NCBI RefSeq assembly: GCF_007859305.1
Contig: NZ_VOHE01000001.1
Location: 62,001 to 126,000 of the forward strand
DNA: 64,000 nt
From: Luteimonas wenzhouensis
GTDB taxonomy: Bacteria; Pseudomonadota; Gammaproteobacteria; Xanthomonadales; Xanthomonadaceae
Reading direction: 5' to 3'
The notes under the pieces were generated by a model. It was not told the DNA's origin. It worked only from the letters and a program-made list of their open reading frames with translations, and made no database searches. This document shows, piece by piece, positions 1 to 64,000 of this stretch. The first letter of the stretch is position 1. Each line of letters starts with the position of its first letter. Position numbers and translations under genes: made by a program.

Positions 1-765
1 GCGGGCCAGGGCCTGGAGCACGTCGGCACGGGTACCGTTGAACAGCACCGTGGCCACCCCGGCCGCGGCGGCGCGCTGCGCGGCCTCGAGCTTGGTGCGC
101 ATGCCGCCCGTGCCCACCGCGCTGCCGGAACCGCCGGCGGCCGCGAGCAGCGCCGGCGTGAGTTGGGACACCATCTCCACCGGCCGCGCCTCGGGGTTGC
201 GGCGCGGGTCGGAATCGTAGAGGCCGTCGATGTCGGTGGCGATGAACAGCACGTCGGCATCGACCAGCGCGGCCACGATCGCGGCCAGGTTGTCGTTGTC
301 GCCGAGCTTGAGCTCGTCCACCGAAACGGTGTCGTTCTCGTTCACCACCGGTACCGCGCGGTGCCGCAGCAGGGCCGACAGGGTGGCCCGGGCGTTGAGG
401 TAGCGGCGGCGGTTGCGCAGGTCGTCGTGGGTGAGCAGGACCTGGGCCACCTGGCGGTCGAGCAGCGCCTGCCAGAAGCCGATCAGGCGCGCCTGGCCGA
501 GCGCGGCCAGGGCCTGGCGCTCGGCCATCTCGGCGCCGTCGTGCGGCTGTTCGCGCATGATCGCCCGCCCGGCCGCGACCGCGCCGGAGGACACCACGAC
601 CACTTCCCGGCCCATCCGGTGCGCGGCGACCACGAAACCGGCGATCGCGCCGGCGTACTCGGTCGACAGGCCGCCGCCATTGGCCGCCAGCAGGCTGCTG
701 CCGACCTTGAGCACGGCGCGCCGCCAGGGCGGCAGCATCTGTTCGGTGAAGTCGTGGGGTGCCAT
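1..765 (-). CDS. proB: Glutamate 5-kinase (partial, C-terminus beyond window)
   Basis: ProB phosphorylates L-glutamate at the gamma carboxyl, the first step of proline synthesis in the cytosol. The frame begins with ATG at 765 and runs open through base 1, giving 255 residues, so the end of the kinase domain and any PUA domain lie outside. Visible amino-acid-kinase signatures are VLKVGSSLL near residues 18-26, the VSSGAVAAG turn and VNENDTV. It begins 4 nt after the stop of the YciI-like gene, so it is probably the distal part of the arginine operon. Xanthomonads commonly carry proB-proA here (family knowledge). The identification is secure. Confidence 0.93.
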   Translation of the reverse strand, partial: MAPHDFTEQMLPPWRRAVLKVGSSLLAANGGGLSTEYAGAIAGFVVAAHRMGREVVVVSSGAVAAGRAIMREQPHDGAEMAERQALAALGQARLIGFWQALLDRQVAQVLLTHDDLRNRRRYLNARATLSALLRHRAVPVVNENDTVSVDELKLGDNDNLAAIVAALVDADVLFIATDIDGLYDSDPRRNPEARPVEMVSQLTPALLAAAGGSGSAVGTGGMRTKLEAAQRAAAAGVATVLFNGTRADVLQALAR

Positions 766-769
766 GGCG

Positions 770-1033
770 TCAGCGGGAGTTCCACTCGTGCACGGTGAGG
801 TCGGAAGCGCCCTGGGCGACCAGCGGGTCGCGCATCGCGATCGCGCGTGCCTCCTCCAGCCCCGACAGGCCGTGCAGCAGGTAGGCGCCGCCGCTGCGGT
901 CGCCGAAGCCGCCGCTCAGTTCGAGCACGCCCTGCGCGCGCAGGTCGTCGAGGAATGCGAGGTGCGGCGCGACCAGCGCCTCGTCGAAGCCGGGGCGCCG
1001 CATCAGCACCACCAGGTAACGCGGCGCACTCAC
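770..1033 (-). CDS. YciI-like small protein
   Basis: This 87-residue protein has the ferredoxin-like alpha/beta pattern of YciI/YCII domains: an N-terminal [11 protein letters not shown] strand, a conserved H in [10 protein letters not shown], then [22 protein letters not shown] and a final VHEWN. The family includes dechlorinase-like and small-molecule-binding members, so the exact role is unknown. The start is GTG at 1033, overlapping the argH stop as GTGA, which suggests translational coupling. Placement between argH and proB suggests co-transcription with arginine genes. It may be only a conserved passenger. Confidence 0.75.
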
Positions 1034-2322
1034 AGCGCCTCCCAGCGCGCCCGCAGCGCGTCCAGGCGCAGGTCCGCGGCGGCCCCCGGCGAGGTGCGCG
1101 CGGCCAGGCTGCCCTCGGGCGTGCGCCCCTGCCCCGCCGTGGCCGCCCCCTCGGCTGCGGCGCGGTACGCCTCGCGGAACGGCACCCCGGTGATCGCCGC
1201 GTCCACCGCCACGTCGGTGGCGTACATCCCCGAGTCGATCGCCGCCCGCAGGCGGTCCTCGCGCCACTCCAGGTTGGCCAGCAGCGCGGGCAGCAGCTCG
1301 AGCGCGGCCATGCCGCGGCTGAAGCCGTGGAAGATCGCGCCCTTCGAGGCCTGCAGGTCGCGCTGGTAGCCGGACGGCAGCGACAGCAGCTGCTCGATCT
1401 CGGTGCGCGCGGCGGCGACGCTGGCGTGGGTGGCGCGCATCAGTTCGATCACGTCCGGGTTGCGCTTGTTGGGCATGATCGAACTGCCGGTGGTGTACTG
1501 CGGCGGCAGCGACACGAAGCCGAACTCGGAGGTCGTGTACAGCGACAGGTCCCAGGCCAGGCGGCGCAGGTCGAGCGTGGCGCTGCCCAGCGCCTCGAGC
1601 GCGGCCAGCTCGAACTTGCCGCGCGAGAGCTGGGCGTACACCGGGCTGACCTGCATCCGCGCGAAGCCGAGCGCGGCGGTGGTGTGGTCGCGGTCCAGCG
1701 CCAGGTTCACGCCATAGCCGGCGGCGGTGCCCAGCGGATTGCAGTCGACCAGCGCCAGGGTGTCGCCGGCGCGCACGGCGTCGTCGATGAAGGCCTCGGC
1801 CCAGCCGGCCCACCACATGCCGGCCGAGGACACCACGGCGCGCTGGATGTGGGTGTAGCCCGGGATCGGCAGGTTCTTCTCCGCGGCGGCGCGGTCGAGC
1901 GCCACCTTCGCCACCTCCCGCGAGAGCCCGGCCACGCGGGCGAGCTTCTCCTTCAGCCACAGCCGGGTGGCGACCAGGATCTGGTCGTTGCGGCTGCGGC
2001 CGGTGTGGATCTTGCGCCCGGGGTCGCCGAGGCGCTCGGTCAGGCGCGCCTCGATCGCCGAATGGCCATCCTCATAGCGCTCGTCGAGGACGAAGGCGCC
2101 GCTGCGGAAGTCATCGGCCAGGACCGCCAGTTCGCGCTTGAGATCGGCCAGTTCCGCTTTGGTGAGGATGCCGATGCGCTGCAGCCCTTCGGCGTGCGCG
2201 GCGCTGGCGGCGATATCGTGGAGGAAGAACTCGCGGTCCAGGACCACGTCGTCGCCGGCGAGGAAGCGCTGGATCTGCGCGTCCACCGCCACGCCCGGCT
2301 TCTGCCACAGCAACTCAGCCAC
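1030..2322 (-). CDS. argH: Argininosuccinate lyase
   Basis: ArgH cleaves argininosuccinate to arginine and fumarate, the last step of arginine synthesis. The 430 residues show the fumarase/aspartase superfamily blocks: HTGRSRND at 106-113, a [13 protein letters not shown] block, and the signature loop [11 protein letters not shown] at 279-289. It is slightly shorter than the roughly 460 residues of E. coli ArgH, as is usual for xanthomonad forms. The ATG at 2322 overlaps the end of argC by 8 nt, and its own stop overlaps the YciI-like start. It sits near the end of the arginine operon. Confidence 0.96.
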
Positions 2323-3289
2323 GGGCCACCTCCTTGAACGGCGGGATCGCGGCCAGTTCGGGCAACCCCAGCGCGATGTTGATGTTCTGCATGGCCTGGG
2401 TGGCCGCGCCCTTGAGCAGGTTGTCCTCGGTGGACACGACCACCAGGCGCTTGCCGTCGGCCGAGACGGTGAAGCCGCCGATCTCCACCCCGTGCCGGCC
2501 GGCGATGCGGCTCACCCACGGCGCCTCCTCGACGACCCGCACCAGCGGCTCGCCGGCATAGCGCTGCTCGTAGCGGGCGCGGATCCAGTCGGCCTTGAGC
2601 GGTTCGCGCAACCACATGTTCACGGTCATGGTGATGCCGCGGAAATGCGGCGCCACGTGCGGCATGAACTCCACCGGCACGCCCAGCCGCGCGGAGACCT
2701 CGCGCTCGTGGACGTGCCCGACCAGGCTGTAGGGCATCAGGTTGTCGCGCAGCAGCTCGGGGTTGTTGCGGTCCGAGGGCGTGGTGCCCGCGCCCGAGTA
2801 TCCCGACACGCCGAAGCACTGCGGCGGCCCGGCGAGGAACTCCAGCATGGGCCAGATCGCCAGCTGCATCGCGGTGGCGTAGCAGCCCGGGTTGCTGATC
2901 CGCTTCTGCCCCGCGTAGTCGCCGCGGGTGATCTCGGGCAGGCCGTAGTACCAGGACGGATCGAAGCGGTGGTCGGCGGACAGGTCCACCACCAGGGTGC
3001 CCGGCGCCGTGGCGTCGATGCCGGCGACGATCTCGCCGGACTTGCCGTTCGGCAGCGCCAGCACCACCACGTCGGCGCCACGGGCCGCGACCTGGTCGTG
3101 GGCGATGTTCTCGAACCGCAGGTCGCCCCGGTAGGCGTCGTTGTGGTCGGCCACGCGCTGGCCGGCGAGCTCGCGCGAGGACACGAACGCCAGTTCCAGC
3201 CCGGGGTGTGCCGCGACCAGGCGGATCAGCTCGGCGCCTGTGTGGCCGCGTGCGCCGATGATGCCGATGGAAAACGTCTTGCTGCTCAT
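2315..3289 (-). CDS. argC: N-acetyl-gamma-glutamyl-phosphate reductase
   Basis: ArgC reduces N-acetylglutamyl phosphate to the semialdehyde with NADPH. The 324-residue protein has the nucleotide-binding GARGHTG turn at 12-18 and the catalytic cysteine in [10 protein letters not shown] (Cys136). The ATG at 3289 overlaps the TGA of the upstream GNAT gene (ATGA). The open frame continues upstream without family similarity, so this start is preferred. It lies between the GNAT gene and argH in a tightly packed operon. Confidence 0.95.
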
Positions 3290-3897
3290 GGGTGGGCATC
3301 CAGTCTGGCCTGCAGGTGGTTGCGCACCGCCGGCCATTCGCTGTCGAGGATGGAGAACACGACGGTATCGCGCAGGGTACCGTCGGCGTGCCGCTTGTGG
3401 TGGCGCAGCACGCCGTCCTGCTTCGCACCGAGCTGGGCAATGGCCGCGCGCGAAGCGTGGTTGAACCACGAAGTCTCGAAGCCGACGCAGGCGCAGCCCA
3501 TCGCCTCGAAGGCGTGGTGCAGCAGCATCAGCTTGCACTCGGTGTTGACCCCGGTGCGCTGCACCCGCGGCGTGTACCAGGTGTAGCCCACCAGGAGCCT
3601 GGGCACTTCCGGGTCGAGGCCGTAGTAGCGGGTGCAGCCGACCACGGCGCCGGCGGGGTCGCGCACCGCGAACGGCAGCACCCGGCCAGCCGCCTGGGCC
3701 TCGAGCGCCGCCTCGACATAACCTGCGACCCCCTCGGGCGCCGGCACGCTGGTGTACCAGAGCCGGTCCAGCCCGCTCCCCTCCACCGCCGCGCGCAGTC
3801 CGTCCACGTGAGACCGGTCCAGCGGCTCGAGCACGGCGTGCCGGCCCGCCAGCCGCGGCACCGTGCTCCAGGAGGAAGCGGTCGCGCGCACGTCCAT
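3286..3897 (-). CDS. GNAT-family N-acetyltransferase
   Basis: A 203-residue protein of the RimL/RimJ-like GNAT type. It shows the beta4 strand [18 protein letters not shown], with an atypical acetyl-CoA loop (QRTGVN in place of Q/RxxGxG/A), followed by a helix containing [19 protein letters not shown] and the closing [12 protein letters not shown] segment. Its substrate is not known. It starts 2 nt after the argA/B stop and overlaps argC as ATGA, so it is co-translated with arginine enzymes. It could act on a pathway intermediate or on a protein. The NAGS activity of this pathway is more likely in the adjacent ArgA/B fusion. Confidence 0.8.
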
Positions 3898-3899
3898 GC

Positions 3900-5222
3900 T
3901 CAGTCCACCAGGGTGGGCGGCCGGGTGGCGCAGTGGGCCACGCAGCGCTCGATCTCGGCGAAGCCGCCCAGGCCGTACCAGAACACCTTCCACTTCTCCT
4001 GCTTGAGGCAGCCGTCCGATTCGGCGTAGTAGAAGATGTTGACCTGGTTGTTGTGGCGCGAGCGCCAGAACAGCTGCGGCGTTTCCTCGCGCATCACGTT
4101 CCAGACCGCGCGCCCCAGGCCCTCGCCCTGGGCGTCGTCGAGGACCGCGAACTTGTCCAGGTAGACCAGGCCGTCGGCGTCGGACAGGATCACCGCGGCG
4201 CGGTAGTTCTCGCTCACGTAGGCGCGCAGCAGGCGGGTGCGCTCGAAGTAGTCCGGCACCAGCCGGCGGCCGAAGCTGCGTTCGATCAGCCCGCGCAACC
4301 GCTCCAGGTCGAAGGCGTCCCAGGCGGTGCCGCGCAGCACCTTCTCGCCGCGCCGGACCAGGGTGCCCGAGCCCTTGTGGGTGAACAGCTCCTTGGCCAG
4401 GTCCGCCGGGCGCGTGATCGAGACCGAGGACTCGAGCGGCAGGTGGTCGAGCAGGTCCTTGATCTGCTCGATCTTCACCCGCATGCCGCCGTTGATCCAC
4501 GGCTGCTGCATCAGGTGCTCGTATTCGCTGGTCAGGTTGATCGAGTCGATCACCTTGCCGTCGGCGTCGAGCAGGCCGCCGGTGCCGGTCAGGAAGATGA
4601 TCTTGTACGGCTGCAGCACGCGCACCAGCTCGTTGGCGGCGAAGTCGGCGTTGATGTTGAGGATCTGCCCCCCCGGGGTCTCGCCGAGGCTGGCGATCAC
4701 CGGGATCGAGCTGGCCTGCAGGCTGGCTTCGATCGGCGCCAGGTTGACCGACCGCACCTGGCCGACGAGCCCGTAGGTGTCCTGGTCAAGGTACTCGGAC
4801 TCGAACACGCCGCCGGTGATCGAGGTCGCGCGCGCGCCGGCCGCCTGCAGCGCCTCGACCAGGGCCAGGTTGGAGGACTGGAACACGCGGCGCACGATCG
4901 CCAGCGCCTCGGGCGTGGTCACGCGCAGGCCGTTGACCGTCTGCTTCCCGATCCCGGCCGCCGACAGTTCCGCATCGAGCTGCGGGCCGGCGCCGTGCAG
5001 CACGATCGGGGTCAGGCCGACCTCCTGCAGGAAGGCCAGCGAGGAGGTCAGCGCCTCGAGGTCGTCGCGCAGCACCGCGCCGCCGACCTTGACCACGGCG
5101 AAGCGCTTGGCGTCGAGCTGCGAGAAGCGCTTGAGGTACTGGCTGATCTCCTTCGCGCTGGCCATGCTCGAGAGCAGGCGCACGATGGTCTGCCGGGTCT
5201 GGCGGTTGGCTTCGATGTTCAT
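3900..5222 (-). CDS. argB: Bifunctional N-acetylglutamate synthase/kinase
   Basis: The protein has 440 residues: an amino-acid-kinase domain (about 1-290, with VVKVGGAV around Lys45 and an LHGAGPQLD block) followed by a C-terminal GNAT-fold domain (about 300-440, ending in an ALGFFAE-type segment around [15 protein letters not shown]). This architecture is that of the NAGS/NAGK enzymes known from Xanthomonas and Maricaulis, which both acetylate glutamate and phosphorylate acetylglutamate. No separate argA is seen here. The ATG at 5222 overlaps the argE' stop (ATGA). An open frame extends far upstream on this strand but has no family similarity and is rejected. Confidence 0.93.
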
Positions 5223-6313
5223 TGGCGCAGGATGTCGCGGACGATGCCGCCGTAGCGTTGCAGTTGTGCGAGCGAGACCCACTCGTCGGCGGTATGGGCC
5301 TGGGCGATGTCGCCGGGGCCGAACACCAGCGCGGTGAGCCCGGCCTCGGAGAACAGCGAGGCCTCGGTCCAGAAGTCGACCGCGTTGCCGACCGGCAGGC
5401 CCAGCTCCTCGGCCAGGTCGCGCGCGGCCAGGCGCCGGTCCTCGGCCGAGGCGATGTCGCCGGCCGGCAGCGGCGGGCCGCGGAAGGTTTCCTCGTACGC
5501 CTCCAGCGCGTCGGGCGCGGCGAAGGAGCGGAACGCCGCGTGGAGCTGGTCGAGGTCGTGCGAGGGCAGCGGCCGGAAGCCGAAACGCAGCTCGGCCTCG
5601 GGCGCGATCACGTTCGCCTTGATCCCGCCCTCGAGCCGGCCGATGTTGAAGCGCAGGCCGGTCAGCCCGCCGAAGCGGCGGTGCGATTCCATGCCCACGA
5701 AGTCGAGCGCCCGGTTGCTCCAGCGCACCGCGTGGTGCAGCGCGCTGGCGTCCAGCGCCGCGGCGCCCGAGGCGTGGCCGGCGCGGCCGCGGAAGGCCAT
5801 GCGCACGGCGCTGATGCCGCGGTGGGCCAGGACCGCCTCGCAGCCGGTCGGCTCGGCCACCACCACCTGGCCGAAGCCGTGGTCGCGGGCGAGGAAGGCC
5901 TTGATGCAGCGCGCGTCGTTGGCCTCCTCGTCGCTGCTGAACAGGAACGCGGCGTCGCCGTCCGTCGCCTGGGCGGCCGCGACCAGGCCCGCGGCGGCGC
6001 CCTTGATGTCGCAGGCGCCCAGGCCGATCGCCCTGTCGCCCTCGACCCGCAGCACGTGCGGGTCGGCGCTCCAGTGCGGCGAGGACGGCACCGTGTCCAG
6101 GTGCACGTTGAACAGGCGCGAGGGCGTTCCGCGCACAGCGAGCATCGACACCGCGCCGGCGCCGTGGTCGACCACTTCGATCCGGAACCCGGCCAGCTGC
6201 TCGCGCAGGTAGTCGAAGATGCCGCCGGTGGTGATCGCGCGCGGCGGGTTGCGGGTGTCGAAGGACACCAGCTTTCCCAGGTGCGCGAGGGTGGAAGGAA
6301 GCAGGTCGCTCAT
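5219..6313 (-). CDS. argE: N-acetylcitrulline deacetylase (ArgE-type M20 hydrolase)
   Basis: An M20-family zinc hydrolase of 364 residues. The metal-binding H71-x-D73 (NVHLDTVP), D102 in GACDIKG, and SSDEEAND (Glu129/130) are present. In operons with acetylornithine carbamoyltransferase, this enzyme removes acetate from N-acetylcitrulline rather than N-acetylornithine (knowledge from Xanthomonas). That specificity is inferred here from the neighbouring argF'. It lies 3 nt after argG and overlaps argB as ATGA. Confidence 0.92.
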
Positions 6314-6316
6314 CGC

Positions 6317-7519
6317 TCAGCGGTTGACCTCGGCCCAGAGCGTGCTGCTCATGCCGAACAGGCGGATGAAACCCTCGGCCTCCTCGACGCCCCAGTCGGC
6401 CGACTGGGCGTAGGTGGCGCCCTTGGAGTGCAGCAGGTGCGGCGACTTCACCGCCACCGCGTCCACGCGGCCGCCGCGGGTCTCGAGCACCACTTCGCCG
6501 TTGACCGTGGCCTGCGACGAGGCCAGGAAGGCCTCGAGGTCGGTCTTGAGCGGGTCGTGGAAGAAGCCCTCGTACACCAGTTCCACCCACTTGCGCGCGA
6601 CTTCGGGCTTGAAGCGGTTCTGGTGCTTGGACAGCACCGCCTCCTCCAGCGCGCGATGCGCGGTGAGCAGCGACACCAGGCCCGGCGCCTCGTACACGAT
6701 CCGGCCCTTGAGCCCGATCACGGTGTCGCCGGTGTACATGCCGCGGCCCACGCCGTAGGGCGCGAACAGCCGGTTGAGCTTGGCCAGGATCTGCTCGCCC
6801 GGAAGCGCCTTGCCGTCGAGCTCGACCGCCTCGCCGCGCTCGAACCCCAGGCGTACCGTGAGCGGCTCGGCCGGCCACGCGCTGCGCGGCGCACACCAGC
6901 CGCGCGCGCCCTCGCCCGGCGCCTCCCACTGGTCGATCTCGCCGCCGGACATGGTCACGCCCAGCAGGTTCTCGTTGATCGTGTAGGCCTTCTGCTTGGC
7001 GCGCACGCCGAAGCCGCGCTCCTCCAGGTACTTCTGCTCGTAGGCGCGGGTCTGGGTGTGTTCCTTCTGGATCTCGCGGATGGGCGCCACGATGCGGTAG
7101 TCGCCCTGGGCCTTCACCGCCAGGTCGAAGCGCACCTGGTCGTTGCCCATGCCGGTGCAGCCGTGGGCGATGGCGTTGGTGCCCAGTTCGGCGGCGCGCG
7201 CAAGCGCCGCGTCCACGATCAGGTAGCGGTCGGACACCAGCAGCGGGTACTGGCCCTGGTAGCCCTCGCCGGCCCAGACGAACGGCTTGACGAATCCGTT
7301 CCAGATCGCCGGGCCGCCGTCGACGGTGACGTGGCTGGCCACGCCGAGCTCGGCCGCGCGCTTCTCGATGAACTCGCGCTCGTCGGCGTCCACGCCGCCG
7401 GTGTCGGCGAACACGGTGTGCACCCGCCAGCCGCGCTCCTGCAGCCAGGGCACGCAGAAGCTGGTATCCAGGCCGCCGGAGAAGGCGAGGACGATGTCTT
7501 TGGAATCGGAGACGCTCAT
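6317..7519 (-). CDS. argG: Argininosuccinate synthase
   Basis: ArgG joins citrulline and aspartate using ATP. The 400-residue protein has the ATP pyrophosphatase P-loop [10 protein letters not shown] at 11-20, followed by conserved blocks such as [16 protein letters not shown] and PIREI. It is normal length for the bacterial family. It starts with ATG at 7519, 127 nt after the argF' stop; that gap is GC-rich and shows no other gene. Only 3 nt separate it from argE'. Confidence 0.96.
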
Positions 7520-7646
7520 TGTCTTGTTTCTCGGTGGGGGCCCCTCCCCTGCATTCGGGAGTCGGGGCGGATGCGGGGGACGGGTCGGGCGCCGGTGGCC
7601 GCCGTTCCCGTCCCGGCCTCCCCCGCTGGCGGGGGGCGGGTCCTGG

Positions 7647-8651
7647 CTACTGGCGCGCGAGCGCGGCCATCACCGCCTTCTGCACGTGCAGGCGGTTCTC
7701 GGCTTCCTCGATGGCGAGGCAGTTGGGCGAGTCCATCACCGCGTCGGTCGCCTTGACGTTGCGGCGCAGCGGCAGGCAGTGGCTGAAGACGCCGTTGTTG
7801 GTCAGCGCCATCTTCCGCTCGTCGACGATGAAGTGCCTGTACTGGTCGCGGATCGGCTTCTCCGGCGCCCAGTTGCCGAAGTACGGCAGCGCGCCCCAGC
7901 TCTTGGCGTAGACCACGTCGGCGCCGCGGTAGGCGCTCTCGATGTCGTGGCTGACCTGGAACGAACCGCCGCTCTCGGCCACGTTGCGGTGGGCCCAGTC
8001 GATGTAGCGCTCGTCGAGGACATATTCGGGCGTCGGGCACAGCAGGGTCACGTCCATGCCCAGGCGGGTGGCGATGGTCAGGGCGGAGTTCGCGACCGCG
8101 GTGTTCAGCGGCTTGGGGTGGTAGGTCCAGGTCAGCACGTACTTCCTGCCGCGCAGATCGGTGGTGCCGAAGTGCTCCCGCAGGGCCAGCGCGTGGGCCA
8201 GCTCCTGGCAGGGGTGGGTGATCGTCTCCATGTTGATGACGGGCACCGTGGAGTACTTCGCGAACGCGTTGAGCACCACGTCCTGGCGGTCGTACTGCCA
8301 GTCGACGAACCTGGGGAACGCGCGCACGCCGATCAGGTCCACGTAGCGGGCCAGCACCCGGGCCACCTCGGCGATGTGCTCCTCGGTGTCGCCGTCCATC
8401 ACCGTGCCCAGGTCGAACTCGATCGGCCAGGCGTCCTTGCCCGGCTGCAGCACGATGGCGTGGCCGCCGAGCTGGAACGCGCCAAGCTCGAAGCTGGTGC
8501 GGGTGCGCATCGAGGGGTTGAAGAACACCAGCGCGATCGAGCGTCCCTTGAGCGCATCGCCCAGGCGCTCGCGCTTGAACCGGGCCGCGTCGGCGAGCAG
8601 CGCGTCCAGGTCGGCGCGGCTCCAGTCCTGCGTGTTGAGGAAGTGCTTCAT
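7647..8651 (-). CDS. argF': N-acetylornithine carbamoyltransferase (ArgF')
   Basis: The 334-residue protein closely follows the xanthomonad acetylornithine carbamoyltransferase, not ordinary ornithine carbamoyltransferase. Carbamoyl-phosphate motif [12 protein letters not shown] and the [10 protein letters not shown] block are present. Glu90 in [11 protein letters not shown] aligns with Glu92 of the X. campestris enzyme, the residue reported to favour acetyl over succinyl substrate. [19 protein letters not shown] contains the expected active-site lysine. It carbamoylates N-acetylornithine to N-acetylcitrulline. It is the first structural gene of the operon, with ATG at 8651 about 50 nt downstream of a terminator-like hairpin. 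Confidence 0.95.
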
Positions 8652-8703
8652 CTCGTCGGTGTCCGTGTGGATGGCGGTGGTGCGTGGCCTTCAGAAACGA
8701 AAA

Positions 8704-8724
8704 AACCCAGCCTCTGGCTGGGTT
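8704..8724 (-). terminator. Putative transcription attenuator before the arginine operon
   Basis: On the minus strand a 9-bp perfect stem (AACCCAGCC / GGCTGGGTT, 3-nt loop) is followed directly by a U tract extended to bases 8700-8703, then CG and TTTC. There is no T tract on the plus side, so it acts on minus-strand transcripts heading into argF'. A GCTGGG segment lies right after the stop of an upstream Arg-containing mini-ORF and could pair with CCCAGC in the first arm as an antiterminator. It could instead simply end the gene that stops at 8908. Confidence 0.6.
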
Positions 8725-8760
8725 CCGGCATGACGGCATGGCACGTCGGGTCGGCCCAGC

Positions 8761-8811
8761 TCAGTGGCAGGGGTCCGGTCGACGCGCGCGCGAGGTCATC
8801 CCCGACGCCAT
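8761..8811 (-). CDS. Putative arginine leader peptide
   Basis: A 16-residue mini-ORF, MASGMTSRARRPDPCH, lies upstream of argF' and ends 37 nt before the terminator-like hairpin. It contains three Arg codons in four positions (CGC, CGT, CGA around one Ala). A longer form from GTG at 8856 (31 residues, including NFLYSADVLTSAR) is in the same frame. No convincing Shine-Dalgarno precedes either start, which is the main weakness. The arrangement resembles classical amino-acid attenuation leaders. Function is inferred from position only. Confidence 0.4.
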   Translation of the reverse strand: MASGMTSRARRPDPCH

Positions 8812-8907
8812 GCGGGCGGAGGTCAGGACGTCGGCGCTGTAAAGGAAGTTCGGCACGCCGCGGATCGTCTCACGCCGCGCACTGCACTGCAACAGGAATC
8901 ACGCCCG

Positions 8908-9426
8908 TCATGGGGTTTCGTCTGAAACGACCGGCGTCACCGACACCCGCACCCGCAGGCGATTGCCCGGGTCGGTCGGGAGCCGGGAGCGGTACTTGAC
9001 GCCACGGTGGACGTAGTCGACGTCGTAGCCGATCGGACGCCGGAACTCCCGCTCCACCGGCACCATCCGGCACTGCCCGCCAGCCGAAGGGGCCACCTCC
9101 TCGACCTTGGGGTCGGGGGTGAGCGCGCCCTTGACCGCGCCGATCACCCGCGCCAGCCCGGTCTTGGCCTCGTCGGGGTCCTCGACCGGGGTCGAGGCCT
9201 CGCAGCGCTCGACCATGCTGGTCGCACGCAGCGTCTGGTACACCGGTTCGGCGCGCAGCACCTGGGCGAACTCGACCCGCACGTTCTCGGGCTGCCGCGC
9301 CGGCGGGGGCGCCGGCAACGCGTCTTCCTGCGCCTCCTGTGCGCCCGCCGCCACGCACAGGGCACACGCCGCCGCCAGCAGCAGGCGCGCCGTCCGGACC
9401 GCGGTGGGGAGGGTGCTACGGGACAT
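8908..9426 (-). CDS. Secreted conserved hypothetical protein
   Basis: A 172-residue protein with a typical Sec signal peptide (basic start MSRSTLPTAVRTAR, hydrophobic LLLAAACALCVAAGA, likely cleavage after AGA). The C-terminal part has the pattern IGYDVDYVHRGVKYRSRLP followed by DPGNRLRVRVSV. A similar tail is common in periplasmic and outer-membrane glycine-zipper-type proteins, though no glycine zipper is seen here. Start chosen at ATG 9426 because the signal peptide begins there. It is divergent from cysS and lies upstream of the arginine leader. Function unknown. Confidence 0.7.
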   Translation of the reverse strand: MSRSTLPTAVRTARLLLAAACALCVAAGAQEAQEDALPAPPPARQPENVRVEFAQVLRAEPVYQTLRATSMVERCEASTPVEDPDEAKTGLARVIGAVKGALTPDPKVEEVAPSAGGQCRMVPVEREFRRPIGYDVDYVHRGVKYRSRLPTDPGNRLRVRVSVTPVVSDETP

Positions 9427-9547
9427 TGCGGCCAGTGTAGGCCGGACAGTCCGGCCACGGGCTGAATCCGGCCGCCGCCGGGCCGGCCGGCGCGGCCGCC
9501 ACCGGCGCGGCAGGGGGGGCCGGGGTGCCGCGGCGGGCATCTCGCCC

Positions 9548-9553
9548 TAGAAT
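9548..9553 (+). promoter_or_regulatory. Possible -10 box of cysS
   Basis: TAGAAT matches 5 of 6 consensus bases and lies 27 nt before the ATG of cysS. No clear -35 is seen in the GC-rich DNA upstream. Confidence 0.4.
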
Positions 9554-9579
9554 CGACGGTTTCCCGCCGCCGCGTGCCG

Positions 9580-11028
<1,449 letters not shown>

Positions 11029-11105
11029 AGGCCGCCGCCGGACAGGAACACCGGCCGCGCGGCCGCCCCGGCATGCCGGGACACGACTCCAACCGCAGGA
11101 TCCCC

Positions 11106-11546
11106 GTGAACGCTTCCCCCTTCCCGCTCGAACCCACCGCCGCCGAAGCCCAGGCCGCGATCCGCGACGAGTTCGCGTTCTTCGACGACTGGTCCGAACG
11201 GTACCAGTACCTGATCGACCTGGGCCGCAAGCTCCCGCCGTTCCCCGACGAACTGCGCACCGAAGAGCACCGCCTGCACGGCTGCCAGTCGATGGTCTGG
11301 ATCGTGCCCTCGGGCGATGCCTCGCGTCTGGACTTCGCCGCCGCGAGCGACTCGGCGATCGTCTCGGGCCTGATTTTCCTGGCGCTGCGCGTGTACTCGG
11401 GCCGTAGCGCACGCGAGATCCTCGACACCGATCCGGACTACATCGCCGACATCGGCCTGGCCAAGCACCTTTCGCCCACGCGCAGCAACGGCCTGGCGTC
11501 GCTGCTGGCCTTCATCCGCGACGCCGCCCAACGCACCCTGGGGTGA
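11106..11546 (+). CDS. sufE: Cysteine desulfuration protein SufE
   Basis: SufE accepts sulfur from the cysteine desulfurase SufS for Fe-S cluster assembly. The 146-residue protein carries the acceptor cysteine in LHGCQSMVW (Cys60), matching E. coli Cys51. The GTG at 11106 is preferred since GCAGGA lies 5 nt upstream; an ATG at 11073 is in frame but has no ribosome site. The stop overlaps the next gene as GTGA. No other suf gene is visible nearby. Confidence 0.92.
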   Translation: MNASPFPLEPTAAEAQAAIRDEFAFFDDWSERYQYLIDLGRKLPPFPDELRTEEHRLHGCQSMVWIVPSGDASRLDFAAASDSAIVSGLIFLALRVYSGRSAREILDTDPDYIADIGLAKHLSPTRSNGLASLLAFIRDAAQRTLG

Positions 11547-12805
11547 GCAGCGCGGCGCCCCGCCACCCGGAGGACAGCCGCCTGGCGCCGCTGCGGACCC
11601 CCGGCTTCCGGCTGCTGATGGGGTTCCGGATCCTCACCATCCTGTCCTACCAGGGCGTGGCGGTGACGGTGGGCTGGCACGTCTACGAACTCACCCGCGA
11701 TCCATGGATGCTGGGGCTGGTGGGCCTGGCCGAGGTGCTGCCCTACTTCTGCGTGGCCCCGTTCGCCGGCCACCTGGTCGACGTGCTGCCGCGCCGGCGC
11801 CTGGGCGCCTTCGCCGCGGCGTGCCTGGCGATCACGCCGTTGCTGCTGATGGCCATCGCCGCCGGCTGGTGGACCGCCGGCGGCACGTTCGCGATCTACG
11901 CGGCGATCGCCCTCACCGGCTGCGTGCGCGCGTTCCTCGGGCCGGTGTACAACGCACTGTTCGGGCGCGTGCTGCCGCGCGCGCAGTTCGTGCGCGGCGC
12001 CAGCCTCGGCAGCATCGTCTTCCAGGCCGGGCTGGTGACCGGGCCGACGATCGGCGGCTTCCTGGTCGGCTGGGCGGGCAAGCCGGTCGCCTATGCGGTG
12101 GCCGCGGTGTTCGCGGCCTGCGCGGCGCTGGCGATGTTGCGCATGCAGGTCGAGGAGCCGGCGCCGGCGGCGACGCGCACGCCGGTGCTGTCGAGCATCG
12201 CCGAAGGCGCGCGCTTCGTGTTCGGCCACCAGGTGCTGCTCGCCGCGCTGGCGCTGGACATGTTCGCGGTGATGTTCGGCGGCGCGATCTCGCTGGCACC
12301 GGCGTTCATCCAGGAGATCCTGCACTACGGGCCGGAGGGCCTGGGCATCCTGCGCGCGGCCCCGGCGCTGGGCGCGGTGGCGATGGGCGTGTGGCTGGCG
12401 CGGCGTCCGCTCGACCGCAACGCGGGCCGGATCCTGCTGCTGGCGGTGGTCGGCTTCGGCCTGTGCATGATCGGCTTCGGCCTGTCCACGGCGTTCTGGC
12501 TGTCGGCGTGCTTCCTGCTGCTGTCGGGCGTGTGCGACGGCGTCTCGGTGGTCGCCCGCTCGACGATCATGCAGTTGGCCACGCCCGACCACATGCGCGG
12601 CCGGGTGTCGTCGATCAACGGCCTGTTCGTCGGCTCGTCCAACGAGATCGGCGCGTTCTACGCCGGCAGCATGGCGCGCCTGCTGGGCCTGGTGCCGGCG
12701 GTGGTGCTGGGCGGCTGCGTGACCGTGGGCGTGGCCGCGGTCACCGCCTGGCGCGCGCCGAAGCTGCGGCGGCTGCACTTCCACGAGCTGGTCGCCGGAC
12801 GGTAG
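11543..12805 (+). CDS. MFS transporter, DHA3/EntS-like
   Basis: A 420-residue inner-membrane protein with about 12 hydrophobic segments. Motifs fit the MFS_3/EntS-like exporters: the loop GHLVDVLPRRRLG after the second helix, RSTIMQLATPDHMRGRVSS late in the protein, and NEIGAFYAG. Substrate is unknown; relatives export siderophores or drugs. It starts at GTG 11543, overlapping the sufE stop, so it is likely coupled to sufE. It converges with dksA across a shared hairpin. Confidence 0.85.
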   Translation: MSSAAPRHPEDSRLAPLRTPGFRLLMGFRILTILSYQGVAVTVGWHVYELTRDPWMLGLVGLAEVLPYFCVAPFAGHLVDVLPRRRLGAFAAACLAITPLLLMAIAAGWWTAGGTFAIYAAIALTGCVRAFLGPVYNALFGRVLPRAQFVRGASLGSIVFQAGLVTGPTIGGFLVGWAGKPVAYAVAAVFAACAALAMLRMQVEEPAPAATRTPVLSSIAEGARFVFGHQVLLAALALDMFAVMFGGAISLAPAFIQEILHYGPEGLGILRAAPALGAVAMGVWLARRPLDRNAGRILLLAVVGFGLCMIGFGLSTAFWLSACFLLLSGVCDGVSVVARSTIMQLATPDHMRGRVSSINGLFVGSSNEIGAFYAGSMARLLGLVPAVVLGGCVTVGVAAVTAWRAPKLRRLHFHELVAGR

Positions 12806-12834
12806 CCGCCGGCGCGATGGCAGCGGGCCCACAC

Positions 12835-12866
12835 GTGGAAAACCCCGCCGGAGCGGGGTCTTCCAC
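12835..12866. terminator. Bidirectional terminator between MFS gene and dksA
   Basis: An inner stem CCCCGC/GCGGGG is nested in outer GTGGAA/TTCCAC arms. It lies between converging genes and has A-rich and T-rich flanks suited to termination both ways. Confidence 0.65.
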
Positions 12867-12889
12867 GGCCGGATCCGGGGGACCCGTGA

Positions 12890-13969
12890 TCAATCACCCA
12901 TCTGCTTCTGCAGGTGCTCCCAGCGCTCCTGGGCGTCGATGGTGCGTTCGGCCTGCGGGCGCGCCTCCAGGCGGTCGAGGCCGATCTCCTCGCCGGTGTC
13001 CACGCAATAGCCGTAGTCGCCTTCGTCGACACGGCGGATGATGCTCTCGATCTTGTTGATCAGCTTGCGGTAGCGGTCACGCGTGCGCAGTTCGAGCGCG
13101 TTCTCCGTCTCGCGGCTGGCGCGTTCGGCTTCGTCGCCCACGTCGCGGACCTCGTCGCGCAGGTTCTCGATCGTCTGGCGCGACTCCTCGACCAGCTCCT
13201 CCCGGCGCGCCAGCAGCTTCTGGCGGAAGTACTCCAGCTGCAGCGGGTTCATGTACTCCTCGTCCGGGCTGGGCTTGTACCCGGGCGGCAGGATCGGGCG
13301 GCCGGTCTCCGGGTCGACCTCGTAGGGCACGACTTTGAACTTGGGCTTCTGCGCCGGGGCCGGGGCCTTGGTGGTGACCGCGACCGCCACCTTGCCCTGG
13401 ACACGGGGCCTGGACGGCGCAGGCGCCGCGGCCGGGGCCTTCGCCGTGGCCACCCTGCCCGCGGGGGCGGACACCGGTGCGGTGCGCGCAGCCGGGGCGG
13501 CAGCCTTCTTGGCCACCGGCTTGGGGGCCTTCGCGGACGCGGGCTTGGCAACCGCGGGCGACTTCGCCGCGGCCTTGGCGACCGTTGCCTTGGTCGCGGC
13601 CTTCGTCGCCGGGGCCGCCTTACTGGCGACCGGCTTCTTCACGGCCACGGCCTTCCTGGCCGGCGCCGCCTTCTTGGCGGGCGCGGCCTTCTTCGCCGGG
13701 ACCGCCTTCTTCACGGCCGCGGCCTTCTTCGCCGGCGCCTTCTTCGCCGGCGCCACCTTCTTGGCGGGCGCCTTCTTCACGGCTGCCGCCTTCTTCGCAG
13801 GCGCGGCCTTCTTCGCCGCGGCCTTGGCGGCGGGCTTGGCGGCCTTGGTCGCGGCCTTCTTCGCCGGAACCTTCTTCACCGCCTTGGCGGAACCCGACGC
13901 CTTGCCGGCGGCGGACCTGGCCGCTTTCGCGGGCTTGACGGGCTTCTTTGCGGACTTCTTGGCGACCAC
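12890..13969 (-). CDS. dksA: DksA-type transcription factor with Lys/Ala-rich N-terminal extension
   Basis: The 359-residue protein has two parts. Residues about 1-220 are low-complexity KKAAPAKKA-type repeats resembling histone H1 tails, able to bind nucleic acid. The last 125 residues are a DksA/TraR domain (coiled coil with [15 protein letters not shown], then [11 protein letters not shown]). DksA binds RNA polymerase through the secondary channel with ppGpp. The usual four zinc cysteines are reduced to one: Cys322 remains, and positions 325, 343 and 346 are Thr, Thr and Ala. The start is GTG at 13969 with GAGGAA 9 nt upstream. Long extended DksA forms are common in xanthomonads. Confidence 0.88.
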
Positions 13970-14072
13970 TTGCTGCGATTCCTCTTGGAGGTTTCCCTTG
14001 GACGGGAAAAGCGGGGTGTTATACCCTGCCCCGGCGGCAGCGGCAACCGCGCCGGACTTTTCCGCCCTTGAC

Positions 14073-14306
14073 GTGATCGACCGCTTCCTGATAGCGCTGC
14101 TGCGCGGCTACAAGCGCCTGGTGAGCCCGCTGCTCGGCCCGCGCTGCCGTTTCGTCCCGAGCTGCTCGGAGTACGCGATGGAGGCGATCGCCCGTTTCGG
14201 CGCGCTGCGCGGCGGCTGGCTGGCGCTGCGCCGGATCGGCCGCTGCCATCCCCTCCACCCCGGCGGCTTCGACCCGGTGCCGCCCCGCAACGACGGAAAC
14301 GGCTGA
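14073..14306 (+). CDS. yidD: Membrane protein insertion efficiency factor YidD
   Basis: A 77-residue protein matching YidD throughout: [34 protein letters not shown] and GGFDPVPP. The family helps YidC-dependent membrane insertion and is normally beside rnpA. Here it is separate and abuts pyrC, whose ATG follows its stop without a gap. Start taken at GTG 14073, which gives the normal family length; the frame is open further upstream but through sequence antisense to the dksA 5' end. Confidence 0.9.
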
Positions 14307-15653
14307 ATGTCCCACACCCTGATCGTGAACGCCCGGCTGGTCAACGAAGGGCGCGAGTTCGAGGCCGACCTGCGCATCGAAGGCGAGCGCATCGCCGCCA
14401 TCGGCAGCAGCCTGTCCGCGCGCCCGGGGGACACCGTGGTCGACGCCGCGGGCCGCCGCCTGCTGCCGGGCATGATCGACGACCAGGTGCACTTCCGCGA
14501 GCCCGGCCTGGAGCACAAGGCCGACATCGCCAGCGAATCGGCCGCGGCCGTGGCCGGCGGGCTCACCAGCTTCATGGACATGCCCAATACCAGCCCGCCG
14601 ACGCTCGACGCCACGGCGCTGGAGGACAAGTACGCCCGCGCCGCCGGGCGGGCGCGCGCCAACTACGGCTTCTACTTCGGCGCCAGCAACGACAACCTCG
14701 AAGCGGTGCGCGGCATCGATCCGCGCGCCACGCCCGGGCTGAAGGTGTTCATGGGCGCCTCCACCGGCAACATGCTGGTCGACGCCCCGGACACCCTGGA
14801 CGCGATCTTCCGCGACGCGCCGGTGCCCATCATCACCCACTGCGAGGACACGCCGACCATCGACGCGGCCCTCGCCGAGTACCGTGCGAAGTACGGCGAC
14901 GACATCCCGGCCCGGTTCCACCCGGACATCCGCTCGCGCGAGGCCTGTCTCAAGTCGACCCGGCTGGCGCTGGAGCTCGCGCGCCGCCACGGCACCCGCC
15001 TGCACGTGCTGCATATCTCGACCGCCGACGAGCTGGCGCTGTTCGAGCGCGGCCCGCTGGTCCGTGCCGACGGCAGCCGCAAGCGCATCACCGCCGAGAC
15101 CTGCATCCATTTCCTGCGCTTCGAGCGCGCCGACTATGAACGGCTGGGACACCAGATCAAGTGCAACCCGGCGATCAAGGACGCCTCCGACCGCGCCGCG
15201 CTGCTCCAGGCACTGGCCGAGGACGTGGTCGACGTGCTCGCCACCGACCACGCGCCGCACACCTGGGAAGAGAAGCAGGCGCCCTACGTGCGTGCGCCCA
15301 GCGGCCTGCCGCTGGTCCAGTTCGCCCTGGTGGCGGCGCTCGAATGCGTGCACGAGGGCCACTTCGACGCCGCGCGCGTGGTGCAGAAGTTCGCCCATGC
15401 CCCCGCGCAGCTGTTCGACGTCAAGGAACGCGGATTCCTGCGCGAGGGGTACTACGCCGACCTGGTGCTGGTCGAGGACACGCCGTTCACCGTGCGGCGC
15501 GAGGACGTGCTGTCCAGGTGCGGTTGGTCTCCATTCGAGGGCAGCACCTTCCGTTCGCGTATCGCCTCGACCTGGGTCAACGGCACCCTGGCATGGGACG
15601 GATCGGCGCTGGTGGGCGCGCCGCGGGGGCGGCGCCTGGAGTTCGACCGATGA
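14307..15653 (+). CDS. pyrC: Dihydroorotase (class I type)
   Basis: Dihydroorotase cyclises carbamoyl-aspartate in pyrimidine synthesis. The 448-residue amidohydrolase shows the metal motif DDQVHFREPG (His62, His-x-Phe-Arg variant of DxHxR), the carboxylated-lysine region PGLKVFMGAS, ITHCED, LHVLHIST and LATDHAPHT. The length fits the class I enzymes rather than the 350-residue E. coli type. It starts directly after yidD and overlaps the M23 gene as ATGA. Confidence 0.93.
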   Translation: MSHTLIVNARLVNEGREFEADLRIEGERIAAIGSSLSARPGDTVVDAAGRRLLPGMIDDQVHFREPGLEHKADIASESAAAVAGGLTSFMDMPNTSPPTLDATALEDKYARAAGRARANYGFYFGASNDNLEAVRGIDPRATPGLKVFMGASTGNMLVDAPDTLDAIFRDAPVPIITHCEDTPTIDAALAEYRAKYGDDIPARFHPDIRSREACLKSTRLALELARRHGTRLHVLHISTADELALFERGPLVRADGSRKRITAETCIHFLRFERADYERLGHQIKCNPAIKDASDRAALLQALAEDVVDVLATDHAPHTWEEKQAPYVRAPSGLPLVQFALVAALECVHEGHFDAARVVQKFAHAPAQLFDVKERGFLREGYYADLVLVEDTPFTVRREDVLSRCGWSPFEGSTFRSRIASTWVNGTLAWDGSALVGAPRGRRLEFDR

Positions 15654-16567
15654 GGACCGGGTCCGGCGGGCCGCGGCGCGAGGCGCCGCCGGCCCGCGCG
15701 GAAGGGCGCTCCCTGCCCACCTGGCTGCGTGCCGCCGCGCTCGCGCTGGCCCTGGTGCTGGCCGGCGCGCCGCCGGCGTCCACCGGCGCCGGCACGGACG
15801 TCGCCGCCGACGAGCGCATCGTGTTCCCGGCCAGCGTGCAGCAGGGCGCGATGGTGCTGGGCAAGGTGCCGCCGGGGAGCATCGTGGCCTACGACGGGCG
15901 CACCCTGCGCACCACCGGCTACGGCACGGTGGTGTTCGGCGTGGGACGCGACGCGACCGGGCCGCTGCTGGTGACGGTCGACACGCCCGCCGGCCGCCGC
16001 AAGGTCGTACGCATCGCGGTCGCCGCGCGCGACTGGCCGCTGCAGCGCGTGGACGGGGTCCCGCCGCGCACCGTCGATCCGCCGCCGGCGATCGCCGAAC
16101 GCATCCGCCGCGAACAGGCGCGCGTGGCCCAGGCGCGGCTGCGCGACGACCCGCGCACCGACTTCACCCGCCCGTTCATCCGTCCGGTCGAAGGGCGCGT
16201 CAGCGGCCGCTTCGGCCGTGCCCGCGTCTACAACGGCAAACCCGGCGCGCCGCACTCGGGCATGGACATCGCCGCGCCCGCGGGCACGCCAGTGCGCGCG
16301 CCGGCGCCGGGGATCGTCACCTTCGCCGATCCCGACCTCTACCTCACCGGCGGCACCGTGCTGCTGGACCACGGGCACGGCATCAGCAGCAACTTCCTGC
16401 ACCTGTCGCGGATCGACGTGCAGGCGGGGGACCGCGTGGAGCAGGGCCAGGTGATCGCCGCGGTCGGCTCCACGGGACGCTCGACGGGGCCGCACCTGCA
16501 CTGGGGGATGAGCTGGTTCGACGTCCGCATCGATCCCCAGCTGGTACTGGAACAGCGCGGCGACTGA
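15650..16567 (+). CDS. M23-family (LytM-type) peptidase
   Basis: A 305-residue protein with an N-terminal hydrophobic segment (residues about 24-45, probable signal or anchor), an intermediate beta-rich domain, and a C-terminal peptidase_M23 domain. Metal residues are present: His202 and Asp206 in HSGMDIA, and HLH at 282-284 in GPHLHWG. It should cut peptide cross-bridges in peptidoglycan in the periplasm. The first ATG overlaps the pyrC stop. Confidence 0.88.
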   Translation: MRTGSGGPRREAPPARAEGRSLPTWLRAAALALALVLAGAPPASTGAGTDVAADERIVFPASVQQGAMVLGKVPPGSIVAYDGRTLRTTGYGTVVFGVGRDATGPLLVTVDTPAGRRKVVRIAVAARDWPLQRVDGVPPRTVDPPPAIAERIRREQARVAQARLRDDPRTDFTRPFIRPVEGRVSGRFGRARVYNGKPGAPHSGMDIAAPAGTPVRAPAPGIVTFADPDLYLTGGTVLLDHGHGISSNFLHLSRIDVQAGDRVEQGQVIAAVGSTGRSTGPHLHWGMSWFDVRIDPQLVLEQRGD

Positions 16568-16571
16568 CGGG

Positions 16572-16600
16572 CCGTGCGCCGTCCAGCACGCGGCGCACGG
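16572..16600. terminator. Hairpin between converging genes
   Basis: A perfect 10-bp stem CCGTGCGCCG/CGGCGCACGG with a 9-nt loop lies just after the M23 stop. There is no T tract, so termination is only suggested. The remaining bases up to 16765 show nothing else. Confidence 0.4.
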
Positions 16601-16765
16601 CGACGCGGGCCCGCAGCGCGCCCGGGCCGGCCCGGCCGGGGCGGTCGCGGCGCCGGACTCCATCCACCGCGACCCCGAAGCCGCCCGGTCGCCGCGCCTG
16701 GACTGTCCCTGCTCGCCTCCTCCATCCCCGCCGGCGGCGGCCTGGCGCCGCCCCGGCCGCGCCCC

Positions 16766-17695
16766 TCAGGCGTGGGACGCGTCGCGCTGCATCACCCGGC
16801 CCAGCGGCACGAAGCTGGGCGACGCGGCGAGATCCTGGGGCGAGACCAGGCGTGGGTTGGGGTCGGGGACGACCGTTCCCGGATCGTCCAGGCGCGCCGG
16901 CCTGCCGCCCTCCCCGGCCAGCAGGCCGGCCCGGCCGAGCGCCGCGCGGCGCGCCGCCTCCAGCTCGTCGTCGCCGACCACCGGCAGTCCCGGCAGCCCG
17001 GCGCCGTCCTCCGTCCCCGCCAGAAGGGCGGTGCGCGCAGGCTCCAGCGCCTGCCGGTCGCGCGGCCCGAGCAGCGGCCAGAGTTGCTCCAGCAGCCTCT
17101 TCCAGTCGATGTCGGGAAACGGGGCGGTGCCGCGCTCGCCCACCACGATCACCGGCGCCAGGCGGCCCGCCGGCTCGGCCGTGCATTCGGCGTAGGCCCG
17201 GTACACCACTTCGCTGCAGACCACGCGCCCGGTGTCGTCGGGCAGCGCGTGGTCCAGCGCCACCCGCACCAGCAGCCGTCCCAGCGCGTGCCGGGGCCAC
17301 TTGCCGCGCACGGCCATGATCACGCCGAACAGGGCCAGCTCGTCCACCGGGTACGGCATTCCCAGCAGGCTGGCCGCCCGGGCCAGCACCGCGGCCGCGT
17401 CGGCCGGCTCCAGGCCCGGTCCGTGTCCGCCGTCCATCCGCACCGCATCGATGAACCGGTAGTGGTCGCGGTCGGCCAGCCTGGCCCGCAGCGGAGTACG
17501 GACCACGCCGCCGGTGGTGGCTTCGATCAGGTCACCCGCGTCGGCCACGATCGCCGCGTGGCTGTAGGCGCCATCGCTGGCCCAGGCGATCAGTTCCGAC
17601 AGCGGCCCCTCGCCCATCATCAGCAGCACGTCCCCGGTGCGCAGGTCGGCGGCGTGGAATGCGGGGACGTCGGTCGGCGCGACGGTCGGGTGCAT
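16766..17695 (-). CDS. Permuted papain-like (YiiX/NlpC-type) hydrolase
   Basis: A 309-residue protein. The first 170 residues fit the permuted NlpC/P60-like fold: TGDVLLMMGEG at 20-30, catalytic His46 in AYSHAAIV, and the likely nucleophile Cys160 in VVCSEVVYRAY. Relatives act on amide or ester bonds of lipids or cell-wall peptides. No signal peptide is seen. The C-terminal 130 residues have no recognised motif. The start is ATG 17695, where family similarity begins. It follows the diguanylate cyclase gene by 10 nt. Confidence 0.75.
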   Translation of the reverse strand: MHPTVAPTDVPAFHAADLRTGDVLLMMGEGPLSELIAWASDGAYSHAAIVADAGDLIEATTGGVVRTPLRARLADRDHYRFIDAVRMDGGHGPGLEPADAAAVLARAASLLGMPYPVDELALFGVIMAVRGKWPRHALGRLLVRVALDHALPDDTGRVVCSEVVYRAYAECTAEPAGRLAPVIVVGERGTAPFPDIDWKRLLEQLWPLLGPRDRQALEPARTALLAGTEDGAGLPGLPVVGDDELEAARRAALGRAGLLAGEGGRPARLDDPGTVVPDPNPRLVSPQDLAASPSFVPLGRVMQRDASHA

Positions 17696-17705
17696 GCGGG
17701 GGTCC

Positions 17706-19391
17706 TCAGGTGGTCCACAGGCCTTCGGGCGGGGACGCGGCCGTGGCCCGGTTGCGGCCCGCGGCCTTGCTGGCGTAGAGCGCGGTGTCGGCACGCTCGA
17801 ACAGGCTCGACATCGACTCGCCGGGCGCGAGTTCGGCCACCCCGATGCTCAACGAGGCCGCGACGCTGGCATCGGGCATCGACAGCGGCCGGCATTCGAC
17901 CGACACCCGCATGCGCTCGGCGATCCGCAGCGCGGACTGGGCATCGTGCCCGGGCAGCACCACGAGGAACTCGTCGCCGCCGTAGCGTCCGAGCGCGTCG
18001 CCGCGCCGCAGCTGGTTGCGCAGCCGCCAGGACACGATGCGCAGGCACTGGTCGCCGACGCTGTGCCCGTGCCGGTCGTTGATGTCCTTGAAGTTGTCCA
18101 GGTCGACGAAGGCGATCGACAGCGTGTCCCCGCGCCCGCGCGCGTCCTCGACCTCCTTGAACAGGCGCTCCTCGATCCCGTGCCGGTTGAGGATCTTCGT
18201 CACCGGGTCCATGGTGGCCTGGCGGCTGGCCAGGTCGCGGTCGCGACGCAGCTGCAGCAGCTTGTCCGACAGGCCCAGGGCCAGCAGCAGGCTGGCCAGC
18301 ACGAAGGCGCCCGCAAGGCCCTCCTCGAGCCAGGTCGGTCCGACCCACAGCCCCATCATCTCGGCCGCGGCCAGCCCGCAGAACACCATCAGCGGACTCC
18401 ACGAGGCCAGCACCACGCGCGCCGCGCGCGCGCCGCGCAGCGACAGCACCGTGGCCGCGACCAGCAGCACCGCCGCCGAGTACAGCAGGGCGAGATTGCC
18501 GCTCAGGCGCAGCAAGGGCGAACCGGAGAAGACCGCGCCGACCGCGGTGAACGCGGCGATGGCCGTGGACACGTGCAGGATCCGGTTGAGCACCGGCGCG
18601 CTGCGGTGCAGGGCCAGGTAGGAGGCGATGAACAGGTTGCTGCACACCACGCCCAGGCCGCCGAAGATCCGGTTGACCTGCGGGCCGGCGCCGAACACAA
18701 CGTCCAGCCCCGGTACCCAGCGCAGGTCGCCGGTGATCGCCGCCTGGTAGCCGATCGCGCACACCAGCATGGCGCTGAAGTACGCGTAGCTGCGTTCCCC
18801 GGTGCCGCCCCAGAACGCGAGGCCGAGGATCGCCAGCACCGCCAGCGTGGTGAACACCATGCTGCGCCAGCCCACGTACACCAGATCGTCGCTCAGGACC
18901 TGGTCGAGCGGCTCGATCGACAGCGGCGCCACCACGTTCGAACGGCCCTGCACCCGCAGCCAGACCGCTTCGCCGGCCGGGATTCCCGCCGGCAGGTCGA
19001 TCACCAGCGCCCGGTGCGAATGGCGCGGGTCGGCGTCGGGGCCGTAGAGCGCGTGGCGCGTCGGGGTCGCGGCGCCGGGCGCCCAGGCCTCGACCCCGTA
19101 CAGGAATGGCGCCCGCATCACCAGCCTCGGCGTGCCGGCGGCGTCCACCGGCTCGGCGGCGGTGACCCGCCACCACTGCACGTGGCGCGTGGCCTGTTTG
19201 ATGTAGGGCCGCTGTTGCGCCGGCCCCAGGCGGTGGTCATGGAGGCCGGCCAGCACCTCGGCCACCGGGGGATCATCGCGCAGCTCGCGCACCTCCAGCT
19301 CCACGGCCGGCGCCAGCGCGGGGCTGAGCGCAAGCAGCAGCCACAGCAAAAGCCGGCCGCGCCAGGTGTGTCGATGCCCCGGATCCCCCAT
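17706..19391 (-). CDS. Diguanylate cyclase with 7TM-type sensor
   Basis: A 561-residue membrane protein: signal peptide (about 1-30), extracytoplasmic domain to about 170 with a QWWRV-type segment of the 7TMR-DISM class, seven hydrophobic segments (about 180-370), then a GGDEF domain. The active site reads YGGDEF near 470-475, and RRGD five residues upstream forms an intact inhibitory I-site, so it should make c-di-GMP with product feedback. The sensed signal is unknown. With FimX further along, the window holds both a c-di-GMP producer and a likely receptor. Confidence 0.88.
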   Translation of the reverse strand: MGDPGHRHTWRGRLLLWLLLALSPALAPAVELEVRELRDDPPVAEVLAGLHDHRLGPAQQRPYIKQATRHVQWWRVTAAEPVDAAGTPRLVMRAPFLYGVEAWAPGAATPTRHALYGPDADPRHSHRALVIDLPAGIPAGEAVWLRVQGRSNVVAPLSIEPLDQVLSDDLVYVGWRSMVFTTLAVLAILGLAFWGGTGERSYAYFSAMLVCAIGYQAAITGDLRWVPGLDVVFGAGPQVNRIFGGLGVVCSNLFIASYLALHRSAPVLNRILHVSTAIAAFTAVGAVFSGSPLLRLSGNLALLYSAAVLLVAATVLSLRGARAARVVLASWSPLMVFCGLAAAEMMGLWVGPTWLEEGLAGAFVLASLLLALGLSDKLLQLRRDRDLASRQATMDPVTKILNRHGIEERLFKEVEDARGRGDTLSIAFVDLDNFKDINDRHGHSVGDQCLRIVSWRLRNQLRRGDALGRYGGDEFLVVLPGHDAQSALRIAERMRVSVECRPLSMPDASVAASLSIGVAELAPGESMSSLFERADTALYASKAAGRNRATAASPPEGLWTT

Positions 19392-19442
19392 GCGGGTGAT
19401 CGTAGCCGATTCCCCCGGCGCCGTTGCCGCGGGCGGCCGCGG

Positions 19443-20360
19443 TCAGGCGGGCGAGCGGACCCTGGCCACCGCGTCGTGCGCGTGCAGGCTTTCGAAATGC
19501 GACACGGTCGCGTCGAAGCGCTCGATCCGCGGGTCGGAGGACAGCGCCGCGGCCACGCGCCGCGCGGCGTCCTCGCAGAACATCAGGTTGGCGGCGTTGA
19601 GCGCGGCGAAGGCCTGCTCGTCCTCGCGCTTGACCGCGGTCTGCACCGGCGTGCCCAGCGCCTCCTCCAGCGCGTCGACCAGATCGGCCACCGGCAAGCC
19701 GTCGAACGCCGGCCGCAGCCGAACCGTGACGTCGGCGCGGCTGCGCTGCGCATGCGGCGTGGCGGCCAGACCGCGCGGCGAGGCCAGCCACTCGCGCACC
19801 GCCTCGACCGACGGCGTGGCGGCAGCGAAATCGGCGGCGAAGCGCTCGGCGTTGAGCTGGCGCGACAGCGCCGCCGAGGCCGGGCAGGTGCTCGAGTACT
19901 CGACCGACAGGGTCAGGTCCAGTTCCAGCTTGCCCTCCCCCAGTTCGGCCACGATCTCCACCGGGTAGGTCTTCCAGCCGCCATGGCCGCTGGACAGGGC
20001 CTTGCGCCAGAGCATGTGGCCGTAGCGCAGCGCGATCCGGGCGCGGCCCGACAGCCCGCGCTGGGAATCGATGCAGTCCTGCAGCACGCGCCGCAGGGCG
20101 GCGTGGCCGGGGGGCTCGCTGGCGAGCGCCTCCTGCAGCCGCAGGTACAGCCGCGACATGTGGATGCCGCGCGCGGAGGCATCGCGCAGGTCCACCGACA
20201 CGTCGACCGAGGCCGGCGCCAGCAGCGGCGCGCCCCCGCCCGCGGTGTCGATCCGGACCGGCAGGGCGATGCCGGCCATGCCGACCCAGTCGAGCGGCCG
20301 GGCGGAGCGGGCGGCTTCGCCGGCGACGTCGGGAAGCGGGGATGGGGAGGAGGTGGTCAC
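19443..20360 (-). CDS. folE2: GTP cyclohydrolase FolE2
   Basis: FolE2 (type IB) opens GTP to dihydroneopterin triphosphate for folate. The 305-residue protein has the family start LPDV...RPLDWVGMAGIALPV, HMSRLYLRLQEAL near 67-80, and the catalytic cysteine in YSSTCPAS (Cys159). The enzyme type works with Mn or Fe and is often used when zinc is scarce; no Zur site was identified here. Start assigned at GTG 20360 by family length; no strong ribosome site is visible, so it may begin at an internal codon. Confidence 0.9.
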   Translation of the reverse strand: MTTSSPSPLPDVAGEAARSARPLDWVGMAGIALPVRIDTAGGGAPLLAPASVDVSVDLRDASARGIHMSRLYLRLQEALASEPPGHAALRRVLQDCIDSQRGLSGRARIALRYGHMLWRKALSSGHGGWKTYPVEIVAELGEGKLELDLTLSVEYSSTCPASAALSRQLNAERFAADFAAATPSVEAVREWLASPRGLAATPHAQRSRADVTVRLRPAFDGLPVADLVDALEEALGTPVQTAVKREDEQAFAALNAANLMFCEDAARRVAAALSSDPRIERFDATVSHFESLHAHDAVARVRSPA

Positions 20361-20391
20361 GGGGGAGTCGGGTGGCGGAACAGTGGACAGT

Positions 20392-21111
20392 TTAACGGCC
20401 CTCCGCCCCGCCCTCGTGCAACGATGCGTTGCCGCCACGCGCGGCCCGCCAGGACGCCCACAGCATCCGCAGCGGCGGCACCGGCCGCCTGGGCGCGTCC
20501 GGCCTCTGGGCTGCCAGCACCCGCAGGCGCTCGCGCAGCATGGCCTGGCGCAGCCGGCGGGGCCGCCCCATCGCGGCCCCTGGGGCCGCCTCCAGGGTGG
20601 CCCGCAGGGCCAGGGCGGCGTCGAGGTTCCCGCGCGCCAGGGCCCGCTCGATGCGCAGGGCATCGCTGAACAGGCCCGATCCGGGTCCTTCCGGTCCCGG
20701 GGAACGGCCGCCGAACAGCGCCGCCTCGCAGTGCAGTACGCCCGCCGCCCAGGCCTGCAGGGCCCGGGCGCCATCGTCCGGCGTCAGCGGCTCGCGCGTG
20801 GCCGGGAGCCTGGCCAGCGCCTGTCCGAGTGCGCCCCAGTCGGCGTCGAGCCGCTGCAGCGCCTCCCCCAGCGGATGGCGCCGCGCGCCGCGCGACCAGC
20901 CGTGCAGCTCCTCCTGCCACCAGGCCAGCTTGGCCAGTCCGGGGGCGGGTTCGGCTCCGGCCCAGGCGGCGTCGTGCAGTTCCTGGAGCAGGCTGAACCA
21001 GGCCGCGACCGGCGTGCGCAGCGGCCTGGCCAAGAACGCCTCGGCAATCCCCCACTCCGGCCAGCGCGCGCGCCACTTGTCGATGAAGCTGTCGAGCGAT
21101 TCCCGGCTCAT
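20392..21111 (-). CDS. Squalene/phytoene synthase-like protein
   Basis: A 239-residue helical protein resembling the short phytoene-synthase-like proteins found in xanthomonads next to gph. Visible features are RPLRTPVAAWFSLLQELHDAAW and the following WWQEELHGW, which resemble the first helices of the trans-isoprenyl synthase fold. The DxxxD motifs expected of active synthases are not clear, so catalytic activity is doubtful. It overlaps gph as ATGA. Confidence 0.6.
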   Translation of the reverse strand: MSRESLDSFIDKWRARWPEWGIAEAFLARPLRTPVAAWFSLLQELHDAAWAGAEPAPGLAKLAWWQEELHGWSRGARRHPLGEALQRLDADWGALGQALARLPATREPLTPDDGARALQAWAAGVLHCEAALFGGRSPGPEGPGSGLFSDALRIERALARGNLDAALALRATLEAAPGAAMGRPRRLRQAMLRERLRVLAAQRPDAPRRPVPPLRMLWASWRAARGGNASLHEGGAEGR

Positions 21112-21806
21112 GGCCGCCGCTCCGCGCCCCCCACGGGCCAGGCCTCGGGATCGAGCAGCCGCTCCGGCGCTTCCACCATCGTGTCGCCCTGCCAGGCCAC
21201 CGGGTCGTCGTCGTCGGGCCGGTAGCCCCACAGCGCGACCACCGAAGCCATGCCCGCGGCGCGCGCGGCGTCGATGTCGCGGCGGTCGTCGCCGACGTAG
21301 GCGCACTCGCCAGGCGCCAGGCCCAGCGCCGCGGCCGCGTGCAGCAGCGGCATCGGGTGCGGCTTGCGCTCGGCCAGGCTGTCGCCGCCGACCAGCACCG
21401 CGCAGCGCTGCGCCCAGCCGAGCCCGGGCAGCAGGTCGCGGGCCAGGTCGAACGGCTTGTTGGTGACGATGCCCCAGCGCACGCCGCCGGCCTCCAGGGC
21501 CGACAGCAGCGCCTCGACCCCGGGGAACGGCGCCCCGTGGCGGCCCAGCTCTTCGCGGTAGGTGGCCAGGAACTCGGGCACCAGGTCCGGCACCCGTTCC
21601 GGCGGCACCTCCGGGAACGCGACGGCGGACATCGCCCGCGCCCCGCGCGAGACGTGCGGACGCAGCGCGGCCAGCACCATCGGCGGCTTGCCGCGCGCCG
21701 CGCGCATGCGGTTCACCGTCGCCAGCATGTCCGGGGCACTGTCGAGCAGGGTGCCGTCCAGATCGAACAGCACCCCGCGCGGGAAGCGGCAGGACGCAGC
21801 GGCCAT
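21108..21806 (-). CDS. gph: HAD phosphatase, phosphoglycolate or MurNAc-6-phosphate type
   Basis: A 232-residue HAD hydrolase with motif I FDLDGTLLDS (Asp15 nucleophile), motif II VTNKP, motif III Lys in AERKPHP and motif IV YVGDDRRDIDAA. It is annotated as phosphoglycolate phosphatase by general similarity. In Pseudomonas the gene next to ubiG in the same order is mupP, encoding N-acetylmuramate 6-phosphate phosphatase of cell-wall recycling, so that role is a real alternative. It starts 13 nt after ubiG. Confidence 0.85.
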   Translation of the reverse strand: MAAASCRFPRGVLFDLDGTLLDSAPDMLATVNRMRAARGKPPMVLAALRPHVSRGARAMSAVAFPEVPPERVPDLVPEFLATYREELGRHGAPFPGVEALLSALEAGGVRWGIVTNKPFDLARDLLPGLGWAQRCAVLVGGDSLAERKPHPMPLLHAAAALGLAPGECAYVGDDRRDIDAARAAGMASVVALWGYRPDDDDPVAWQGDTMVEAPERLLDPEAWPVGGAERRP

Positions 21807-21819
21807 CAGCGGTGCGTGC

Positions 21820-22539
21820 TCACGGCTTGACCGCGCACGCCAGGTAGTTCACGTCGGTGCGCGACACGATCCGGGCGGCATTGCGCCAGGGCTCGTAGCG
21901 CAGCCCGCTCACGTCCTCCAGTTCCAGCCCCGCCTCCCGCAGCCAGGCGGCGAGTTCGGACGGACGGATGAAGGAGTCGTAGCGGTGGGTGCCCTTGGGC
22001 AGCAGGCGCGCGACGTACTCGGCGCCGACGATCGCCAGCGCGAACGCCGCCGGAGTGCGGTTGAGGGTGGAGACGAACAGGCGTCCGCCCGGCCGCAGCG
22101 CGCGGGCGCAGGCGTCGAGGATGGCGGCCGGATCGGGCACGTGCTCGAGCATCTCCATGCAGGTCACGGCGTCGAAGCTCCCAAGCTGCTGCGCGGCGAG
22201 CGACTCGACCGGCTGCACCCGGTAATCGACCCGCACCCCCGACTCGAGCGCGTGCAGCCGGGCCACGCTGACCAGTTCCGGCGCCAGGTCGATCCCGACC
22301 ACCTCCGCACCCGCCTCCGCCATCGCCTCGCTCAACAGCCCGCCGCCGCAGCCCACGTCCAGCACCCGCGCACCCGCCAGCCGCACGCGATCGGTTACGT
22401 AGCGCAGGCGCGCGGGATTGAGCGCGTGCAGCGGCTTCTGCGGGCCGTCGGGATCCCACCAGCGGTTGGCCAGCGCGGCGAACCGGTCGAGTTCCTCCTG
22501 GCGGAAGTTGGCGCCGGCGTGGCCGGGGGAAGCGTTCAT
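21820..22539 (-). CDS. ubiG: Ubiquinone biosynthesis O-methyltransferase
   Basis: UbiG performs both O-methylations in ubiquinone synthesis with S-adenosylmethionine. The 239-residue protein has the family start [22 protein letters not shown] motif [12 protein letters not shown], a [11 protein letters not shown] block and [14 protein letters not shown]. The ATG at 22539 gives standard length. It is followed closely by gph and preceded by mtaD, an order also seen in pseudomonads. Confidence 0.94.
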
Positions 22540-22572
22540 CGGCTCATGGTCCTGAGGAAAAGGCGCGCACAT

Positions 22573-22603
22573 TGTAGGAGCGGCGGCGCCGTGCCGCGGT
22601 CGA
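22573..22603. repeat. REP-like element variant
   Basis: TGTAGGAGCGGC followed by a GGCGCC turn and GCCGCGGTCGA forms a short imperfect hairpin in the ubiG-mtaD gap. It shares the TGTAGGAGCGGC head with the repeats at 27991 and 51456, but its stem differs. Confidence 0.55.
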
Positions 22604-22610
22604 AGCGCAG

Positions 22611-23957
22611 TCAGCTCCGCTCCACCGCGGCGATGCGCTCGCGCCACTGGTGCGCGTTGGCGACGATCCGGTCCGGGTCCATGTCCACCAGCTCGCGGTC
22701 GCGCAGGCGGGCGCGGCCGGCGATCCACACGTCGGTCACCTGGTGGCGCCCGGTCGCGTAGACCAGCTGCGAGACCACGTGGTGCAGCGGCTGGGTTTCC
22801 AGCGCCGACAGGTCCACCAGCGCCAGGTCGGCCTGCTTGCCCGGCTCGATCGAACCGACCAGGTGGTCGAAGCCCATCGCCTTGGCGCCGCCCAGGGTCG
22901 CGGCGCGAAGCGCCTCGAAGGCGTCCAGCGCGGCGGCGTCCTGCGCCACCGCCTTGGCCAGGATCGCCGCGGTGCGGGTCTCGCCGAACATGTCCAGGTC
23001 GTTGTTGCTGGCCACGCCGTCGGTGCCGATCGCCAGGGTCACGCCGGCGCGCGCCAGGGCGCACGCCGGGCAGAAGCCGGAGGCGAGCTTGAGGTTGGAT
23101 TCGGGGCAGTGGACCACGCTCACCCCGCGTTCGGCGCACAGGTGGATCTCCGCCTCGGTGAGCTGGGTCATGTGCACCGCGATCAGCCGGTCGTTGATCA
23201 GCCCCAGGCGGTCCAGGCGCGCGATCGGCCGCTGCCCATGCTCGGCCAGCGACTGCTCGACCTCCTGCGCGGTTTCGTGCAGGTGCAGGTGCACCGGCAC
23301 GTCGAGCTGGTCGGCCAGCACCCGGATCCGCTCGAAATTGGCGTCGTTGACCGTGTACGGCGCATGCGGCGCGAACGCGGTGGCCACCAGTGGATCGTCG
23401 CGCCACTGGTCGTGGACCGCGCCGGCCTTGTCGAAGTATTCGTCGTCGCTGGCCGCCCAGGCGGTGGGGAAGTCGATCACCGGCAGGCCGACGCGCGCGC
23501 GGAATCCGTGGCGACGGTAGGTGGCCGCCTGCACGTCGGGGAAGAAGTAGTTCTCGTTGACGCAGGTGACCCCGCCGCGCAGCAGTTCGGCGATCGCCAG
23601 CGTCACCCCGTCTTCCACGAACGCCGGGCTGATCACCGCGGCCTCGATCGGCCAGATGTGCTGCTGCAGCCAGACCTTGAGCGGCAGATCGTCGGCGACC
23701 CCGCGCAGCAGGGTCATCGGGTTGTGGACGTGGGCGTTGACCAGGCCGGGGAGCAGCACCCCGTCGGGGCGCGACACGGTCTCGGCGGGAGTGAAGCGCC
23801 GGCGCGCCTCGGCGGCGGGCAGCAGGGCCACGATGGCGCCGTCGCGGATCGCGACCGCGTGGTCTTCGAGGACCACGCCATGCGGCTCCACCGGTACCAC
23901 GTGGCCGGCCTCGACCAGCAGGTCGCAGGGCTCGGGAATAGCGGGAATGTCGGTCAT
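22611..23957 (-). CDS. mtaD: 5-methylthioadenosine/S-adenosylhomocysteine deaminase-type amidohydrolase
   Basis: A TRZ/ATZ-family amidohydrolase of 448 residues. Metal ligands: His76/His78 in [15 protein letters not shown] and [13 protein letters not shown]. It should deaminate S-adenosyl compounds or related adenosine derivatives; relatives also include other aminohydrolases. Start set at the ATG giving MTDIPAIP as in family members; an ATG three codons upstream is equally possible. It is upstream of ubiG, which uses SAM and releases S-adenosylhomocysteine. Confidence 0.82.
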
Positions 23958-24167
23958 GCGGCCCATTGTGTCAGGTCGCCGCGTAAAACAGGTTGCAGCC
24001 GCCGGTGCCGGCGGGGGCCATGCCGCCCGGCGCGCGCCGTCGTGGGGACCCGGCCGATGGACCGGCGATCCGGAAGGCCGGCCGCCGGGCGACGGCCGGG
24101 CGGATCCGCCCGCCGTCCGGCGCCGGCGGCGCGACGCAGCCGCCGGCAGGCCGCAGGTTCCGCGGGC

Positions 24168-24734
24168 CTACTTGACCCGGCTGACGTACTCGCCCGAGCG
24201 GGTGTCGACCTTGATCACCTCGTCCTGTCCGACGAACAGCGGCACCCGGACCACGGCGCCGGTCTCGAGCGTGGCCGGCTTGCCGCCGCCTCCGGAGGTA
24301 TCGCCGCGCACGCCCGGATCGGTCTGGGTGATCCTGAGTTCGACGAAGTTCGGCGGGGTGACCGCGATCGGGGTGCCGTTCCACAGCGTGACCACGCAGG
24401 TCTCCTCGCCCTTAAGCCACTTCTCGGCGCCGCCCATGCCCGCGGCGTCGGCCTGCACCTGCTCGAAGGTCTCCGGGTTCATGAAGTGCCAGTACTCGCC
24501 GTCGCTGTACAGGTACTGCATGTCGGTGTCGATCACGTCCGCTGCCTCGAGCGAGTCGGTCGACTTGAGCGTGATCTCCTGCACCCGCCCGGACTTGATC
24601 AGGCGGTAGCGCACCCGGGTGAACGCCTGGCCCTTGCCCGGCTTGACGTAGTCGGTGTCGGTAATGATCGCCGGCTCGTTGTTGACCAGGATCTTCTGGC
24701 CGTTCTTCACGTCGTTCATGCCCAGGGTGGCCAT
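24168..24734 (-). CDS. efp: Elongation factor P
   Basis: EF-P relieves ribosome stalling at polyproline. The 188-residue protein has standard three-domain length and the modification site KPGKGQAF with Lys34. Lys34 is beta-lysylated in bacteria with EpmA/EpmB, and epmB lies immediately divergent here, which supports that mode. The 210 bases between its stop and mtaD hold GC-rich inverted stems but no gene. Confidence 0.96.
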
Positions 24735-24754
24735 GGGGTCTCCTGCTGGAAGGG

Positions 24755-24772
24755 AGCCGCCCGCGGGCGGCT
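24755..24772. promoter_or_regulatory. 18-bp palindrome between efp and epmB
   Basis: A perfect palindrome AGCCGCCCGCGGGCGGCT lies in the 89-nt divergent gap. It ends against TAGAAT (24772-24777), which could be the -10 box of epmB. Confidence 0.4.
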
Positions 24773-24823
24773 AGAATGGGGACGGGTGCCGGCGCCGCCG
24801 GCCCGGGAATTCGCAGACCGCCA

Positions 24824-25825
24824 ATGATACCCGCTGCTTCCGCCCTGCTGCAGCCTCCCGGCTGGCAGCACGCCTGGCGCGACGCCATCCGCGAACCGCA
24901 GGAACTGCTGTCGGTGCTCGGCCTGGAGGGCCTGGTCGATGCCTCGGCCGCGGCCGCGGCCTCGTTCCCGCTGCGGGTGCCGCGCGGCTTCGCCGCGCGC
25001 ATGCGGCGCGGCGATCCGCACGATCCACTGCTGCGCCAGGTGCTGCCGCTGGACGAGGAGCTGCGCCCGGTCCCCGGGTTCTCGCTCGACGCGGTGGGCG
25101 ACACCGGCGCCCTCGCCGGCCACGGCGTGCTGCACAAGTACCAGGGGCGCGCCCTGCTGGTGGCCACCGGCAGTTGCGCGGTGCATTGCCGTTACTGCTT
25201 CCGCCGCCATTTCCCCTACGCCGAGCAGACCGCGGCGGCCGGGCACTGGGCCGCCGCGCTCGATGCGATCCGCGCCGACCCCTCGATCCACGAGGTGATC
25301 CTGTCCGGCGGCGATCCGCTGTCGCTGGCCACGCCGCGGCTCCAGGCCCTGACCGTCGCGCTGGCGCGGATCGGCCACGTGCGCCGGCTGCGGATCCACA
25401 CCCGCCTGCCCGTGGTCCTGCCCGAGCGGATCGACGACGCGCTGCTCGACTGGCTCGGCGCGCTGCCCTGGCCGGTGGCGGTCGTGGTCCACGCCAACCA
25501 TGCCCGCGAGTTCGACGCCTCGGTGGACGCCGCGATGGCGCGGCTGCGCGCGGCCGGCGCCACCCTGCTCAACCAGGCCGTGCTGCTGCGCGGCGTGAAC
25601 GACTCGCTCCAAGCGCAGGCCGACCTGCACGAGCGCAGCTTCGCCGCCGGCGTGCTTCCCTACTACCTGCACCAGCTCGACCGCGTCGCCGGCGCGGCCC
25701 ACTTCGAGGTGCCGGACGAGCAGGCACGGCTCCTGCATGAACGGCTCAGGGCGCGACTGCCGGGCTACCTGTTGCCGCGGCTGGTGCGGGAAGTCGCCGG
25801 CGACGCGTCGAAGCGGCCGCTGTGA
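24824..25825 (+). CDS. epmB: EF-P (Lys34) beta-lysine 2,3-aminomutase
   Basis: A radical-SAM enzyme converting (S)-alpha-lysine to (R)-beta-lysine for EF-P modification. The 333-residue protein carries CxxxCxxC as CAVHCRYC (Cys118, 122, 125), GGDPLSLA and VLLRGVNDS, and lacks the C-terminal extension of catabolic lysine 2,3-aminomutases, as EpmB does. The ATG at 24824 agrees with the family start. It is divergent from efp, its functional partner. epmA is not in the window. Confidence 0.93.
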   Translation: MIPAASALLQPPGWQHAWRDAIREPQELLSVLGLEGLVDASAAAAASFPLRVPRGFAARMRRGDPHDPLLRQVLPLDEELRPVPGFSLDAVGDTGALAGHGVLHKYQGRALLVATGSCAVHCRYCFRRHFPYAEQTAAAGHWAAALDAIRADPSIHEVILSGGDPLSLATPRLQALTVALARIGHVRRLRIHTRLPVVLPERIDDALLDWLGALPWPVAVVVHANHAREFDASVDAAMARLRAAGATLLNQAVLLRGVNDSLQAQADLHERSFAAGVLPYYLHQLDRVAGAAHFEVPDEQARLLHERLRARLPGYLLPRLVREVAGDASKRPL

Positions 25826-25887
25826 TCCCCGCCATGGACGCGACCCGCGCCGGCATGGCATAACCGGGACTGGACGGGGAGACTCGA

Positions 25888-27978
25888 ATGTCGAAGAAGA
25901 CGGACAACGCCCTGCGCCTGGTGATCGTCGACGGGCGCGTGGAAGACGCCGAAGCGCTGGTCAGCGGCCTGCGCAATTCCGGCATCGCGGTGCGCCCGGT
26001 GCGCGCGGCCACGCGCGAGGAGCTGTCCGCCGCCCTCGCCGGCCCCGCCGACCTGGTGCTGGCCGCGCTCAACGTCCCGTCGCTGGCATTCGAGGAGACC
26101 ATGCAGCTGGTCACCGGCACCGGCAAGGACCTGCCGGTGATCGCGATCGCCGATCGCCTGGACGAGAACGAGTACGACGCGGTGCTCACCGCCGGCGCAC
26201 GCGCGCTGGCGCTGCGCCACCGCCCCCAGCAGGTGCTCTCGCGGGTGCGCAACGAATGGGACGACCTCGAGGCCAGGCGCGCCCAGCGCCGCCTCGAGGC
26301 GCGGGTGCGCGAGACCGAGCGCCGCTGCGACGCGCTGATCGAGTCCTCGCGCGACCCCATCGCCTACGTCCACGAAGGCATGCACATCCGCGCCAACAGC
26401 GCCTATCTGGAGATGTTCGGCTACGACAGTTTCGAGGACATCGAGGGCATGTCGCTGCTGGACATGGTCGGGCCGCAGTACGTGGAGGACTTCAAGCAGC
26501 TGCTCAAGTCCCTCGCCCGCGGCGAACCGCCGCCGCCGCGCTACGAGCTGGAGGCGCGCGACCTGGAGGGCAACGCCTTCGCCGCCTCGATGGAGTTCAC
26601 CCAGGCCCAGTACGAGGGCGAGTCCTGCCTGCAGGTGGTGTTCCGTCGCCAGGAATTCGATCCCGAGCTGGCCCAGGAGCTGGAGGAACTGCGCCAGCGC
26701 GACCAGGTCACCGGCCTGCTCAACCGCCCCACGTTCCTGCTGTCGCTCGAGGACGCGGTGGGCGACGCCGGCCAGAACAACGGCCAGCACGGCCTGCTGA
26801 TGATCGAGCCCGACCACTACCACCGCCTGCTCGGCGACATCGGCCTGGACTCGGCCGACGCCCTGCTCTCGGCGATCGCCGAACGCCTGCGGCAGACGCT
26901 GGCGGCCGAACTGGCCGACGGCCGCGCGGTCGCCGCGCGCTTCTCCGAACACACCCTGGCCGTGCTCCTGCGCAACAGCGACTATGCCGCGACCGCGGCG
27001 GTGGCCGAACGCATCCGCGAGGCATTCTCGGCCGACGTGGTCTCGATCGGCACCCGCTCGAGCGTGATCACCGCCAGCATCGGCGGGGTGCAGATCGGCG
27101 AGAAGATCGCCAGCGTCTCGCAGGTGCTGGCCAAGGCCGCGCAGGGGGTGGAGTCCTCCAGCGGCGTGGGCGGGAACCGGGTGGAGATCTTCGACCCGGC
27201 GGCGATGGACCGGGCCGAACAGGAACACGTCCGCGCCTGGGTGGCGCGCCTGCGCGACGCGCTCGACAACAACCGCCTGGTGCTGCACTACCAGCCGATC
27301 ATCAACCTCCAGGGCGACACCGGCGCCACCTACGAGGCGCTGATGCGCCTGGACCCGGGCGACGGCCAGCTGATCTCGCCCAACGCCTTCCTGCAGATCG
27401 CCGAGGAGCACGGCCTGCTCGGCGAGATCGACCGCGCCGTGGTCGGCCAGGCAATCGCGGTGCTCGGCCAGCGCATCGCCGCCAACCGGCCCACCACCCT
27501 GCTGGTCAAGGTCAGCCAGGCGGCGCTGGACGATCCGTCGCTGGCCGACTTCATCGGCCAGCAGCTGCAGGCCCACGGCGTACCGGGCGAATACCTGGTG
27601 CTGGAACTGCCCGAGGCCAAGGTCTTCACCCATCTCAAGGCGACCCAGGCCTTCGCCGAGGCAATCGGCCGCTTCGACTCGCGCCTGGCGCTGGAGCAGT
27701 TCGGCGTCGGCCTGGACTCGTTCCAGCTGCTGACGCACCTGAAGCCGAACATGCTCAAGATCGACCGCAGCTTCATCGAGGACCTGCCGCGTAACGAGGA
27801 CAACCAGGCCAAGGTGCGCGAGATCGCCAAGCGCGCGCGGGAAATGGGCATCCGCACCATTGCCGAGTACGTGCAGGACGCGGCCAGCATGTCGATCCTG
27901 TTCTCCTCGGGCGTGGACTACGTCGAGGGCCACTTCCTCGCCATGGCCAGCCCGGTGATGAACTACGACTTCGAGTAG
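25888..27978 (+). CDS. fimX: FimX-like REC-PAS-GGDEF-EAL protein (degenerate)
   Basis: The 696 residues carry a receiver-like domain (1-130), PAS (about 145-265), GGDEF (about 270-430) and EAL (about 445-690). Both enzymatic motifs are decayed: the GGDEF site reads RFSEHT, and in the EAL domain the catalytic DD of loop 6 is EQ (LEQFGVGLDSF) and the usual Asn is Val (LLVKVSQ). YEALMRL is kept. This pattern is that of FimX, a c-di-GMP receptor that promotes type IV pilus assembly through PilZ and PilB. The receiver domain has no clear phospho-Asp. No pil genes are nearby. Confidence 0.85.
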   Translation: MSKKTDNALRLVIVDGRVEDAEALVSGLRNSGIAVRPVRAATREELSAALAGPADLVLAALNVPSLAFEETMQLVTGTGKDLPVIAIADRLDENEYDAVLTAGARALALRHRPQQVLSRVRNEWDDLEARRAQRRLEARVRETERRCDALIESSRDPIAYVHEGMHIRANSAYLEMFGYDSFEDIEGMSLLDMVGPQYVEDFKQLLKSLARGEPPPPRYELEARDLEGNAFAASMEFTQAQYEGESCLQVVFRRQEFDPELAQELEELRQRDQVTGLLNRPTFLLSLEDAVGDAGQNNGQHGLLMIEPDHYHRLLGDIGLDSADALLSAIAERLRQTLAAELADGRAVAARFSEHTLAVLLRNSDYAATAAVAERIREAFSADVVSIGTRSSVITASIGGVQIGEKIASVSQVLAKAAQGVESSSGVGGNRVEIFDPAAMDRAEQEHVRAWVARLRDALDNNRLVLHYQPIINLQGDTGATYEALMRLDPGDGQLISPNAFLQIAEEHGLLGEIDRAVVGQAIAVLGQRIAANRPTTLLVKVSQAALDDPSLADFIGQQLQAHGVPGEYLVLELPEAKVFTHLKATQAFAEAIGRFDSRLALEQFGVGLDSFQLLTHLKPNMLKIDRSFIEDLPRNEDNQAKVREIAKRAREMGIRTIAEYVQDAASMSILFSSGVDYVEGHFLAMASPVMNYDFE

Positions 27979-27990
27979 CCCCCCGACACC

Positions 27991-28165
27991 TGTAGGAGCG
28001 GCTTCAGCCGCGACTTCCGCCCGGTGCGACGTCACCCGTCGGCGTGTTCCGCCACGGCACCCCTCGCTGGCTCCGCGCCGAAAAGCCGCAGGTGGCCGCG
28101 CCCGGCATGCGGCCACCCGGATGCGGGGGCCCCAGCCATCCGGTCGCGGCTGAAGCCGCTCCTAC
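27991..28165. repeat. Inverted pair of REP-like repeats
   Basis: TGTAGGAGCGGCTTCAGCCG (extended to 28014 with CGAC) faces an inverted copy at 28143-28165. Each is itself a hairpin. The pair fills most of the 312-nt gap between fimX and htpX, which has no gene. This is the bacterial interspersed mosaic pattern of REP sequences. The region between the copies is also rich in short inverted repeats. Confidence 0.85.
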
Positions 28166-28290
28166 GGGCCGGAACGCACGACCACGCGACGTCGCGGCGG
28201 TCCGCCGCCCGCTCCCGGCCGAAGGCGGCGCGCCGCGGACGCCTGCGAAGGTTGGCCCGCCGCCGGCCGGGACGGCCGGGCGGCGATGCC

Positions 28291-29178
28291 TCAGGCCAGC
28301 ACGCCCTCGCGCAGCTGCTCCGGCGGCGCGTTGCGCAGGGCGGCGATGCGCTCCTCGAGCGGCGGATGGCTCATCAACAGGCGGCGCAGGCCATGGCCAA
28401 GACCGCCGCTGATGCCGAATGCCGCGATCTGCCGCGGCAGCGTGTTGGCGCCCTGGTTCTGCGCCAGGCGCTCGAGCGCGGCGATCATCTTGTGGCGCCC
28501 GGCCAGCGCGGCGCCGCCGGCGTCGGCGCGGAACTCGCGCTGGCGCGAGAACCACATCGCGATCATGCTCGCGAACAGGCCGAACACCAGGTCGAGCACC
28601 ACCACCACCGCGAAATAGGCCATGCTGCCCATGTCGCGGTCCATGAAGTTGCTGACCGCGCGCGCGACCACCCGCGCCAGCACGATCACGAACGTGTTGA
28701 GCACGCCCTGCAGCAGCGCCATGGTGACCATGTCGCCGTTGGCCACGTGCGCGACCTCGTGTCCCAGCACCGCTTCGGCCTCGTCGCGGTCCATCGAGCG
28801 CAGCAGTCCGGTGGACACCGCCACCAGTGCGTTGTTCCGGTTGGCCCCGGTGGCGAAGGCATTGATCTCCGGCGCGTCGTAGATGGCCACCTCGGGCATG
28901 CCGATGCCGGCGGCCTGGGCCTGGCGGCGCACGGTCTCGACCAGCCAGCGCTCGACCTCGCTGCGCGGCTGGGTGATCACCTGCGCACCGGTGAAGCGCT
29001 TGGCGGTCCACTTGGACATCAGCAGCGACACCAGCGCGCCGCCGAAGCCGAACAGCGCCGCGAACACCAGCAAGCCCGCGTTGGTCGCCGGATCGATGCC
29101 GAAGACGGCCATGACGATGCTGAGCAGGACCAGCACCGCGAGGTTGGTGGCCAGGAACAGGGTGATGCGCTTGAACAT
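28291..29178 (-). CDS. htpX: Membrane protease HtpX
   Basis: HtpX is an inner-membrane M48 zinc protease in membrane-protein quality control. The 295-residue protein has two N-terminal membrane segments (about 5-55), the zinc motif HEVAH at 140-144, two further hydrophobic stretches and [12 protein letters not shown] near the end. Standard length. It is divergent from gluQ. Confidence 0.95.
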
Positions 29179-29230
29179 GCGGGGACTGCAACCTTTCTCG
29201 TGGGGGGCGTAGGCGCCCGTCGGGGTGTCG

Positions 29231-29257
29231 ATTATGGTTGTCGCGGGTGAAAATCAA
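29231..29257 (-). promoter_or_regulatory. Possible htpX promoter
   Basis: On the minus strand CATAAT (5 of 6 consensus) lies about 50 nt before the htpX ATG, with TTGATT upstream at a 15-nt spacing, shorter than the optimal 17. Confidence 0.35.
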
Positions 29258-29317
29258 GGCTCCGGCGCCGCAGGCCTCGCCCGTGGGGCGCCCTCCGACC
29301 GGTACCGTTCAGTCCCC

Positions 29318-30229
29318 ATGTCGACCACCCCAGGCTACCGCGGCCGTTTCGCGCCCTCGCCCACCGGACCGCTGCATGCCGGCTCGCTGCTGGCGGCGCT
29401 CGGGAGCTGGCTGATGGCCCGGCGCGCCGGCGGTCGCTGGCTGGTGCGGATCGAAGACCTCGACCCGCCGCGGGAGGTTCCGGGCGCGGCCGCGGCCCAG
29501 CTGCGCACCCTGGCCGCGTGCGGGCTGCATCCCGACGGGCCGGTCGAGTACCAGTCCCGGCGCGGCGGACTCTACGCCGCGGCCCTGGAGCGCCTGCTCG
29601 CCGCCGGCGACGCGTTCGAATGCCACTGCAGCCGCTCCGACCTGGGCGCCCGCGGCGGCATCCACCGCCATTGCGTGGCCGGCCGCCGGCGCCCGGATCC
29701 GGCCGTGCGCCTGCGCGTGCCCGACGGGTGCCGGATCGGCTTCGAGGATGCGATCCGCGGCCACTACGCCCAGGACCTGGCGCGCGAGGTGGGCGACTTC
29801 GTCCTGCGCCGGGCCGACGGCCCGTGGGCCTACCAGCTGGCGGTGGTGGTGGACGACGCCGACCAGGGCATCACCGAGGTGGTGCGCGGCGCCGACCTGC
29901 TCGACTCCACTGCGCGCCAGATCCTGCTGCAGCAGCGGCTGGGGCTGCCGACCCCGCGCTACGCCCACCTGCCGGTGGTCCCGGGCCCGGACGGGCGCAA
30001 GCTCTCCAAGTCGCTGGCGGCCATGCCGGTCGACGACGCCGATCCGCTGCCCGCGCTCGCCCGCGCCTGGGCGATGCTCGGCCAGGATCCGGCGGCGGTC
30101 GCCGGGGCGGCATCGCCGGCCGCACTGCTCGAGGCCGCGCTGGCCGCGTTCGACCCGGCCCGGATCCCGCGCGGACCCGACCCGCTGCCCGCCGCGTTGC
30201 ACAACACCCACGGCGCGATCGAAGACTAG
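29318..30229 (+). CDS. gluQ: Glutamyl-Q tRNA(Asp) synthetase
   Basis: GluQ-RS attaches glutamate to queuosine of tRNA-Asp. The 303-residue protein resembles the catalytic half of GluRS without an anticodon-binding domain: [26 protein letters not shown], zinc-type cysteines in CHCSRSDL with a later Cys, and KLSKS. ATG 29318 gives the family start. E. coli has it after dksA; here it is separate. It precedes phaB by 54 nt. Confidence 0.93.
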
Positions 30230-30283
30230 ACTGTAGCCGGTGCCGCCCGGGCGGCGGGAACGACTGACGCAGGAGACAAGGAC

Positions 30284-31024
30284 ATGACCTCACGTGTGGC
30301 TCTGGTGACCGGTGGGACCGGCGGCATCGGCACTGCGATCTGCAGGAAGCTCGCGGACCAGGGCCACAGGGTGGCCACCAACTACCGCAACGAGGAAAAG
30401 GCCCGCGCCTGGGAGGCGCAGATGAAGTCGGAGGGCTACGAGTTCACCCTGGTCAAGGGCGACGTGACCTCGCCGGAGGAAGCGGCGGCGATGGTGCGTG
30501 AGGTCGAGGAGACGCTCGGCCCGGTCGAGATCCTGGTCAACAACGCCGGCATCACCCGCGACGGCACCTTCCACAAGATGACCGCGCAGCAGTGGTACGA
30601 CGTGATCAACACCAACCTCAACTCGGTGTTCAACGTGACCCGCCCGGTGATCGAGGGCATGCGCGAGCGCAAATGGGGCCGGATCATCCAGATCAGCTCG
30701 ATCAACGGCCTCAAGGGCCAGTACGGCCAGGCCAACTACGCTGCCGCCAAGGCCGGCATGCACGGCTTCACCATCTCCCTGGCGCGCGAGAACGCCAAGC
30801 TCGGGATCACCGTCAACACGGTCTCGCCCGGCTACGTGGCCACCGACATGGTGATGGCGGTGCCGGAGGAGGTCCGGGCCAAGATCGCCGCCGACATCCC
30901 CACCGGGCGCCTGGGCAAGCCGGAGGAGATCGCCTACGCGGTCGCCTTCCTGGTCGACGAGCAGGCGTCCTGGATCACCGGTTCCAACCTCGACATCAAC
31001 GGCGGACACCACATGGGCTGGTGA
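30284..31024 (+). CDS. phaB: Acetoacetyl-CoA reductase, copy 1
   Basis: A 246-residue short-chain dehydrogenase: VTGGTGGIG cofactor turn at 8-16, NNAGITRDGTFHKM, catalytic Ser-Tyr-Lys in ISSINGLKGQYGQANYAAAK. NITRD and NGGHHMGW-type ends are typical of PhaB, which uses NADPH to make (R)-3-hydroxybutyryl-CoA for polyhydroxybutyrate. FabG is the main alternative. The adjacent phaR supports PhaB. GGAGAC precedes the ATG. Confidence 0.88.
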   Translation: MTSRVALVTGGTGGIGTAICRKLADQGHRVATNYRNEEKARAWEAQMKSEGYEFTLVKGDVTSPEEAAAMVREVEETLGPVEILVNNAGITRDGTFHKMTAQQWYDVINTNLNSVFNVTRPVIEGMRERKWGRIIQISSINGLKGQYGQANYAAAKAGMHGFTISLARENAKLGITVNTVSPGYVATDMVMAVPEEVRAKIAADIPTGRLGKPEEIAYAVAFLVDEQASWITGSNLDINGGHHMGW

Positions 31025-31052
31025 GCCGGCCGCCGCCACGCCCATCCCACGC

Positions 31053-31074
31053 AAGGCCGGCCACCGCCGGCCTT
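31053..31074 (+). terminator. Hairpin after phaB copy 1
   Basis: AAGGCCGGC/GCCGGCCTT with a CACC loop forms a 9-bp stem 28 nt after the stop. No real T run follows, so it may be a weak terminator or processing signal. Confidence 0.45.
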
Positions 31075-31184
31075 CCGGCCGTCCGGGCCGCGCGCGGCGC
31101 GGGAGATCGCCGGAGGGCCGCGGCTTGCAAGCCCTGCTGCACTGCGCCATGCTGCGCGGCACCATCCTTCGGGCCAACATCTCC

Positions 31185-31673
31185 ATGTCCGCGACCCGGA
31201 TCATCAAGAAGTACCCCAACCGCCGCCTGTACGACACCGAGATTTCGAGCTACATCACGATCGAGGACGTCCGCCAGCTGATCGTGGACGGTGAGGAGTT
31301 CGAGGTCCGCGACGCCAAGAGCGGCGAAGACCTGACCCGCTCGGTCCTGCTGCAGATCATCGCCGAGCACGAATCGGCCGGGGAGCCGGTGCTCTCGACC
31401 CAGCTGCTGGCGCAGATCATCCGCTTCTACGGCGACTCGATGCAGGGGTTCATCGGCAATTACCTCGAGCGCTCGATGCAGCTGTTCCTGGACCAGCAGC
31501 AGCAGTTCCGCCAGCAGATGGGCGGCATGCTCGGGCAGACGCCCTGGGCGATGATGAACCAGCTTACCGAGCGCAACCTCGAGATGTGGAAGGAGTTGCA
31601 GAAGAACCTCACCGGCAGCGTCGGCCAGAAGCCCGACCCGGACCGGCGCGCGCAGGACAAGCGCGGCCGCTGA
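31185..31673 (+). CDS. phaR: Polyhydroxyalkanoate synthesis regulator PhaR
   Basis: PhaR binds DNA and PHB and represses phasin and PHB genes until granules form. The 162-residue protein starts RIIKKYPNRRLYDTEISSY, the hallmark N-terminal DNA-binding domain, and continues with VLLQIIAEHESAGEPVLS and a Gln-rich helix (FLDQQQQFRQQ). ATG 31185 matches the family start. It lies between two reductase copies. Confidence 0.93.
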   Translation: MSATRIIKKYPNRRLYDTEISSYITIEDVRQLIVDGEEFEVRDAKSGEDLTRSVLLQIIAEHESAGEPVLSTQLLAQIIRFYGDSMQGFIGNYLERSMQLFLDQQQQFRQQMGGMLGQTPWAMMNQLTERNLEMWKELQKNLTGSVGQKPDPDRRAQDKRGR

Positions 31674-31752
31674 TCCCGATCCGGGGGGCCCAGCCCCCCG
31701 CCCCGCGGCCGCGCGCCGCGGCGCCCCTTCGTTCGACCCCCACGGATTCCCC

Positions 31753-32493
31753 ATGGACAAGCGAACCGCCGTCGTGACCGGCGGCATTGGCGGGCTCGGC
31801 ACCGCCATCTGCATCGCGCTCGCCAGCGCCGGCCGCCGCGTGGTGGCCGCCGACCTGGGCGGCGACCGGCAGCGCATCGACGGCTTCCTGCGCCGGGTCG
31901 AGGGGCTGGACGTGCGCTTCAGCGAACTCGACGCCACCGATTTCGACGCCTGTGGCGCCTTCGTCGAGGCGCTCGAGGCGGCGGGCGAAGGTCCCGACAT
32001 CCTGGTCAACGCCGCCGGCATCACCCGCGACACCACGCTGCGCAAGATGGACCGGGCGCAATGGGACGCGGTGCTGTCGGTGAACCTCGACAGCGTGTTC
32101 AACCTGTGCCGCCACGCCGTTGACGGAATGGTCGCGCGCGGCTTCGGTCGCATCGTCAACATCAGCTCGGTCAATGGCCAGACCGGTCAGTTCGGCCAGA
32201 CCAACTACTCGGCGGCCAAGGCCGGGATGCACGGCTTCACCATGGCGCTGGCGCGCGAGGTGGCGCGCAAGGGCGTCACGGTCAACTCGGTGTCGCCGGG
32301 CTATTGCGAAACCGCGATGGTGATGGCGATTCCCGAGGAGATCCGCCAGGGCATCGTCGACCGGGTGCCGGTCGGCCGGCTTGGCCGCCCCGACGAGGTC
32401 GCGCGCGTCGTCGCCTTCCTCAGCGACGACGACGCCGGCTACATCACCGGCGCCAACATCCCGGTCAACGGCGGCCTTTACATGGGCTTCTGA
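31753..32493 (+). CDS. phaB: Acetoacetyl-CoA reductase, copy 2
   Basis: A second 246-residue reductase of the same length and family as the gene at 30284: VTGGIGGLG, NAAGITRDTTLRKM, ISSVNGQTGQFGQTNYSAAK. The two proteins differ widely outside the motifs (for example the N-terminal third), so they are old paralogs or separate acquisitions rather than a recent duplication. No phaC or phaA is in the window. It ends 26 nt from the converging M48 gene. Confidence 0.86.
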   Translation: MDKRTAVVTGGIGGLGTAICIALASAGRRVVAADLGGDRQRIDGFLRRVEGLDVRFSELDATDFDACGAFVEALEAAGEGPDILVNAAGITRDTTLRKMDRAQWDAVLSVNLDSVFNLCRHAVDGMVARGFGRIVNISSVNGQTGQFGQTNYSAAKAGMHGFTMALAREVARKGVTVNSVSPGYCETAMVMAIPEEIRQGIVDRVPVGRLGRPDEVARVVAFLSDDDAGYITGANIPVNGGLYMGF

Positions 32494-32519
32494 GGGGGCC
32501 GGCCCGGCAGCACCCGGCT

Positions 32520-33431
32520 TCAGGGCCCGTCCGCCGCGCCCTGCCCGCAGAACCGTTCGCGATAGGCCAGCGCCTTGGGCATCAGCGCCTGCAGGTTGGC
32601 GATGCGCGTGCCCGGGTTCGGGTGGGTGGAGGCGAACTCGGGCGGCGTCTGGCCGCCGCCGGCCTCGCCCATGCGCTCCCACAGTGGCACCGCCTCCTGC
32701 GGGTCGAAGCAGGCGGCGGCGGCCAGCATCAACCCGACCTCGTCGGCCTGGGTCTCGTGCTTGCGCGCGTACGGCAGCAGGTAGCCGTACCCCATCGCGG
32801 CCATGACCATCTGCTGCTGCTGCGGATCCATGCCGCTCATCGCGCCGGCCATCTGCCCGACCTGGCTGAGCTTCTGCTGCGCCATGCGCTGGGCGCCGTG
32901 ACGCAGCAGCGCGTGCGCGATCTCGTGGCCCATCACCACCGCCATCGCGTGCTCGTTGCGCGCCACCGGCACCAGGCCGGTGTAGACGGCCATCTTGCCG
33001 CCGGGCAGGCAGAAGGCGTTGGCCTGGTCGGATTCGATCACGTTCACTTCCCAGTCGAAGCCGCGCGAGAACCCGGCCGGCGCCTGCCCGTGCTCGGCCG
33101 CCAGGGCGGCCTCGACCTCGGGCACCCGGGCCACCAGGCGCTCGGCGATGGCGCGCACCTGGCGCGCGATCTGCGCGTCGGGGGGCACCGGCCGCTCCTG
33201 GCGCAGGATCTCCTGGTAGGCCTGCAGGCCCAGCGCCTTCTCGTCCTCGATCGAGAGGTTGCGGTCGATCAGCACCGACTCGCCGGTAATCGGGTCGAGC
33301 GACTGGTTGGAGTACCAGTAATAGAGGCCGTAGCCGGCAAACAGCAGCAGGATCAGGAAGCGGGGGTTGATCCCGCGCCGGCGCGGGGCCGGCTGCCCGG
33401 CCCGGGGGCCTCCGAACGGATCGCGTCGCAT
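32520..33431 (-). CDS. M48-family metalloprotease
   Basis: A 303-residue protein with a basic N-terminus, one membrane anchor (about residues 24-42, FLILLLFAGYGLYYWY), then a zinc peptidase domain with VVMGHEIAHALLRHG and a downstream ETQADEVGL carrying the third ligand Glu. It resembles periplasmic M48B proteases such as LoiP/YcaL. It begins 16 nt after the FGE-like lipoprotein gene, so the two are probably co-transcribed. Start at ATG 33431. Confidence 0.87.
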   Translation of the reverse strand: MRRDPFGGPRAGQPAPRRRGINPRFLILLLFAGYGLYYWYSNQSLDPITGESVLIDRNLSIEDEKALGLQAYQEILRQERPVPPDAQIARQVRAIAERLVARVPEVEAALAAEHGQAPAGFSRGFDWEVNVIESDQANAFCLPGGKMAVYTGLVPVARNEHAMAVVMGHEIAHALLRHGAQRMAQQKLSQVGQMAGAMSGMDPQQQQMVMAAMGYGYLLPYARKHETQADEVGLMLAAAACFDPQEAVPLWERMGEAGGGQTPPEFASTHPNPGTRIANLQALMPKALAYRERFCGQGAADGP

Positions 33432-33447
33432 CGCCAGCTCCCTCCGC

Positions 33448-35328
33448 CTACAGGTCGCGCGCGACCCGGAACCCGAGCCGCGCATTGGTGGTGTCCACGT
33501 TGGCCGGCGCGCGCCAGGCCGCCCGCGTCTGCGCCGGCGAGCTGGCCCACGAGCCACCCCGGATCACGTGGTCGCGGCACCCGGGGTTGACCCAGGCCGA
33601 GCCGTCGGTCGGCGCGCGGCGGTAGCCATCATGCCAGCAGTCGGCCACCCACTCGCTGACGTTGCCCGCCAGGTCGTGAAGGCCCCATGCATTGGGCTCC
33701 ATGCTGCCCACGGGGGCCGGCCCCCAGAAGCCGTCGCCGTAGCCCTCGAAGGCGTTCGCCCAGGCGCGCCCCGCCGGCGAGCGGTCGAGCCCGCCGGTGG
33801 TGTTGGCCACCCGCGGCGGCGGCGGCCCGTCGCCCCAGGGCCAGCGCCCCTGGGTCCCGGCGCGCAGCGCGTACTCGAACTCGGCCTCGCTCGGCAGGCG
33901 GTAACGCTTGCCGGTCTGGGCCGAGAGCCATTCCGCGTAGGCCTGGGCATCGCGCGCGCTCACGTGGATCACCGGCAGGCCGTCGTCGGCCGGGCGGCCG
34001 AGGTAGTCCGAATGCCAGGCCACGCCACTGCGGCGCACGAAGTTGTTGCTGCGCTCGTCGTACACCATCGAGAAGCCGCGCCGTTCGGCGCGCGTGCGAT
34101 GGCCCGTGGCGGCGATGAAGCGGCGGAACTCGCCGACCGTGATCTCGCGGATGGACAGCCCGAAGCCACGCTCGAAGCGGACCACGTGGGCCGGCTTCTC
34201 GTGGTCGCTGGAATCGGGCTCGTCGGCCGCCGCGCCCATGGTGAACGCGCCGTGCGGGACCACCGCCATCTGCGGGCCGCGCCCGCCGCCGGACATGGCG
34301 TCGGTGAACACCTGGCCCGGCGCGTACATGCCGTAGTGCACGGCCAGGGTGATGCGTTCGCGCAGTTCGGCCGCGGCCGGGTCGCCCGGCCGGGCGATGC
34401 GCAGCAGCTGGGCGAGATGGCGCCGGGCCACGTCGATGCCGCCGAACCTGGGCAATGCGGCGATGCCCAGGTCGCGCAGCCGTGCGATGCGCGTGGCCCG
34501 CATCCGCTCCACCCGCTCGCGGGCGTCGTCCACCGTCTCCAGGCCGGTCTCGGGGCGCACCGTCCCGGCGTGCGACAGCCAGGCCTCGGCGATGTCGAAG
34601 TCGCCGGCCTCGGCCGCCAGCTCGGCGCGCCGGATCAGCGCGCTCTCCACCGCCGCCAGTCCCTGCAGCGCGCGCGCATTCTCCGGCTGCAGCTCCAGCG
34701 CCTGGCGGAACGCGGCCAGCGCACCGCCCCCGGCCTCGCCGAGGTGGCCTTCGGCCAGGGCGCGGTCGCCGGCATCGGCCAGGGCGTGTACGCGCTCGGC
34801 CAGGTCCAGGCGCTCCAGGAACCGGACCACCGCGGCGTCGGTGGCGTCGACGGTGCGGGCCACGGCGGCCAGCTGGCGCGCCCGCGCCAGTTCCGCGGGC
34901 GCGTCGCCGTCGGCCGCCTCGATCGCCGCCCGGCCGTCGGCCAACAGCTGGCGCAGCGCGCGCTGCAGTCCACTCGCGGCCGGGCGCGCGTGCTCGGGCA
35001 GGGTCGAGAGCGCGAGGTAGATCGGGATCGCGGCGTCGGCGTCCTCGTACAGGTGGCCGGCCGCGAGCGCCGCCTCGGCGCGCCTGCGCAGTTCGCGCGG
35101 ATCGGCGCCCTCCAGCTCCACGGCGGGCGCCCGCCAGGTCAGCTCGCCCGCGGCGCTGTCGTCGCCGCTGATGGTCACGCTGCCCGCGGGGCCGGCCTCC
35201 ACGCCGGCCACCGGCGCCTCGGGCACGCCCTCCTGCGGCGCGGCGTCGCGCGCGCATCCGGCGACCGCGGCGACGCCGGCCAGCAGCACGATCCAGGCTC
35301 CACGCAGTGCGGGCGACATCGACGGCAT
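33448..35328 (-). CDS. FGE/SUMF1-domain lipoprotein
   Basis: A 626-residue protein with a lipoprotein signal (LLAGVAAVAGC lipobox). The middle (about 80-330) is helical with TPR-like stretches (FRQALELQPENARALQGL). The C-terminal 260 residues are a formylglycine-generating-enzyme-like domain: GAFTMGAAADEPDSSDHEKP, PVIHVSARDAQAYAEWLS, YRLPSEAEFEYALRAG, GNVSEWVADCWHDGY and RGGSWASSP. The redox cysteine pair of true FGE is absent at that final motif, so it is unlikely to make formylglycine and may bind ligands. ATG 35319 is an alternative start. Role unknown. Confidence 0.83.
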   Translation of the reverse strand: MPSMSPALRGAWIVLLAGVAAVAGCARDAAPQEGVPEAPVAGVEAGPAGSVTISGDDSAAGELTWRAPAVELEGADPRELRRRAEAALAAGHLYEDADAAIPIYLALSTLPEHARPAASGLQRALRQLLADGRAAIEAADGDAPAELARARQLAAVARTVDATDAAVVRFLERLDLAERVHALADAGDRALAEGHLGEAGGGALAAFRQALELQPENARALQGLAAVESALIRRAELAAEAGDFDIAEAWLSHAGTVRPETGLETVDDARERVERMRATRIARLRDLGIAALPRFGGIDVARRHLAQLLRIARPGDPAAAELRERITLAVHYGMYAPGQVFTDAMSGGGRGPQMAVVPHGAFTMGAAADEPDSSDHEKPAHVVRFERGFGLSIREITVGEFRRFIAATGHRTRAERRGFSMVYDERSNNFVRRSGVAWHSDYLGRPADDGLPVIHVSARDAQAYAEWLSAQTGKRYRLPSEAEFEYALRAGTQGRWPWGDGPPPPRVANTTGGLDRSPAGRAWANAFEGYGDGFWGPAPVGSMEPNAWGLHDLAGNVSEWVADCWHDGYRRAPTDGSAWVNPGCRDHVIRGGSWASSPAQTRAAWRAPANVDTTNARLGFRVARDL

Positions 35329-35435
35329 CGGCACCAGATTAAGCCATCGACGACCCGCGACGCGATGCGCCAGGTACCGGTGCCGGCGCGGGCGCGCATT
35401 GCCACCCCGCCCCGGCCGCCGGTACGCTGCGCGCC

Positions 35436-36569
35436 ATGTCGTCTTCGCCAGTGTCCTGGATCGGCAGCCCCGCCGACCTGAAATCCTGCCTGTCCACCGC
35501 ACTGGCGCGGGTCGGGCTCGATACCGAATTCATCCGCGAGCGCACCTACTGGCCGAAGCTGTCGCTGGTGCAGCTGGCGCTGGAGGGCGCGGCCGGCGAG
35601 CCACCGCGGATCCTGCTGCTGGACATGCTCGAGCCGGGCATGGCCGAGGCGCTGGTGCCGCTGCTCGCCGACCGTTCGGTGACCAAGGTGATGCACAGCG
35701 CGAGCGAGGACCTGGTCGCGCTGCGCCACGCCTGCGGCACCCTGCCCGAACCCCTGTTCGATACCCAGGTGGCCGCCGGCCTGGCGGGGATCGCCGCCGG
35801 CGCGGGCTACCAGCGCCTGGTGCAGGACCTGCTGGGCATCGCCGTGGACAAGGGCGAGACCCGGTCGGACTGGATGCGGCGGCCGCTCTCGCCCGCGCAG
35901 CTGGCCTACGCGGCCGAGGACGTGCGCCACCTGTTCGCGCTGCACGATGCGCTCGACGCGCGGCTCCAGGCGCTGGGCCGCCGCGCGTGGTTCGAGGAGG
36001 ACTGTGCGCGCATGCTCGAGACCGCCCGCAGCGACAAGGGCGAGCGCTGGCCGCACCTGTCGATGCGCAGCGCCCAGCTCCTCGACGAGGCGGGGCAGCG
36101 CCGCCTGCTGCGGCTGCTGCGCTGGCGCGAGCGCCAGGCGCGCCGCAGCGACCGCCCCCGCGCCTGGGTGCTCGACAACGAGCTGGCCGTCATGCTCGCC
36201 CGCCAGGCGCCCGCCGACCGCGACGCGCTCGACCGGGTGCTGCAGGCCCATCCCAAGGCGCCGCGCAAGCTCGCGGCGCAGCTGTGGGAGGCGCTCACCA
36301 CGCCGCTGCCGGACGAGAACGAAGCACCGCCGCCGCGCACCGGCGAACGCGACCGCAAGGCCTTGCGCCGCCTGCAGGACGCGGTGGCCGCGCGCAGCGG
36401 GGAACTGGGCCTGCCCGACGGGGTCCTGGCCTCGCGCCGCTGGCTGGAATCGCTGCTCGACGGCGAGGACTGGCCGGGCGTGCTCTCGGGCTGGCGCCGC
36501 GCCCAGCTCGAGCCGGCATTGGCGCCCTTGCTCGAACCCGCTGGCGAGGCCGGCGCGACATCCGTATAA
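35436..36569 (+). CDS. rnd: Ribonuclease D
   Basis: RNase D trims tRNA 3' ends. The 377-residue protein has the DEDD exonuclease motifs: [15 protein letters not shown] (Asp-x-Glu), [12 protein letters not shown], and [12 protein letters not shown], followed by two HRDC-like helical regions (about 205-370). Normal length. Its 3' end contains the promoter of the next tRNA gene. Confidence 0.95.
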
Positions 36570-36570
36570 T
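36542..36570 (+). promoter_or_regulatory. tRNA-Ala promoter
   Basis: TATAAT (36565-36570) is a perfect -10 box 13 nt before the tRNA start, with a weak TGGCGA -35 exactly 17 nt upstream. The whole promoter overlaps the last codons and stop of rnd. Confidence 0.7.
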
Positions 36571-36583
36571 CGCCACCCGCAGT

Positions 36584-36659
<76 letters not shown>

Positions 36660-36693
36660 TTTCACTGTCCGCGGCAGTCCGCAGACGTTCGCC

Positions 36694-36741
36694 AAGGGCC
36701 TGATTTTCAAGGGAAATCCCGAGAAATCAGGCCCTTTTTGT
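36694..36741 (+). terminator. Terminator just inside the element's left end
   Basis: A 13-bp perfect stem AAGGGCCTGATTT (36694-36706) / AAATCAGGCCCTT (36724-36736) followed by TTT makes a strong rho-independent terminator 35 nt after the tRNA. It supplies the tRNA with a terminator in place of the native one now displaced to 45058. The loop contains GGGAAATCCC. Confidence 0.8.
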
Positions 36742-36772
36742 TTGCGGGCGTCCGTGGGCGTCCGTTGCAATC

Positions 36773-36841
36773 TGGGGGCATTTGGGGGCATAACTGGGGG
36801 CATCGGCCACCCCGGCCAGACTGGATGCCCCCAGATGCCCC
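36773..36841. repeat. Left arm-type repeats (TGGGGGCAT)
   Basis: Three direct copies of TGGGGGCAT start at 36773, 36783 and 36795. An inverted copy ATGCCCCCA lies at 36825 and a partial one at 36835, overlapping the integrase start codon. Matching copies lie near the right end, so they are candidate integrase arm sites that may also repress int. Confidence 0.65.
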
Positions 36842-38031
36842 TCTCCGATGTCGTCATCCGCAAGGCCAAGCCCACGGGCAAGACGCAACGCCTGTTCGAC
36901 GGCGGCGGCCTGTACCTGGAGATCACCCCAGCCGGTTCCAAGCTGTGGCGCCAGAAGTATCGCTACGGCGGAAAGGAGAAGCGGCTCGCGCACGGCACCT
37001 ATCCCGAGGTCAGTCTGGCCGAGGCCCGCGCCCGACGCGAGGCCGCGCGCCGCCTGCTGGCGAACGGGATCGACCCCAGCGAGCACAAGAAGGCAGAGAA
37101 GGCGGCGGGCGAGGAACGGGCCGCCAACAACTTCGAGGCCGTCGCCCGCGAGTGGCACGGCAAATTCTCCAAGGGCTGGGCCAAGTCGCACGCCGACAAG
37201 ATCATGGGCCGACTGGAGAACGACCTGTTCCCGTGGATCGGCACCCGCCCCGTCGCCGAGATCAAGGCGCCCGAGCTGCTGCGCTGCCTGCGCAGGATCG
37301 AGAGCCGCGGCGCACTGGAGACCGCGCACCGCGTCCTGCAGAACGCTGGGCAGGTGTTCCGCTACGCCATCGCCACCGGGCGCGCCGACCGCGACCCGTC
37401 CGCCGACCTGCGCGGTGCCCTCGCCCCGTGGAGGCCCCAGCACTACCCTGCCCCGACCGATCCGAAAGCCGTGGGCGAGCTGCTGCGCGCGATTGACGGC
37501 TATTCCGGCGGCAACGTGGTCAAGGCCATGCTGCGGCTGGCCCCGTTGGTGTTCGTGCGCCCCGGCGAGCTGCGCCAGATGGAATGGGCCGAGATCGACT
37601 TCGACGCCGCGGAATGGAACATCCCGGCGCACAAGATGAAGATGCGCGAGCCGCATCTGGTGCCCCTGTCCCGGCAGGCCCTCGCCATCCTGAAAGACCT
37701 GCACCCCCTGACCGGCAACCGCGCCTACGTATTCCCCGGCGGCCACGACCCGCGCAAGCCGATGAGCGAGAACGCGCTGAATGCCGCCCTGCGGCGCATG
37801 GGCTACGACAAGGCCACGATGACCGCCCACGGCTTCCGGGCCATCGCGCGCACGCTGCTGGACGAGGAATTGAAGTTCCGGCCCGACTACATCGAGCACC
37901 AACTGGCGCACGCCGTGAAGGATCCGAACGGACGCGCCTACAACCGCACCAGCCACCTGGCCGAACGCCGCAAGATGATGCAAGTGTGGGCCGACTACCT
38001 GGACAGCCTGCGCGAGGGGGGCAAGCGATGA
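36835..38031 (+). CDS. int: P4-type tyrosine integrase
   Basis: A 398-residue site-specific recombinase. The N-terminal arm-binding domain begins VIRKAKPTGKTQRLFDGGGL, typical of P4/CP4-57 integrases (DUF4102). Catalytic residues are visible: Arg in VFVRPGELRQMEW, HGFR, HQLAH and Tyr in AYNRTSHLAERRKMMQVWADYL. It catalyses insertion at the tRNA-Ala gene. ATG 36835 is chosen by homology; an upstream in-frame ATG at 36742 would read through the arm repeats. Its stop overlaps the next gene as ATGA. Confidence 0.93.
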   Translation: MPLSDVVIRKAKPTGKTQRLFDGGGLYLEITPAGSKLWRQKYRYGGKEKRLAHGTYPEVSLAEARARREAARRLLANGIDPSEHKKAEKAAGEERAANNFEAVAREWHGKFSKGWAKSHADKIMGRLENDLFPWIGTRPVAEIKAPELLRCLRRIESRGALETAHRVLQNAGQVFRYAIATGRADRDPSADLRGALAPWRPQHYPAPTDPKAVGELLRAIDGYSGGNVVKAMLRLAPLVFVRPGELRQMEWAEIDFDAAEWNIPAHKMKMREPHLVPLSRQALAILKDLHPLTGNRAYVFPGGHDPRKPMSENALNAALRRMGYDKATMTAHGFRAIARTLLDEELKFRPDYIEHQLAHAVKDPNGRAYNRTSHLAERRKMMQVWADYLDSLREGGKR

Positions 38032-38651
38032 ACGCGAAGGACAAGGGAGCGAGCGGACTGCCACTGGATTTGGCAGGGGTTGATTTTTTCACTAAGGCGC
38101 GCGGCGTGCTCAATGATCGATGGCGGGAGTTGTCGGAAAAGTATCAGGTAGATGGGGGGTTCAGCTATTCGCAAGTGGCTGCTGCGAATGACACGCTAGA
38201 GCAGCTCTTTCGCGGTCAAATCGATAGGGACAAATTTCGCGAAGCCATCGAAGATGCAGTAGATATTATTCTGCTGTCGCACGTACAGTCGTTAGACAAG
38301 AACGAAAAAAACGCGGCAAGCGACCTTCACGGTCACATAGTCGGCACACTTCGGATCAACGCACTAACACCTGCAATGACTGAGCTATTGGTGGCGATGC
38401 ATGCTGCGTTGCGGTTGGGCCTGCCAGCCGATGCTGCCACCCTTACTAAGCCGCCAAGCGGGCGGCCTTCCAACGCAGAAAGGGACCGCGCGGTCATTCG
38501 GTACATGCAGGGCGAGGATCGGATGCGCGAGCTTATGGCCGCCGCAGGAACGCCCGGCGCATGGCGCAGCAAAGCCGAGAGCTACAAAGAAGCGGCGCGC
38601 ATCTTTGGGCTAAGCGTCAAGACGATTCGGAACATTTGCGCCAGGAGCTAA
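38028..38651 (+). CDS. Unknown element protein with C-terminal HTH
   Basis: A 207-residue protein I do not recognise. The C-terminal region has SGRPSNAERDRAVIRYMQG and then ESYKEAARIFGLSVKTIRNI, which looks like a helix-turn-helix. The N-terminal half is helical and acidic. From about 38085 on the base composition is clearly lower in GC than the rest of the window (TTT, ATT and AAA codons), so this gene was probably acquired separately. It starts as ATGA with int. Confidence 0.75.
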   Translation: MNAKDKGASGLPLDLAGVDFFTKARGVLNDRWRELSEKYQVDGGFSYSQVAAANDTLEQLFRGQIDRDKFREAIEDAVDIILLSHVQSLDKNEKNAASDLHGHIVGTLRINALTPAMTELLVAMHAALRLGLPADAATLTKPPSGRPSNAERDRAVIRYMQGEDRMRELMAAAGTPGAWRSKAESYKEAARIFGLSVKTIRNICARS

Positions 38652-38665
38652 ACGGAAACTGAATT

Positions 38666-38693
38666 TCCCGGAAAGGGGTGAATTTTTCCGGGA
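38666..38693. promoter_or_regulatory. Inverted repeat before the AlpA-like gene
   Basis: TCCCGGAAA and TTTCCGGGA form a 9-bp dyad with a 10-nt centre in the 102-nt gap between the HTH gene and the AlpA-like gene. It could be an operator or a terminator for the first two genes. Confidence 0.5.
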
Positions 38694-38753
38694 TATTGGC
38701 AAGACCCAGTCTGTCGCCCGGCCCGCACGCGTTCGCGGGCATGGAGACGGACG

Positions 38754-38951
38754 GTGAAAAACACAAGCGAACACAGGGAATTCGGGCCCTTCATCCCGGA
38801 ATGCACCAAGCGCGGCATCGGCAGGACGAAAGCATACGAGCTGGCGAACGCCGGACTGCTTGAAACCTTCAGCATCGGCACGAAGCGATACGTCTTTCTG
38901 GACAGCCTGCTGAGCCTGCCTGAGCGCCTCGCGCAGCGAGGTGCGGCATGA
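38754..38951 (+). CDS. AlpA/excisionase-like DNA-binding protein
   Basis: A 65-residue protein with the MerR-like winged-helix pattern of AlpA and excisionases: RGIGRTKAYELANAGLLETF followed by a beta wing IGTKRYVFLDSL. These proteins activate excision or early transcription in satellites. The start is GTG 38754 with GGAGA upstream. It overlaps the next gene as ATGA. Confidence 0.75.
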   Translation: MKNTSEHREFGPFIPECTKRGIGRTKAYELANAGLLETFSIGTKRYVFLDSLLSLPERLAQRGAA

Positions 38952-39475
38952 CGACCATGCAACGAAAAGCCCCGGCGTGCGGGCCGGGGCTAGAGGAAGC
39001 AAACGCAGGCAGGCGCTGGCTCCATGCGGATTATGCCACCGCAGAACCCTTGTTGCAACGTCTCGAGGGCGTCCAGAAATCCGGCAACGGCTGGCGGGCG
39101 CGCTGTCCGTCCTGCGGCGGCAAGTCCCGCAAGGTCGCCATTGCCGAGCGCGACGGCAAAGTCCTGCTGCACTGTTTCGGCGGCTGCAAGGCCATCGAGG
39201 TGCTGGAGGCGGTCGGCCTGACCTGGGCGGACATCATGCCGCCTAGGACGTGGCCGGAGTCGCCGGAGGAACGCAGGCAGGCGCGCAGGGCGCTCCGGGA
39301 GGCTAGCTGGGCCGCCGCGCTGTCCGTGCTGGCCGTCGAGGCGACGATTGTCCGCCTGGCGTCGGCGCAGCTGGCCCGCTGGCAGCAGCTGACCGAGGAA
39401 GACGACGCGCGGCTTGCGTTGGCGTGCGAACGTATCGACAAGGCAGCCGCCGTGCTGGTGGAGGCTGGCCGATGA
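38948..39475 (+). CDS. Primase-type zinc-finger protein
   Basis: A 175-residue protein whose first 90 residues hold a CHC2-like zinc finger (ARCPSCGGKSRKVAI, then LLHCFGGCKAIEVLEAVGL), as in phage and P4-type primases. No toprim or catalytic domain follows; the second half is helical. It may provide only the DNA-recognition part of a primase or work with the ATPase encoded next. It overlaps both neighbours as ATGA. Confidence 0.75.
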   Translation: MTTMQRKAPACGPGLEEANAGRRWLHADYATAEPLLQRLEGVQKSGNGWRARCPSCGGKSRKVAIAERDGKVLLHCFGGCKAIEVLEAVGLTWADIMPPRTWPESPEERRQARRALREASWAAALSVLAVEATIVRLASAQLARWQQLTEEDDARLALACERIDKAAAVLVEAGR

Positions 39476-40653
39476 GCGCGACAATCGAAGAGCAGGCGCG
39501 CGCGGCACTCGATGGCGTGCGGCTGACGCCGGCCAGTGCGATCCGGTGCCAGCCGATCCGGTGGCTTTGGCCGGGCTGGCTGGCGCGGGGGAAGCTGCAC
39601 ATCTTCGCGGGCGCACCCGGCACCGGCAAGACAACGGCCGCCCTTGCGCTGGCGGCGACGATCACGCGCGGCGGAAGGTGGCCTGACGGCACCGTGGCGC
39701 CACCTGGGCGCGTCCTGGTCTGGTCGGGCGAGGATGACGCCGCCGATACGCTGGTGCCGCGCCTGCGTGCCGCTGGTGCCGACCTGGACCGCGTGCTGAT
39801 CGTCGGCGACGCGCTGACGGATGACGAACCCCGCCCGTTCGATCCGGCGCAGGATCTGGCCGCGCTGGAATGGCAGCTCGAGCGCTGCGACGACGTGGCG
39901 TTGATGATCGCCGACCCCGTGGTGAGCGCCGTTGCCGGCGACAGTCACAAAAACGTCGAAGTCAGACGGGCGCTTCAGCCTCTGGTGAATCTGGGGCAGC
40001 GGCTGGACTGTGCGGTGCTGGGTATCAGTCACTTCACCAAAGGATCGGCTGGCCGCGATCCAACCGAGCGCGTGACCGGATCGATTGCCTTCGGGGCGCT
40101 GGCCCGCGTGGTGCTGGTCGCCGCCAAGGGTGAGGACGGCAGCCGGCTGCTTGCGCGTGCCAAGTCGAACATCGGCCCGGACGGCGGCGGCTATCGCTAC
40201 ACCCTGGAGCAAGTCGACATCGGCGACATGGAGGCGTCGAGGGTGTCGTGGGGCGAGGCGCTGGAGGGCACCGCACGCGAACTGCTTGGGGCTGCCGAGC
40301 AGCAGGACGACGAACATGTTGAACAGCGCGATGCCGCCGACTGGTTGAAAGAGGTGCTGTCTGCGGGGCCTATGCCGGTCAAGGACGTGAAGAAGCAGGC
40401 GGACGAAGCAGGTTTCGCGTGGCGAACTGTTCAAAGGGCAATGCGCCGAGCAGGGGTCGATTCTCGGCGGGGTGGATTCGGTCAACCGGCCACATGGCGA
40501 CTGTGCAGTCGCGCCAGTGAATCCACAGTCGCGCCATTCGCGCCACACTCTGAGAGTGGCGCAACTGGCGCGACTGACGCCACCGTGACCGACATAGCAG
40601 CCATGCGGGAACGCATCTTGGCCCGTTTCGGGGGTGCCGACGATGAGCGCTGA
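39472..40653 (+). CDS. RepA-like AAA ATPase/helicase
   Basis: A 393-residue RecA-fold protein of the RepA/DnaB-like class. Walker A is GAPGTGKTT near residues 44-52, Walker B is VALMIADP, and LGISHFTKGSAG and RVTGSIAFGALARVVLV fit the hexameric helicase core. The C-terminal 100 residues include a winged-helix-like PMPVKDVKKQADEAGFAWRTVQRA. It likely drives replication of the element after induction. Confidence 0.85.
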   Translation: MSATIEEQARAALDGVRLTPASAIRCQPIRWLWPGWLARGKLHIFAGAPGTGKTTAALALAATITRGGRWPDGTVAPPGRVLVWSGEDDAADTLVPRLRAAGADLDRVLIVGDALTDDEPRPFDPAQDLAALEWQLERCDDVALMIADPVVSAVAGDSHKNVEVRRALQPLVNLGQRLDCAVLGISHFTKGSAGRDPTERVTGSIAFGALARVVLVAAKGEDGSRLLARAKSNIGPDGGGYRYTLEQVDIGDMEASRVSWGEALEGTARELLGAAEQQDDEHVEQRDAADWLKEVLSAGPMPVKDVKKQADEAGFAWRTVQRAMRRAGVDSRRGGFGQPATWRLCSRASESTVAPFAPHSESGATGATDATVTDIAAMRERILARFGGADDER

Positions 40654-40882
40654 TCGTGATGTCGCCGCCATGCTGTTCGATGCCTGCCTGACCGCCGGCG
40701 TCGATCCCGAGGTCGCATTCGGGCACCTGGACGACATGGACGTCGCCGAATACGGGCGCGCGATTCGCGAGAGTTGGTTTCCCGCCGATCACTTGCCACG
40801 GTTCATGCGTTCACTGTCCGAGTCCATCGCCGCCGGGCGCTGCCTCTGCCCGCGATGCCGGGCGGAAAGGGGGCAGCCATGA
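40643..40882 (+). CDS. Small acidic protein with C-terminal CxxC
   Basis: A 79-residue protein of unknown role overlapping the ATPase gene by 11 nt. It ends with RCLCPRCRAERG, a possible half zinc site. Start at ATG 40643 is preferred over an upstream codon. Confidence 0.6.
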   Translation: MSADRDVAAMLFDACLTAGVDPEVAFGHLDDMDVAEYGRAIRESWFPADHLPRFMRSLSESIAAGRCLCPRCRAERGQP

Positions 40883-41310
40883 GCGCACTCCCCGTTCCCG
40901 CCGCTGCCGCCGCGCTGGGCGTTTCTGTGCCGACACTGAAGCGGTGGATTGGGCGCGGCGCACCCGTGGCTCGTCGAGGTCGCCGCGGGCGTGGCTGTCG
41001 GACGCTGATTGACCCCGAGGCCATCCTCGCGTGGCGGGCGGCGCAAGACGCCGACCGCGCGCAGGTCGAGGCGGCGCTGCGCGCCCTGGCGGGGCGCATC
41101 CCCGAGCTGTTGGCGGATGCGGCTGCTGAGGCGTTCCGGCTGGCACCGGACAAACGCGGCGCTGCGTGGACCGCCTGCGCGGCTTGGCAGCTCTCGCTGG
41201 CCGCTGTGCTCGATGACCTGCGGGCGTGCGGCGCTGAGATCAACGATCCCGACACGATCCCCGAACCCATCGAGCGCTTACGGAAAATCGCAAGCCTGCG
41301 ATCTATTTAG
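40879..41310 (+). CDS. Nu1-like helix-turn-helix protein
   Basis: A 143-residue protein with an N-terminal MerR-type HTH (AAAALGVSVPTLKRWIGRGAPV) and a helical remainder. This resembles lambda gpNu1-type terminase small subunits, which recognise the packaging site, but simple regulators share the same fold. It starts as ATGA with the preceding gene and is the last gene before the capsid gene. Confidence 0.6.
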   Translation: MSALPVPAAAAALGVSVPTLKRWIGRGAPVARRGRRGRGCRTLIDPEAILAWRAAQDADRAQVEAALRALAGRIPELLADAAAEAFRLAPDKRGAAWTACAAWQLSLAAVLDDLRACGAEINDPDTIPEPIERLRKIASLRSI

Positions 41311-41375
41311 CCCGAGATGCGTAACATTGTCTTACGACTGCCGTGATGGCAGCCATTCCCAGAAGGAGGAAAAAC

Positions 41376-42371
41376 ATGATGCACGATCCAATCCACGCCG
41401 CGCGGCTTAGCCTTGCGCGGAATTCCATCGACGCCCTGATCGGTAATCAAACCGAGAAGGCCGCCGCGTTCACCGATCTGGCTTGGGCGCTGCTGCACGC
41501 GAAGCAGCCCGGTTCGAGCCTGAAGGCGCTGCAAAACTGCGGCAACGCGCTTGTTCGGAAGGCTGCCGCGCACGCTTTGGCCGATGAGGTATGGGAAAAC
41601 GGCGGCGCCGACCTCGCCGCCAGTTATCTTGCGAGCATTGCGGAGCTTTCGATTATCGACTCCGCGAAGAAATACGCGCGCGTCCTGCCTACGAACTCGC
41701 GCAGCGTCATGATTGCGGCTGATGCTGTGGGCGACGTGGTGGCCGAGGGGCACCCGAAGCCGGTGAAGCGCTTGTCACTGTCCCTCTCCGACCTGGAGCC
41801 GACGAAGGCTGTCGGCATGGTCGTCTTGACCGAGGAGCTGGCCACCGCCGCTGGCCCTGAAGGGCGGCGACTTTTCGAGGCCGAGCTGGCTGCTGCCGTC
41901 ACGCGCGCGTCGAACGCGTCGATCCTGTCGGCACTTGCGGACTCGGACGCGGTCACCGTACCGGGCACGGGCGATCCGCTGGCGGACCTGCGCGCAGGGC
42001 TGCAAGCTGCCGGGCCGTCGGACGGTTACGTTGTCGCCATGCCGTCCGGCGCCGTCGCCGACCTCGCCACCCGCGTCGAGAATCGAGGCGGCATGGGCGT
42101 GCGCGGCGGCACCTTCGTGCCGGGAGTCGAGGTTGTCGCTGTCGATGACGCCACGGCAATCACCGTCATTCCCGCGTCGCGCATCGCGCTTTGGGATGGC
42201 GGCCTGCGGGTGAGCAGCGCCGAGCATGCAACTGTTGATATGCGCGACACCCCGGAGTCGGAGGCCGAGCTGGTGAGCCTGTGGCAGACCAATTGTCTGG
42301 GCCTGATGCTGGAGCGCCAGTGGCACCTCGCGCAGGCGGACAGCGTGGCGGTTGTCGAGCTGGAGAGCTGA
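41376..42371 (+). CDS. HK97-fold major capsid protein
   Basis: A 331-residue protein whose residues 100-331 follow HK97-type capsid proteins: VVAEGHPKPVKRLSLSLSD, LEPTKAVGMVVLTEELA, a helical spine around FEAELAAAVTRASNASIL and the A-domain segment AITVIPASRIALWDGGL. The first 100 residues are helical and could be a scaffolding delta region removed by the protease. The start is set by a very strong ribosome site (AAGGAGG, 6 nt before ATG 41376). The 65-nt gap upstream has a small CTGCC/GGCAG hairpin and may hold a late promoter. Confidence 0.85.
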   Translation: MMHDPIHAARLSLARNSIDALIGNQTEKAAAFTDLAWALLHAKQPGSSLKALQNCGNALVRKAAAHALADEVWENGGADLAASYLASIAELSIIDSAKKYARVLPTNSRSVMIAADAVGDVVAEGHPKPVKRLSLSLSDLEPTKAVGMVVLTEELATAAGPEGRRLFEAELAAAVTRASNASILSALADSDAVTVPGTGDPLADLRAGLQAAGPSDGYVVAMPSGAVADLATRVENRGGMGVRGGTFVPGVEVVAVDDATAITVIPASRIALWDGGLRVSSAEHATVDMRDTPESEAELVSLWQTNCLGLMLERQWHLAQADSVAVVELES

Positions 42372-42372
42372 C

Positions 42373-43488
42373 ATGTCGCGCACGCATGAAACCTTTCTGC
42401 GGGTGAAGTCTGCGGAATCCAGCGACGGCGAGCGCTGGATTACCGCATGGGCGACCACGCCAGACGAAGATCTGGAAGGGGACGTGGTAGTCCCCACCGG
42501 GGCAAAGTACACGCTGCCTTTGCCACTGTTGGCCTACCACCGACACGATGCCCCCGTGGGCGTCGTGACGGAGGCGCACGTAAGCGAGCAAGGCATCCGC
42601 ATCCGCGCCAAGCTGTCCAAGGGCGTGCAGCTTGCGGAGGAACTTTGGACCCTGATCCGCGATGGTGCCGTGGCTGCTGTGAGCATCGGCTTTCACTCGC
42701 TGAAGGCCAAGCCGCGAGCAAGTGGCGGGCTTCTGTTTGAAGCCTGGCGCTGGCTGGAACTGAGTTTGACCCCGGTTCCTGCCAACCCCAATGCCCGCAT
42801 CATCCACGTGGGCAAGGCGATTGCCTACGCTGCGGAAGATTGCGCGGCCGACATTGCGCCGGAGCCTGTCAAGGTGAAGCGGGCCATCCTTAGCGACGCG
42901 GCCGAGTTCGCACAGCGGAGCGCTAAAGACCGTAACTGGGCCGAGTACGAAGGTATGACCGCCGCGTATAACGCAGCGGTCGAGCTGTTGCCGCCCGAGG
43001 ACCGGGACAGGTGCGACCTGACGCGGGCGACGTGGGACGCCAAGGCTTACCGGATGACCCTGCGGGACTGCATTGGTCGACTAGTTGCCGTTGTCGAGGA
43101 CGACGGGACTGTGCGCCGTGACGAGCCGGAGCCGAAGCGAAAGGAGGTGCCAGATTCCGACAGGCTCACGCCCGCGCAGCTCGCGCAGGTCAAGCGGATG
43201 CTGGGGGAACTGGCCCACGCCGTGGGCGTAGCAATCGGGAAGGTAGTCAACGAGACCGACCAGCGACTGGCGCAAGCCATCGTGCAGGTGGCCGACAAGG
43301 TGGACCGCTTGGAAGAGACGGCGCTGTTCGATGCTGGGTACTTTGCCGAGGGCAAGGAGTATCGAAAAGGCGCGCTGGTGGTGCACGACGGCCGGACGTG
43401 GTTGGCCACCGAGGCCACGGACACGACCCCATCGCGCGAGAACAGGGCCTGGCGAATGCTGGCAAAGCGAACGGAGACTAGGGCATGA
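42373..43488 (+). CDS. Prohead protease with C-terminal extension
   Basis: A 371-residue protein. Residues 1-150 match HK97 prohead proteases (U35): LLAYHRHDAPVGVV with catalytic His, AVAAVSIGFHSLKA with catalytic Ser, and WLELSLTPVPANPNA. After a long linker and coiled-coil-like helix (about 255-310), the last 55 residues (KEYRKGALVVHDGRTWLATE, then WRMLAKR) resemble the small carbohydrate-binding V/XII-type module found in phage structural proteins. It should mature the capsid protein encoded just upstream, a reverse of the usual protease-capsid order. GGAGAG precedes ATG 42373. Confidence 0.87.
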   Translation: MSRTHETFLRVKSAESSDGERWITAWATTPDEDLEGDVVVPTGAKYTLPLPLLAYHRHDAPVGVVTEAHVSEQGIRIRAKLSKGVQLAEELWTLIRDGAVAAVSIGFHSLKAKPRASGGLLFEAWRWLELSLTPVPANPNARIIHVGKAIAYAAEDCAADIAPEPVKVKRAILSDAAEFAQRSAKDRNWAEYEGMTAAYNAAVELLPPEDRDRCDLTRATWDAKAYRMTLRDCIGRLVAVVEDDGTVRRDEPEPKRKEVPDSDRLTPAQLAQVKRMLGELAHAVGVAIGKVVNETDQRLAQAIVQVADKVDRLEETALFDAGYFAEGKEYRKGALVVHDGRTWLATEATDTTPSRENRAWRMLAKRTETRA

Positions 43489-43805
43489 GTGATTGGCACG
43501 AACTGTCCGCGGCTGACGTGGAGCTGGTGAAGTCCTGCGGGCCCGGCGAGGTTTGCTGGCTGTGGGGTGACGAGCTGGTGAAGACCACAACACAGCAGCT
43601 GGAGGCGGCCCTGGAGGTCGCCTTCAAGGAAGCTTATGCGGCGGCGCTGAAGCTGGGCGCGGACTTCATCGGCGAGGAGCACACCTTCGAGGTTGACGAC
43701 CTGGAGCCGGGCGCGGTGTACCTGCGCGTCATCATCCGCAACGAACAGGGAGACGAGGCCAGCGGCATTGGCATGATCCCGCGCCCGTCAATGGAGGTGC
43801 ATTGA
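43485..43805 (+). CDS. Unknown structural-region protein
   Basis: A 106-residue acidic protein with no recognised motif. It has helical AALEVAFKEAYAAALKLGA and a beta-rich FEVDDLEPGAVYLRVIIRN. It overlaps the protease gene as ATGA. A decoration or connector role is possible from position only. Confidence 0.6.
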   Translation: MSDWHELSAADVELVKSCGPGEVCWLWGDELVKTTTQQLEAALEVAFKEAYAAALKLGADFIGEEHTFEVDDLEPGAVYLRVIIRNEQGDEASGIGMIPRPSMEVH

Positions 43806-44005
43806 TGCGGTTTGGTCCCGTTGCCCGGCTGAGTCCGGCCGAGTATGCGCGGTTTCAGCGGCTGGTCAGGATGGCCGCCCGCAAGCGGGCAAGGGTGGAG
43901 CGCCCCGAGGTCGAGGGCGAAACATTCCGCCTGCTGCGGAACGGGGAAGTCCTGGCCGAGTCCGAGCACATGGACCTGATCCAGCGCGTCCTGATGGACC
44001 TTTAA
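43805..44005 (+). CDS. Unknown small basic protein
   Basis: A 66-residue protein, basic in the first half (RMAARKRARVERP), then FRLLRNGEVLAESEHMDL. Its ATG shares one base with the previous stop. No family recognised. Confidence 0.55.
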   Translation: MRFGPVARLSPAEYARFQRLVRMAARKRARVERPEVEGETFRLLRNGEVLAESEHMDLIQRVLMDL

Positions 44006-44011
44006 CGGTTT

Positions 44012-44037
44012 GGCTGCGTCAGTGCACGGGCGCAGCC
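44012..44037 (+). other. Hairpin in the only long gap of the late region
   Basis: GGCTGCG/CGCAGCC with a 12-nt loop, followed by a G9 run. It lies in the 145-nt gap before the small-terminase gene. It may be a terminator or part of a packaging site. Confidence 0.35.
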
Positions 44038-44150
44038 TGACCCCACCGGGGGGGGGTGTCGGCGAATTGAGGCGCGGACCGCTGGACACCGCCGCCCGGA
44101 CCTTTCTTTAGCCGAAATGCCCGCTCCCTTTGAAATATTCGGAGGACAAT

Positions 44151-44471
44151 ATGGCCAAGAGACAACCCCGCGACACCCTGCCAACGCATATCGCACAGTG
44201 GCGGGACCAGGTACGGCGGGACTACGGAATCGAGGATGCCCCCGGCCTGATCCTGTTGGAACAGGCGGCACTCGCGCTGCACCGGGCGGAACAGGCCCGC
44301 GAACTGCTAGCCAAAGATGGGCTAGTGACGCGCGATCGATTCGACCAACCCAAGCCGCACCCCGCCGCCGTCATTGCACGCGATGCGGAGGCCAGCTTTC
44401 GGGCCGCACTGCGCGATCTTCAACTTGACGTTGAGCCGGCGCGCCCCGTGGGCCGCCCGCCTGGAGTATGA
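44151..44471 (+). CDS. P27-like terminase small subunit
   Basis: A 106-residue protein. GLVTRDRFDQPKPHPAAVIARDAEASFRAALRDLQL follows the P27 small-terminase pattern (a Gly-x-hydrophobic turn, conserved Pro-Ala, then a helical tail with an LxL/DL end), shown here split as GLVTRDRFDQ and HPAAVIARDAEASF. The family selects DNA for packaging together with a large subunit. A strong GGAGGA precedes ATG 44151. No large terminase is in the element. Confidence 0.65.
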   Translation: MAKRQPRDTLPTHIAQWRDQVRRDYGIEDAPGLILLEQAALALHRAEQARELLAKDGLVTRDRFDQPKPHPAAVIARDAEASFRAALRDLQLDVEPARPVGRPPGV

Positions 44472-44701
44472 GCATGAAGAGGAAGCCCCGTATTCCGAGC
44501 CGGACCCGAATCACGCCAGCCGCCGTGGAGGCATACCGCGCCGGCAATCGGCTGGAACTGCACCGGGCATTGAACCTGCCGCCCTGGCAGGCGTCGCCGC
44601 TGGACGCCGTGGGCGCCTGCCCGTGGCCGCCGTCAACCGCTGGCGGCCGGACCTGGGCCAAGGCCCAGGAGCTTCGAGGGGCGCTGACATGCGCAGGGTG
44701 A
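44468..44701 (+). CDS. Small basic element protein
   Basis: A 77-residue protein starting as ATGA with the terminase-like gene (a second ATG follows two codons later). RITPAAVEAYRAGNRLELHR and LPPWQASPLDA resemble small phage proteins of unknown function found near packaging genes. Confidence 0.55.
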   Translation: MSMKRKPRIPSRTRITPAAVEAYRAGNRLELHRALNLPPWQASPLDAVGACPWPPSTAGGRTWAKAQELRGALTCAG

Positions 44702-44973
44702 AGCGTTCCCGGCAGCCCAGGCCGGACACCCTGACCGCCGCGTGGATCGACGGCGACCCGCCGCCTGCGGAGGCGGCCGAGGACAAGGACCGCCTGGTCG
44801 GCCTGATCTTCTTCGGCGAGCACCCGCCCAAGCGGTGGAAGGGGCCGCATCACCCGCACCAAAGGGCCTGGCTGGACGCGTTGGCGGACCTATCATGCTG
44901 CCGCCCACTATCCGCAGCAGTCCGCCCGCAACCGGACTATCTGGGGGCATCCGTGGGGGCATCCGAGCTTTGA
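44689..44973 (+). CDS. Last gene of the element, unknown
   Basis: A 94-residue protein, very basic at the start (MRRVKRSRQPRP), then DRLVGLIFFGEHPPKRWKGP. The last 25 residues are encoded by the right arm repeats and are likely non-conserved. It overlaps the previous gene by 13 nt. Confidence 0.5.
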   Translation: MRRVKRSRQPRPDTLTAAWIDGDPPPAEAAEDKDRLVGLIFFGEHPPKRWKGPHHPHQRAWLDALADLSCCRPLSAAVRPQPDYLGASVGASEL

Positions 44974-45005
44974 GACTTGCGCAAATCCGCGCAAATCAGG
45001 CCCTT
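44911..45005. repeat. Right-end repeats of the element
   Basis: TCCGCAGCAGTCCGC (44911), TGGGGGCAT twice (44942, 44954), GCGCAAATC twice (44979, 44989) and AAATCAGGCCCTT (44993). The first, second and fourth recur near the left end at 36668 (14 of 15), 36773-36803 and 36724, all in direct orientation. Confidence 0.75.
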
Positions 45006-45023
45006 GCAGGCATCGTTTGAGCG

Positions 45024-45038
45024 TCCCTGGCTCCACCA
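45024..45038 (+). other. attR core
   Basis: TCCCTGGCTCCACCA, identical to the tRNA-Ala 3' end at 36645-36659. Confidence 0.9.
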
Positions 45039-45057
45039 CCTCCGAATCCGATGGAAC

Positions 45058-45085
45058 AGGGCCGGTCCAGCACCGGCCCTTTTTC
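45058..45085 (+). terminator. Displaced native terminator of tRNA-Ala
   Basis: GGGCCGGT/ACCGGCCC with a CCAGC loop and a T5 tract lies 20 nt after attR. Before integration it would have followed the tRNA directly. Confidence 0.75.
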
Positions 45086-45149
45086 ATGGTCGCGCCGGGG
45101 CAGGCGCGGCTTCAGCGGGCGACAGGCCGTCGCCGGCTATCCTCGCCGC

Positions 45150-46196
45150 ATGTCACGCACGTCCCCGCCCCCGTCCCGATCCCGTCGCGCACTGTTGGCC
45201 GGCCTGGTCCTGGGCGCCCTCGCCGCCTGCAGCGCGCGCGGCCCGGCGCCCGCCGATCCGCCGCCCGCGTCGCCGCCGGCAGCGCCCGAGCCCGTCGCGC
45301 CGCCGCGCATCTGCCTGGCCCTGGGCGGCGGCGCGGCCAAGGGCTTCGCCCACATCGGCGTGATCAAGATGCTCGAGGCCCACGGCATCCGGGCCGACGT
45401 GGTCGCCGGCACCAGCGCCGGGAGCGTGGTCGGGGCGCTGTACGCCGCCGGCATCGATCCGTTCACGCTGCAGGAGCGCGCGGCGGCGCTGGACGAATCG
45501 ACGTTGCGCGACATCCGCCTGTTTTCCGGCGGGCTGGTGCAGGGACAGGCGCTGCAGGACTACGTCAACGGCCAGGTGGGCGGCCGCACGATCGAGCGCC
45601 TGGGCAAGCCCTTCGCCGCCGTGGCCACGCGCCTGGACACCGGCGACCGGGTGGTGTTCGTGCGCGGCAATACCGGCCAGGCGGTGCGCGCCTCCAGCAG
45701 CGTGCCAGGCGTGTTCGAGCCGGCGCGCATCGGCGGCCGCAGCTACGTCGACGGCGGCGTAGTCAGCCCGGTACCGGTGGACGCGGCCCGCCAGCTGGGC
45801 GCCGACATCGTCATCGCGGTGGACATCTCGACCAAGGCCAGCGGCACCACGCCAACCGCGCTGGCCGGCATCGTCAACCAGTCGATCGCGATCATGGGCC
45901 AGGCCCTGGGGCGGCAGGAGCTGGAACGGGCCGACGTGGTGATCCGGCCACGGGTGGACGACATCGGCCCGGTCAGCTTCGAGCAGCGGCACGCGGCGAT
46001 CCTCGAGGGCGAGCGCGCGGCGCTGGCGGCGCTGCCACGGATCCGCGCCAGCATCGCCGCCCACCAGCGGACCCGGCTGGAGGCCGCGCGGCGCAAGGCC
46101 GAGGAGGAAGCGGCCGCGCAGCCGGCCGACGTCGATTGCGGCGACAGCTGGGTACGCCGCCTCAACCCCTTCGCCCGGGACCGGCCCTGCGGCTGA
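45150..46196 (+). CDS. Patatin-like phospholipase lipoprotein
   Basis: A 348-residue protein with a lipoprotein signal (LVLGALAACS lipobox) and a patatin domain: oxyanion loop LALGGGAAKGFAHIG, nucleophile Ser in VVAGTSAGSVVG, and Asp in YVDGGVVSPVP. It resembles RssA-type lipases acting on membrane lipids at the cell envelope. Start set at ATG 45150 so that the signal peptide is N-terminal. Confidence 0.88.
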   Translation: MSRTSPPPSRSRRALLAGLVLGALAACSARGPAPADPPPASPPAAPEPVAPPRICLALGGGAAKGFAHIGVIKMLEAHGIRADVVAGTSAGSVVGALYAAGIDPFTLQERAAALDESTLRDIRLFSGGLVQGQALQDYVNGQVGGRTIERLGKPFAAVATRLDTGDRVVFVRGNTGQAVRASSSVPGVFEPARIGGRSYVDGGVVSPVPVDAARQLGADIVIAVDISTKASGTTPTALAGIVNQSIAIMGQALGRQELERADVVIRPRVDDIGPVSFEQRHAAILEGERAALAALPRIRASIAAHQRTRLEAARRKAEEEAAAQPADVDCGDSWVRRLNPFARDRPCG

Positions 46197-46206
46197 AAAC
46201 GCGCGC

Positions 46207-46220
46207 TTGATCCAGGTCAA
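46207..46220. promoter_or_regulatory. FNR-type box upstream of nirK (distal)
   Basis: TTGATCCAGGTCAA matches TTGAT-N4-ATCAA with one mismatch. It lies 60 bp upstream of the proximal box. Confidence 0.65.
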
Positions 46221-46266
46221 GCGCGGCGCGGATCGGCGCCGGAAACAGCCGTACGCGGGCGTGTGG

Positions 46267-46280
46267 TTGACTTCGATCAA
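46267..46280. promoter_or_regulatory. FNR-type box upstream of nirK (proximal)
   Basis: TTGACTTCGATCAA. If it acts at -41.5, transcription would start near 46315, about 34 nt before the nirK ATG. Confidence 0.72.
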
Positions 46281-46304
46281 GGGCCGCGGCGGGGTCCGCC
46301 ACGA

Positions 46305-46336
46305 CGATATCCACGAACCCACAGACGTGGATATCG
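46305..46336. promoter_or_regulatory. 11-bp inverted repeat in the nirK leader
   Basis: CGATATCCACG and CGTGGATATCG form a perfect dyad with a 10-nt centre; half-site centres are 21 bp apart. It overlaps the predicted start point and touches the ribosome site GAGGAAGG (46336-46343). Confidence 0.6.
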
Positions 46337-46348
46337 AGGAAGGACCTC

Positions 46349-47518
46349 ATGACACTCCTGCATGCCAGTCTTCTCGCTTCCGCCCTTGCCCTGGCCATCG
46401 GCGCCAGTGCCCCGGCACCGGCCCAGGCCGCCGATGCCCTGGAGCTGGTGAACGCCACCCTCGACCAGGCTTCGGACCTGGCCGCCCTGCCCCGCCAGCA
46501 GGTCACCCTCAAGCGCCCGCCCTTCGTCCACGACCATGACCAGGTCGCCAAGGGGGGGCCGAAGGTGGTGCAGTTCACCCTGCCGATCGTCGAGAAGGAG
46601 ATCGTGATCGACGACCAGGGCACGACCATGCACGCGATGACCTTCGGCGGCTCGATCCCCGGCCCGCTGATGGTGGTGCACGAGGGCGACTACGTCGAGC
46701 TGACCCTGGTCAACCCGGCCAGCAACTCGATGCCGCACAACATCGACTTCCACGCCGCCACCGGCGCCATGGGCGGCGGCGACCTGACCGTGGTCCAGCC
46801 GGGCGAGGAAGTGACGCTGCGCTGGAAGGCCACGCGCGCCGGCACCTTCGTCTACCACTGCGCCCCGGGCGGCCCGATGACGCCCTGGCACGTGGTGGCC
46901 GGCATGCACGGCACGGTGATGGTGCTGCCGCGCGACGGCCTGAAGGACGGCGACGGCAAGCCGCTGCGCTACGACCGTGCCTACTACATCGGCGAGACGG
47001 AGTTCTACATCCCGCGCGACGCGGACGGCAATTTCAAGTCCTACGCCTCGCACGCCGAGTCGCTGCCCGACACCCTGGAGGCGATGCGTTCGCTCACGCC
47101 CTCGCACGTGGTGTTCAACGGCGCGGTCGGCGCGCTCACGGGCGAGAACGCGCTCGCGAGCAAGGTGGGCGAGACGGTGCTGTTCGTGCACTCGCAGGCC
47201 AACCGCGACTCGCGTCCGCACCTGATCGGCGGCCACGGCGATTACGTCTGGGAGGAAGGCAAGTTCGCCAACGCCCCGCTCAAGGACCTGGAGACCTGGT
47301 TCGTCCGTGGCGGCTCGGCGGCCGCCGCCCTGTACACCTTCCGCCAGCCGGGCGTGTACGCCTACGTCAACCACAACCTGATCGAGGCGATCCTGCTCGG
47401 CGCGGCCGCCCACGTGAAGGTCGAGGGCGACCGCTGGAACCACGACCTGATGACCACGCCCTCGGCGGTCGGCCCCATCAAGCCCGGCACGGACCTGTCG
47501 CTCCCCGTCGGCCGCTGA
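46349..47518 (+). CDS. nirK: Copper nitrite reductase
   Basis: NirK reduces nitrite to NO in the periplasm. The 389-residue precursor has a signal peptide (cleavage likely after APAQA) and two cupredoxin domains. Copper sites are complete: [12 protein letters not shown] (type 1 His, catalytic Asp, type 2 His), [20 protein letters not shown] (type 2 His, type 1 Cys, His and Met), HLIGGHGD (catalytic His) and YVNHNLIEA (type 2 His). No haem or extra cupredoxin domain is fused. It is a single-gene unit with its own promoter and terminator. Confidence 0.96.
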
Positions 47519-47544
47519 TCCACGGCGGTGTGTTGCAGGTCACT

Positions 47545-47575
47545 GGCCACCCCCTTCGCGGGGGTGGCCTTTTTT
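47545..47575 (+). terminator. nirK terminator
   Basis: GGCCACCCCC paired with GGGGGTGGCC around a TTCG-type loop, followed by T6. Confidence 0.88.
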
Positions 47576-48064
47576 GTGGTTCTTCTCCCAACGGCGGGAT
47601 CGGTGCCCTCCCGGGTCGATCCTGGCTTCGGATGGACGCGACGCCCTGCCGGCTGGGCGCGGCTCCCCGGTCCATTGGTTCGGTGCTTGCGTGCCAGGTT
47701 TTTGCGGCTTTGTGGTTATCGAAGCAGCGACAGGAACTGGCCCATGGCCGTCACGGGCCGGGGTTGCCGATGGCAGCGCATGGATGCGCTGCGGCCGCGA
47801 GTCAGCGATGGGTGACCGCGCATGGCTTGCGCGGCATGGCGCGCAAGCGTGTGAACGCCCGGCGCGCTGTGCCGGGCCGGACCGCACCGGGGCGTGGCCG
47901 ACCGGCCGGACGGATGGTCGCGGCTGAAGCCGCTCCAACAGGCGGCGGTGTGGCGGGGGATGCCGCGGATGGGCCGCTGTGTGGCGTGCGTGGCGGGGCA
48001 ATGCCGGTCGGGAAGCTGCCATCATGTCGGAACCGGCACCCGCCGCGACACCCGGAGGCAGGCC
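47576..48064. other. Gene-poor stretch with one REP-like copy
   Basis: 489 nt without a convincing gene. It holds a REP-like copy GGTCGCGGCTGAAGCCGCTC (47916-47940, reverse orientation) and many short hairpins. No partner copy in the opposite orientation was found nearby. Confidence 0.6.
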
Positions 48065-48964
48065 ATGATCGAACTCGTCATCCGCCAACGCACCCGCGAC
48101 CTGGGCAGTTTCGAGGTCGGCCGGGTGCTGCCCTTCGCCCGGCGGCGCATGGTCGGCCCGTTCATCTTCTTCGACCGCATGGGCCCCAAGGACATCCCGC
48201 CGGGCCTGCCGCGGGAGGCCGACGTGCGCCCGCACCCGCACATCGGCCTGTCGACCATCACCTACCTGTTCGACGGCGAGATCACCCACCGCGACAGCGT
48301 CGGCTCCGAGCAGCCGGTGCGCCCGGGCGAGGTGAACTGGATGACCGCCGGCCGCGGCATCACCCACTCCGAGCGCTTCGAGCGCCTGCGCGACGAAGGC
48401 GGCCCGATGGACGGAATCCAGGCCTGGGTCGCCCTGCCCGCCGAGCGCGAGGAGTGCGACCCGGGTTTCTGGCACTACCCCGCCGACGCCCTGCCCGAAT
48501 TCGGCGAAGCCGGCGCCACCGGGCGCCTGATCTCCGGCCGCCTGCTCGGCCTGGCCTCGCCGGTGCCGGTCGATTCCCCCCAGTTCTACGTCCACTGGCG
48601 CCTGGCCGCCGGCGCCCGGCTGTCGCTGCCGGCCGAATATCCCGAGCGCGCGGTGTACGTGGCCCGCGGCGAGGTCGAGATCGGTGGCCAGCGGGTGGAC
48701 GCGGGCAGCATGGCGATCCTCGCCCCCGGCGATACCGTCACCATCCAGGCGCTGCACGACGCGGTGCTGATGGCGCTCGGCGGCGAGCCGGTCGGCCCGC
48801 GCTACATCGACTGGAACTTCGTGTCGTCCTCGAAGGAGCGGATCGAGCAGGCGCGCGCGGACTGGGCCGCGGGACGGATGAAGCTGCCCGACCTGGACGA
48901 TGCCGAGTTCATCCCGCTGCCGCCCAAGATCGCCGGCGTGCGCGAACCCGAACCGATGTCGTGA
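48065..48964 (+). CDS. Pirin family protein
   Basis: A 299-residue bicupin. The pirin core is clear: VRPHPHIGLSTITYLFDGEI with metal His residues, GEVNWMTAGRGITHSERF and the C-terminal cupin ERAVYVARGEVEIGG. Bacterial pirins act as quercetin dioxygenases or redox-linked regulators; the role here is open. Start at ATG 48065. Confidence 0.9.
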   Translation: MIELVIRQRTRDLGSFEVGRVLPFARRRMVGPFIFFDRMGPKDIPPGLPREADVRPHPHIGLSTITYLFDGEITHRDSVGSEQPVRPGEVNWMTAGRGITHSERFERLRDEGGPMDGIQAWVALPAEREECDPGFWHYPADALPEFGEAGATGRLISGRLLGLASPVPVDSPQFYVHWRLAAGARLSLPAEYPERAVYVARGEVEIGGQRVDAGSMAILAPGDTVTIQALHDAVLMALGGEPVGPRYIDWNFVSSSKERIEQARADWAAGRMKLPDLDDAEFIPLPPKIAGVREPEPMS

Positions 48965-48986
48965 GGTCCCCTGCCCGCCGCGCGCC

Positions 48987-49607
48987 ATGACCGCCACCTT
49001 CGTCGCCCTGATCGACTTTCTCGGCACCTTCGCCTTCGCCATCAGCGGCGGGCTGGTGGCGGTGCGCCACCGGCTCGACCTGTTCGGCGTGCTGGTGCTG
49101 TCGTTCGCCGCGGCCACCGCGGGCGGCATCGCCCGCGACGTGCTGCTGGACATGGTGCCCGCCTCGGTCGTGGACTGGCGCTACCTGGCGGTGTCGCTGG
49201 TCGCCGGCCTGATCACGTTCCGCTGGCACGACCAGGTCGAACGCCTGCGCAACCCGGTGCAGGTGTCCGACGCGATCGGGCTGTCGCTGTTCGCGGTCCT
49301 GGGCGCGGGCAAGGCGCTGGCCAACGGGCTGGGCCCGACCGGCGCGGTCATGCTGGGCATCCTCTCGGGCGTGGGCGGCGGCATCGTGCGCGACGTGCTG
49401 GTGGCCACGGTGCCCAGCGTGCTGCATCGCGAGCTCTATGCCGTGGCGGCCTTCGTCGGCGCGCTGGTTGTCGTGGTCGCACACGCGCTGTCGCTGCCCG
49501 CCGCGCCGGCGGCGGTCGCGGGCGCGGTCGCCTGTTTCGTGCTGCGCTGGCTGGCGATCCGCCGCGGCTGGCGGCTGCCGCAGCCGCGCGCCGGCGATCC
49601 GTCCTGA
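48987..49607 (+). CDS. TRIC/UPF0126-type membrane protein
   Basis: A 206-residue inner-membrane protein with seven hydrophobic segments and an internal repeat, each half with the glycine motif: ATAGGIARDVLLD and VGGGIVRDVLVA. Bacterial members form trimeric cation channels (YadS/TRIC). It is 22 nt after the pirin gene. Confidence 0.85.
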   Translation: MTATFVALIDFLGTFAFAISGGLVAVRHRLDLFGVLVLSFAAATAGGIARDVLLDMVPASVVDWRYLAVSLVAGLITFRWHDQVERLRNPVQVSDAIGLSLFAVLGAGKALANGLGPTGAVMLGILSGVGGGIVRDVLVATVPSVLHRELYAVAAFVGALVVVVAHALSLPAAPAAVAGAVACFVLRWLAIRRGWRLPQPRAGDPS

Positions 49608-49617
49608 GCCGCGCGGA

Positions 49618-50016
49618 TCAGCCGAGCAGGACGAAGGCGCCCAGCGGATGGTGGGCGCGCGCGATGCAGTACACCTGCGCGAACACCAGCAGGGCCAGCA
49701 GGTAGCACAGCGCGCGCACGCCCCGGCTGCGGCCGCGCCGCAGCGCGAACACGCCCAGCACCACGTAGGCCACGATCAGCGCCACCTTCACCGCCAGCCA
49801 TCCGTTCGCATACAGCGCGCCGGGCAGGATGGTGAGCAGCATCATCGCCGCGGTCAGCAGCGCGGTATCGATGGCATAGCTCAGGTAGCGTACCGGCGCC
49901 GCATTGGGCCAGCGCAGCCCGCCCAGCAACAGCGCGCCACGCAGCGCGAACAGCGCGCCGCTGAGCAGGGCCAGGCCGATGTGGGCGTGCTTGATCTGCG
50001 GGTAGAACTCGATCAT
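49618..50016 (-). CDS. SirB2-like membrane protein
   Basis: A 132-residue protein with four membrane segments. YPQIKHAHIGLALLSGALFA near the start and YCIARAHHPLG near the end match the SirB family. Function is poorly known. It lies 61 nt downstream of nnrS on the same strand, so it may belong to the NO-response group. Confidence 0.8.
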   Translation of the reverse strand: MIEFYPQIKHAHIGLALLSGALFALRGALLLGGLRWPNAAPVRYLSYAIDTALLTAAMMLLTILPGALYANGWLAVKVALIVAYVVLGVFALRRGRSRGVRALCYLLALLVFAQVYCIARAHHPLGAFVLLG

Positions 50017-50077
50017 GGATTCGCTCTTGGGGAAGGTAGCCGCCCGTGGCCGAGCAGCCGGGGCGCATGCCGCGGCA

Positions 50078-51310
50078 TTATCCCGGCTTGCCGTCCACCC
50101 GCGGCGACAGGTAGATGCGTCCGATGCGCGCCACCCACGGCGCCAGCGCCGCCAGCCAGGCCAGCGCGGCCAGCGCCTGCCACAACAGCACGTCGGGCGC
50201 GACCTCGGCCACGATCCGCAGCACCGTGGCCACCTGGATGCCGACGAAGGCCCACCAGGCCAGGCCGTACATGCGCAGCGGGCGCCCCGAATGTCCCTGG
50301 GTGACGCGGCTGACCATCGCCACCAGCAGGCTGCCGAACACGCCGATGAACAGCGCATGTGCCGGGGCGCGGCCCAGGATGAAGGCGTCCGTGAGCAGGT
50401 AGGTCAGGCTCTGCGCGGAGAACAGCGCGAAGGTCACCGGCCACCACAGCAGGCCGACGAACAGCACCCACAACAGCCCCGGCGCCCGCCCCCGCGGCCA
50501 CCAGCGCCAGAGCACCGCGATCGACAGCGCCAGCATCGGCAGGTCCACCAGCCACAGCCAGGCATGGGCGTGCAGCACCTCGAGCACCAGGTGCACCATC
50601 GCCAGCGCCCAAGCCGCGGCCAGCACCCGCATCGGCCGCCATGCGACGTAGCCGGGCACCGCATTGGCAGCGAAGAACGGAAACATCCGGTGGGCCACGG
50701 TCAGGTACACCGGCAGCAGCAGGCCGAAGGTGCCGAGCTTGACCGCGAACAGCACCCACCACGGCGACCCGCCCAGCAGGAAGCCGCCGAAGCACAGCAC
50801 CCCGGCCAGGCCCAGCAGCATGGCCGCCAGGCACGAGCGCGCGTGCCAGGTGGTGCCGCGTTCGGCCAGCACCAGCCGGGCCAGGATCCACGTGCCCGCC
50901 GACCAGCCGGCGATGGTCATGAACAGGCCCACCACCAGCCCCACCTCCAGCCCGAGCGCGCCCAGCAGCATCGCCGCCTGGCCGCCGAACATGCCCACGC
51001 CCACCGGCAGGTAGCGCCAGCGCGGGATGTCCGGCAGGCCCATCCAGCGCGGGAACACGGTGAGCAGGAAGCCGAAGAAGAAGCTCGGCAGGACCTGGTA
51101 CTGCATCACGAAGGCATGCAGCCAGCCCGGGTAGGTGCCCGCCTGCGGCACCTGCAGCAGGCCCGGCCAGCGCTGCGCCGCCAGCCACGCGGCCCACCAG
51201 GCCATGGCCAGCAGCAGGTTGCCGGCGCCGATGAAGAACATCAGCCGGTGCGGCGCCGCGGCCAGCAGGCCCGGCGAGGGACGGAGGGCGGTCGTGGTCA
51301 TGGCGCCCAT
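50078..51310 (-). CDS. nnrS: NnrS family haem-copper membrane protein
   Basis: A 410-residue protein with about 12 membrane segments, family motifs HRLMFFIGAGNLLLAMAWW, FPRWMGLP, HRMFPFFAANAV and ALFIGVFGSLLVAMVSRVTQGHSGR. NnrS relieves nitrosative stress in NO-exposed cells. An FNR-type box lies 27 nt upstream of the first ATG (51310); ATG 51301 is an alternative start. Confidence 0.92.
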   Translation of the reverse strand: MGAMTTTALRPSPGLLAAAPHRLMFFIGAGNLLLAMAWWAAWLAAQRWPGLLQVPQAGTYPGWLHAFVMQYQVLPSFFFGFLLTVFPRWMGLPDIPRWRYLPVGVGMFGGQAAMLLGALGLEVGLVVGLFMTIAGWSAGTWILARLVLAERGTTWHARSCLAAMLLGLAGVLCFGGFLLGGSPWWVLFAVKLGTFGLLLPVYLTVAHRMFPFFAANAVPGYVAWRPMRVLAAAWALAMVHLVLEVLHAHAWLWLVDLPMLALSIAVLWRWWPRGRAPGLLWVLFVGLLWWPVTFALFSAQSLTYLLTDAFILGRAPAHALFIGVFGSLLVAMVSRVTQGHSGRPLRMYGLAWWAFVGIQVATVLRIVAEVAPDVLLWQALAALAWLAALAPWVARIGRIYLSPRVDGKPG

Positions 51311-51336
51311 CTTCGTGCACGCGGGTGCAGGCCACG

Positions 51337-51350
51337 TTGACGCAGGTCAA
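51337..51350. promoter_or_regulatory. FNR-type box upstream of nnrS
   Basis: TTGACGCAGGTCAA (TTGACCTGCGTCAA on the gene's strand). It lies very close to the ATG, so the start site would be near or within the first codons if it acts at -41.5. Confidence 0.62.
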
Positions 51351-51455
51351 GCCTGCCCCATGCGGTGAGCTTCAAGGACGTGGTCCAGCTGTCCCGCGCT
51401 CCCGCTGTTGCGATCCGATTGTCGCGTCCCCTGCCCGCGATCGGCTGCCCGCACC

Positions 51456-51537
51456 CTGCAGGAGCGACTTCAGCCGCGACGCGCGCCACGGGTGCGACGC
51501 GATCCCGGCCGGGTCGCGGCTCAAGCCGATCCTACAG
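51456..51537. repeat. Inverted pair of REP-like repeats
   Basis: CTGCAGGAGCGACTTCAGCC (to 51480) and the inverted copy at 51513-51537 with CGGCTCAAGCCGATCCTACAG. The second copy contains the stop codon of the gene at 51532-51780. Confidence 0.82.
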
Positions 51538-51780
51538 GTGGCCGACCGGCGTGCCGCTGGCGTCGACCACCATCCGCAGCCGCCGCTGGCCGTGGTAGAA
51601 CGTGGCCCGGTACAGGCCGGCGTCCTCGCCGGTGCCGCGCTCGCACAGCACCGAGATCCTCCGCTGCTCCATCAGCCGGCGGAACTCGTCCACCGCCAGC
51701 CCCAGCCCGTCGGCCACCAGTGCCGCGTCGATCTCCACTTCCGGGTTGACCGCGATATCGATCCGCTTTCCGGTCTCCAC
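51532..51780 (-). CDS. DUF6522-like small protein
   Basis: An 82-residue protein between nnrS and norB. VNPEVEIDAALVADGLGLAV, FRRLMEQRRISVLCERGTGEDAG and LYRATFYHGQRRLRMVVD match my memory of a small family often placed beside denitrification genes. Start at GTG 51780 with AGGAGG 8 nt upstream. Likely follows norB in the same transcript. Function unknown. Confidence 0.72.
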   Translation of the reverse strand: METGKRIDIAVNPEVEIDAALVADGLGLAVDEFRRLMEQRRISVLCERGTGEDAGLYRATFYHGQRRLRMVVDASGTPVGHL

Positions 51781-51881
51781 TCCGTTGACCTCCTGCCTGC
51801 AGGTGCATGGCCCCGCCGTATGAAGACATGCCCCGGCGGCCTCCTGCGAAGCCGACGGGGCGCGTGCGCGTGGATGCGCGC

Positions 51882-54164
51882 CTAGGACCGGGCCTCGGCG
51901 AGGCCGGCGTCGACCGCCAGCGCCTCGCGCCGGGGCACCAGCCACAGCCGCAGCATGAACCAGGCCAGGGACAGCGCACCGACGCTGAAGATGGTGTCGC
52001 CCGGCACCCGCAACCACACCAGCAGGTCGATCAGCGGCTGCTGCATGAACTCGGCCGAGCGCGCGTACCAGTACCCGTGTTCGAGCGCGGCCACCAGCTG
52101 CAGCACCCCGATCGGCAGCAGGGTCAGCAGGGCCATCAGCGCCAGGCCGATGTTGAAAGCCCAGAACGAGAGCTTGAGCGCGCGGTCGTTCCAGGCCACG
52201 TCCGGCTTCAGGCCGCGCAGGCAGAACAGCATCAGGCCGACGCCGAGCATGCCGTACACGCCGAACAGCGCAGTGTGCCCGTGCAGCGGGGTCAGGTTGA
52301 GGCCCTGCATGTAGTACAGCGGCAGCGGCGGATTGATCAGGAAACCGAACAGGCCGGCGCCGACGAGGTTCCAGAACGCCACCGCGATGAAGAACATGAT
52401 CGGCCAGCGGTACCGGGCCATCCACGGCGTGGCCTTGCCCAGCTTGTAGCTCTGGTAGGCCTCGAAGCCCACGTAGGCCAGCGGCACCACTTCCAGCGCG
52501 GAGAAGCTGGCGCCGATCGCGATCACCGCGGTCGGGGTACCGGTGAAGTACAGGTGGTGCAGCGTGCCCAGCACGCCGCCGGCCATGAACACGATGGTCG
52601 CGAACAGCACCGCCACCGTCGCCGTGCGCACCTGCAGCAGGCCCAGGCGGGTGAACAGGAAGGCGATCACCGCCACCGCGAACACCTCGAAGAAGCCCTC
52701 CACCCACAGGTGCACCACCCACCAGCGCCAGTACTCGACCATCGACAGGTGGGTGTGCTCGCCCCACATCAGGCCGGCCGCGTAGAAGATGCCGATCGCC
52801 ACCACCGACAGGAACAGCAGCAGCACGATCGAGCGCGACTCGCTGCCGCCGCGCATCGCCGGCCACAGCGCCCGGCCCACCAGCACCAGCCACAGGCCGA
52901 GGCCGACGAACAGGAACCACTGCCAGAAGCGGCCGATGTCGACGTATTCCCAGCCCTGGTGGCCGAACCAGAAGTTCCTGGCCAGGCCCAGCTTCTGCAT
53001 CACCGCAAGCCACTGGCCTGCGAAGGCGCCGACCACGATGACGATCAGGCACGCCCACAGCAGGTTGACCCCCAGCCGCTGGAACCTGGGTTCGTGCCCC
53101 GAGATCGCCGGGCCGATGTAGAGGCCCATGCCCAGCCACGCGGTCGCGATCCACAGCACCGCCAGCTGGGTGTGCCAGGTGCGGGTGAGCGAGTACGGCA
53201 GGATCTCGGACAGGGCGAAGCCATAGGCCTCCTGCCCCTCGACCTGGTAGTGCGCGGTGGTCGCGCCGAGCAGGATCTGGACCAGGAACAGCGCCATCAC
53301 CACCCAGAAGTATTTCGCGGTGGCGCGCATCGACGGCGTGACCCGGATGTCCGCCAGCGGGTCGGTCCTGGGCAGCACCGGCGCCATCTCGTCGCCGTGG
53401 TTGACCGCGTAGTGCCAGCCCAGCAGGGCCACGCCGGCGATCAGGAACAACACGCTGAACACCGTCCACAGGAAGGCGCTGGGCGGCGGCGTGTTGCCGA
53501 CCAGGGCATCGGCCGGCCAGTTGGCGGTGTAGCTGATCTCCTGCCCCGGGCGCTGCGTGGCCTGCGACCAGGACACCCACCAGAAGAACGCGGTCAGCGC
53601 CTCGCGATGCGCCGCGTCGGGGACGGTGTCGTTGCGCATCGCGTAGGCTTCGCGCAGCACCGCTGTGCCGGGCTCGTTGCCGAACAGGCTGCGGTAGTGC
53701 GCGGCGACCTCGCGCATCGCGGCGACGCGGTCGGGATCGAGGGTGATCGTCCCGGCGGCCCCGTCCCAGGTGTTGGTCCGCATCAGCGACTGCAGGCGCG
53801 AGCGGTAGGCCGCCTGGGTCGGCGCGTCCAGCGAGCGGTAGCCGTCCTGGCCGTGTTCGCGCCTGGCCCAGAGATCGAGGATCGCCTCGGCCTCGCGGTG
53901 CATCCAGTCCGCGCCCCAGTCAGGGGCCACGTAGGCGCCGTGGCCCCAGATCGAGCCGAGCTGCTGGCCGCCGATCGACTGCCAGACCTGTCGGCCCTGT
54001 TCGATCTCGGTACGGGTCAGGACCAGGCTGCCGTCCGTGGACAGCACCCGGTCGGGCATTGGCGGCGCCTGGCGGTGCACTTCGCTGCCGACCCACAGCA
54101 GCACGGCGAACGAGGCGATCAGCAGGACGGCCAGTCCTGCCCAGAGCTTGCGTGTCGAATCCAT
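51882..54164 (-). CDS. norB: Quinol-dependent nitric oxide reductase (qNor)
   Basis: qNor reduces NO to N2O with electrons from quinol in the inner membrane. The 760-residue single-chain form has an N-terminal extension after the first helix (SIGGQQLGSIWGHGAYVAPD) that replaces NorC, then 12-13 helices with haem and non-haem iron histidines in LTRTWHTQLAVLWIATAW, GEHTHLSMVEYWRWWVVHLW, LHHLYFTGTP and TPLHGHTALFG. ATG 54164 with an AAGG ribosome site. The upstream FNR box supports anaerobic control. Confidence 0.95.
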   Translation of the reverse strand: MDSTRKLWAGLAVLLIASFAVLLWVGSEVHRQAPPMPDRVLSTDGSLVLTRTEIEQGRQVWQSIGGQQLGSIWGHGAYVAPDWGADWMHREAEAILDLWARREHGQDGYRSLDAPTQAAYRSRLQSLMRTNTWDGAAGTITLDPDRVAAMREVAAHYRSLFGNEPGTAVLREAYAMRNDTVPDAAHREALTAFFWWVSWSQATQRPGQEISYTANWPADALVGNTPPPSAFLWTVFSVLFLIAGVALLGWHYAVNHGDEMAPVLPRTDPLADIRVTPSMRATAKYFWVVMALFLVQILLGATTAHYQVEGQEAYGFALSEILPYSLTRTWHTQLAVLWIATAWLGMGLYIGPAISGHEPRFQRLGVNLLWACLIVIVVGAFAGQWLAVMQKLGLARNFWFGHQGWEYVDIGRFWQWFLFVGLGLWLVLVGRALWPAMRGGSESRSIVLLLFLSVVAIGIFYAAGLMWGEHTHLSMVEYWRWWVVHLWVEGFFEVFAVAVIAFLFTRLGLLQVRTATVAVLFATIVFMAGGVLGTLHHLYFTGTPTAVIAIGASFSALEVVPLAYVGFEAYQSYKLGKATPWMARYRWPIMFFIAVAFWNLVGAGLFGFLINPPLPLYYMQGLNLTPLHGHTALFGVYGMLGVGLMLFCLRGLKPDVAWNDRALKLSFWAFNIGLALMALLTLLPIGVLQLVAALEHGYWYARSAEFMQQPLIDLLVWLRVPGDTIFSVGALSLAWFMLRLWLVPRREALAVDAGLAEARS

Positions 54165-54221
54165 GGTCCCCAACCTTCTCTGCGGTCGGGCGCATCGTCT
54201 TTCGGTGGCGTGGGCGGCACC

Positions 54222-54235
54222 TTGACCTGGGTCAA
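54222..54235. promoter_or_regulatory. FNR-type box upstream of norB
   Basis: TTGACCTGGGTCAA, a perfect dyad centred 64 nt before the norB ATG, a good distance for class II activation. Confidence 0.75.
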
Positions 54236-54303
54236 GCCGGGCCGGATGCCCGCGGGTACCCGCCCGTCTGCCCCGTCCCGCGGTCGGGGACCGGAGCGAC
54301 GCG

Positions 54304-55059
54304 TCAGTCGCGCAGGACGTGGTGGGCGAGTTCACCCAGAACCGCCGGCTGCAGGATCTCCAGGTCGCGACGGTCGACCTTGAGCACGCCTTCGTCCTGC
54401 AGCCGCCGCAGCACCCGGCTCACGGTTTCGGGCGCCAGGCGCAGGTAGTTGGCGATGTCGGTGCGGGCCATGGTCAGGCGCATGCGCGTGGCGGAGAAGC
54501 CGCGCTCGGCAAAGCGCCGAGACAACAGCACCAGGAACGCGGCCAGGCGCTCGTCGGCGGTGTAGTTGCCGGCCAGCAGCGAGGCCTTGCCGATGTCCTG
54601 GCTGAGCAGGTTGAACAGGTGCCGCTGCAGGCCGGGCATGCGGCTGGCGAGCGTGGCCATCATCGGGAACGAGAACCGGCACAGCACCACCGTGTCCAGC
54701 GCCACCGCGTTGCACGGATAGCGGGCGCTGGCGATCGCGTTGAGCCCGATCACCTCGCCCGGCAGGAAGAAGCCCAGCACCTGCTCGCGGCCGCTGGCGT
54801 CGTTCACGTAGGTCTTGACCGTACCGCCGCGCACCGCGGCGATCGCGTTGAACGGGTCGCCCTCGCGGAAGATGTGGTCGCCCTCGCGGAACGGCCCCAC
54901 GTGCTCGACCAGCACGTGCAGGTCGCGCAGCTGGCTCTTGTCGTAGCCCTCCGAGAGGCAGGCCGCCGAGAAGGCGCAGGTGCTGCAGAAGGTGAACTCG
55001 TCGCCATCGTCGGCGATCGGGGTGCCGTGGGGCGCCTTCAGGAGATCGTGATCAGCCAC
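54304..55059 (-). CDS. fnr: FNR-type oxygen-sensing regulator
   Basis: A 251-residue CRP/FNR-family activator. Cys25, Cys28 and Cys34 (FCSTCAFSAACL) plus Cys116 (RYPCNAV) are the four cluster ligands of FNR, so it should carry an oxygen-labile 4Fe-4S cluster. The recognition helix LAPETVSRVLRRLQ contains the ExxSR motif for TTGAT sites. It is therefore FNR proper rather than DNR, which lacks the cysteines. The GTG start at 55059 lies 33 nt after hemN, so the two may be co-transcribed. Confidence 0.93.
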   Translation of the reverse strand: MADHDLLKAPHGTPIADDGDEFTFCSTCAFSAACLSEGYDKSQLRDLHVLVEHVGPFREGDHIFREGDPFNAIAAVRGGTVKTYVNDASGREQVLGFFLPGEVIGLNAIASARYPCNAVALDTVVLCRFSFPMMATLASRMPGLQRHLFNLLSQDIGKASLLAGNYTADERLAAFLVLLSRRFAERGFSATRMRLTMARTDIANYLRLAPETVSRVLRRLQDEGVLKVDRRDLEILQPAVLGELAHHVLRD

Positions 55060-55092
55060 GCAGGCCGCTCCGCCGCCATCGCCGATGGCAGG

Positions 55093-56511
55093 TCAGATGG
55101 TCCGGGAATACCGCACCCCCTCGCCCCGTTGGTCCAGGTACCGGTCGAAGCACATGGCAATGATACGCAACAGCGCGCGCCCGCGCGGGGTCACCCGGAT
55201 CCTGCCGGGGGGGCACTGCACCAGCCCGTCCTCCTGCAGCGGCCGCAGGGCGGCCAGGGCATCGGCGAAGTACCGGCCGAAATCGATCCCCCAGGCGCGC
55301 TCGACCTGGCGGGTGTCGATCTCGCCCTGGCACATCAGCCGCTGGATCAGCTCGGCCCGCAACACGTCGTCGGTGCCCATCACCAGGCCGCGCCAGAGCG
55401 GCAGCCGGCCCTGGTCGACCGCGGCTTCCCAGGCCGGCAGGTCGCGGTGGTTCTGGACGTAGCTGTCGCCCACGTGGCTGATCGCGCTCACCCCCAGGCC
55501 CACCAGGTCGGTCTGGGCGTGGGTGGTGTAGCCCATGAAGTTGCGGTGCAGGCCGCCCTCGCGGCGGGCCCGGGCCAGTTCGTCGCCCGGCAGGGCGAAG
55601 TGGTCCATGCCGATGTACTCGTAGCCGGCGTCCCCCAGCCGCTCCACGGCCAGTTCGAGCAGGGCCAGCCTGGTTTCGGGATCGGGCAGGTCCTCGTCGC
55701 GGATCTGGCGCTGGGCCTTGAACAGCCGCGGCATGTGCGCATAGCCGTAGATCGCCAGCCGGTCCGGGCGGGCGTCGATGACGGTGTCGAGCGTGCGCCC
55801 GAAGCCCTCGAGGGTCTGCAGCGGCAGCCCGTAGATCAGGTCGATGTTGACCGAGCGCATGCCGAACCGGCGGCAGGCGTCGATGATCGCCAGCGTCTCA
55901 TCGACCCCCTGGACGCGGTTGATCGCCTGCTGCACCCGCGGGTCGAAGTCCTGCACCCCCAGGCTGGTGCGGTTGAAGCCGATCGCCGACAGGACCTCGA
56001 TGTCGTCCGGGGCGACGAAGCGCGGATCGAGCTCGACCGAGAAGTCCCGGTCCAGGGCGTGGCTGAAGCTGAACTGGCGACCCAGCGCGGCCACCAGTTC
56101 GCCCAGCAACCGCGGCGCCAGGAAATTCGGGGTGCCCCCGCCCAGGTGCAGCTGGACCACTTCGCGGTCGCAGTCGAACAGCGGTGCCACCATCCCGATC
56201 TCGCGCAGCAGCCGGTCCAGGTAGGTGCGGCCGCGCGACTCGTCGCGGGTGATGACCCGGTTGCAGCCGCAGTAGAAGCAGGGGCTGCGGCAGAACGGGA
56301 CATGCACGTACAGCGAGAGCTGGCGCGGGATCGGGTCGTCGTTGCTGCGCCGGGCGATGTCGCGGAAATCCTCCTCGCCGAAGCCTTCCGCGAAGTGCGG
56401 GGCGGTCGGGTACGAGGTGTAGCGCGGCCCCGGCCGGTCGTAGCGCCGCAGCAGCTCCGCATCGAAGCGCCAGGTGGGTTCGGGCTGGACGGTAGGGGGG
56501 GTGGTGTGCAT
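55093..56511 (-). CDS. hemN: Oxygen-independent coproporphyrinogen III dehydrogenase
   Basis: HemN makes protoporphyrinogen precursors without oxygen. The 472-residue radical-SAM enzyme has the cluster motif [12 protein letters not shown] (Cys74, 78, 81), [25 protein letters not shown] and HRNFMGYTT. It allows haem synthesis for the NO reductase and cbb3 oxidase when oxygen is low. An FNR-type box lies 36 nt upstream of ATG 56511. Confidence 0.95.
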
Positions 56512-56546
56512 GCGCCGCAGTGTCGGCCGCGCCGCGCCGGCCCGCC

Positions 56547-56560
56547 TTGACCCTGATCAA
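56547..56560. promoter_or_regulatory. FNR-type box next to hemN
   Basis: TTGACCCTGATCAA. Centred 42 nt from the hemN ATG; could also act at a distance on ccoN. Confidence 0.7.
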
Positions 56561-56720
56561 GCCCGGGCGCGGGCAGTGGGGCAATTTGTCCAGCGCCCGC
56601 CGGGAGCCGCGGCGGCGATAATAGGCGTGGGCCCGACCACGCCGAGACCCGCCGCCGCCCCGGCGCGGGCCGCTGGCGCGCCCGGACGCGGCCGGCCCCG
56701 GTGGCCCGCCCCGGACCGCA

Positions 56721-56734
56721 TTGATCGCGATCAA
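56721..56734. promoter_or_regulatory. FNR-type box of ccoN
   Basis: TTGATCGCGATCAA is a perfect consensus dyad. At -41.5 it predicts a start near 56769 with a weak TACCCT -10 and a 20-nt leader. Confidence 0.82.
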
Positions 56735-56788
56735 GGCCCGGCCGCCGCGTCCAGCCTACCCTTCGACCGTTCATTCCCAGGACGCGCC

Positions 56789-58264
56789 ATGCAACAGGCC
56801 GCTGCACAAACTTACAACGACAAGGTGGTCCGCCAGTTCGCGGTCATGACCGTGGTCTGGGGGATCGTCGGGATGGCAGTGGGCGTGCTGATCGCCGCCC
56901 AGCTGTACTGGCCCGACCTCACCCAGGGCATCCCGTGGCTCAGCTACGGCAGGCTGCGGCCGCTGCACACCAACGCGGTGATCTTCGCGTTCGGCGGCTG
57001 CGCCCTGTTCGCCACCAGCCTGCACGTGGTCCAGCGCACCTGCCACGTGCGCCTGCTCAGCGACAAGCTCGCTGCGTTCGTGTTCTGGGGCTGGCAGGCG
57101 GTGATCGTCGCCGCGGTGTTCACCCTGCCGCTGGGCATCACCCAGAGCAAGGAGTACGCCGAGCTCGAGTGGCCGATCGACCTGTTGATCGCCGTGGTGT
57201 GGGTGGCGTACGCGGTGCTGTTCTTCGGCACGATCGCCAAGCGCAGGGTCAAGCACATCTACGTGGCCAACTGGTTCTACGGCGCGTACATCATCGCCAT
57301 CGCCCTGCTGCACATCGTCAACAACATCTCGATGCCGGCCAGCCTGGGCAAGTCCTACTCGGCCTACAGCGGCGCGGTCGATGCCATGGTGCAGTGGTGG
57401 TACGGCCACAACGCGGTCGGCTTCCTGCTCACCGCCGGCTTCCTGGGGATGATGTACTACTACGTGCCCAAGCAGGCCGGGCGCCCGGTGTACTCCTACC
57501 GGCTGTCGATCGTGCACTTCTGGGCGCTGATCGCGGTCTACATGTGGGCCGGCCCGCATCACCTGCAGTACACCGCCCTGCCCGACTGGGTGCAGTCGCT
57601 GGGCATGGTGTTCTCGCTGATCCTGCTGGCGCCCAGCTGGGGCGGCGCGATCAACGGCATCATGACCCTCTCGGGCGTGTGGCACAAACTCCGCACCGAC
57701 CCGATCCTGAAGTTCCTCATCGTGGCGATCAGCTTCTACATGATCGCGACCTTCGAGGGGCCGATGATGTCGATCAAGACGGTCAATTCGCTCTCCCACT
57801 ACACCGACTGGACCATCGGCCACGTGCACGCCGGCGCCCTGGGCTGGGTGGCGATGATCTCGATCGGCGCGATCTACTCGCTGATGCCGCGGATGCTCGG
57901 CATCCGCGAGATGTACTCGACCAAGTGGGTGGACCTGCACTTCTGGATGCACACCATCGGCGTGGTGCTGTACATCGCCTCGATGTGGATCGCCGGCGTG
58001 ATGCAGGGCCTGATGTGGCGCGCCACCAATGACGACGGCACCCTGACCTACAGCTTCGTCGAAGCGCTCAACGCCACCTATCCGTACTACCTGGTGCGGC
58101 TGCTGGGCGGCGTGGTGGTGCTCGCGGGCATGTTCCTGATGGCGCTCAACGTGTGGAAGACCTACCGCAGCGCCAACGCGGTGGCGGCCGACCAGCCGGT
58201 GCTGCCGCCGGATCCTTCCCACAGCACGGCGCCGGCGGCGGCGCGCGCAGGAGCCCAGGCATGA
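56789..58264 (+). CDS. ccoN: cbb3 oxidase subunit I
   Basis: The catalytic haem-copper subunit of the high-affinity cbb3 oxidase. The 491-residue, 12-helix protein has the haem and CuB histidines in [41 protein letters not shown] and [12 protein letters not shown]. It starts at ATG 56789 after AGGA, and overlaps ccoO as ATGA. Confidence 0.96.
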
Positions 58265-58893
58265 GCGGCAACTCCAACGCCCACGAGAAGGTCGAGAAGA
58301 ACATCGGCCTGATGGCGGTGCTGATCGCGGTGGTGGTGTCCTTCGGCGGCCTGGCCGAGATCGTGCCGCTGATGTACCAGGCCGAGGCGATCGAGCCGCT
58401 GCCCGGGGTCGAACCCTACCCGCCGCTGGAGCTGGCCGGGCGCGACGTGTACGTGCGCGAGGGCTGCTACAACTGCCATTCGCAGATGGTGCGCACCCTG
58501 CGCTTCGAGACCGAGCGCTACGGCCACTACTCGCTGGCCGGGGAGTCCGTGTACGACCGCCCGTTCCAGTGGGGCTCCAAGCGCACCGGGCCCGACCTGG
58601 CGCGCGTCGGCGGCCGCTACTCCGACGACTGGCACCGGGTCCACCTGATCAACCCGCGCGACGTGGTGCCCGAGTCGAACATGCCGGCCTACCCGTGGCT
58701 GGCCAGGAACCGGGTCGACGCGGCCGACGTCCAGCGCCGCATGCGCGCGCTGCAGCGCCTGGGCGACCCCTACTCCGACGAGGACATCGCCGGCGCCGCC
58801 GAGGCGGTGGCGGGCAAGAGCGAACTCGACGCCATCGTCGCCTACCTGCAGGGCCTGGGGCGGAACGCGCCGCGGGCGGGGGAAACGCAATGA
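58261..58893 (+). CDS. ccoO: cbb3 oxidase subunit II
   Basis: A membrane-anchored mono-haem cytochrome c, 210 residues. One N-terminal helix (about 15-40), haem site CYNCH at 69-73, axial Met likely in [11 protein letters not shown]. It passes electrons from CcoP to CcoN. Overlaps both neighbours as ATGA. Confidence 0.95.
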
Positions 58894-59030
58894 TTTCCGG
58901 AATCGTCACCGCGGTCCTGCTGCTGGCCTTCGTCGGCGGCTGGATCTGGGCCTGGAGCCCGAAACACAAGCACGACTTCGACCAGGCGGCCCGGCTGCCG
59001 CTGGAAGATGACCAGGAGTCCTCCCGATGA
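58890..59030 (+). CDS. ccoQ: cbb3 oxidase small subunit CcoQ
   Basis: A 46-residue protein with one membrane helix ([19 protein letters not shown]) and a charged tail ([18 protein letters not shown]), as in FixQ/CcoQ, which stabilises the complex. It is coupled to ccoO and ccoP by ATGA overlaps. Confidence 0.93.
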
Positions 59031-59971
59031 GCAATGCGTGGTCGCTGTACGTCATCGTCCTCGTGGTGCTCAACATCGGTGGCTGCGCCTGGCTGCTGTG
59101 GTGGACCGCGCGCCGGCGCCCGGGCGACCCGGCGCCGGAAGAGACCAGCCACGTCTGGGACGGCGACATCACCGAGTACAACAAGCCGCTGCCGCGCTGG
59201 TGGATCAACATGTTCTACCTGACCATCGCGTTCAGCATCGGCTACCTGGCCTGGTACCCGGGATTCGGCAACTTCCCCGGCCTAAGCGGCTGGACCTCGG
59301 CCGCCGAGCACGACGCCGAGAAGGCCCGGCGCGACCGCCAGCTGGAGGAGACCTTCGCCGTCTACGCCGGCCGGCCGCTGGAGCAGCTGGCGCAGGACCC
59401 GCAGGCGATGGAGCTGGGCCGTTCGATCTTCGCCAACACCTGCGCCGCCTGCCACGGCTCGGCCGCGACCGGCGCGCCGGGCTACCCGAACCTGACCGAC
59501 GACGTCTGGAACTGGGGTGGCGCGCCCGAGCGCATCCTGGAGACCGTGCTCGACGGGCGCGAGGGCATCATGCCGCCGCTGGGCAACGTGCTCGACGGCA
59601 TGGGCGGCGACGTCGCCATCACCCAGACCGCGGCCTACGTGCGCGCCCTGCGCTCGGACGACATCGAGGCCACCCTGCGCAACGACTACATGGCCGCCCG
59701 CGGCAAGAAGTACTTCGACGGGCTGTGCGTGGCCTGCCACGGCGTCGACGGCAAGGGCAACCAGGAGCTCGGCGCGCCGGACCTGACGGTCCGCGAAACC
59801 CTCTACCCTAACACCCTCGACAGCATCCGCACCACGATCATCGAGGGACGGCATGGCGTGATGCCCGCCCACCGGGAGCTTCTGGGCGAAACCCGCTCGC
59901 GACTGGTGGCGGCCTACGTGTGGTCTTTGTCAAACTCCGGCCAGGCGGACTCTCCACCAGGACGGCAATGA
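59027..59971 (+). CDS. ccoP: cbb3 oxidase diheme subunit
   Basis: A 314-residue protein with two N-terminal helices, the FixP segment HVWDGDITEYNKPLPRWW, and two haem c sites (CAACH at 139-143 and CVACH near 235). It receives electrons from soluble cytochromes. ATGA overlap with the next gene. Confidence 0.95.
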   Translation: MSNAWSLYVIVLVVLNIGGCAWLLWWTARRRPGDPAPEETSHVWDGDITEYNKPLPRWWINMFYLTIAFSIGYLAWYPGFGNFPGLSGWTSAAEHDAEKARRDRQLEETFAVYAGRPLEQLAQDPQAMELGRSIFANTCAACHGSAATGAPGYPNLTDDVWNWGGAPERILETVLDGREGIMPPLGNVLDGMGGDVAITQTAAYVRALRSDDIEATLRNDYMAARGKKYFDGLCVACHGVDGKGNQELGAPDLTVRETLYPNTLDSIRTTIIEGRHGVMPAHRELLGETRSRLVAAYVWSLSNSGQADSPPGRQ

Positions 59972-60264
59972 CCGACTACACCCAGCCGCGCTTCGACCAC
60001 CCGCCGCGCCCCATGGCGCAGCGGGTCGGTGCGATCGCGTGGCCGAGTTTCTTCTCCGCGGGCGTGTGCACCATGGTCTTCTTCGCCTTCATCGACCCGA
60101 TCGAGCTGCGCGACATGACCTTCCCGTCGCTGCCGCTGACCCGGGAGCTGGGCTACACGTTCGGTTTCTTCATGTTCTGGGCGGCCACCGCCGCCTCCAG
60201 CCTGTTCACCTGGATCCTCCTGCGCCCGGCGAGCCGCTTCAACCGGCCCCTGCCCCCCGGCTGA
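59968..60264 (+). CDS. Small membrane protein in the cco operon
   Basis: A 98-residue protein with two predicted membrane segments (WPSFFSAGVCTMVFFAFI and FGFFMFWAATAASSLFTWIL). I do not recognise a family, although similar small genes sit after ccoP in xanthomonads as far as I recall. It is coupled to ccoP by ATGA, so it may help assemble or anchor the oxidase. Confidence 0.75.
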   Translation: MTDYTQPRFDHPPRPMAQRVGAIAWPSFFSAGVCTMVFFAFIDPIELRDMTFPSLPLTRELGYTFGFFMFWAATAASSLFTWILLRPASRFNRPLPPG

Positions 60265-60486
60265 AACCCGCCGCGGCGCGGCGCCAGCGACGGTCCCGGG
60301 CCGCCCCTGGGACATTCTGTCGCTTTGGCTGCGCGCCTCCGGCCGCGATACTTGTGGTGGGCGGCCGGGTCCGCGCCGCCACAGCCACGCCGTGACTGCC
60401 AACCGGTGGAGCCACCTGCCGATGATCCCGTTTTCCCCCTGGCCGCGCCCGCCCGCGCGCCGCGGCCGCCGTCCCGGAACCGCGCG

Positions 60487-62037
60487 ATGAGCCGCAACAT
60501 CCCCATCGACGTCGTCGACGACGGCGGCGGTTCGATGTACGTCAAGGAGCGCAAGGTCTACCCGCGCGACGTCTCCGGCCCGCTCAGCCGCCTGCGCGTG
60601 GCGGCGGTGGTGTGGCTGCTGGGCATGTTCTACCTGTTCCCCTGGCTGCGCTGGGACGGCCGCCAGGCGGTGCTGTTCGACCTGCCGGCGCGCAAGTTCC
60701 ACGTGTTCGGCCTGACCTTCTGGCCGCAGGATTTCCTGTTCCTGGCCCTGCTGCTGATCATCGCCGCGCTGGCGCTGTTCTTCTTCACCGCGCTGGCCGG
60801 GCGCCTGTTCTGCGGCTACGCCTGCCCGCAGACCGTCTGGACCGAGGTGTTCCTGTGGATGGAGCGCCTGACCGAGGGCGACCGCCCGCACCGGATGAAG
60901 CTCGACGCCGGCCCGTGGACCGGTGAAAAGATCCTGCGCAAGGGCGCCAAGCACCTGCTCTGGGCCGCGTTCGCGCTGTGGACCGGGTTCACGTTCGTGG
61001 GCTTCTTCACCCCGATCACCGACCTGGGCGCGCGCCTGTCCACCCTGTCCTGGGGCGGCTGGGAGACATTCTGGGTGCTGTTCTACGCCTTCGCCACCTG
61101 GGGCAACGCCGGCTTCCTGCGCGAGCAGGTGTGCAAGTACATGTGCCCGTACGCGCGCTTCCAGAGCGCGATGTTCGACCGCAACACCCTGATCATCGCC
61201 TACGACCCGATGCGCGGCGAGCCGCGCGGCCCGCGCAAGCGCGGCCTGGCCAGCGTGCTCGAGCGCGCCCGCGGCCTGCTCGACCCGCGCACCGCCTACG
61301 ACTACGTGTTCCGGGCGAGCAAGCACCCTTCCGCGGCCACCCAGGCCGCGCACGCCAAGGGCACGATCACCTGGGACGGCGACCTGGGCGACGAGGTCCA
61401 GCCGCTGCCCAAGTTCGGCTACGAGGAGCTGGGCGACTGCATCGACTGCACCATCTGCGTGCAGGTCTGCCCGACCGGCATCGACATCCGCAACGGCCTG
61501 CAGTACGAGTGCATCGCCTGCGGCGCGTGCATCGACGCCTGCAACGAGGTCATGGACAAGATGGGCTACCCGAAGGGGCTCATCCGTTACTCGACCCAGA
61601 ACGCGATCGACGGCAAGCCCACCCGCGTGCTGCGGCCGCGGATCCTGGTGTACGGGCTGCTGCTGGCCGGCTTCATGGTGGCCTGGGCAGTGGGCGTGGG
61701 TACCCGCTCGGACCTGATCGTGGAGGCGCTGCGCGACCGCAACGCGCTGTACCGCGAGACCGCCGACGGCCTGGTCGAGAACGCCTACACCCTGAAGCTG
61801 GTGAACAAGGCCGACGACCCGCGCCGGTTCAGGCTCGCCATCGAGGGCGCGCCGGGGCTGGAACTGCGCGACAATGACGACCTGGTGACCGTCGCCGCCG
61901 GCGCGGTGGTGTCGGTCCCGGTGGTGGTGGTGGCGAGGGACGGCGCCAGCGGCCGCAACGACATCCGCTTCGTGGTCGAGAGCGAGGACGGCGCCAGCCG
62001 CGAGGTGGTCGAGAGCAGCTTCTTCGGACCCATGTGA
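60487..62037 (+). CDS. ccoG: Cytochrome c oxidase accessory protein CcoG
   Basis: CcoG (RdxA/FixG) reduces copper for insertion into cbb3. The 516-residue protein has membrane helices, GYACPQTVW, CKYMCPYARF, and two 4Fe-4S clusters in CIDCTICVQVCPTGID and CIACGACIDACNEV, then an Ig-like C-terminal domain. Start ATG 60487; the 222-nt gap before it has no gene but could hold a promoter. Confidence 0.94.
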   Translation: MSRNIPIDVVDDGGGSMYVKERKVYPRDVSGPLSRLRVAAVVWLLGMFYLFPWLRWDGRQAVLFDLPARKFHVFGLTFWPQDFLFLALLLIIAALALFFFTALAGRLFCGYACPQTVWTEVFLWMERLTEGDRPHRMKLDAGPWTGEKILRKGAKHLLWAAFALWTGFTFVGFFTPITDLGARLSTLSWGGWETFWVLFYAFATWGNAGFLREQVCKYMCPYARFQSAMFDRNTLIIAYDPMRGEPRGPRKRGLASVLERARGLLDPRTAYDYVFRASKHPSAATQAAHAKGTITWDGDLGDEVQPLPKFGYEELGDCIDCTICVQVCPTGIDIRNGLQYECIACGACIDACNEVMDKMGYPKGLIRYSTQNAIDGKPTRVLRPRILVYGLLLAGFMVAWAVGVGTRSDLIVEALRDRNALYRETADGLVENAYTLKLVNKADDPRRFRLAIEGAPGLELRDNDDLVTVAAGAVVSVPVVVVARDGASGRNDIRFVVESEDGASREVVESSFFGPM

Positions 62038-62537
62038 TGGACGATCGCGAACGCAAGCCCTGGTGGAAGATGCCGGTCATGTGGCTGGTGATCGGCCTGC
62101 CGCTGGCCTCGGTGGTGGCGGGCGTCGGCCTGGTGGTGGTCGCCACCCGCAGCGGCGGCGCCGACGTGGTGCGCGACGACGTGCGCCGGGTCTCGCAGAT
62201 CCAGACCGCCGACCTCGGCCCCGACGCCCAGGCCCGCAAGCTCGGCCTGAGCGCAGTGCTGCGCGCCGACGAAGGCGTGCTGCAGGTGATCGCCGCCACC
62301 GGCGACTTCGACCGCAACGCCTCCGTGCGCCTGGTGCTGCAGCATCCCAGCCGCCAGGCCGAGGACGTGGACGTCGAGCTGGCGCCCGACGCCACCGGCT
62401 GGAGCGCCGGCCGCGAAGTCGACCACGACCACGACTGGGTGGTGCAGCTGGCCGCCAGCGACGGCGCGTGGCGGCTGCAGGGCCGCCTGCCCCGCGGACA
62501 GCGCGCGGTACGCCTGGCGCCGTCGCTGGCGCCGTGA
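62037..62537 (+). CDS. ccoH: FixH/CcoH assembly protein
   Basis: A 166-residue protein with one N-terminal membrane helix (about 13-36, WLVIGLPLASVVAGVGLVV) and a periplasmic domain. FixH proteins mature the cbb3 complex. Its ATG shares a base with the ccoG stop (TGATG). Confidence 0.87.
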   Translation: MDDRERKPWWKMPVMWLVIGLPLASVVAGVGLVVVATRSGGADVVRDDVRRVSQIQTADLGPDAQARKLGLSAVLRADEGVLQVIAATGDFDRNASVRLVLQHPSRQAEDVDVELAPDATGWSAGREVDHDHDWVVQLAASDGAWRLQGRLPRGQRAVRLAPSLAP

Positions 62538-62559
62538 ACGCGCGGGCCGGGCCGCGGCG

Positions 62560-64000
62560 ATGAACACCCGCACCGCGGACATGGGATTCGACGCCACGGC
62601 GCCCGGACCGGCCGCCGCGGCGCCCGCCTGCACCCACTGCGGCGAACCCACCGCCCGCGCCGAGGCCCAACGGGTGCTCGACGCCGACGGTGCCCCCTAC
62701 TGCTGCGACGGTTGCCTGGCCGCGGCCCAGTGGATCCGCGAGGCCGACCTGGGCGACTACTACCGCCTGCGCACGGCGACCGCGGGCCGGGTGGGCGAGG
62801 ATCTGCCCGACCTGTCGGTGTGGGACCGCGAGGACCTGCTGCGCGAGCACGCGCACGCGATCGCCGGCGGCCGCCGCATCACCCTGCTCACCGACGGCAT
62901 GCGCTGCGCCGCCTGCGCCTGGCTGATCCAGAAGGCGCTGGCGCGCGAGCCGGGGGTGCGCGAGGTCACCGCCAACGCCGTCACCGGGCGCCTGCGCATC
63001 GACTGGGACCCGGCACGCACCCCGCTCTCGGCGGTGCTGCACCGCCTGGCCGCGCTGGGCTACCGCCCCTACCTGGCCACCGGCGACGCCCGCGAGCGCG
63101 CCCGCACCGCCGAGCGCAACCGCTGGCTGCTGCGGCTTGGCATCGCCGGCATCGGCATGTTCCAGGCCATGATGATGGCCGAGGCGCTGTACCTGGACTT
63201 CAACAACACCATGCCGGCGGCCACGCGCGACTTCTTCCGCTGGCTGACCTTCCTGCTGTCCACGCCGGTGGTGTTCTATTCGGGCTGGCCGTTCCTGTCG
63301 GGCATGTGGCGCGAACTGCGCGCGCGCCACGTGGGTATGGACACGCTGATCGCCACCTCCACCCTGCTGGCCTATTTCGCCAGCGTGTTCGAGACCATCC
63401 GCGGCGGCCAGCACGTCTGGTACGACGCCGCGGTGATGTTCGTGTTCCTGCTGCTGGCCGCGCGCATGCTCGAGCAGCGCGCGCGCAACGTAGCCAGCGC
63501 GCAGGTGGACGCGCTGGCCCGCGCCCGGCCGGCGTTCGCCACCCGCGAGACGGCCGACGGCGGGCGCGAGTCGGTGCCGCTGGCGGAACTGCGCGTGGGC
63601 GACGTGGCCTGCGTGGCGGCAGGCGAACCGGTGCCGGCGGACGGGATGCTGCTCGACGGGCCGGCCTGGCTCGAGGAATCGCTGCTCACCGGCGAGCCGG
63701 GCGCGGTGCGCCGCGACCCCGGCGACACGGTCTATGCCGGCACCGTGAACCGCGAGGCGCCGGCGCGGGTGCGGGTCACCTGCACCGGCCCGCAGACCCG
63801 CCTGTCGCAGCTCACGCGGCTGGTGGAAGAGGCGCAGGCACACCGCCCGCGGCTGGCGCGGCTGGCCGACCGCATCGGCAGCCGCTTCGTCGTCGGGCTG
63901 CTGTGCGTGGCCGCGCTGGTCTACCTGGGCTGGCGCGTCCACGACCCCTCGCGCGCGTTCGAGGTGACCCTGGCGCTGCTGGTGATCAGCTGCCCCTGCG
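62560..64000 (+). CDS. ccoI: Copper-transporting P-type ATPase CcoI (partial)
   Basis: CcoI (FixI) pumps copper for the cbb3 oxidase. 480 residues are in the window: N-terminal CTHCGEP and CCDGC metal sites, an HMA domain with GMRCAACAWLIQ, membrane helices, an actuator domain (LLTGEPGAV), and the transmembrane metal motif ISCPC, where the window ends. The phosphorylation and ATP-binding domains lie outside. It completes the ccoGHIS-type accessory group; ccoS is expected next. Confidence 0.95.
   Translation, partial: MNTRTADMGFDATAPGPAAAAPACTHCGEPTARAEAQRVLDADGAPYCCDGCLAAAQWIREADLGDYYRLRTATAGRVGEDLPDLSVWDREDLLREHAHAIAGGRRITLLTDGMRCAACAWLIQKALAREPGVREVTANAVTGRLRIDWDPARTPLSAVLHRLAALGYRPYLATGDARERARTAERNRWLLRLGIAGIGMFQAMMMAEALYLDFNNTMPAATRDFFRWLTFLLSTPVVFYSGWPFLSGMWRELRARHVGMDTLIATSTLLAYFASVFETIRGGQHVWYDAAVMFVFLLLAARMLEQRARNVASAQVDALARARPAFATRETADGGRESVPLAELRVGDVACVAAGEPVPADGMLLDGPAWLEESLLTGEPGAVRRDPGDTVYAGTVNREAPARVRVTCTGPQTRLSQLTRLVEEAQAHRPRLARLADRIGSRFVVGLLCVAALVYLGWRVHDPSRAFEVTLALLVISCPC

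Follow-up and report, generated by a model that had tools for sequence, protein, structure and literature searches.

A small PICI-like phage satellite with its own capsid and prohead protease genes in a tRNA-Ala gene of Luteimonas wenzhouensis

The window analysed here is a 64,000-nt stretch of Luteimonas wenzhouensis DNA (GCF_007859305.1, NZ_VOHE01000001.1 positions 62,001–126,000, forward strand), and all coordinates refer to it. An island of 8,379 bp (36,660–45,038) lies in a tRNA-Ala (CGC) gene found by ARAGORN at 36584–36659 on the plus strand, the end of which (36645–36659) is the attL core. A copy of the tRNA 3′ end at 45015–45038, on the same strand, forms attR; 21 of its 24 bases are like those of the tRNA gene, and the last 15 (TCCCTGGCTCCACCA) are identical. 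Besides this repeat, empty sites define the borders. In five of seven same-genus loci examined (L153 and L155–L158), the tRNA gene is directly joined to the right flank, and the flank in L153 and L155 starts exactly at the counterpart of window base 45015. In L154 some 300 bp of additional sequence separate tRNA and right flank, with no such island, and the same-genus locus L159 contains a related integrase. G+C inside the island is 0.66, compared with 0.68–0.76 in the rest of the window (2-kb steps). Moreover, GGGGGCAT repeats occur at the left end (36774–36832; copies at 36774, 36784 and 36796, inverted copy at 36825) and at the right end (44943–44962; copies at 44943 and 44955). All five plus-strand copies in the 64-kb window, and one of four minus-strand copies, are located at these two ends, and the left-end repeats are probably arm sites of the integrase.

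All genes of the island are on the plus strand, and all frames are open, as the first-pass annotation had stated. The P4-type tyrosine integrase (398 aa, 36835–38031; PF13356, PF22022, PF00589) is followed by a 207-aa protein with a C-terminal HTH (38028–38651; HTH_28 4.2e-6), which among called genes of unassigned function is the longest in the island, and by a 65-aa AlpA-like regulator or excisionase (38754–38951), called from its position and from an HTH_17 match below cut-off (E 0.0084), and weakly resembling short HTH-encoding genes in L022 and L023 (E 0.002 and 2.8e-4). Replication genes comprise a primase zinc-ribbon protein (38948–39475; phrog_6088 2e-7; homologues in L021 and L026) and a RepA-type ATPase/helicase (39472–40653; AAA_25 1.2e-38, above cut-off) with 63% identity to L026 and 52% to L021. 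A 79-aa protein supported by gene call only (40643–40882) and a Nu1-like, MerR-type HTH protein (40879–41310; phrog_57 9.7e-7; Phage_Nu1 2.5e-4, below cut-off) precede the capsid gene; the latter, with 48% identity to L017 and 40% to L018, may be either a terminase small subunit or a regulator. Downstream of the protease gene lie a conserved 106-aa protein (43485–43805; 37% identical to its counterpart in island L178), a 66-aa gene call (43805–44005), a 106-aa protein like P27-family terminase small subunits (44151–44471; phrog_83 1.8e-6; PF05119 8.2e-5 and TIGR01558 below cut-off; 40–44% identity to L022, L023, L027 and L101), a 77-aa protein (44468–44701; 50% over 30 aa to L026, in matching position) and a 94-aa protein missed by the gene caller and found by translation (44689–44973; 34% to L026). 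The element thus appears to carry one or two small-terminase-like proteins. The TerS and AlpA calls stay below curated cut-offs, a point against the PICI-like reading given below.

The capsid gene (41376–42371), whose start at 41376 is preceded by a ribosome-binding site, encodes 331 aa. Searched by itself, its product matched nothing in Pfam or NCBIfam at E≤1; against phrog_617 it scored 3.2e-4, and its profile matched PDB capsid proteins with a best E of 1.8e-19. AlphaFold with 70 sequences gave pLDDT 79 and pTM 0.78, and prediction from the single sequence gave pLDDT 42. The 50 Foldseek matches listed were all shells of phages, satellites, GTAs or encapsulins (probability 1.00, best E 1.1e-10), with TM-scores of about 0.3–0.45 by query length. 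Encapsulins are HK97-fold shells without a scaffold. Profile and predicted fold together firmly support the HK97 fold. Satellite capsid proteins begin 92–100 residues into the protein of a prophage relative, so that the N-terminal scaffold region is absent from this short form; 60 of 81 capsid frames in viral contigs were 613–693 aa, the size of the phrog_617 protease-scaffold-capsid fusions. Long frames of this type, of 556 and 678 aa, also occur in two same-genus genomes (G1019 and G1023). In tblastn against 50,697 phage records the capsid protein had no match at 1e-5, a first viral-contig scan with the single sequence gave no relative, and megablast against plasmids gave no match. The class-wide search had hits in 6 of 369 genomes (the window's own and five others), with partial matches in frames of 244–621 aa.

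The next gene (371 aa, 42373–43488; Peptidase_S78 1.9e-9, above cut-off) is not a protease alone, as it had been called at first: its S78 domain covers residues ~1–150, after which come a coiled-coil-like region and then a tail resembling CBM5/12. TIGR01543 matched at 8.9e-13, below cut-off, and the H, S and E, which we take to be the catalytic residues, are identical in all eight aligned proteases. With tblastn, 294 phage records matched, all below 60% identity; the ten matches listed covered 36–37% of the query, in the S78 domain only. No other S78 protease exists in the genome. The HK97-fold capsid and prohead protease calls of the first-pass annotation are both upheld.

By gene inventory and profile scans, the element contains no large terminase, portal, tail, HNH or connector gene, and no lysis gene was recognised. 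Together with the borders and empty sites, these scans bear out the earlier description of a small tRNA-Ala satellite with its own capsid and protease and no motor, portal or tail. A resident helper was sought with one portal and three terminase families (PF04860, PF03354, PF03237, PF05876). None of them matched in this genome, although among 14 control genomes the searches were positive in 3 to 6. Psu had no Pfam match among the 14 proteins scanned, in which the island differs from P4. To our knowledge, P4 has no capsid gene. Common to both are a P4-type integrase at a tRNA gene, an AlpA/Vis-like protein (putative in the island) and replication genes (for P4, in part from PMC6092414).

From its gene content, the element is best described as a PICI-like phage satellite. 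Like Gram-negative PICIs, it has its own integrase and an att site separate from a prophage, as well as primase and replication genes (phrog_6088, AAA_25). A candidate for their AlpA- or MerR-type regulator is the AlpA-like protein, with which position and relatives would agree. With EcCICFT073 and PmCI172 it shares, according to the descriptions in PMC6092414 and PMC10111431, the integrase, primase/replication genes, a putative AlpA-like regulator, capsid homologue and, in some cases, TerS; unlike them, it adds a prohead protease, and its host belongs to the family of Pseudoxanthomonas. Its 8,379 bp fall outside the 10–20 kb given for Gram-negative PICIs in PMC10111431, a descriptive range, and it is therefore called PICI-like. 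The earlier assumption that a capsid gene distinguishes it from most PICIs is not supported: in Gram-negative PICIs capsid genes are a known and frequent feature, present in 21 of 29 reference elements, and are described as not required for transfer (PMC10111431). Deletion of the EcCICFT073 capsid gene is reported to leave transfer unaffected (PMC6092414; PMC10111431), and interference persisted too. A precedent for a change of head size is PmCI172, which has a gene for a capsid homologue and whose heads are small (PMC6092414). The capsid protein here is akin to phrog_617; those of enterobacterial satellites are, by description in PMC10111431, kin of lambda E.

Two systems allow closer comparison. 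Under the definition given in PMC10690885, capsid-forming PICIs (cf-PICIs) have capsid and head protease genes, which the island has, and portal, head-tail connector, large terminase and HNH genes, which it does not, and assignment as a full cf-PICI was rejected. A complete cf-PICI, L160, occupies the same tRNA-Ala in another same-genus genome, with an integrase 89–90% identical (89% in amino acids to that of the window, dN/dS 0.09). Both elements have capsid, protease, terminase small subunit and an AlpA-like gene, the last putative in the window island; only L160 has portal, HNH, TerL and head-closure protein. Its TerS is of another family (phrog_5601), and its capsid protein (416 aa) is only distantly alike (profile E 1.9e-7). 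The second is SaPIbov5, whose capsid homologue Ccm is the best-studied satellite capsid protein. As described in PMC8569155, T=4 heads have pentamers of Ccm and hexamers of helper CP, and in the absence of helper Ccm did not assemble into capsids. Ccm resembles the island protein as a satellite-encoded HK97-fold capsid homologue with an N-terminal region shorter than that of the helper (PMC8569155). Ccm carries an 87-residue delta domain (PMC8569155), to which the ~60-residue helical N-terminus of the island protein may or may not correspond. For SaPIbov5 no protease was identified, and in the island a link of the capsid protein to head size is putative.

Ten further islands, picked for a short capsid protein of the same family, are bounded by att repeats and measure 9.1–12.0 kb; of 15 loci searched for such repeats, the other five (L145, L020, L026, L087 and L078) had none that were found. 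Gene calls in relatives came from a codon-usage script. The window island is the smallest of the eleven (8.4–12.0 kb), in agreement with the very small size remarked on earlier. No large terminase was recognisable in the ten by BLAST to three TerL references and by inventory; L146 has a 541-aa protein without Pfam or PHROG match at 0.001. Some relatives add protease, portal or tape-measure genes, and the names tape measure, portal, TerL and protease were upheld on renewed check. Protease is labelled in three of the eleven bounded islands and is therefore dispensable to such islands. In the relative L178, a capsid gene was not recognised although a protease is present, and sister island L142 has a portal split over two frames. 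A capsid gene followed by an S78 protease, without recognised TerL, also occurs in L143 and L146, and again in L087, a viral contig that is not att-bounded and has a tape-measure gene as well; a unique combination of genes was accordingly rejected. Compact architecture recurs at several tRNA genes. In the loci examined, no full prophage was found to contain this gene set, a finding that would have refuted the first reading; distant capsid and protease relatives do occur in full prophage (L024/L025). The protease count, L178 and the lack of effect of the EcCICFT073 deletion are points against head-size switching.

In the capsid tree, satellite proteins lie on one side of a branch and 34 phage proteins on the other (support 100/97), with sampling that is biased because similarity to a satellite profile, with one peptide pattern, decided which phage sequences entered (at least 600 stretches in the scan, best 80 of 488 kept). 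The 34 rows (12 hand-picked, 22 random) come from 66, or 76 before near-copies were dropped. Satellite rows are author-chosen short forms in small islands, several not att-bounded; 19 of 23 were used, without the four on long branches, and the cf-PICI outgroup was omitted too. With all 23 the split was kept (SH-aLRT 96), and long-branch rows were flagged in both trees. On this tree, the scattered presence of protease is explained by 4 changes, that of portal by 2 and that of tape measure by 4. Satellite capsid genes are under purifying selection in all eight close pairs, which are not independent (dN/dS 0.045–0.213). Selection was measured in these close relatives; the window gene was compared with distant ones only, giving 0.36–0.37 against L017 and L018 (0.29 between those two), with synonymous sites near saturation.

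An element with its own shell protein and shell protease, and without motor, entry pore and tail, most likely mixes these parts with those of a helper phage. We give a probability of about one half to a PICI-like satellite whose capsid protein co-assembles with that of the helper into a smaller head, by analogy with Ccm. Upon entry of a helper phage, the satellite would excise and replicate, and its P27-like TerS would pass satellite DNA to the helper large terminase. Satellite and helper capsid proteins would then form a mixed, smaller head on the helper portal, as with SaPIbov5 Ccm, and the satellite protease may aid its maturation. Such a head would favour the 8-kb genome at the cost of the helper. 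In favour of this reading are the element borders with their empty sites, the capsid fold and its short form, purifying selection and the satellite side of the capsid tree, the ten att-bounded islands of the same capsid family, and the precedents of Ccm and PmCI172.

That the satellite builds its shell alone, from the short capsid protein and its own protease, and depends on a helper just for portal, motor and tail, seems rather unlikely to us. In favour, the element has open frames for both capsid and protease, the tree shows a capsid lineage made up of satellites, and scaffold-less encapsulins are among the best fold matches. However, the scaffold region is absent, protease is unlabelled in eight of eleven bounded islands, and Ccm is described as making only pentamers, with no capsids in the absence of helper (PMC8569155); the earlier proposal of a satellite-built head is thereby doubtful. 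It is also unlikely, by a similar judgement, that capsid and protease serve only to interfere, by poisoning or slowing the assembly of helper heads, or are chance acquisitions, with satellite DNA carried as concatemers in ordinary helper heads. Unchanged transfer after the EcCICFT073 deletion, as reported in PMC6092414 and PMC10111431, points this way, although interference also persisted, and so do the partial head and tail gene sets that vary among islands; the purifying selection seen in all close pairs of capsid genes tested argues against it. A decayed prophage remnant with few head genes kept would fit the lack of recognised motor, portal, tail and lysis genes and the split L142 portal, but is very improbable given both att sites, open frames, empty sites, the recurrent compact architecture, the capsid proteins branching apart and the low dN/dS of related genes, and a defective prophage with disrupted genes, lost att and relaxed selection was rejected.

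Beyond co-assembly with a helper, we tentatively propose a long-lived, satellite-only capsid lineage that dropped its scaffold domain and may have evolved in tRNA islands apart from phages. Its proteins might form small heads alone or sit at pentamers, in free combination with protease, portal and tape measure, such that head size, and perhaps tail length in some members, would be determined by satellite subunits on the helper's motor. In Gram-negative PICIs capsid genes are common and, in EcCICFT073, dispensable, and it becomes testable whether the capsid proteins of satellites switch head size or build shells with a graded series of islands in one bacterial order, with short capsid only, with added protease, with added portal, and with portal and tape measure. 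The end member of the series is a complete cf-PICI at this tRNA gene, with a very similar integrase.

The satellite island (36660–45038; 8,379 bp) lies on contig 1 of a 3.44-Mb host genome and starts directly after a tRNA-Ala(CGC) gene (36584–36659), whose 3′ end is repeated at 45015–45038 with the final 15 bases identical. Its G+C content is 0.66, versus 0.68–0.76 elsewhere in the window. The right flank directly abuts the tRNA in five of seven same-genus loci examined; the other two have about 300 bp extra in one case and a related integrase in the other. Within the 64-kb window, GGGGGCAT has five plus-strand copies, each at one of the element's two ends; of the four copies of its reverse complement, one lies at the left end. 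We infer that the GGGGGCAT copies at the ends are probably integrase arm sites. All 14 island frames are on the plus strand, in the order integrase, 207-aa HTH protein, AlpA-like protein, primase zinc ribbon, RepA-type ATPase, 79-aa protein, Nu1-like protein, capsid protein, protease, 106- and 66-aa proteins, P27-like protein, and 77- and 94-aa proteins.

Identification of the capsid protein depends on profile and structure. A single-sequence search gave a weak match only (phrog_617, 3.2e-4), and Pfam and NCBIfam gave no match at E≤1. However, the profile retrieved capsid proteins from PDB sequences (best E 1.8e-19), and the AlphaFold model built with 70 sequences (pLDDT 79, pTM 0.78) gave Foldseek hits of probability 1.00 to phage capsids of the HK97 fold and to encapsulins. 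The H, S and E of the protease are common to seven other aligned proteases; its C-terminal half has a coiled-coil-like stretch followed by a CBM5/12-like end. The two halves of this protease match two adjoining genes of another island (L178:234-11121), where the integrase is of the window's type (71%) and both protease and tape-measure genes are present, but no capsid gene was recognised.

Across the order, 15 of 397 genomes had a match to the capsid protein; matches to its profile were found in 25 of 395 family genomes and 6 of 369 class genomes, the window's own genome included each time. Eight family matches, in seven genomes, cover the profile nearly completely with frames of ≤393 aa. The remaining 18 have frames of 405–815 aa, and the two of these inspected (L024 and L025) sit inside prophages that have genes for TerL, protease and portal as well as tail-type genes. 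The satellite form is short at its N-terminus: the part found there in L024 and L025 is present in none of eight satellites aligned, and the start, fixed in six satellite proteins, lies 92–100 residues later than in L024. In the window gene a ribosome-binding site precedes the shorter start. In HK97-type proteins the scaffold is an N-terminal domain (PMC6893505). Among 81 capsid frames in viral contigs, 60 have 613–693 aa, the length of phrog_617 protease-scaffold-capsid fusions, and 10 have 463–579 aa; the window protease and capsid protein match opposite ends of these fusions. Some 60 helical residues are left ahead of the capsid core and may or may not form a small delta domain.

In eight of eight close pairs of satellite capsid genes, with members overlapping between pairs, dN/dS was 0.045–0.213; the window gene has distant pairs only (0.36–0.37). 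In the capsid tree one branch parts 19 satellite from 34 phage proteins (support 100/97; 96 with all 23 satellite rows), under a biased sampling in which phage rows were picked by likeness to the satellite profile (best 80 of 488) and satellite rows by their short form.

Eleven islands, the window's included, were delimited by att repeats; they were selected for a short capsid gene, so all carry one. One repeat overlaps a tRNA gene in 10 of them: tRNA-Ala in the window (8.4 kb), tRNA-Thr in L017 (9.2 kb), tRNA-Val in L018 (10.6 kb) and L142 (12.0 kb), tRNA-Ser in L023 (10.2 kb) and L021 (10.0 kb), tRNA-Pro in L027 (9.7 kb) and L144 (10.6 kb), tRNA-Cys in L146 (9.1 kb) and tRNA-Met in L143 (10.4 kb). 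The eleventh, L022 (9.5 kb), has a 19-bp repeat 55 bp from tRNA-Ser. None of the 11 has a recognisable TerL; a protease is present in three (window, L143, L146), a portal in four (L017, L018, L144, L142) and a tape-measure gene in three (L018, L142, L144). The L142 portal is split into frames of 207 and 580 aa (L142:10772-13398). Tape-measure genes also accompany a short capsid gene in the small islands L161 and L087, and in islands of this kind head size and tail length may both be set by the satellite.

Other gene kits use the same tRNA-Ala. L160, in genome G284, has an integrase 89–90% identical to the window's, an AlpA-like gene, a 416-aa capsid protein, S78 protease, portal, HNH, terminase small subunit, TerL and head-closure protein, which is the capsid-forming PICI set as given in PMC10690885. 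In L161 (genome G1042) a similar integrase is accompanied by a short capsid gene and by a tape-measure protein of 1,133 aa; two integrase genes, one just 155 aa, stand there in tandem (L161:1275-2959).

Having a capsid gene but no motor is already known, since 21 of 29 reference Gram-negative PICIs carry capsid genes (PMC10111431). Literature searches on satellites with capsid, protease, portal or tape measure, on partial sets and on this bacterial family brought up no title or displayed abstract that describes this lineage. Insertion, gene content and conservation of the island are what the sequence shows. Induction would depend on a helper and be followed by satellite replication, satellite TerS may package with the helper's TerL, and heads may be mixed from satellite and helper capsid proteins. 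Of the proven models, Ccm of SaPIbov5 comes closest: Ccm forms the pentamers and the helper protein the hexamers of a T=4 head, and without the helper Ccm formed no capsids (PMC8569155). Extension of this model to other satellites is weakened because deletion of the EcCICFT073 capsid gene left transfer and interference both unchanged (PMC6092414). In the window's genome, searches found no portal (PF04860) or terminase (PF03354, PF03237, PF05876) match, and the sole S78 protease is the island's own; hence the helper probably comes in by infection or is a phage whose genes belong to other families.

A further arrangement resembles the helper-embedded PICIs of enterobacteria. In it, a phage protease-capsid gene is in two pieces, with TerL upstream and portal downstream, and between the pieces lies a satellite that carries an integrase, a short capsid gene of its own and a tape-measure-like gene (L078:4984-20662); the short stretches searched contained no 14-bp att repeat. 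One genome (G920) carries two islands of this short-capsid kind, L144 and L145, with capsid genes of 92% aa identity. L019:1-19901 differs from its close relative L021 in that its capsid module is inverted with respect to the integrase. The distal end of L021 holds ThsA and ThsB (Thoeris; L021:11190-12595), with homologues in L019, and L022 encodes an AAA ATPase with defence-type matches.
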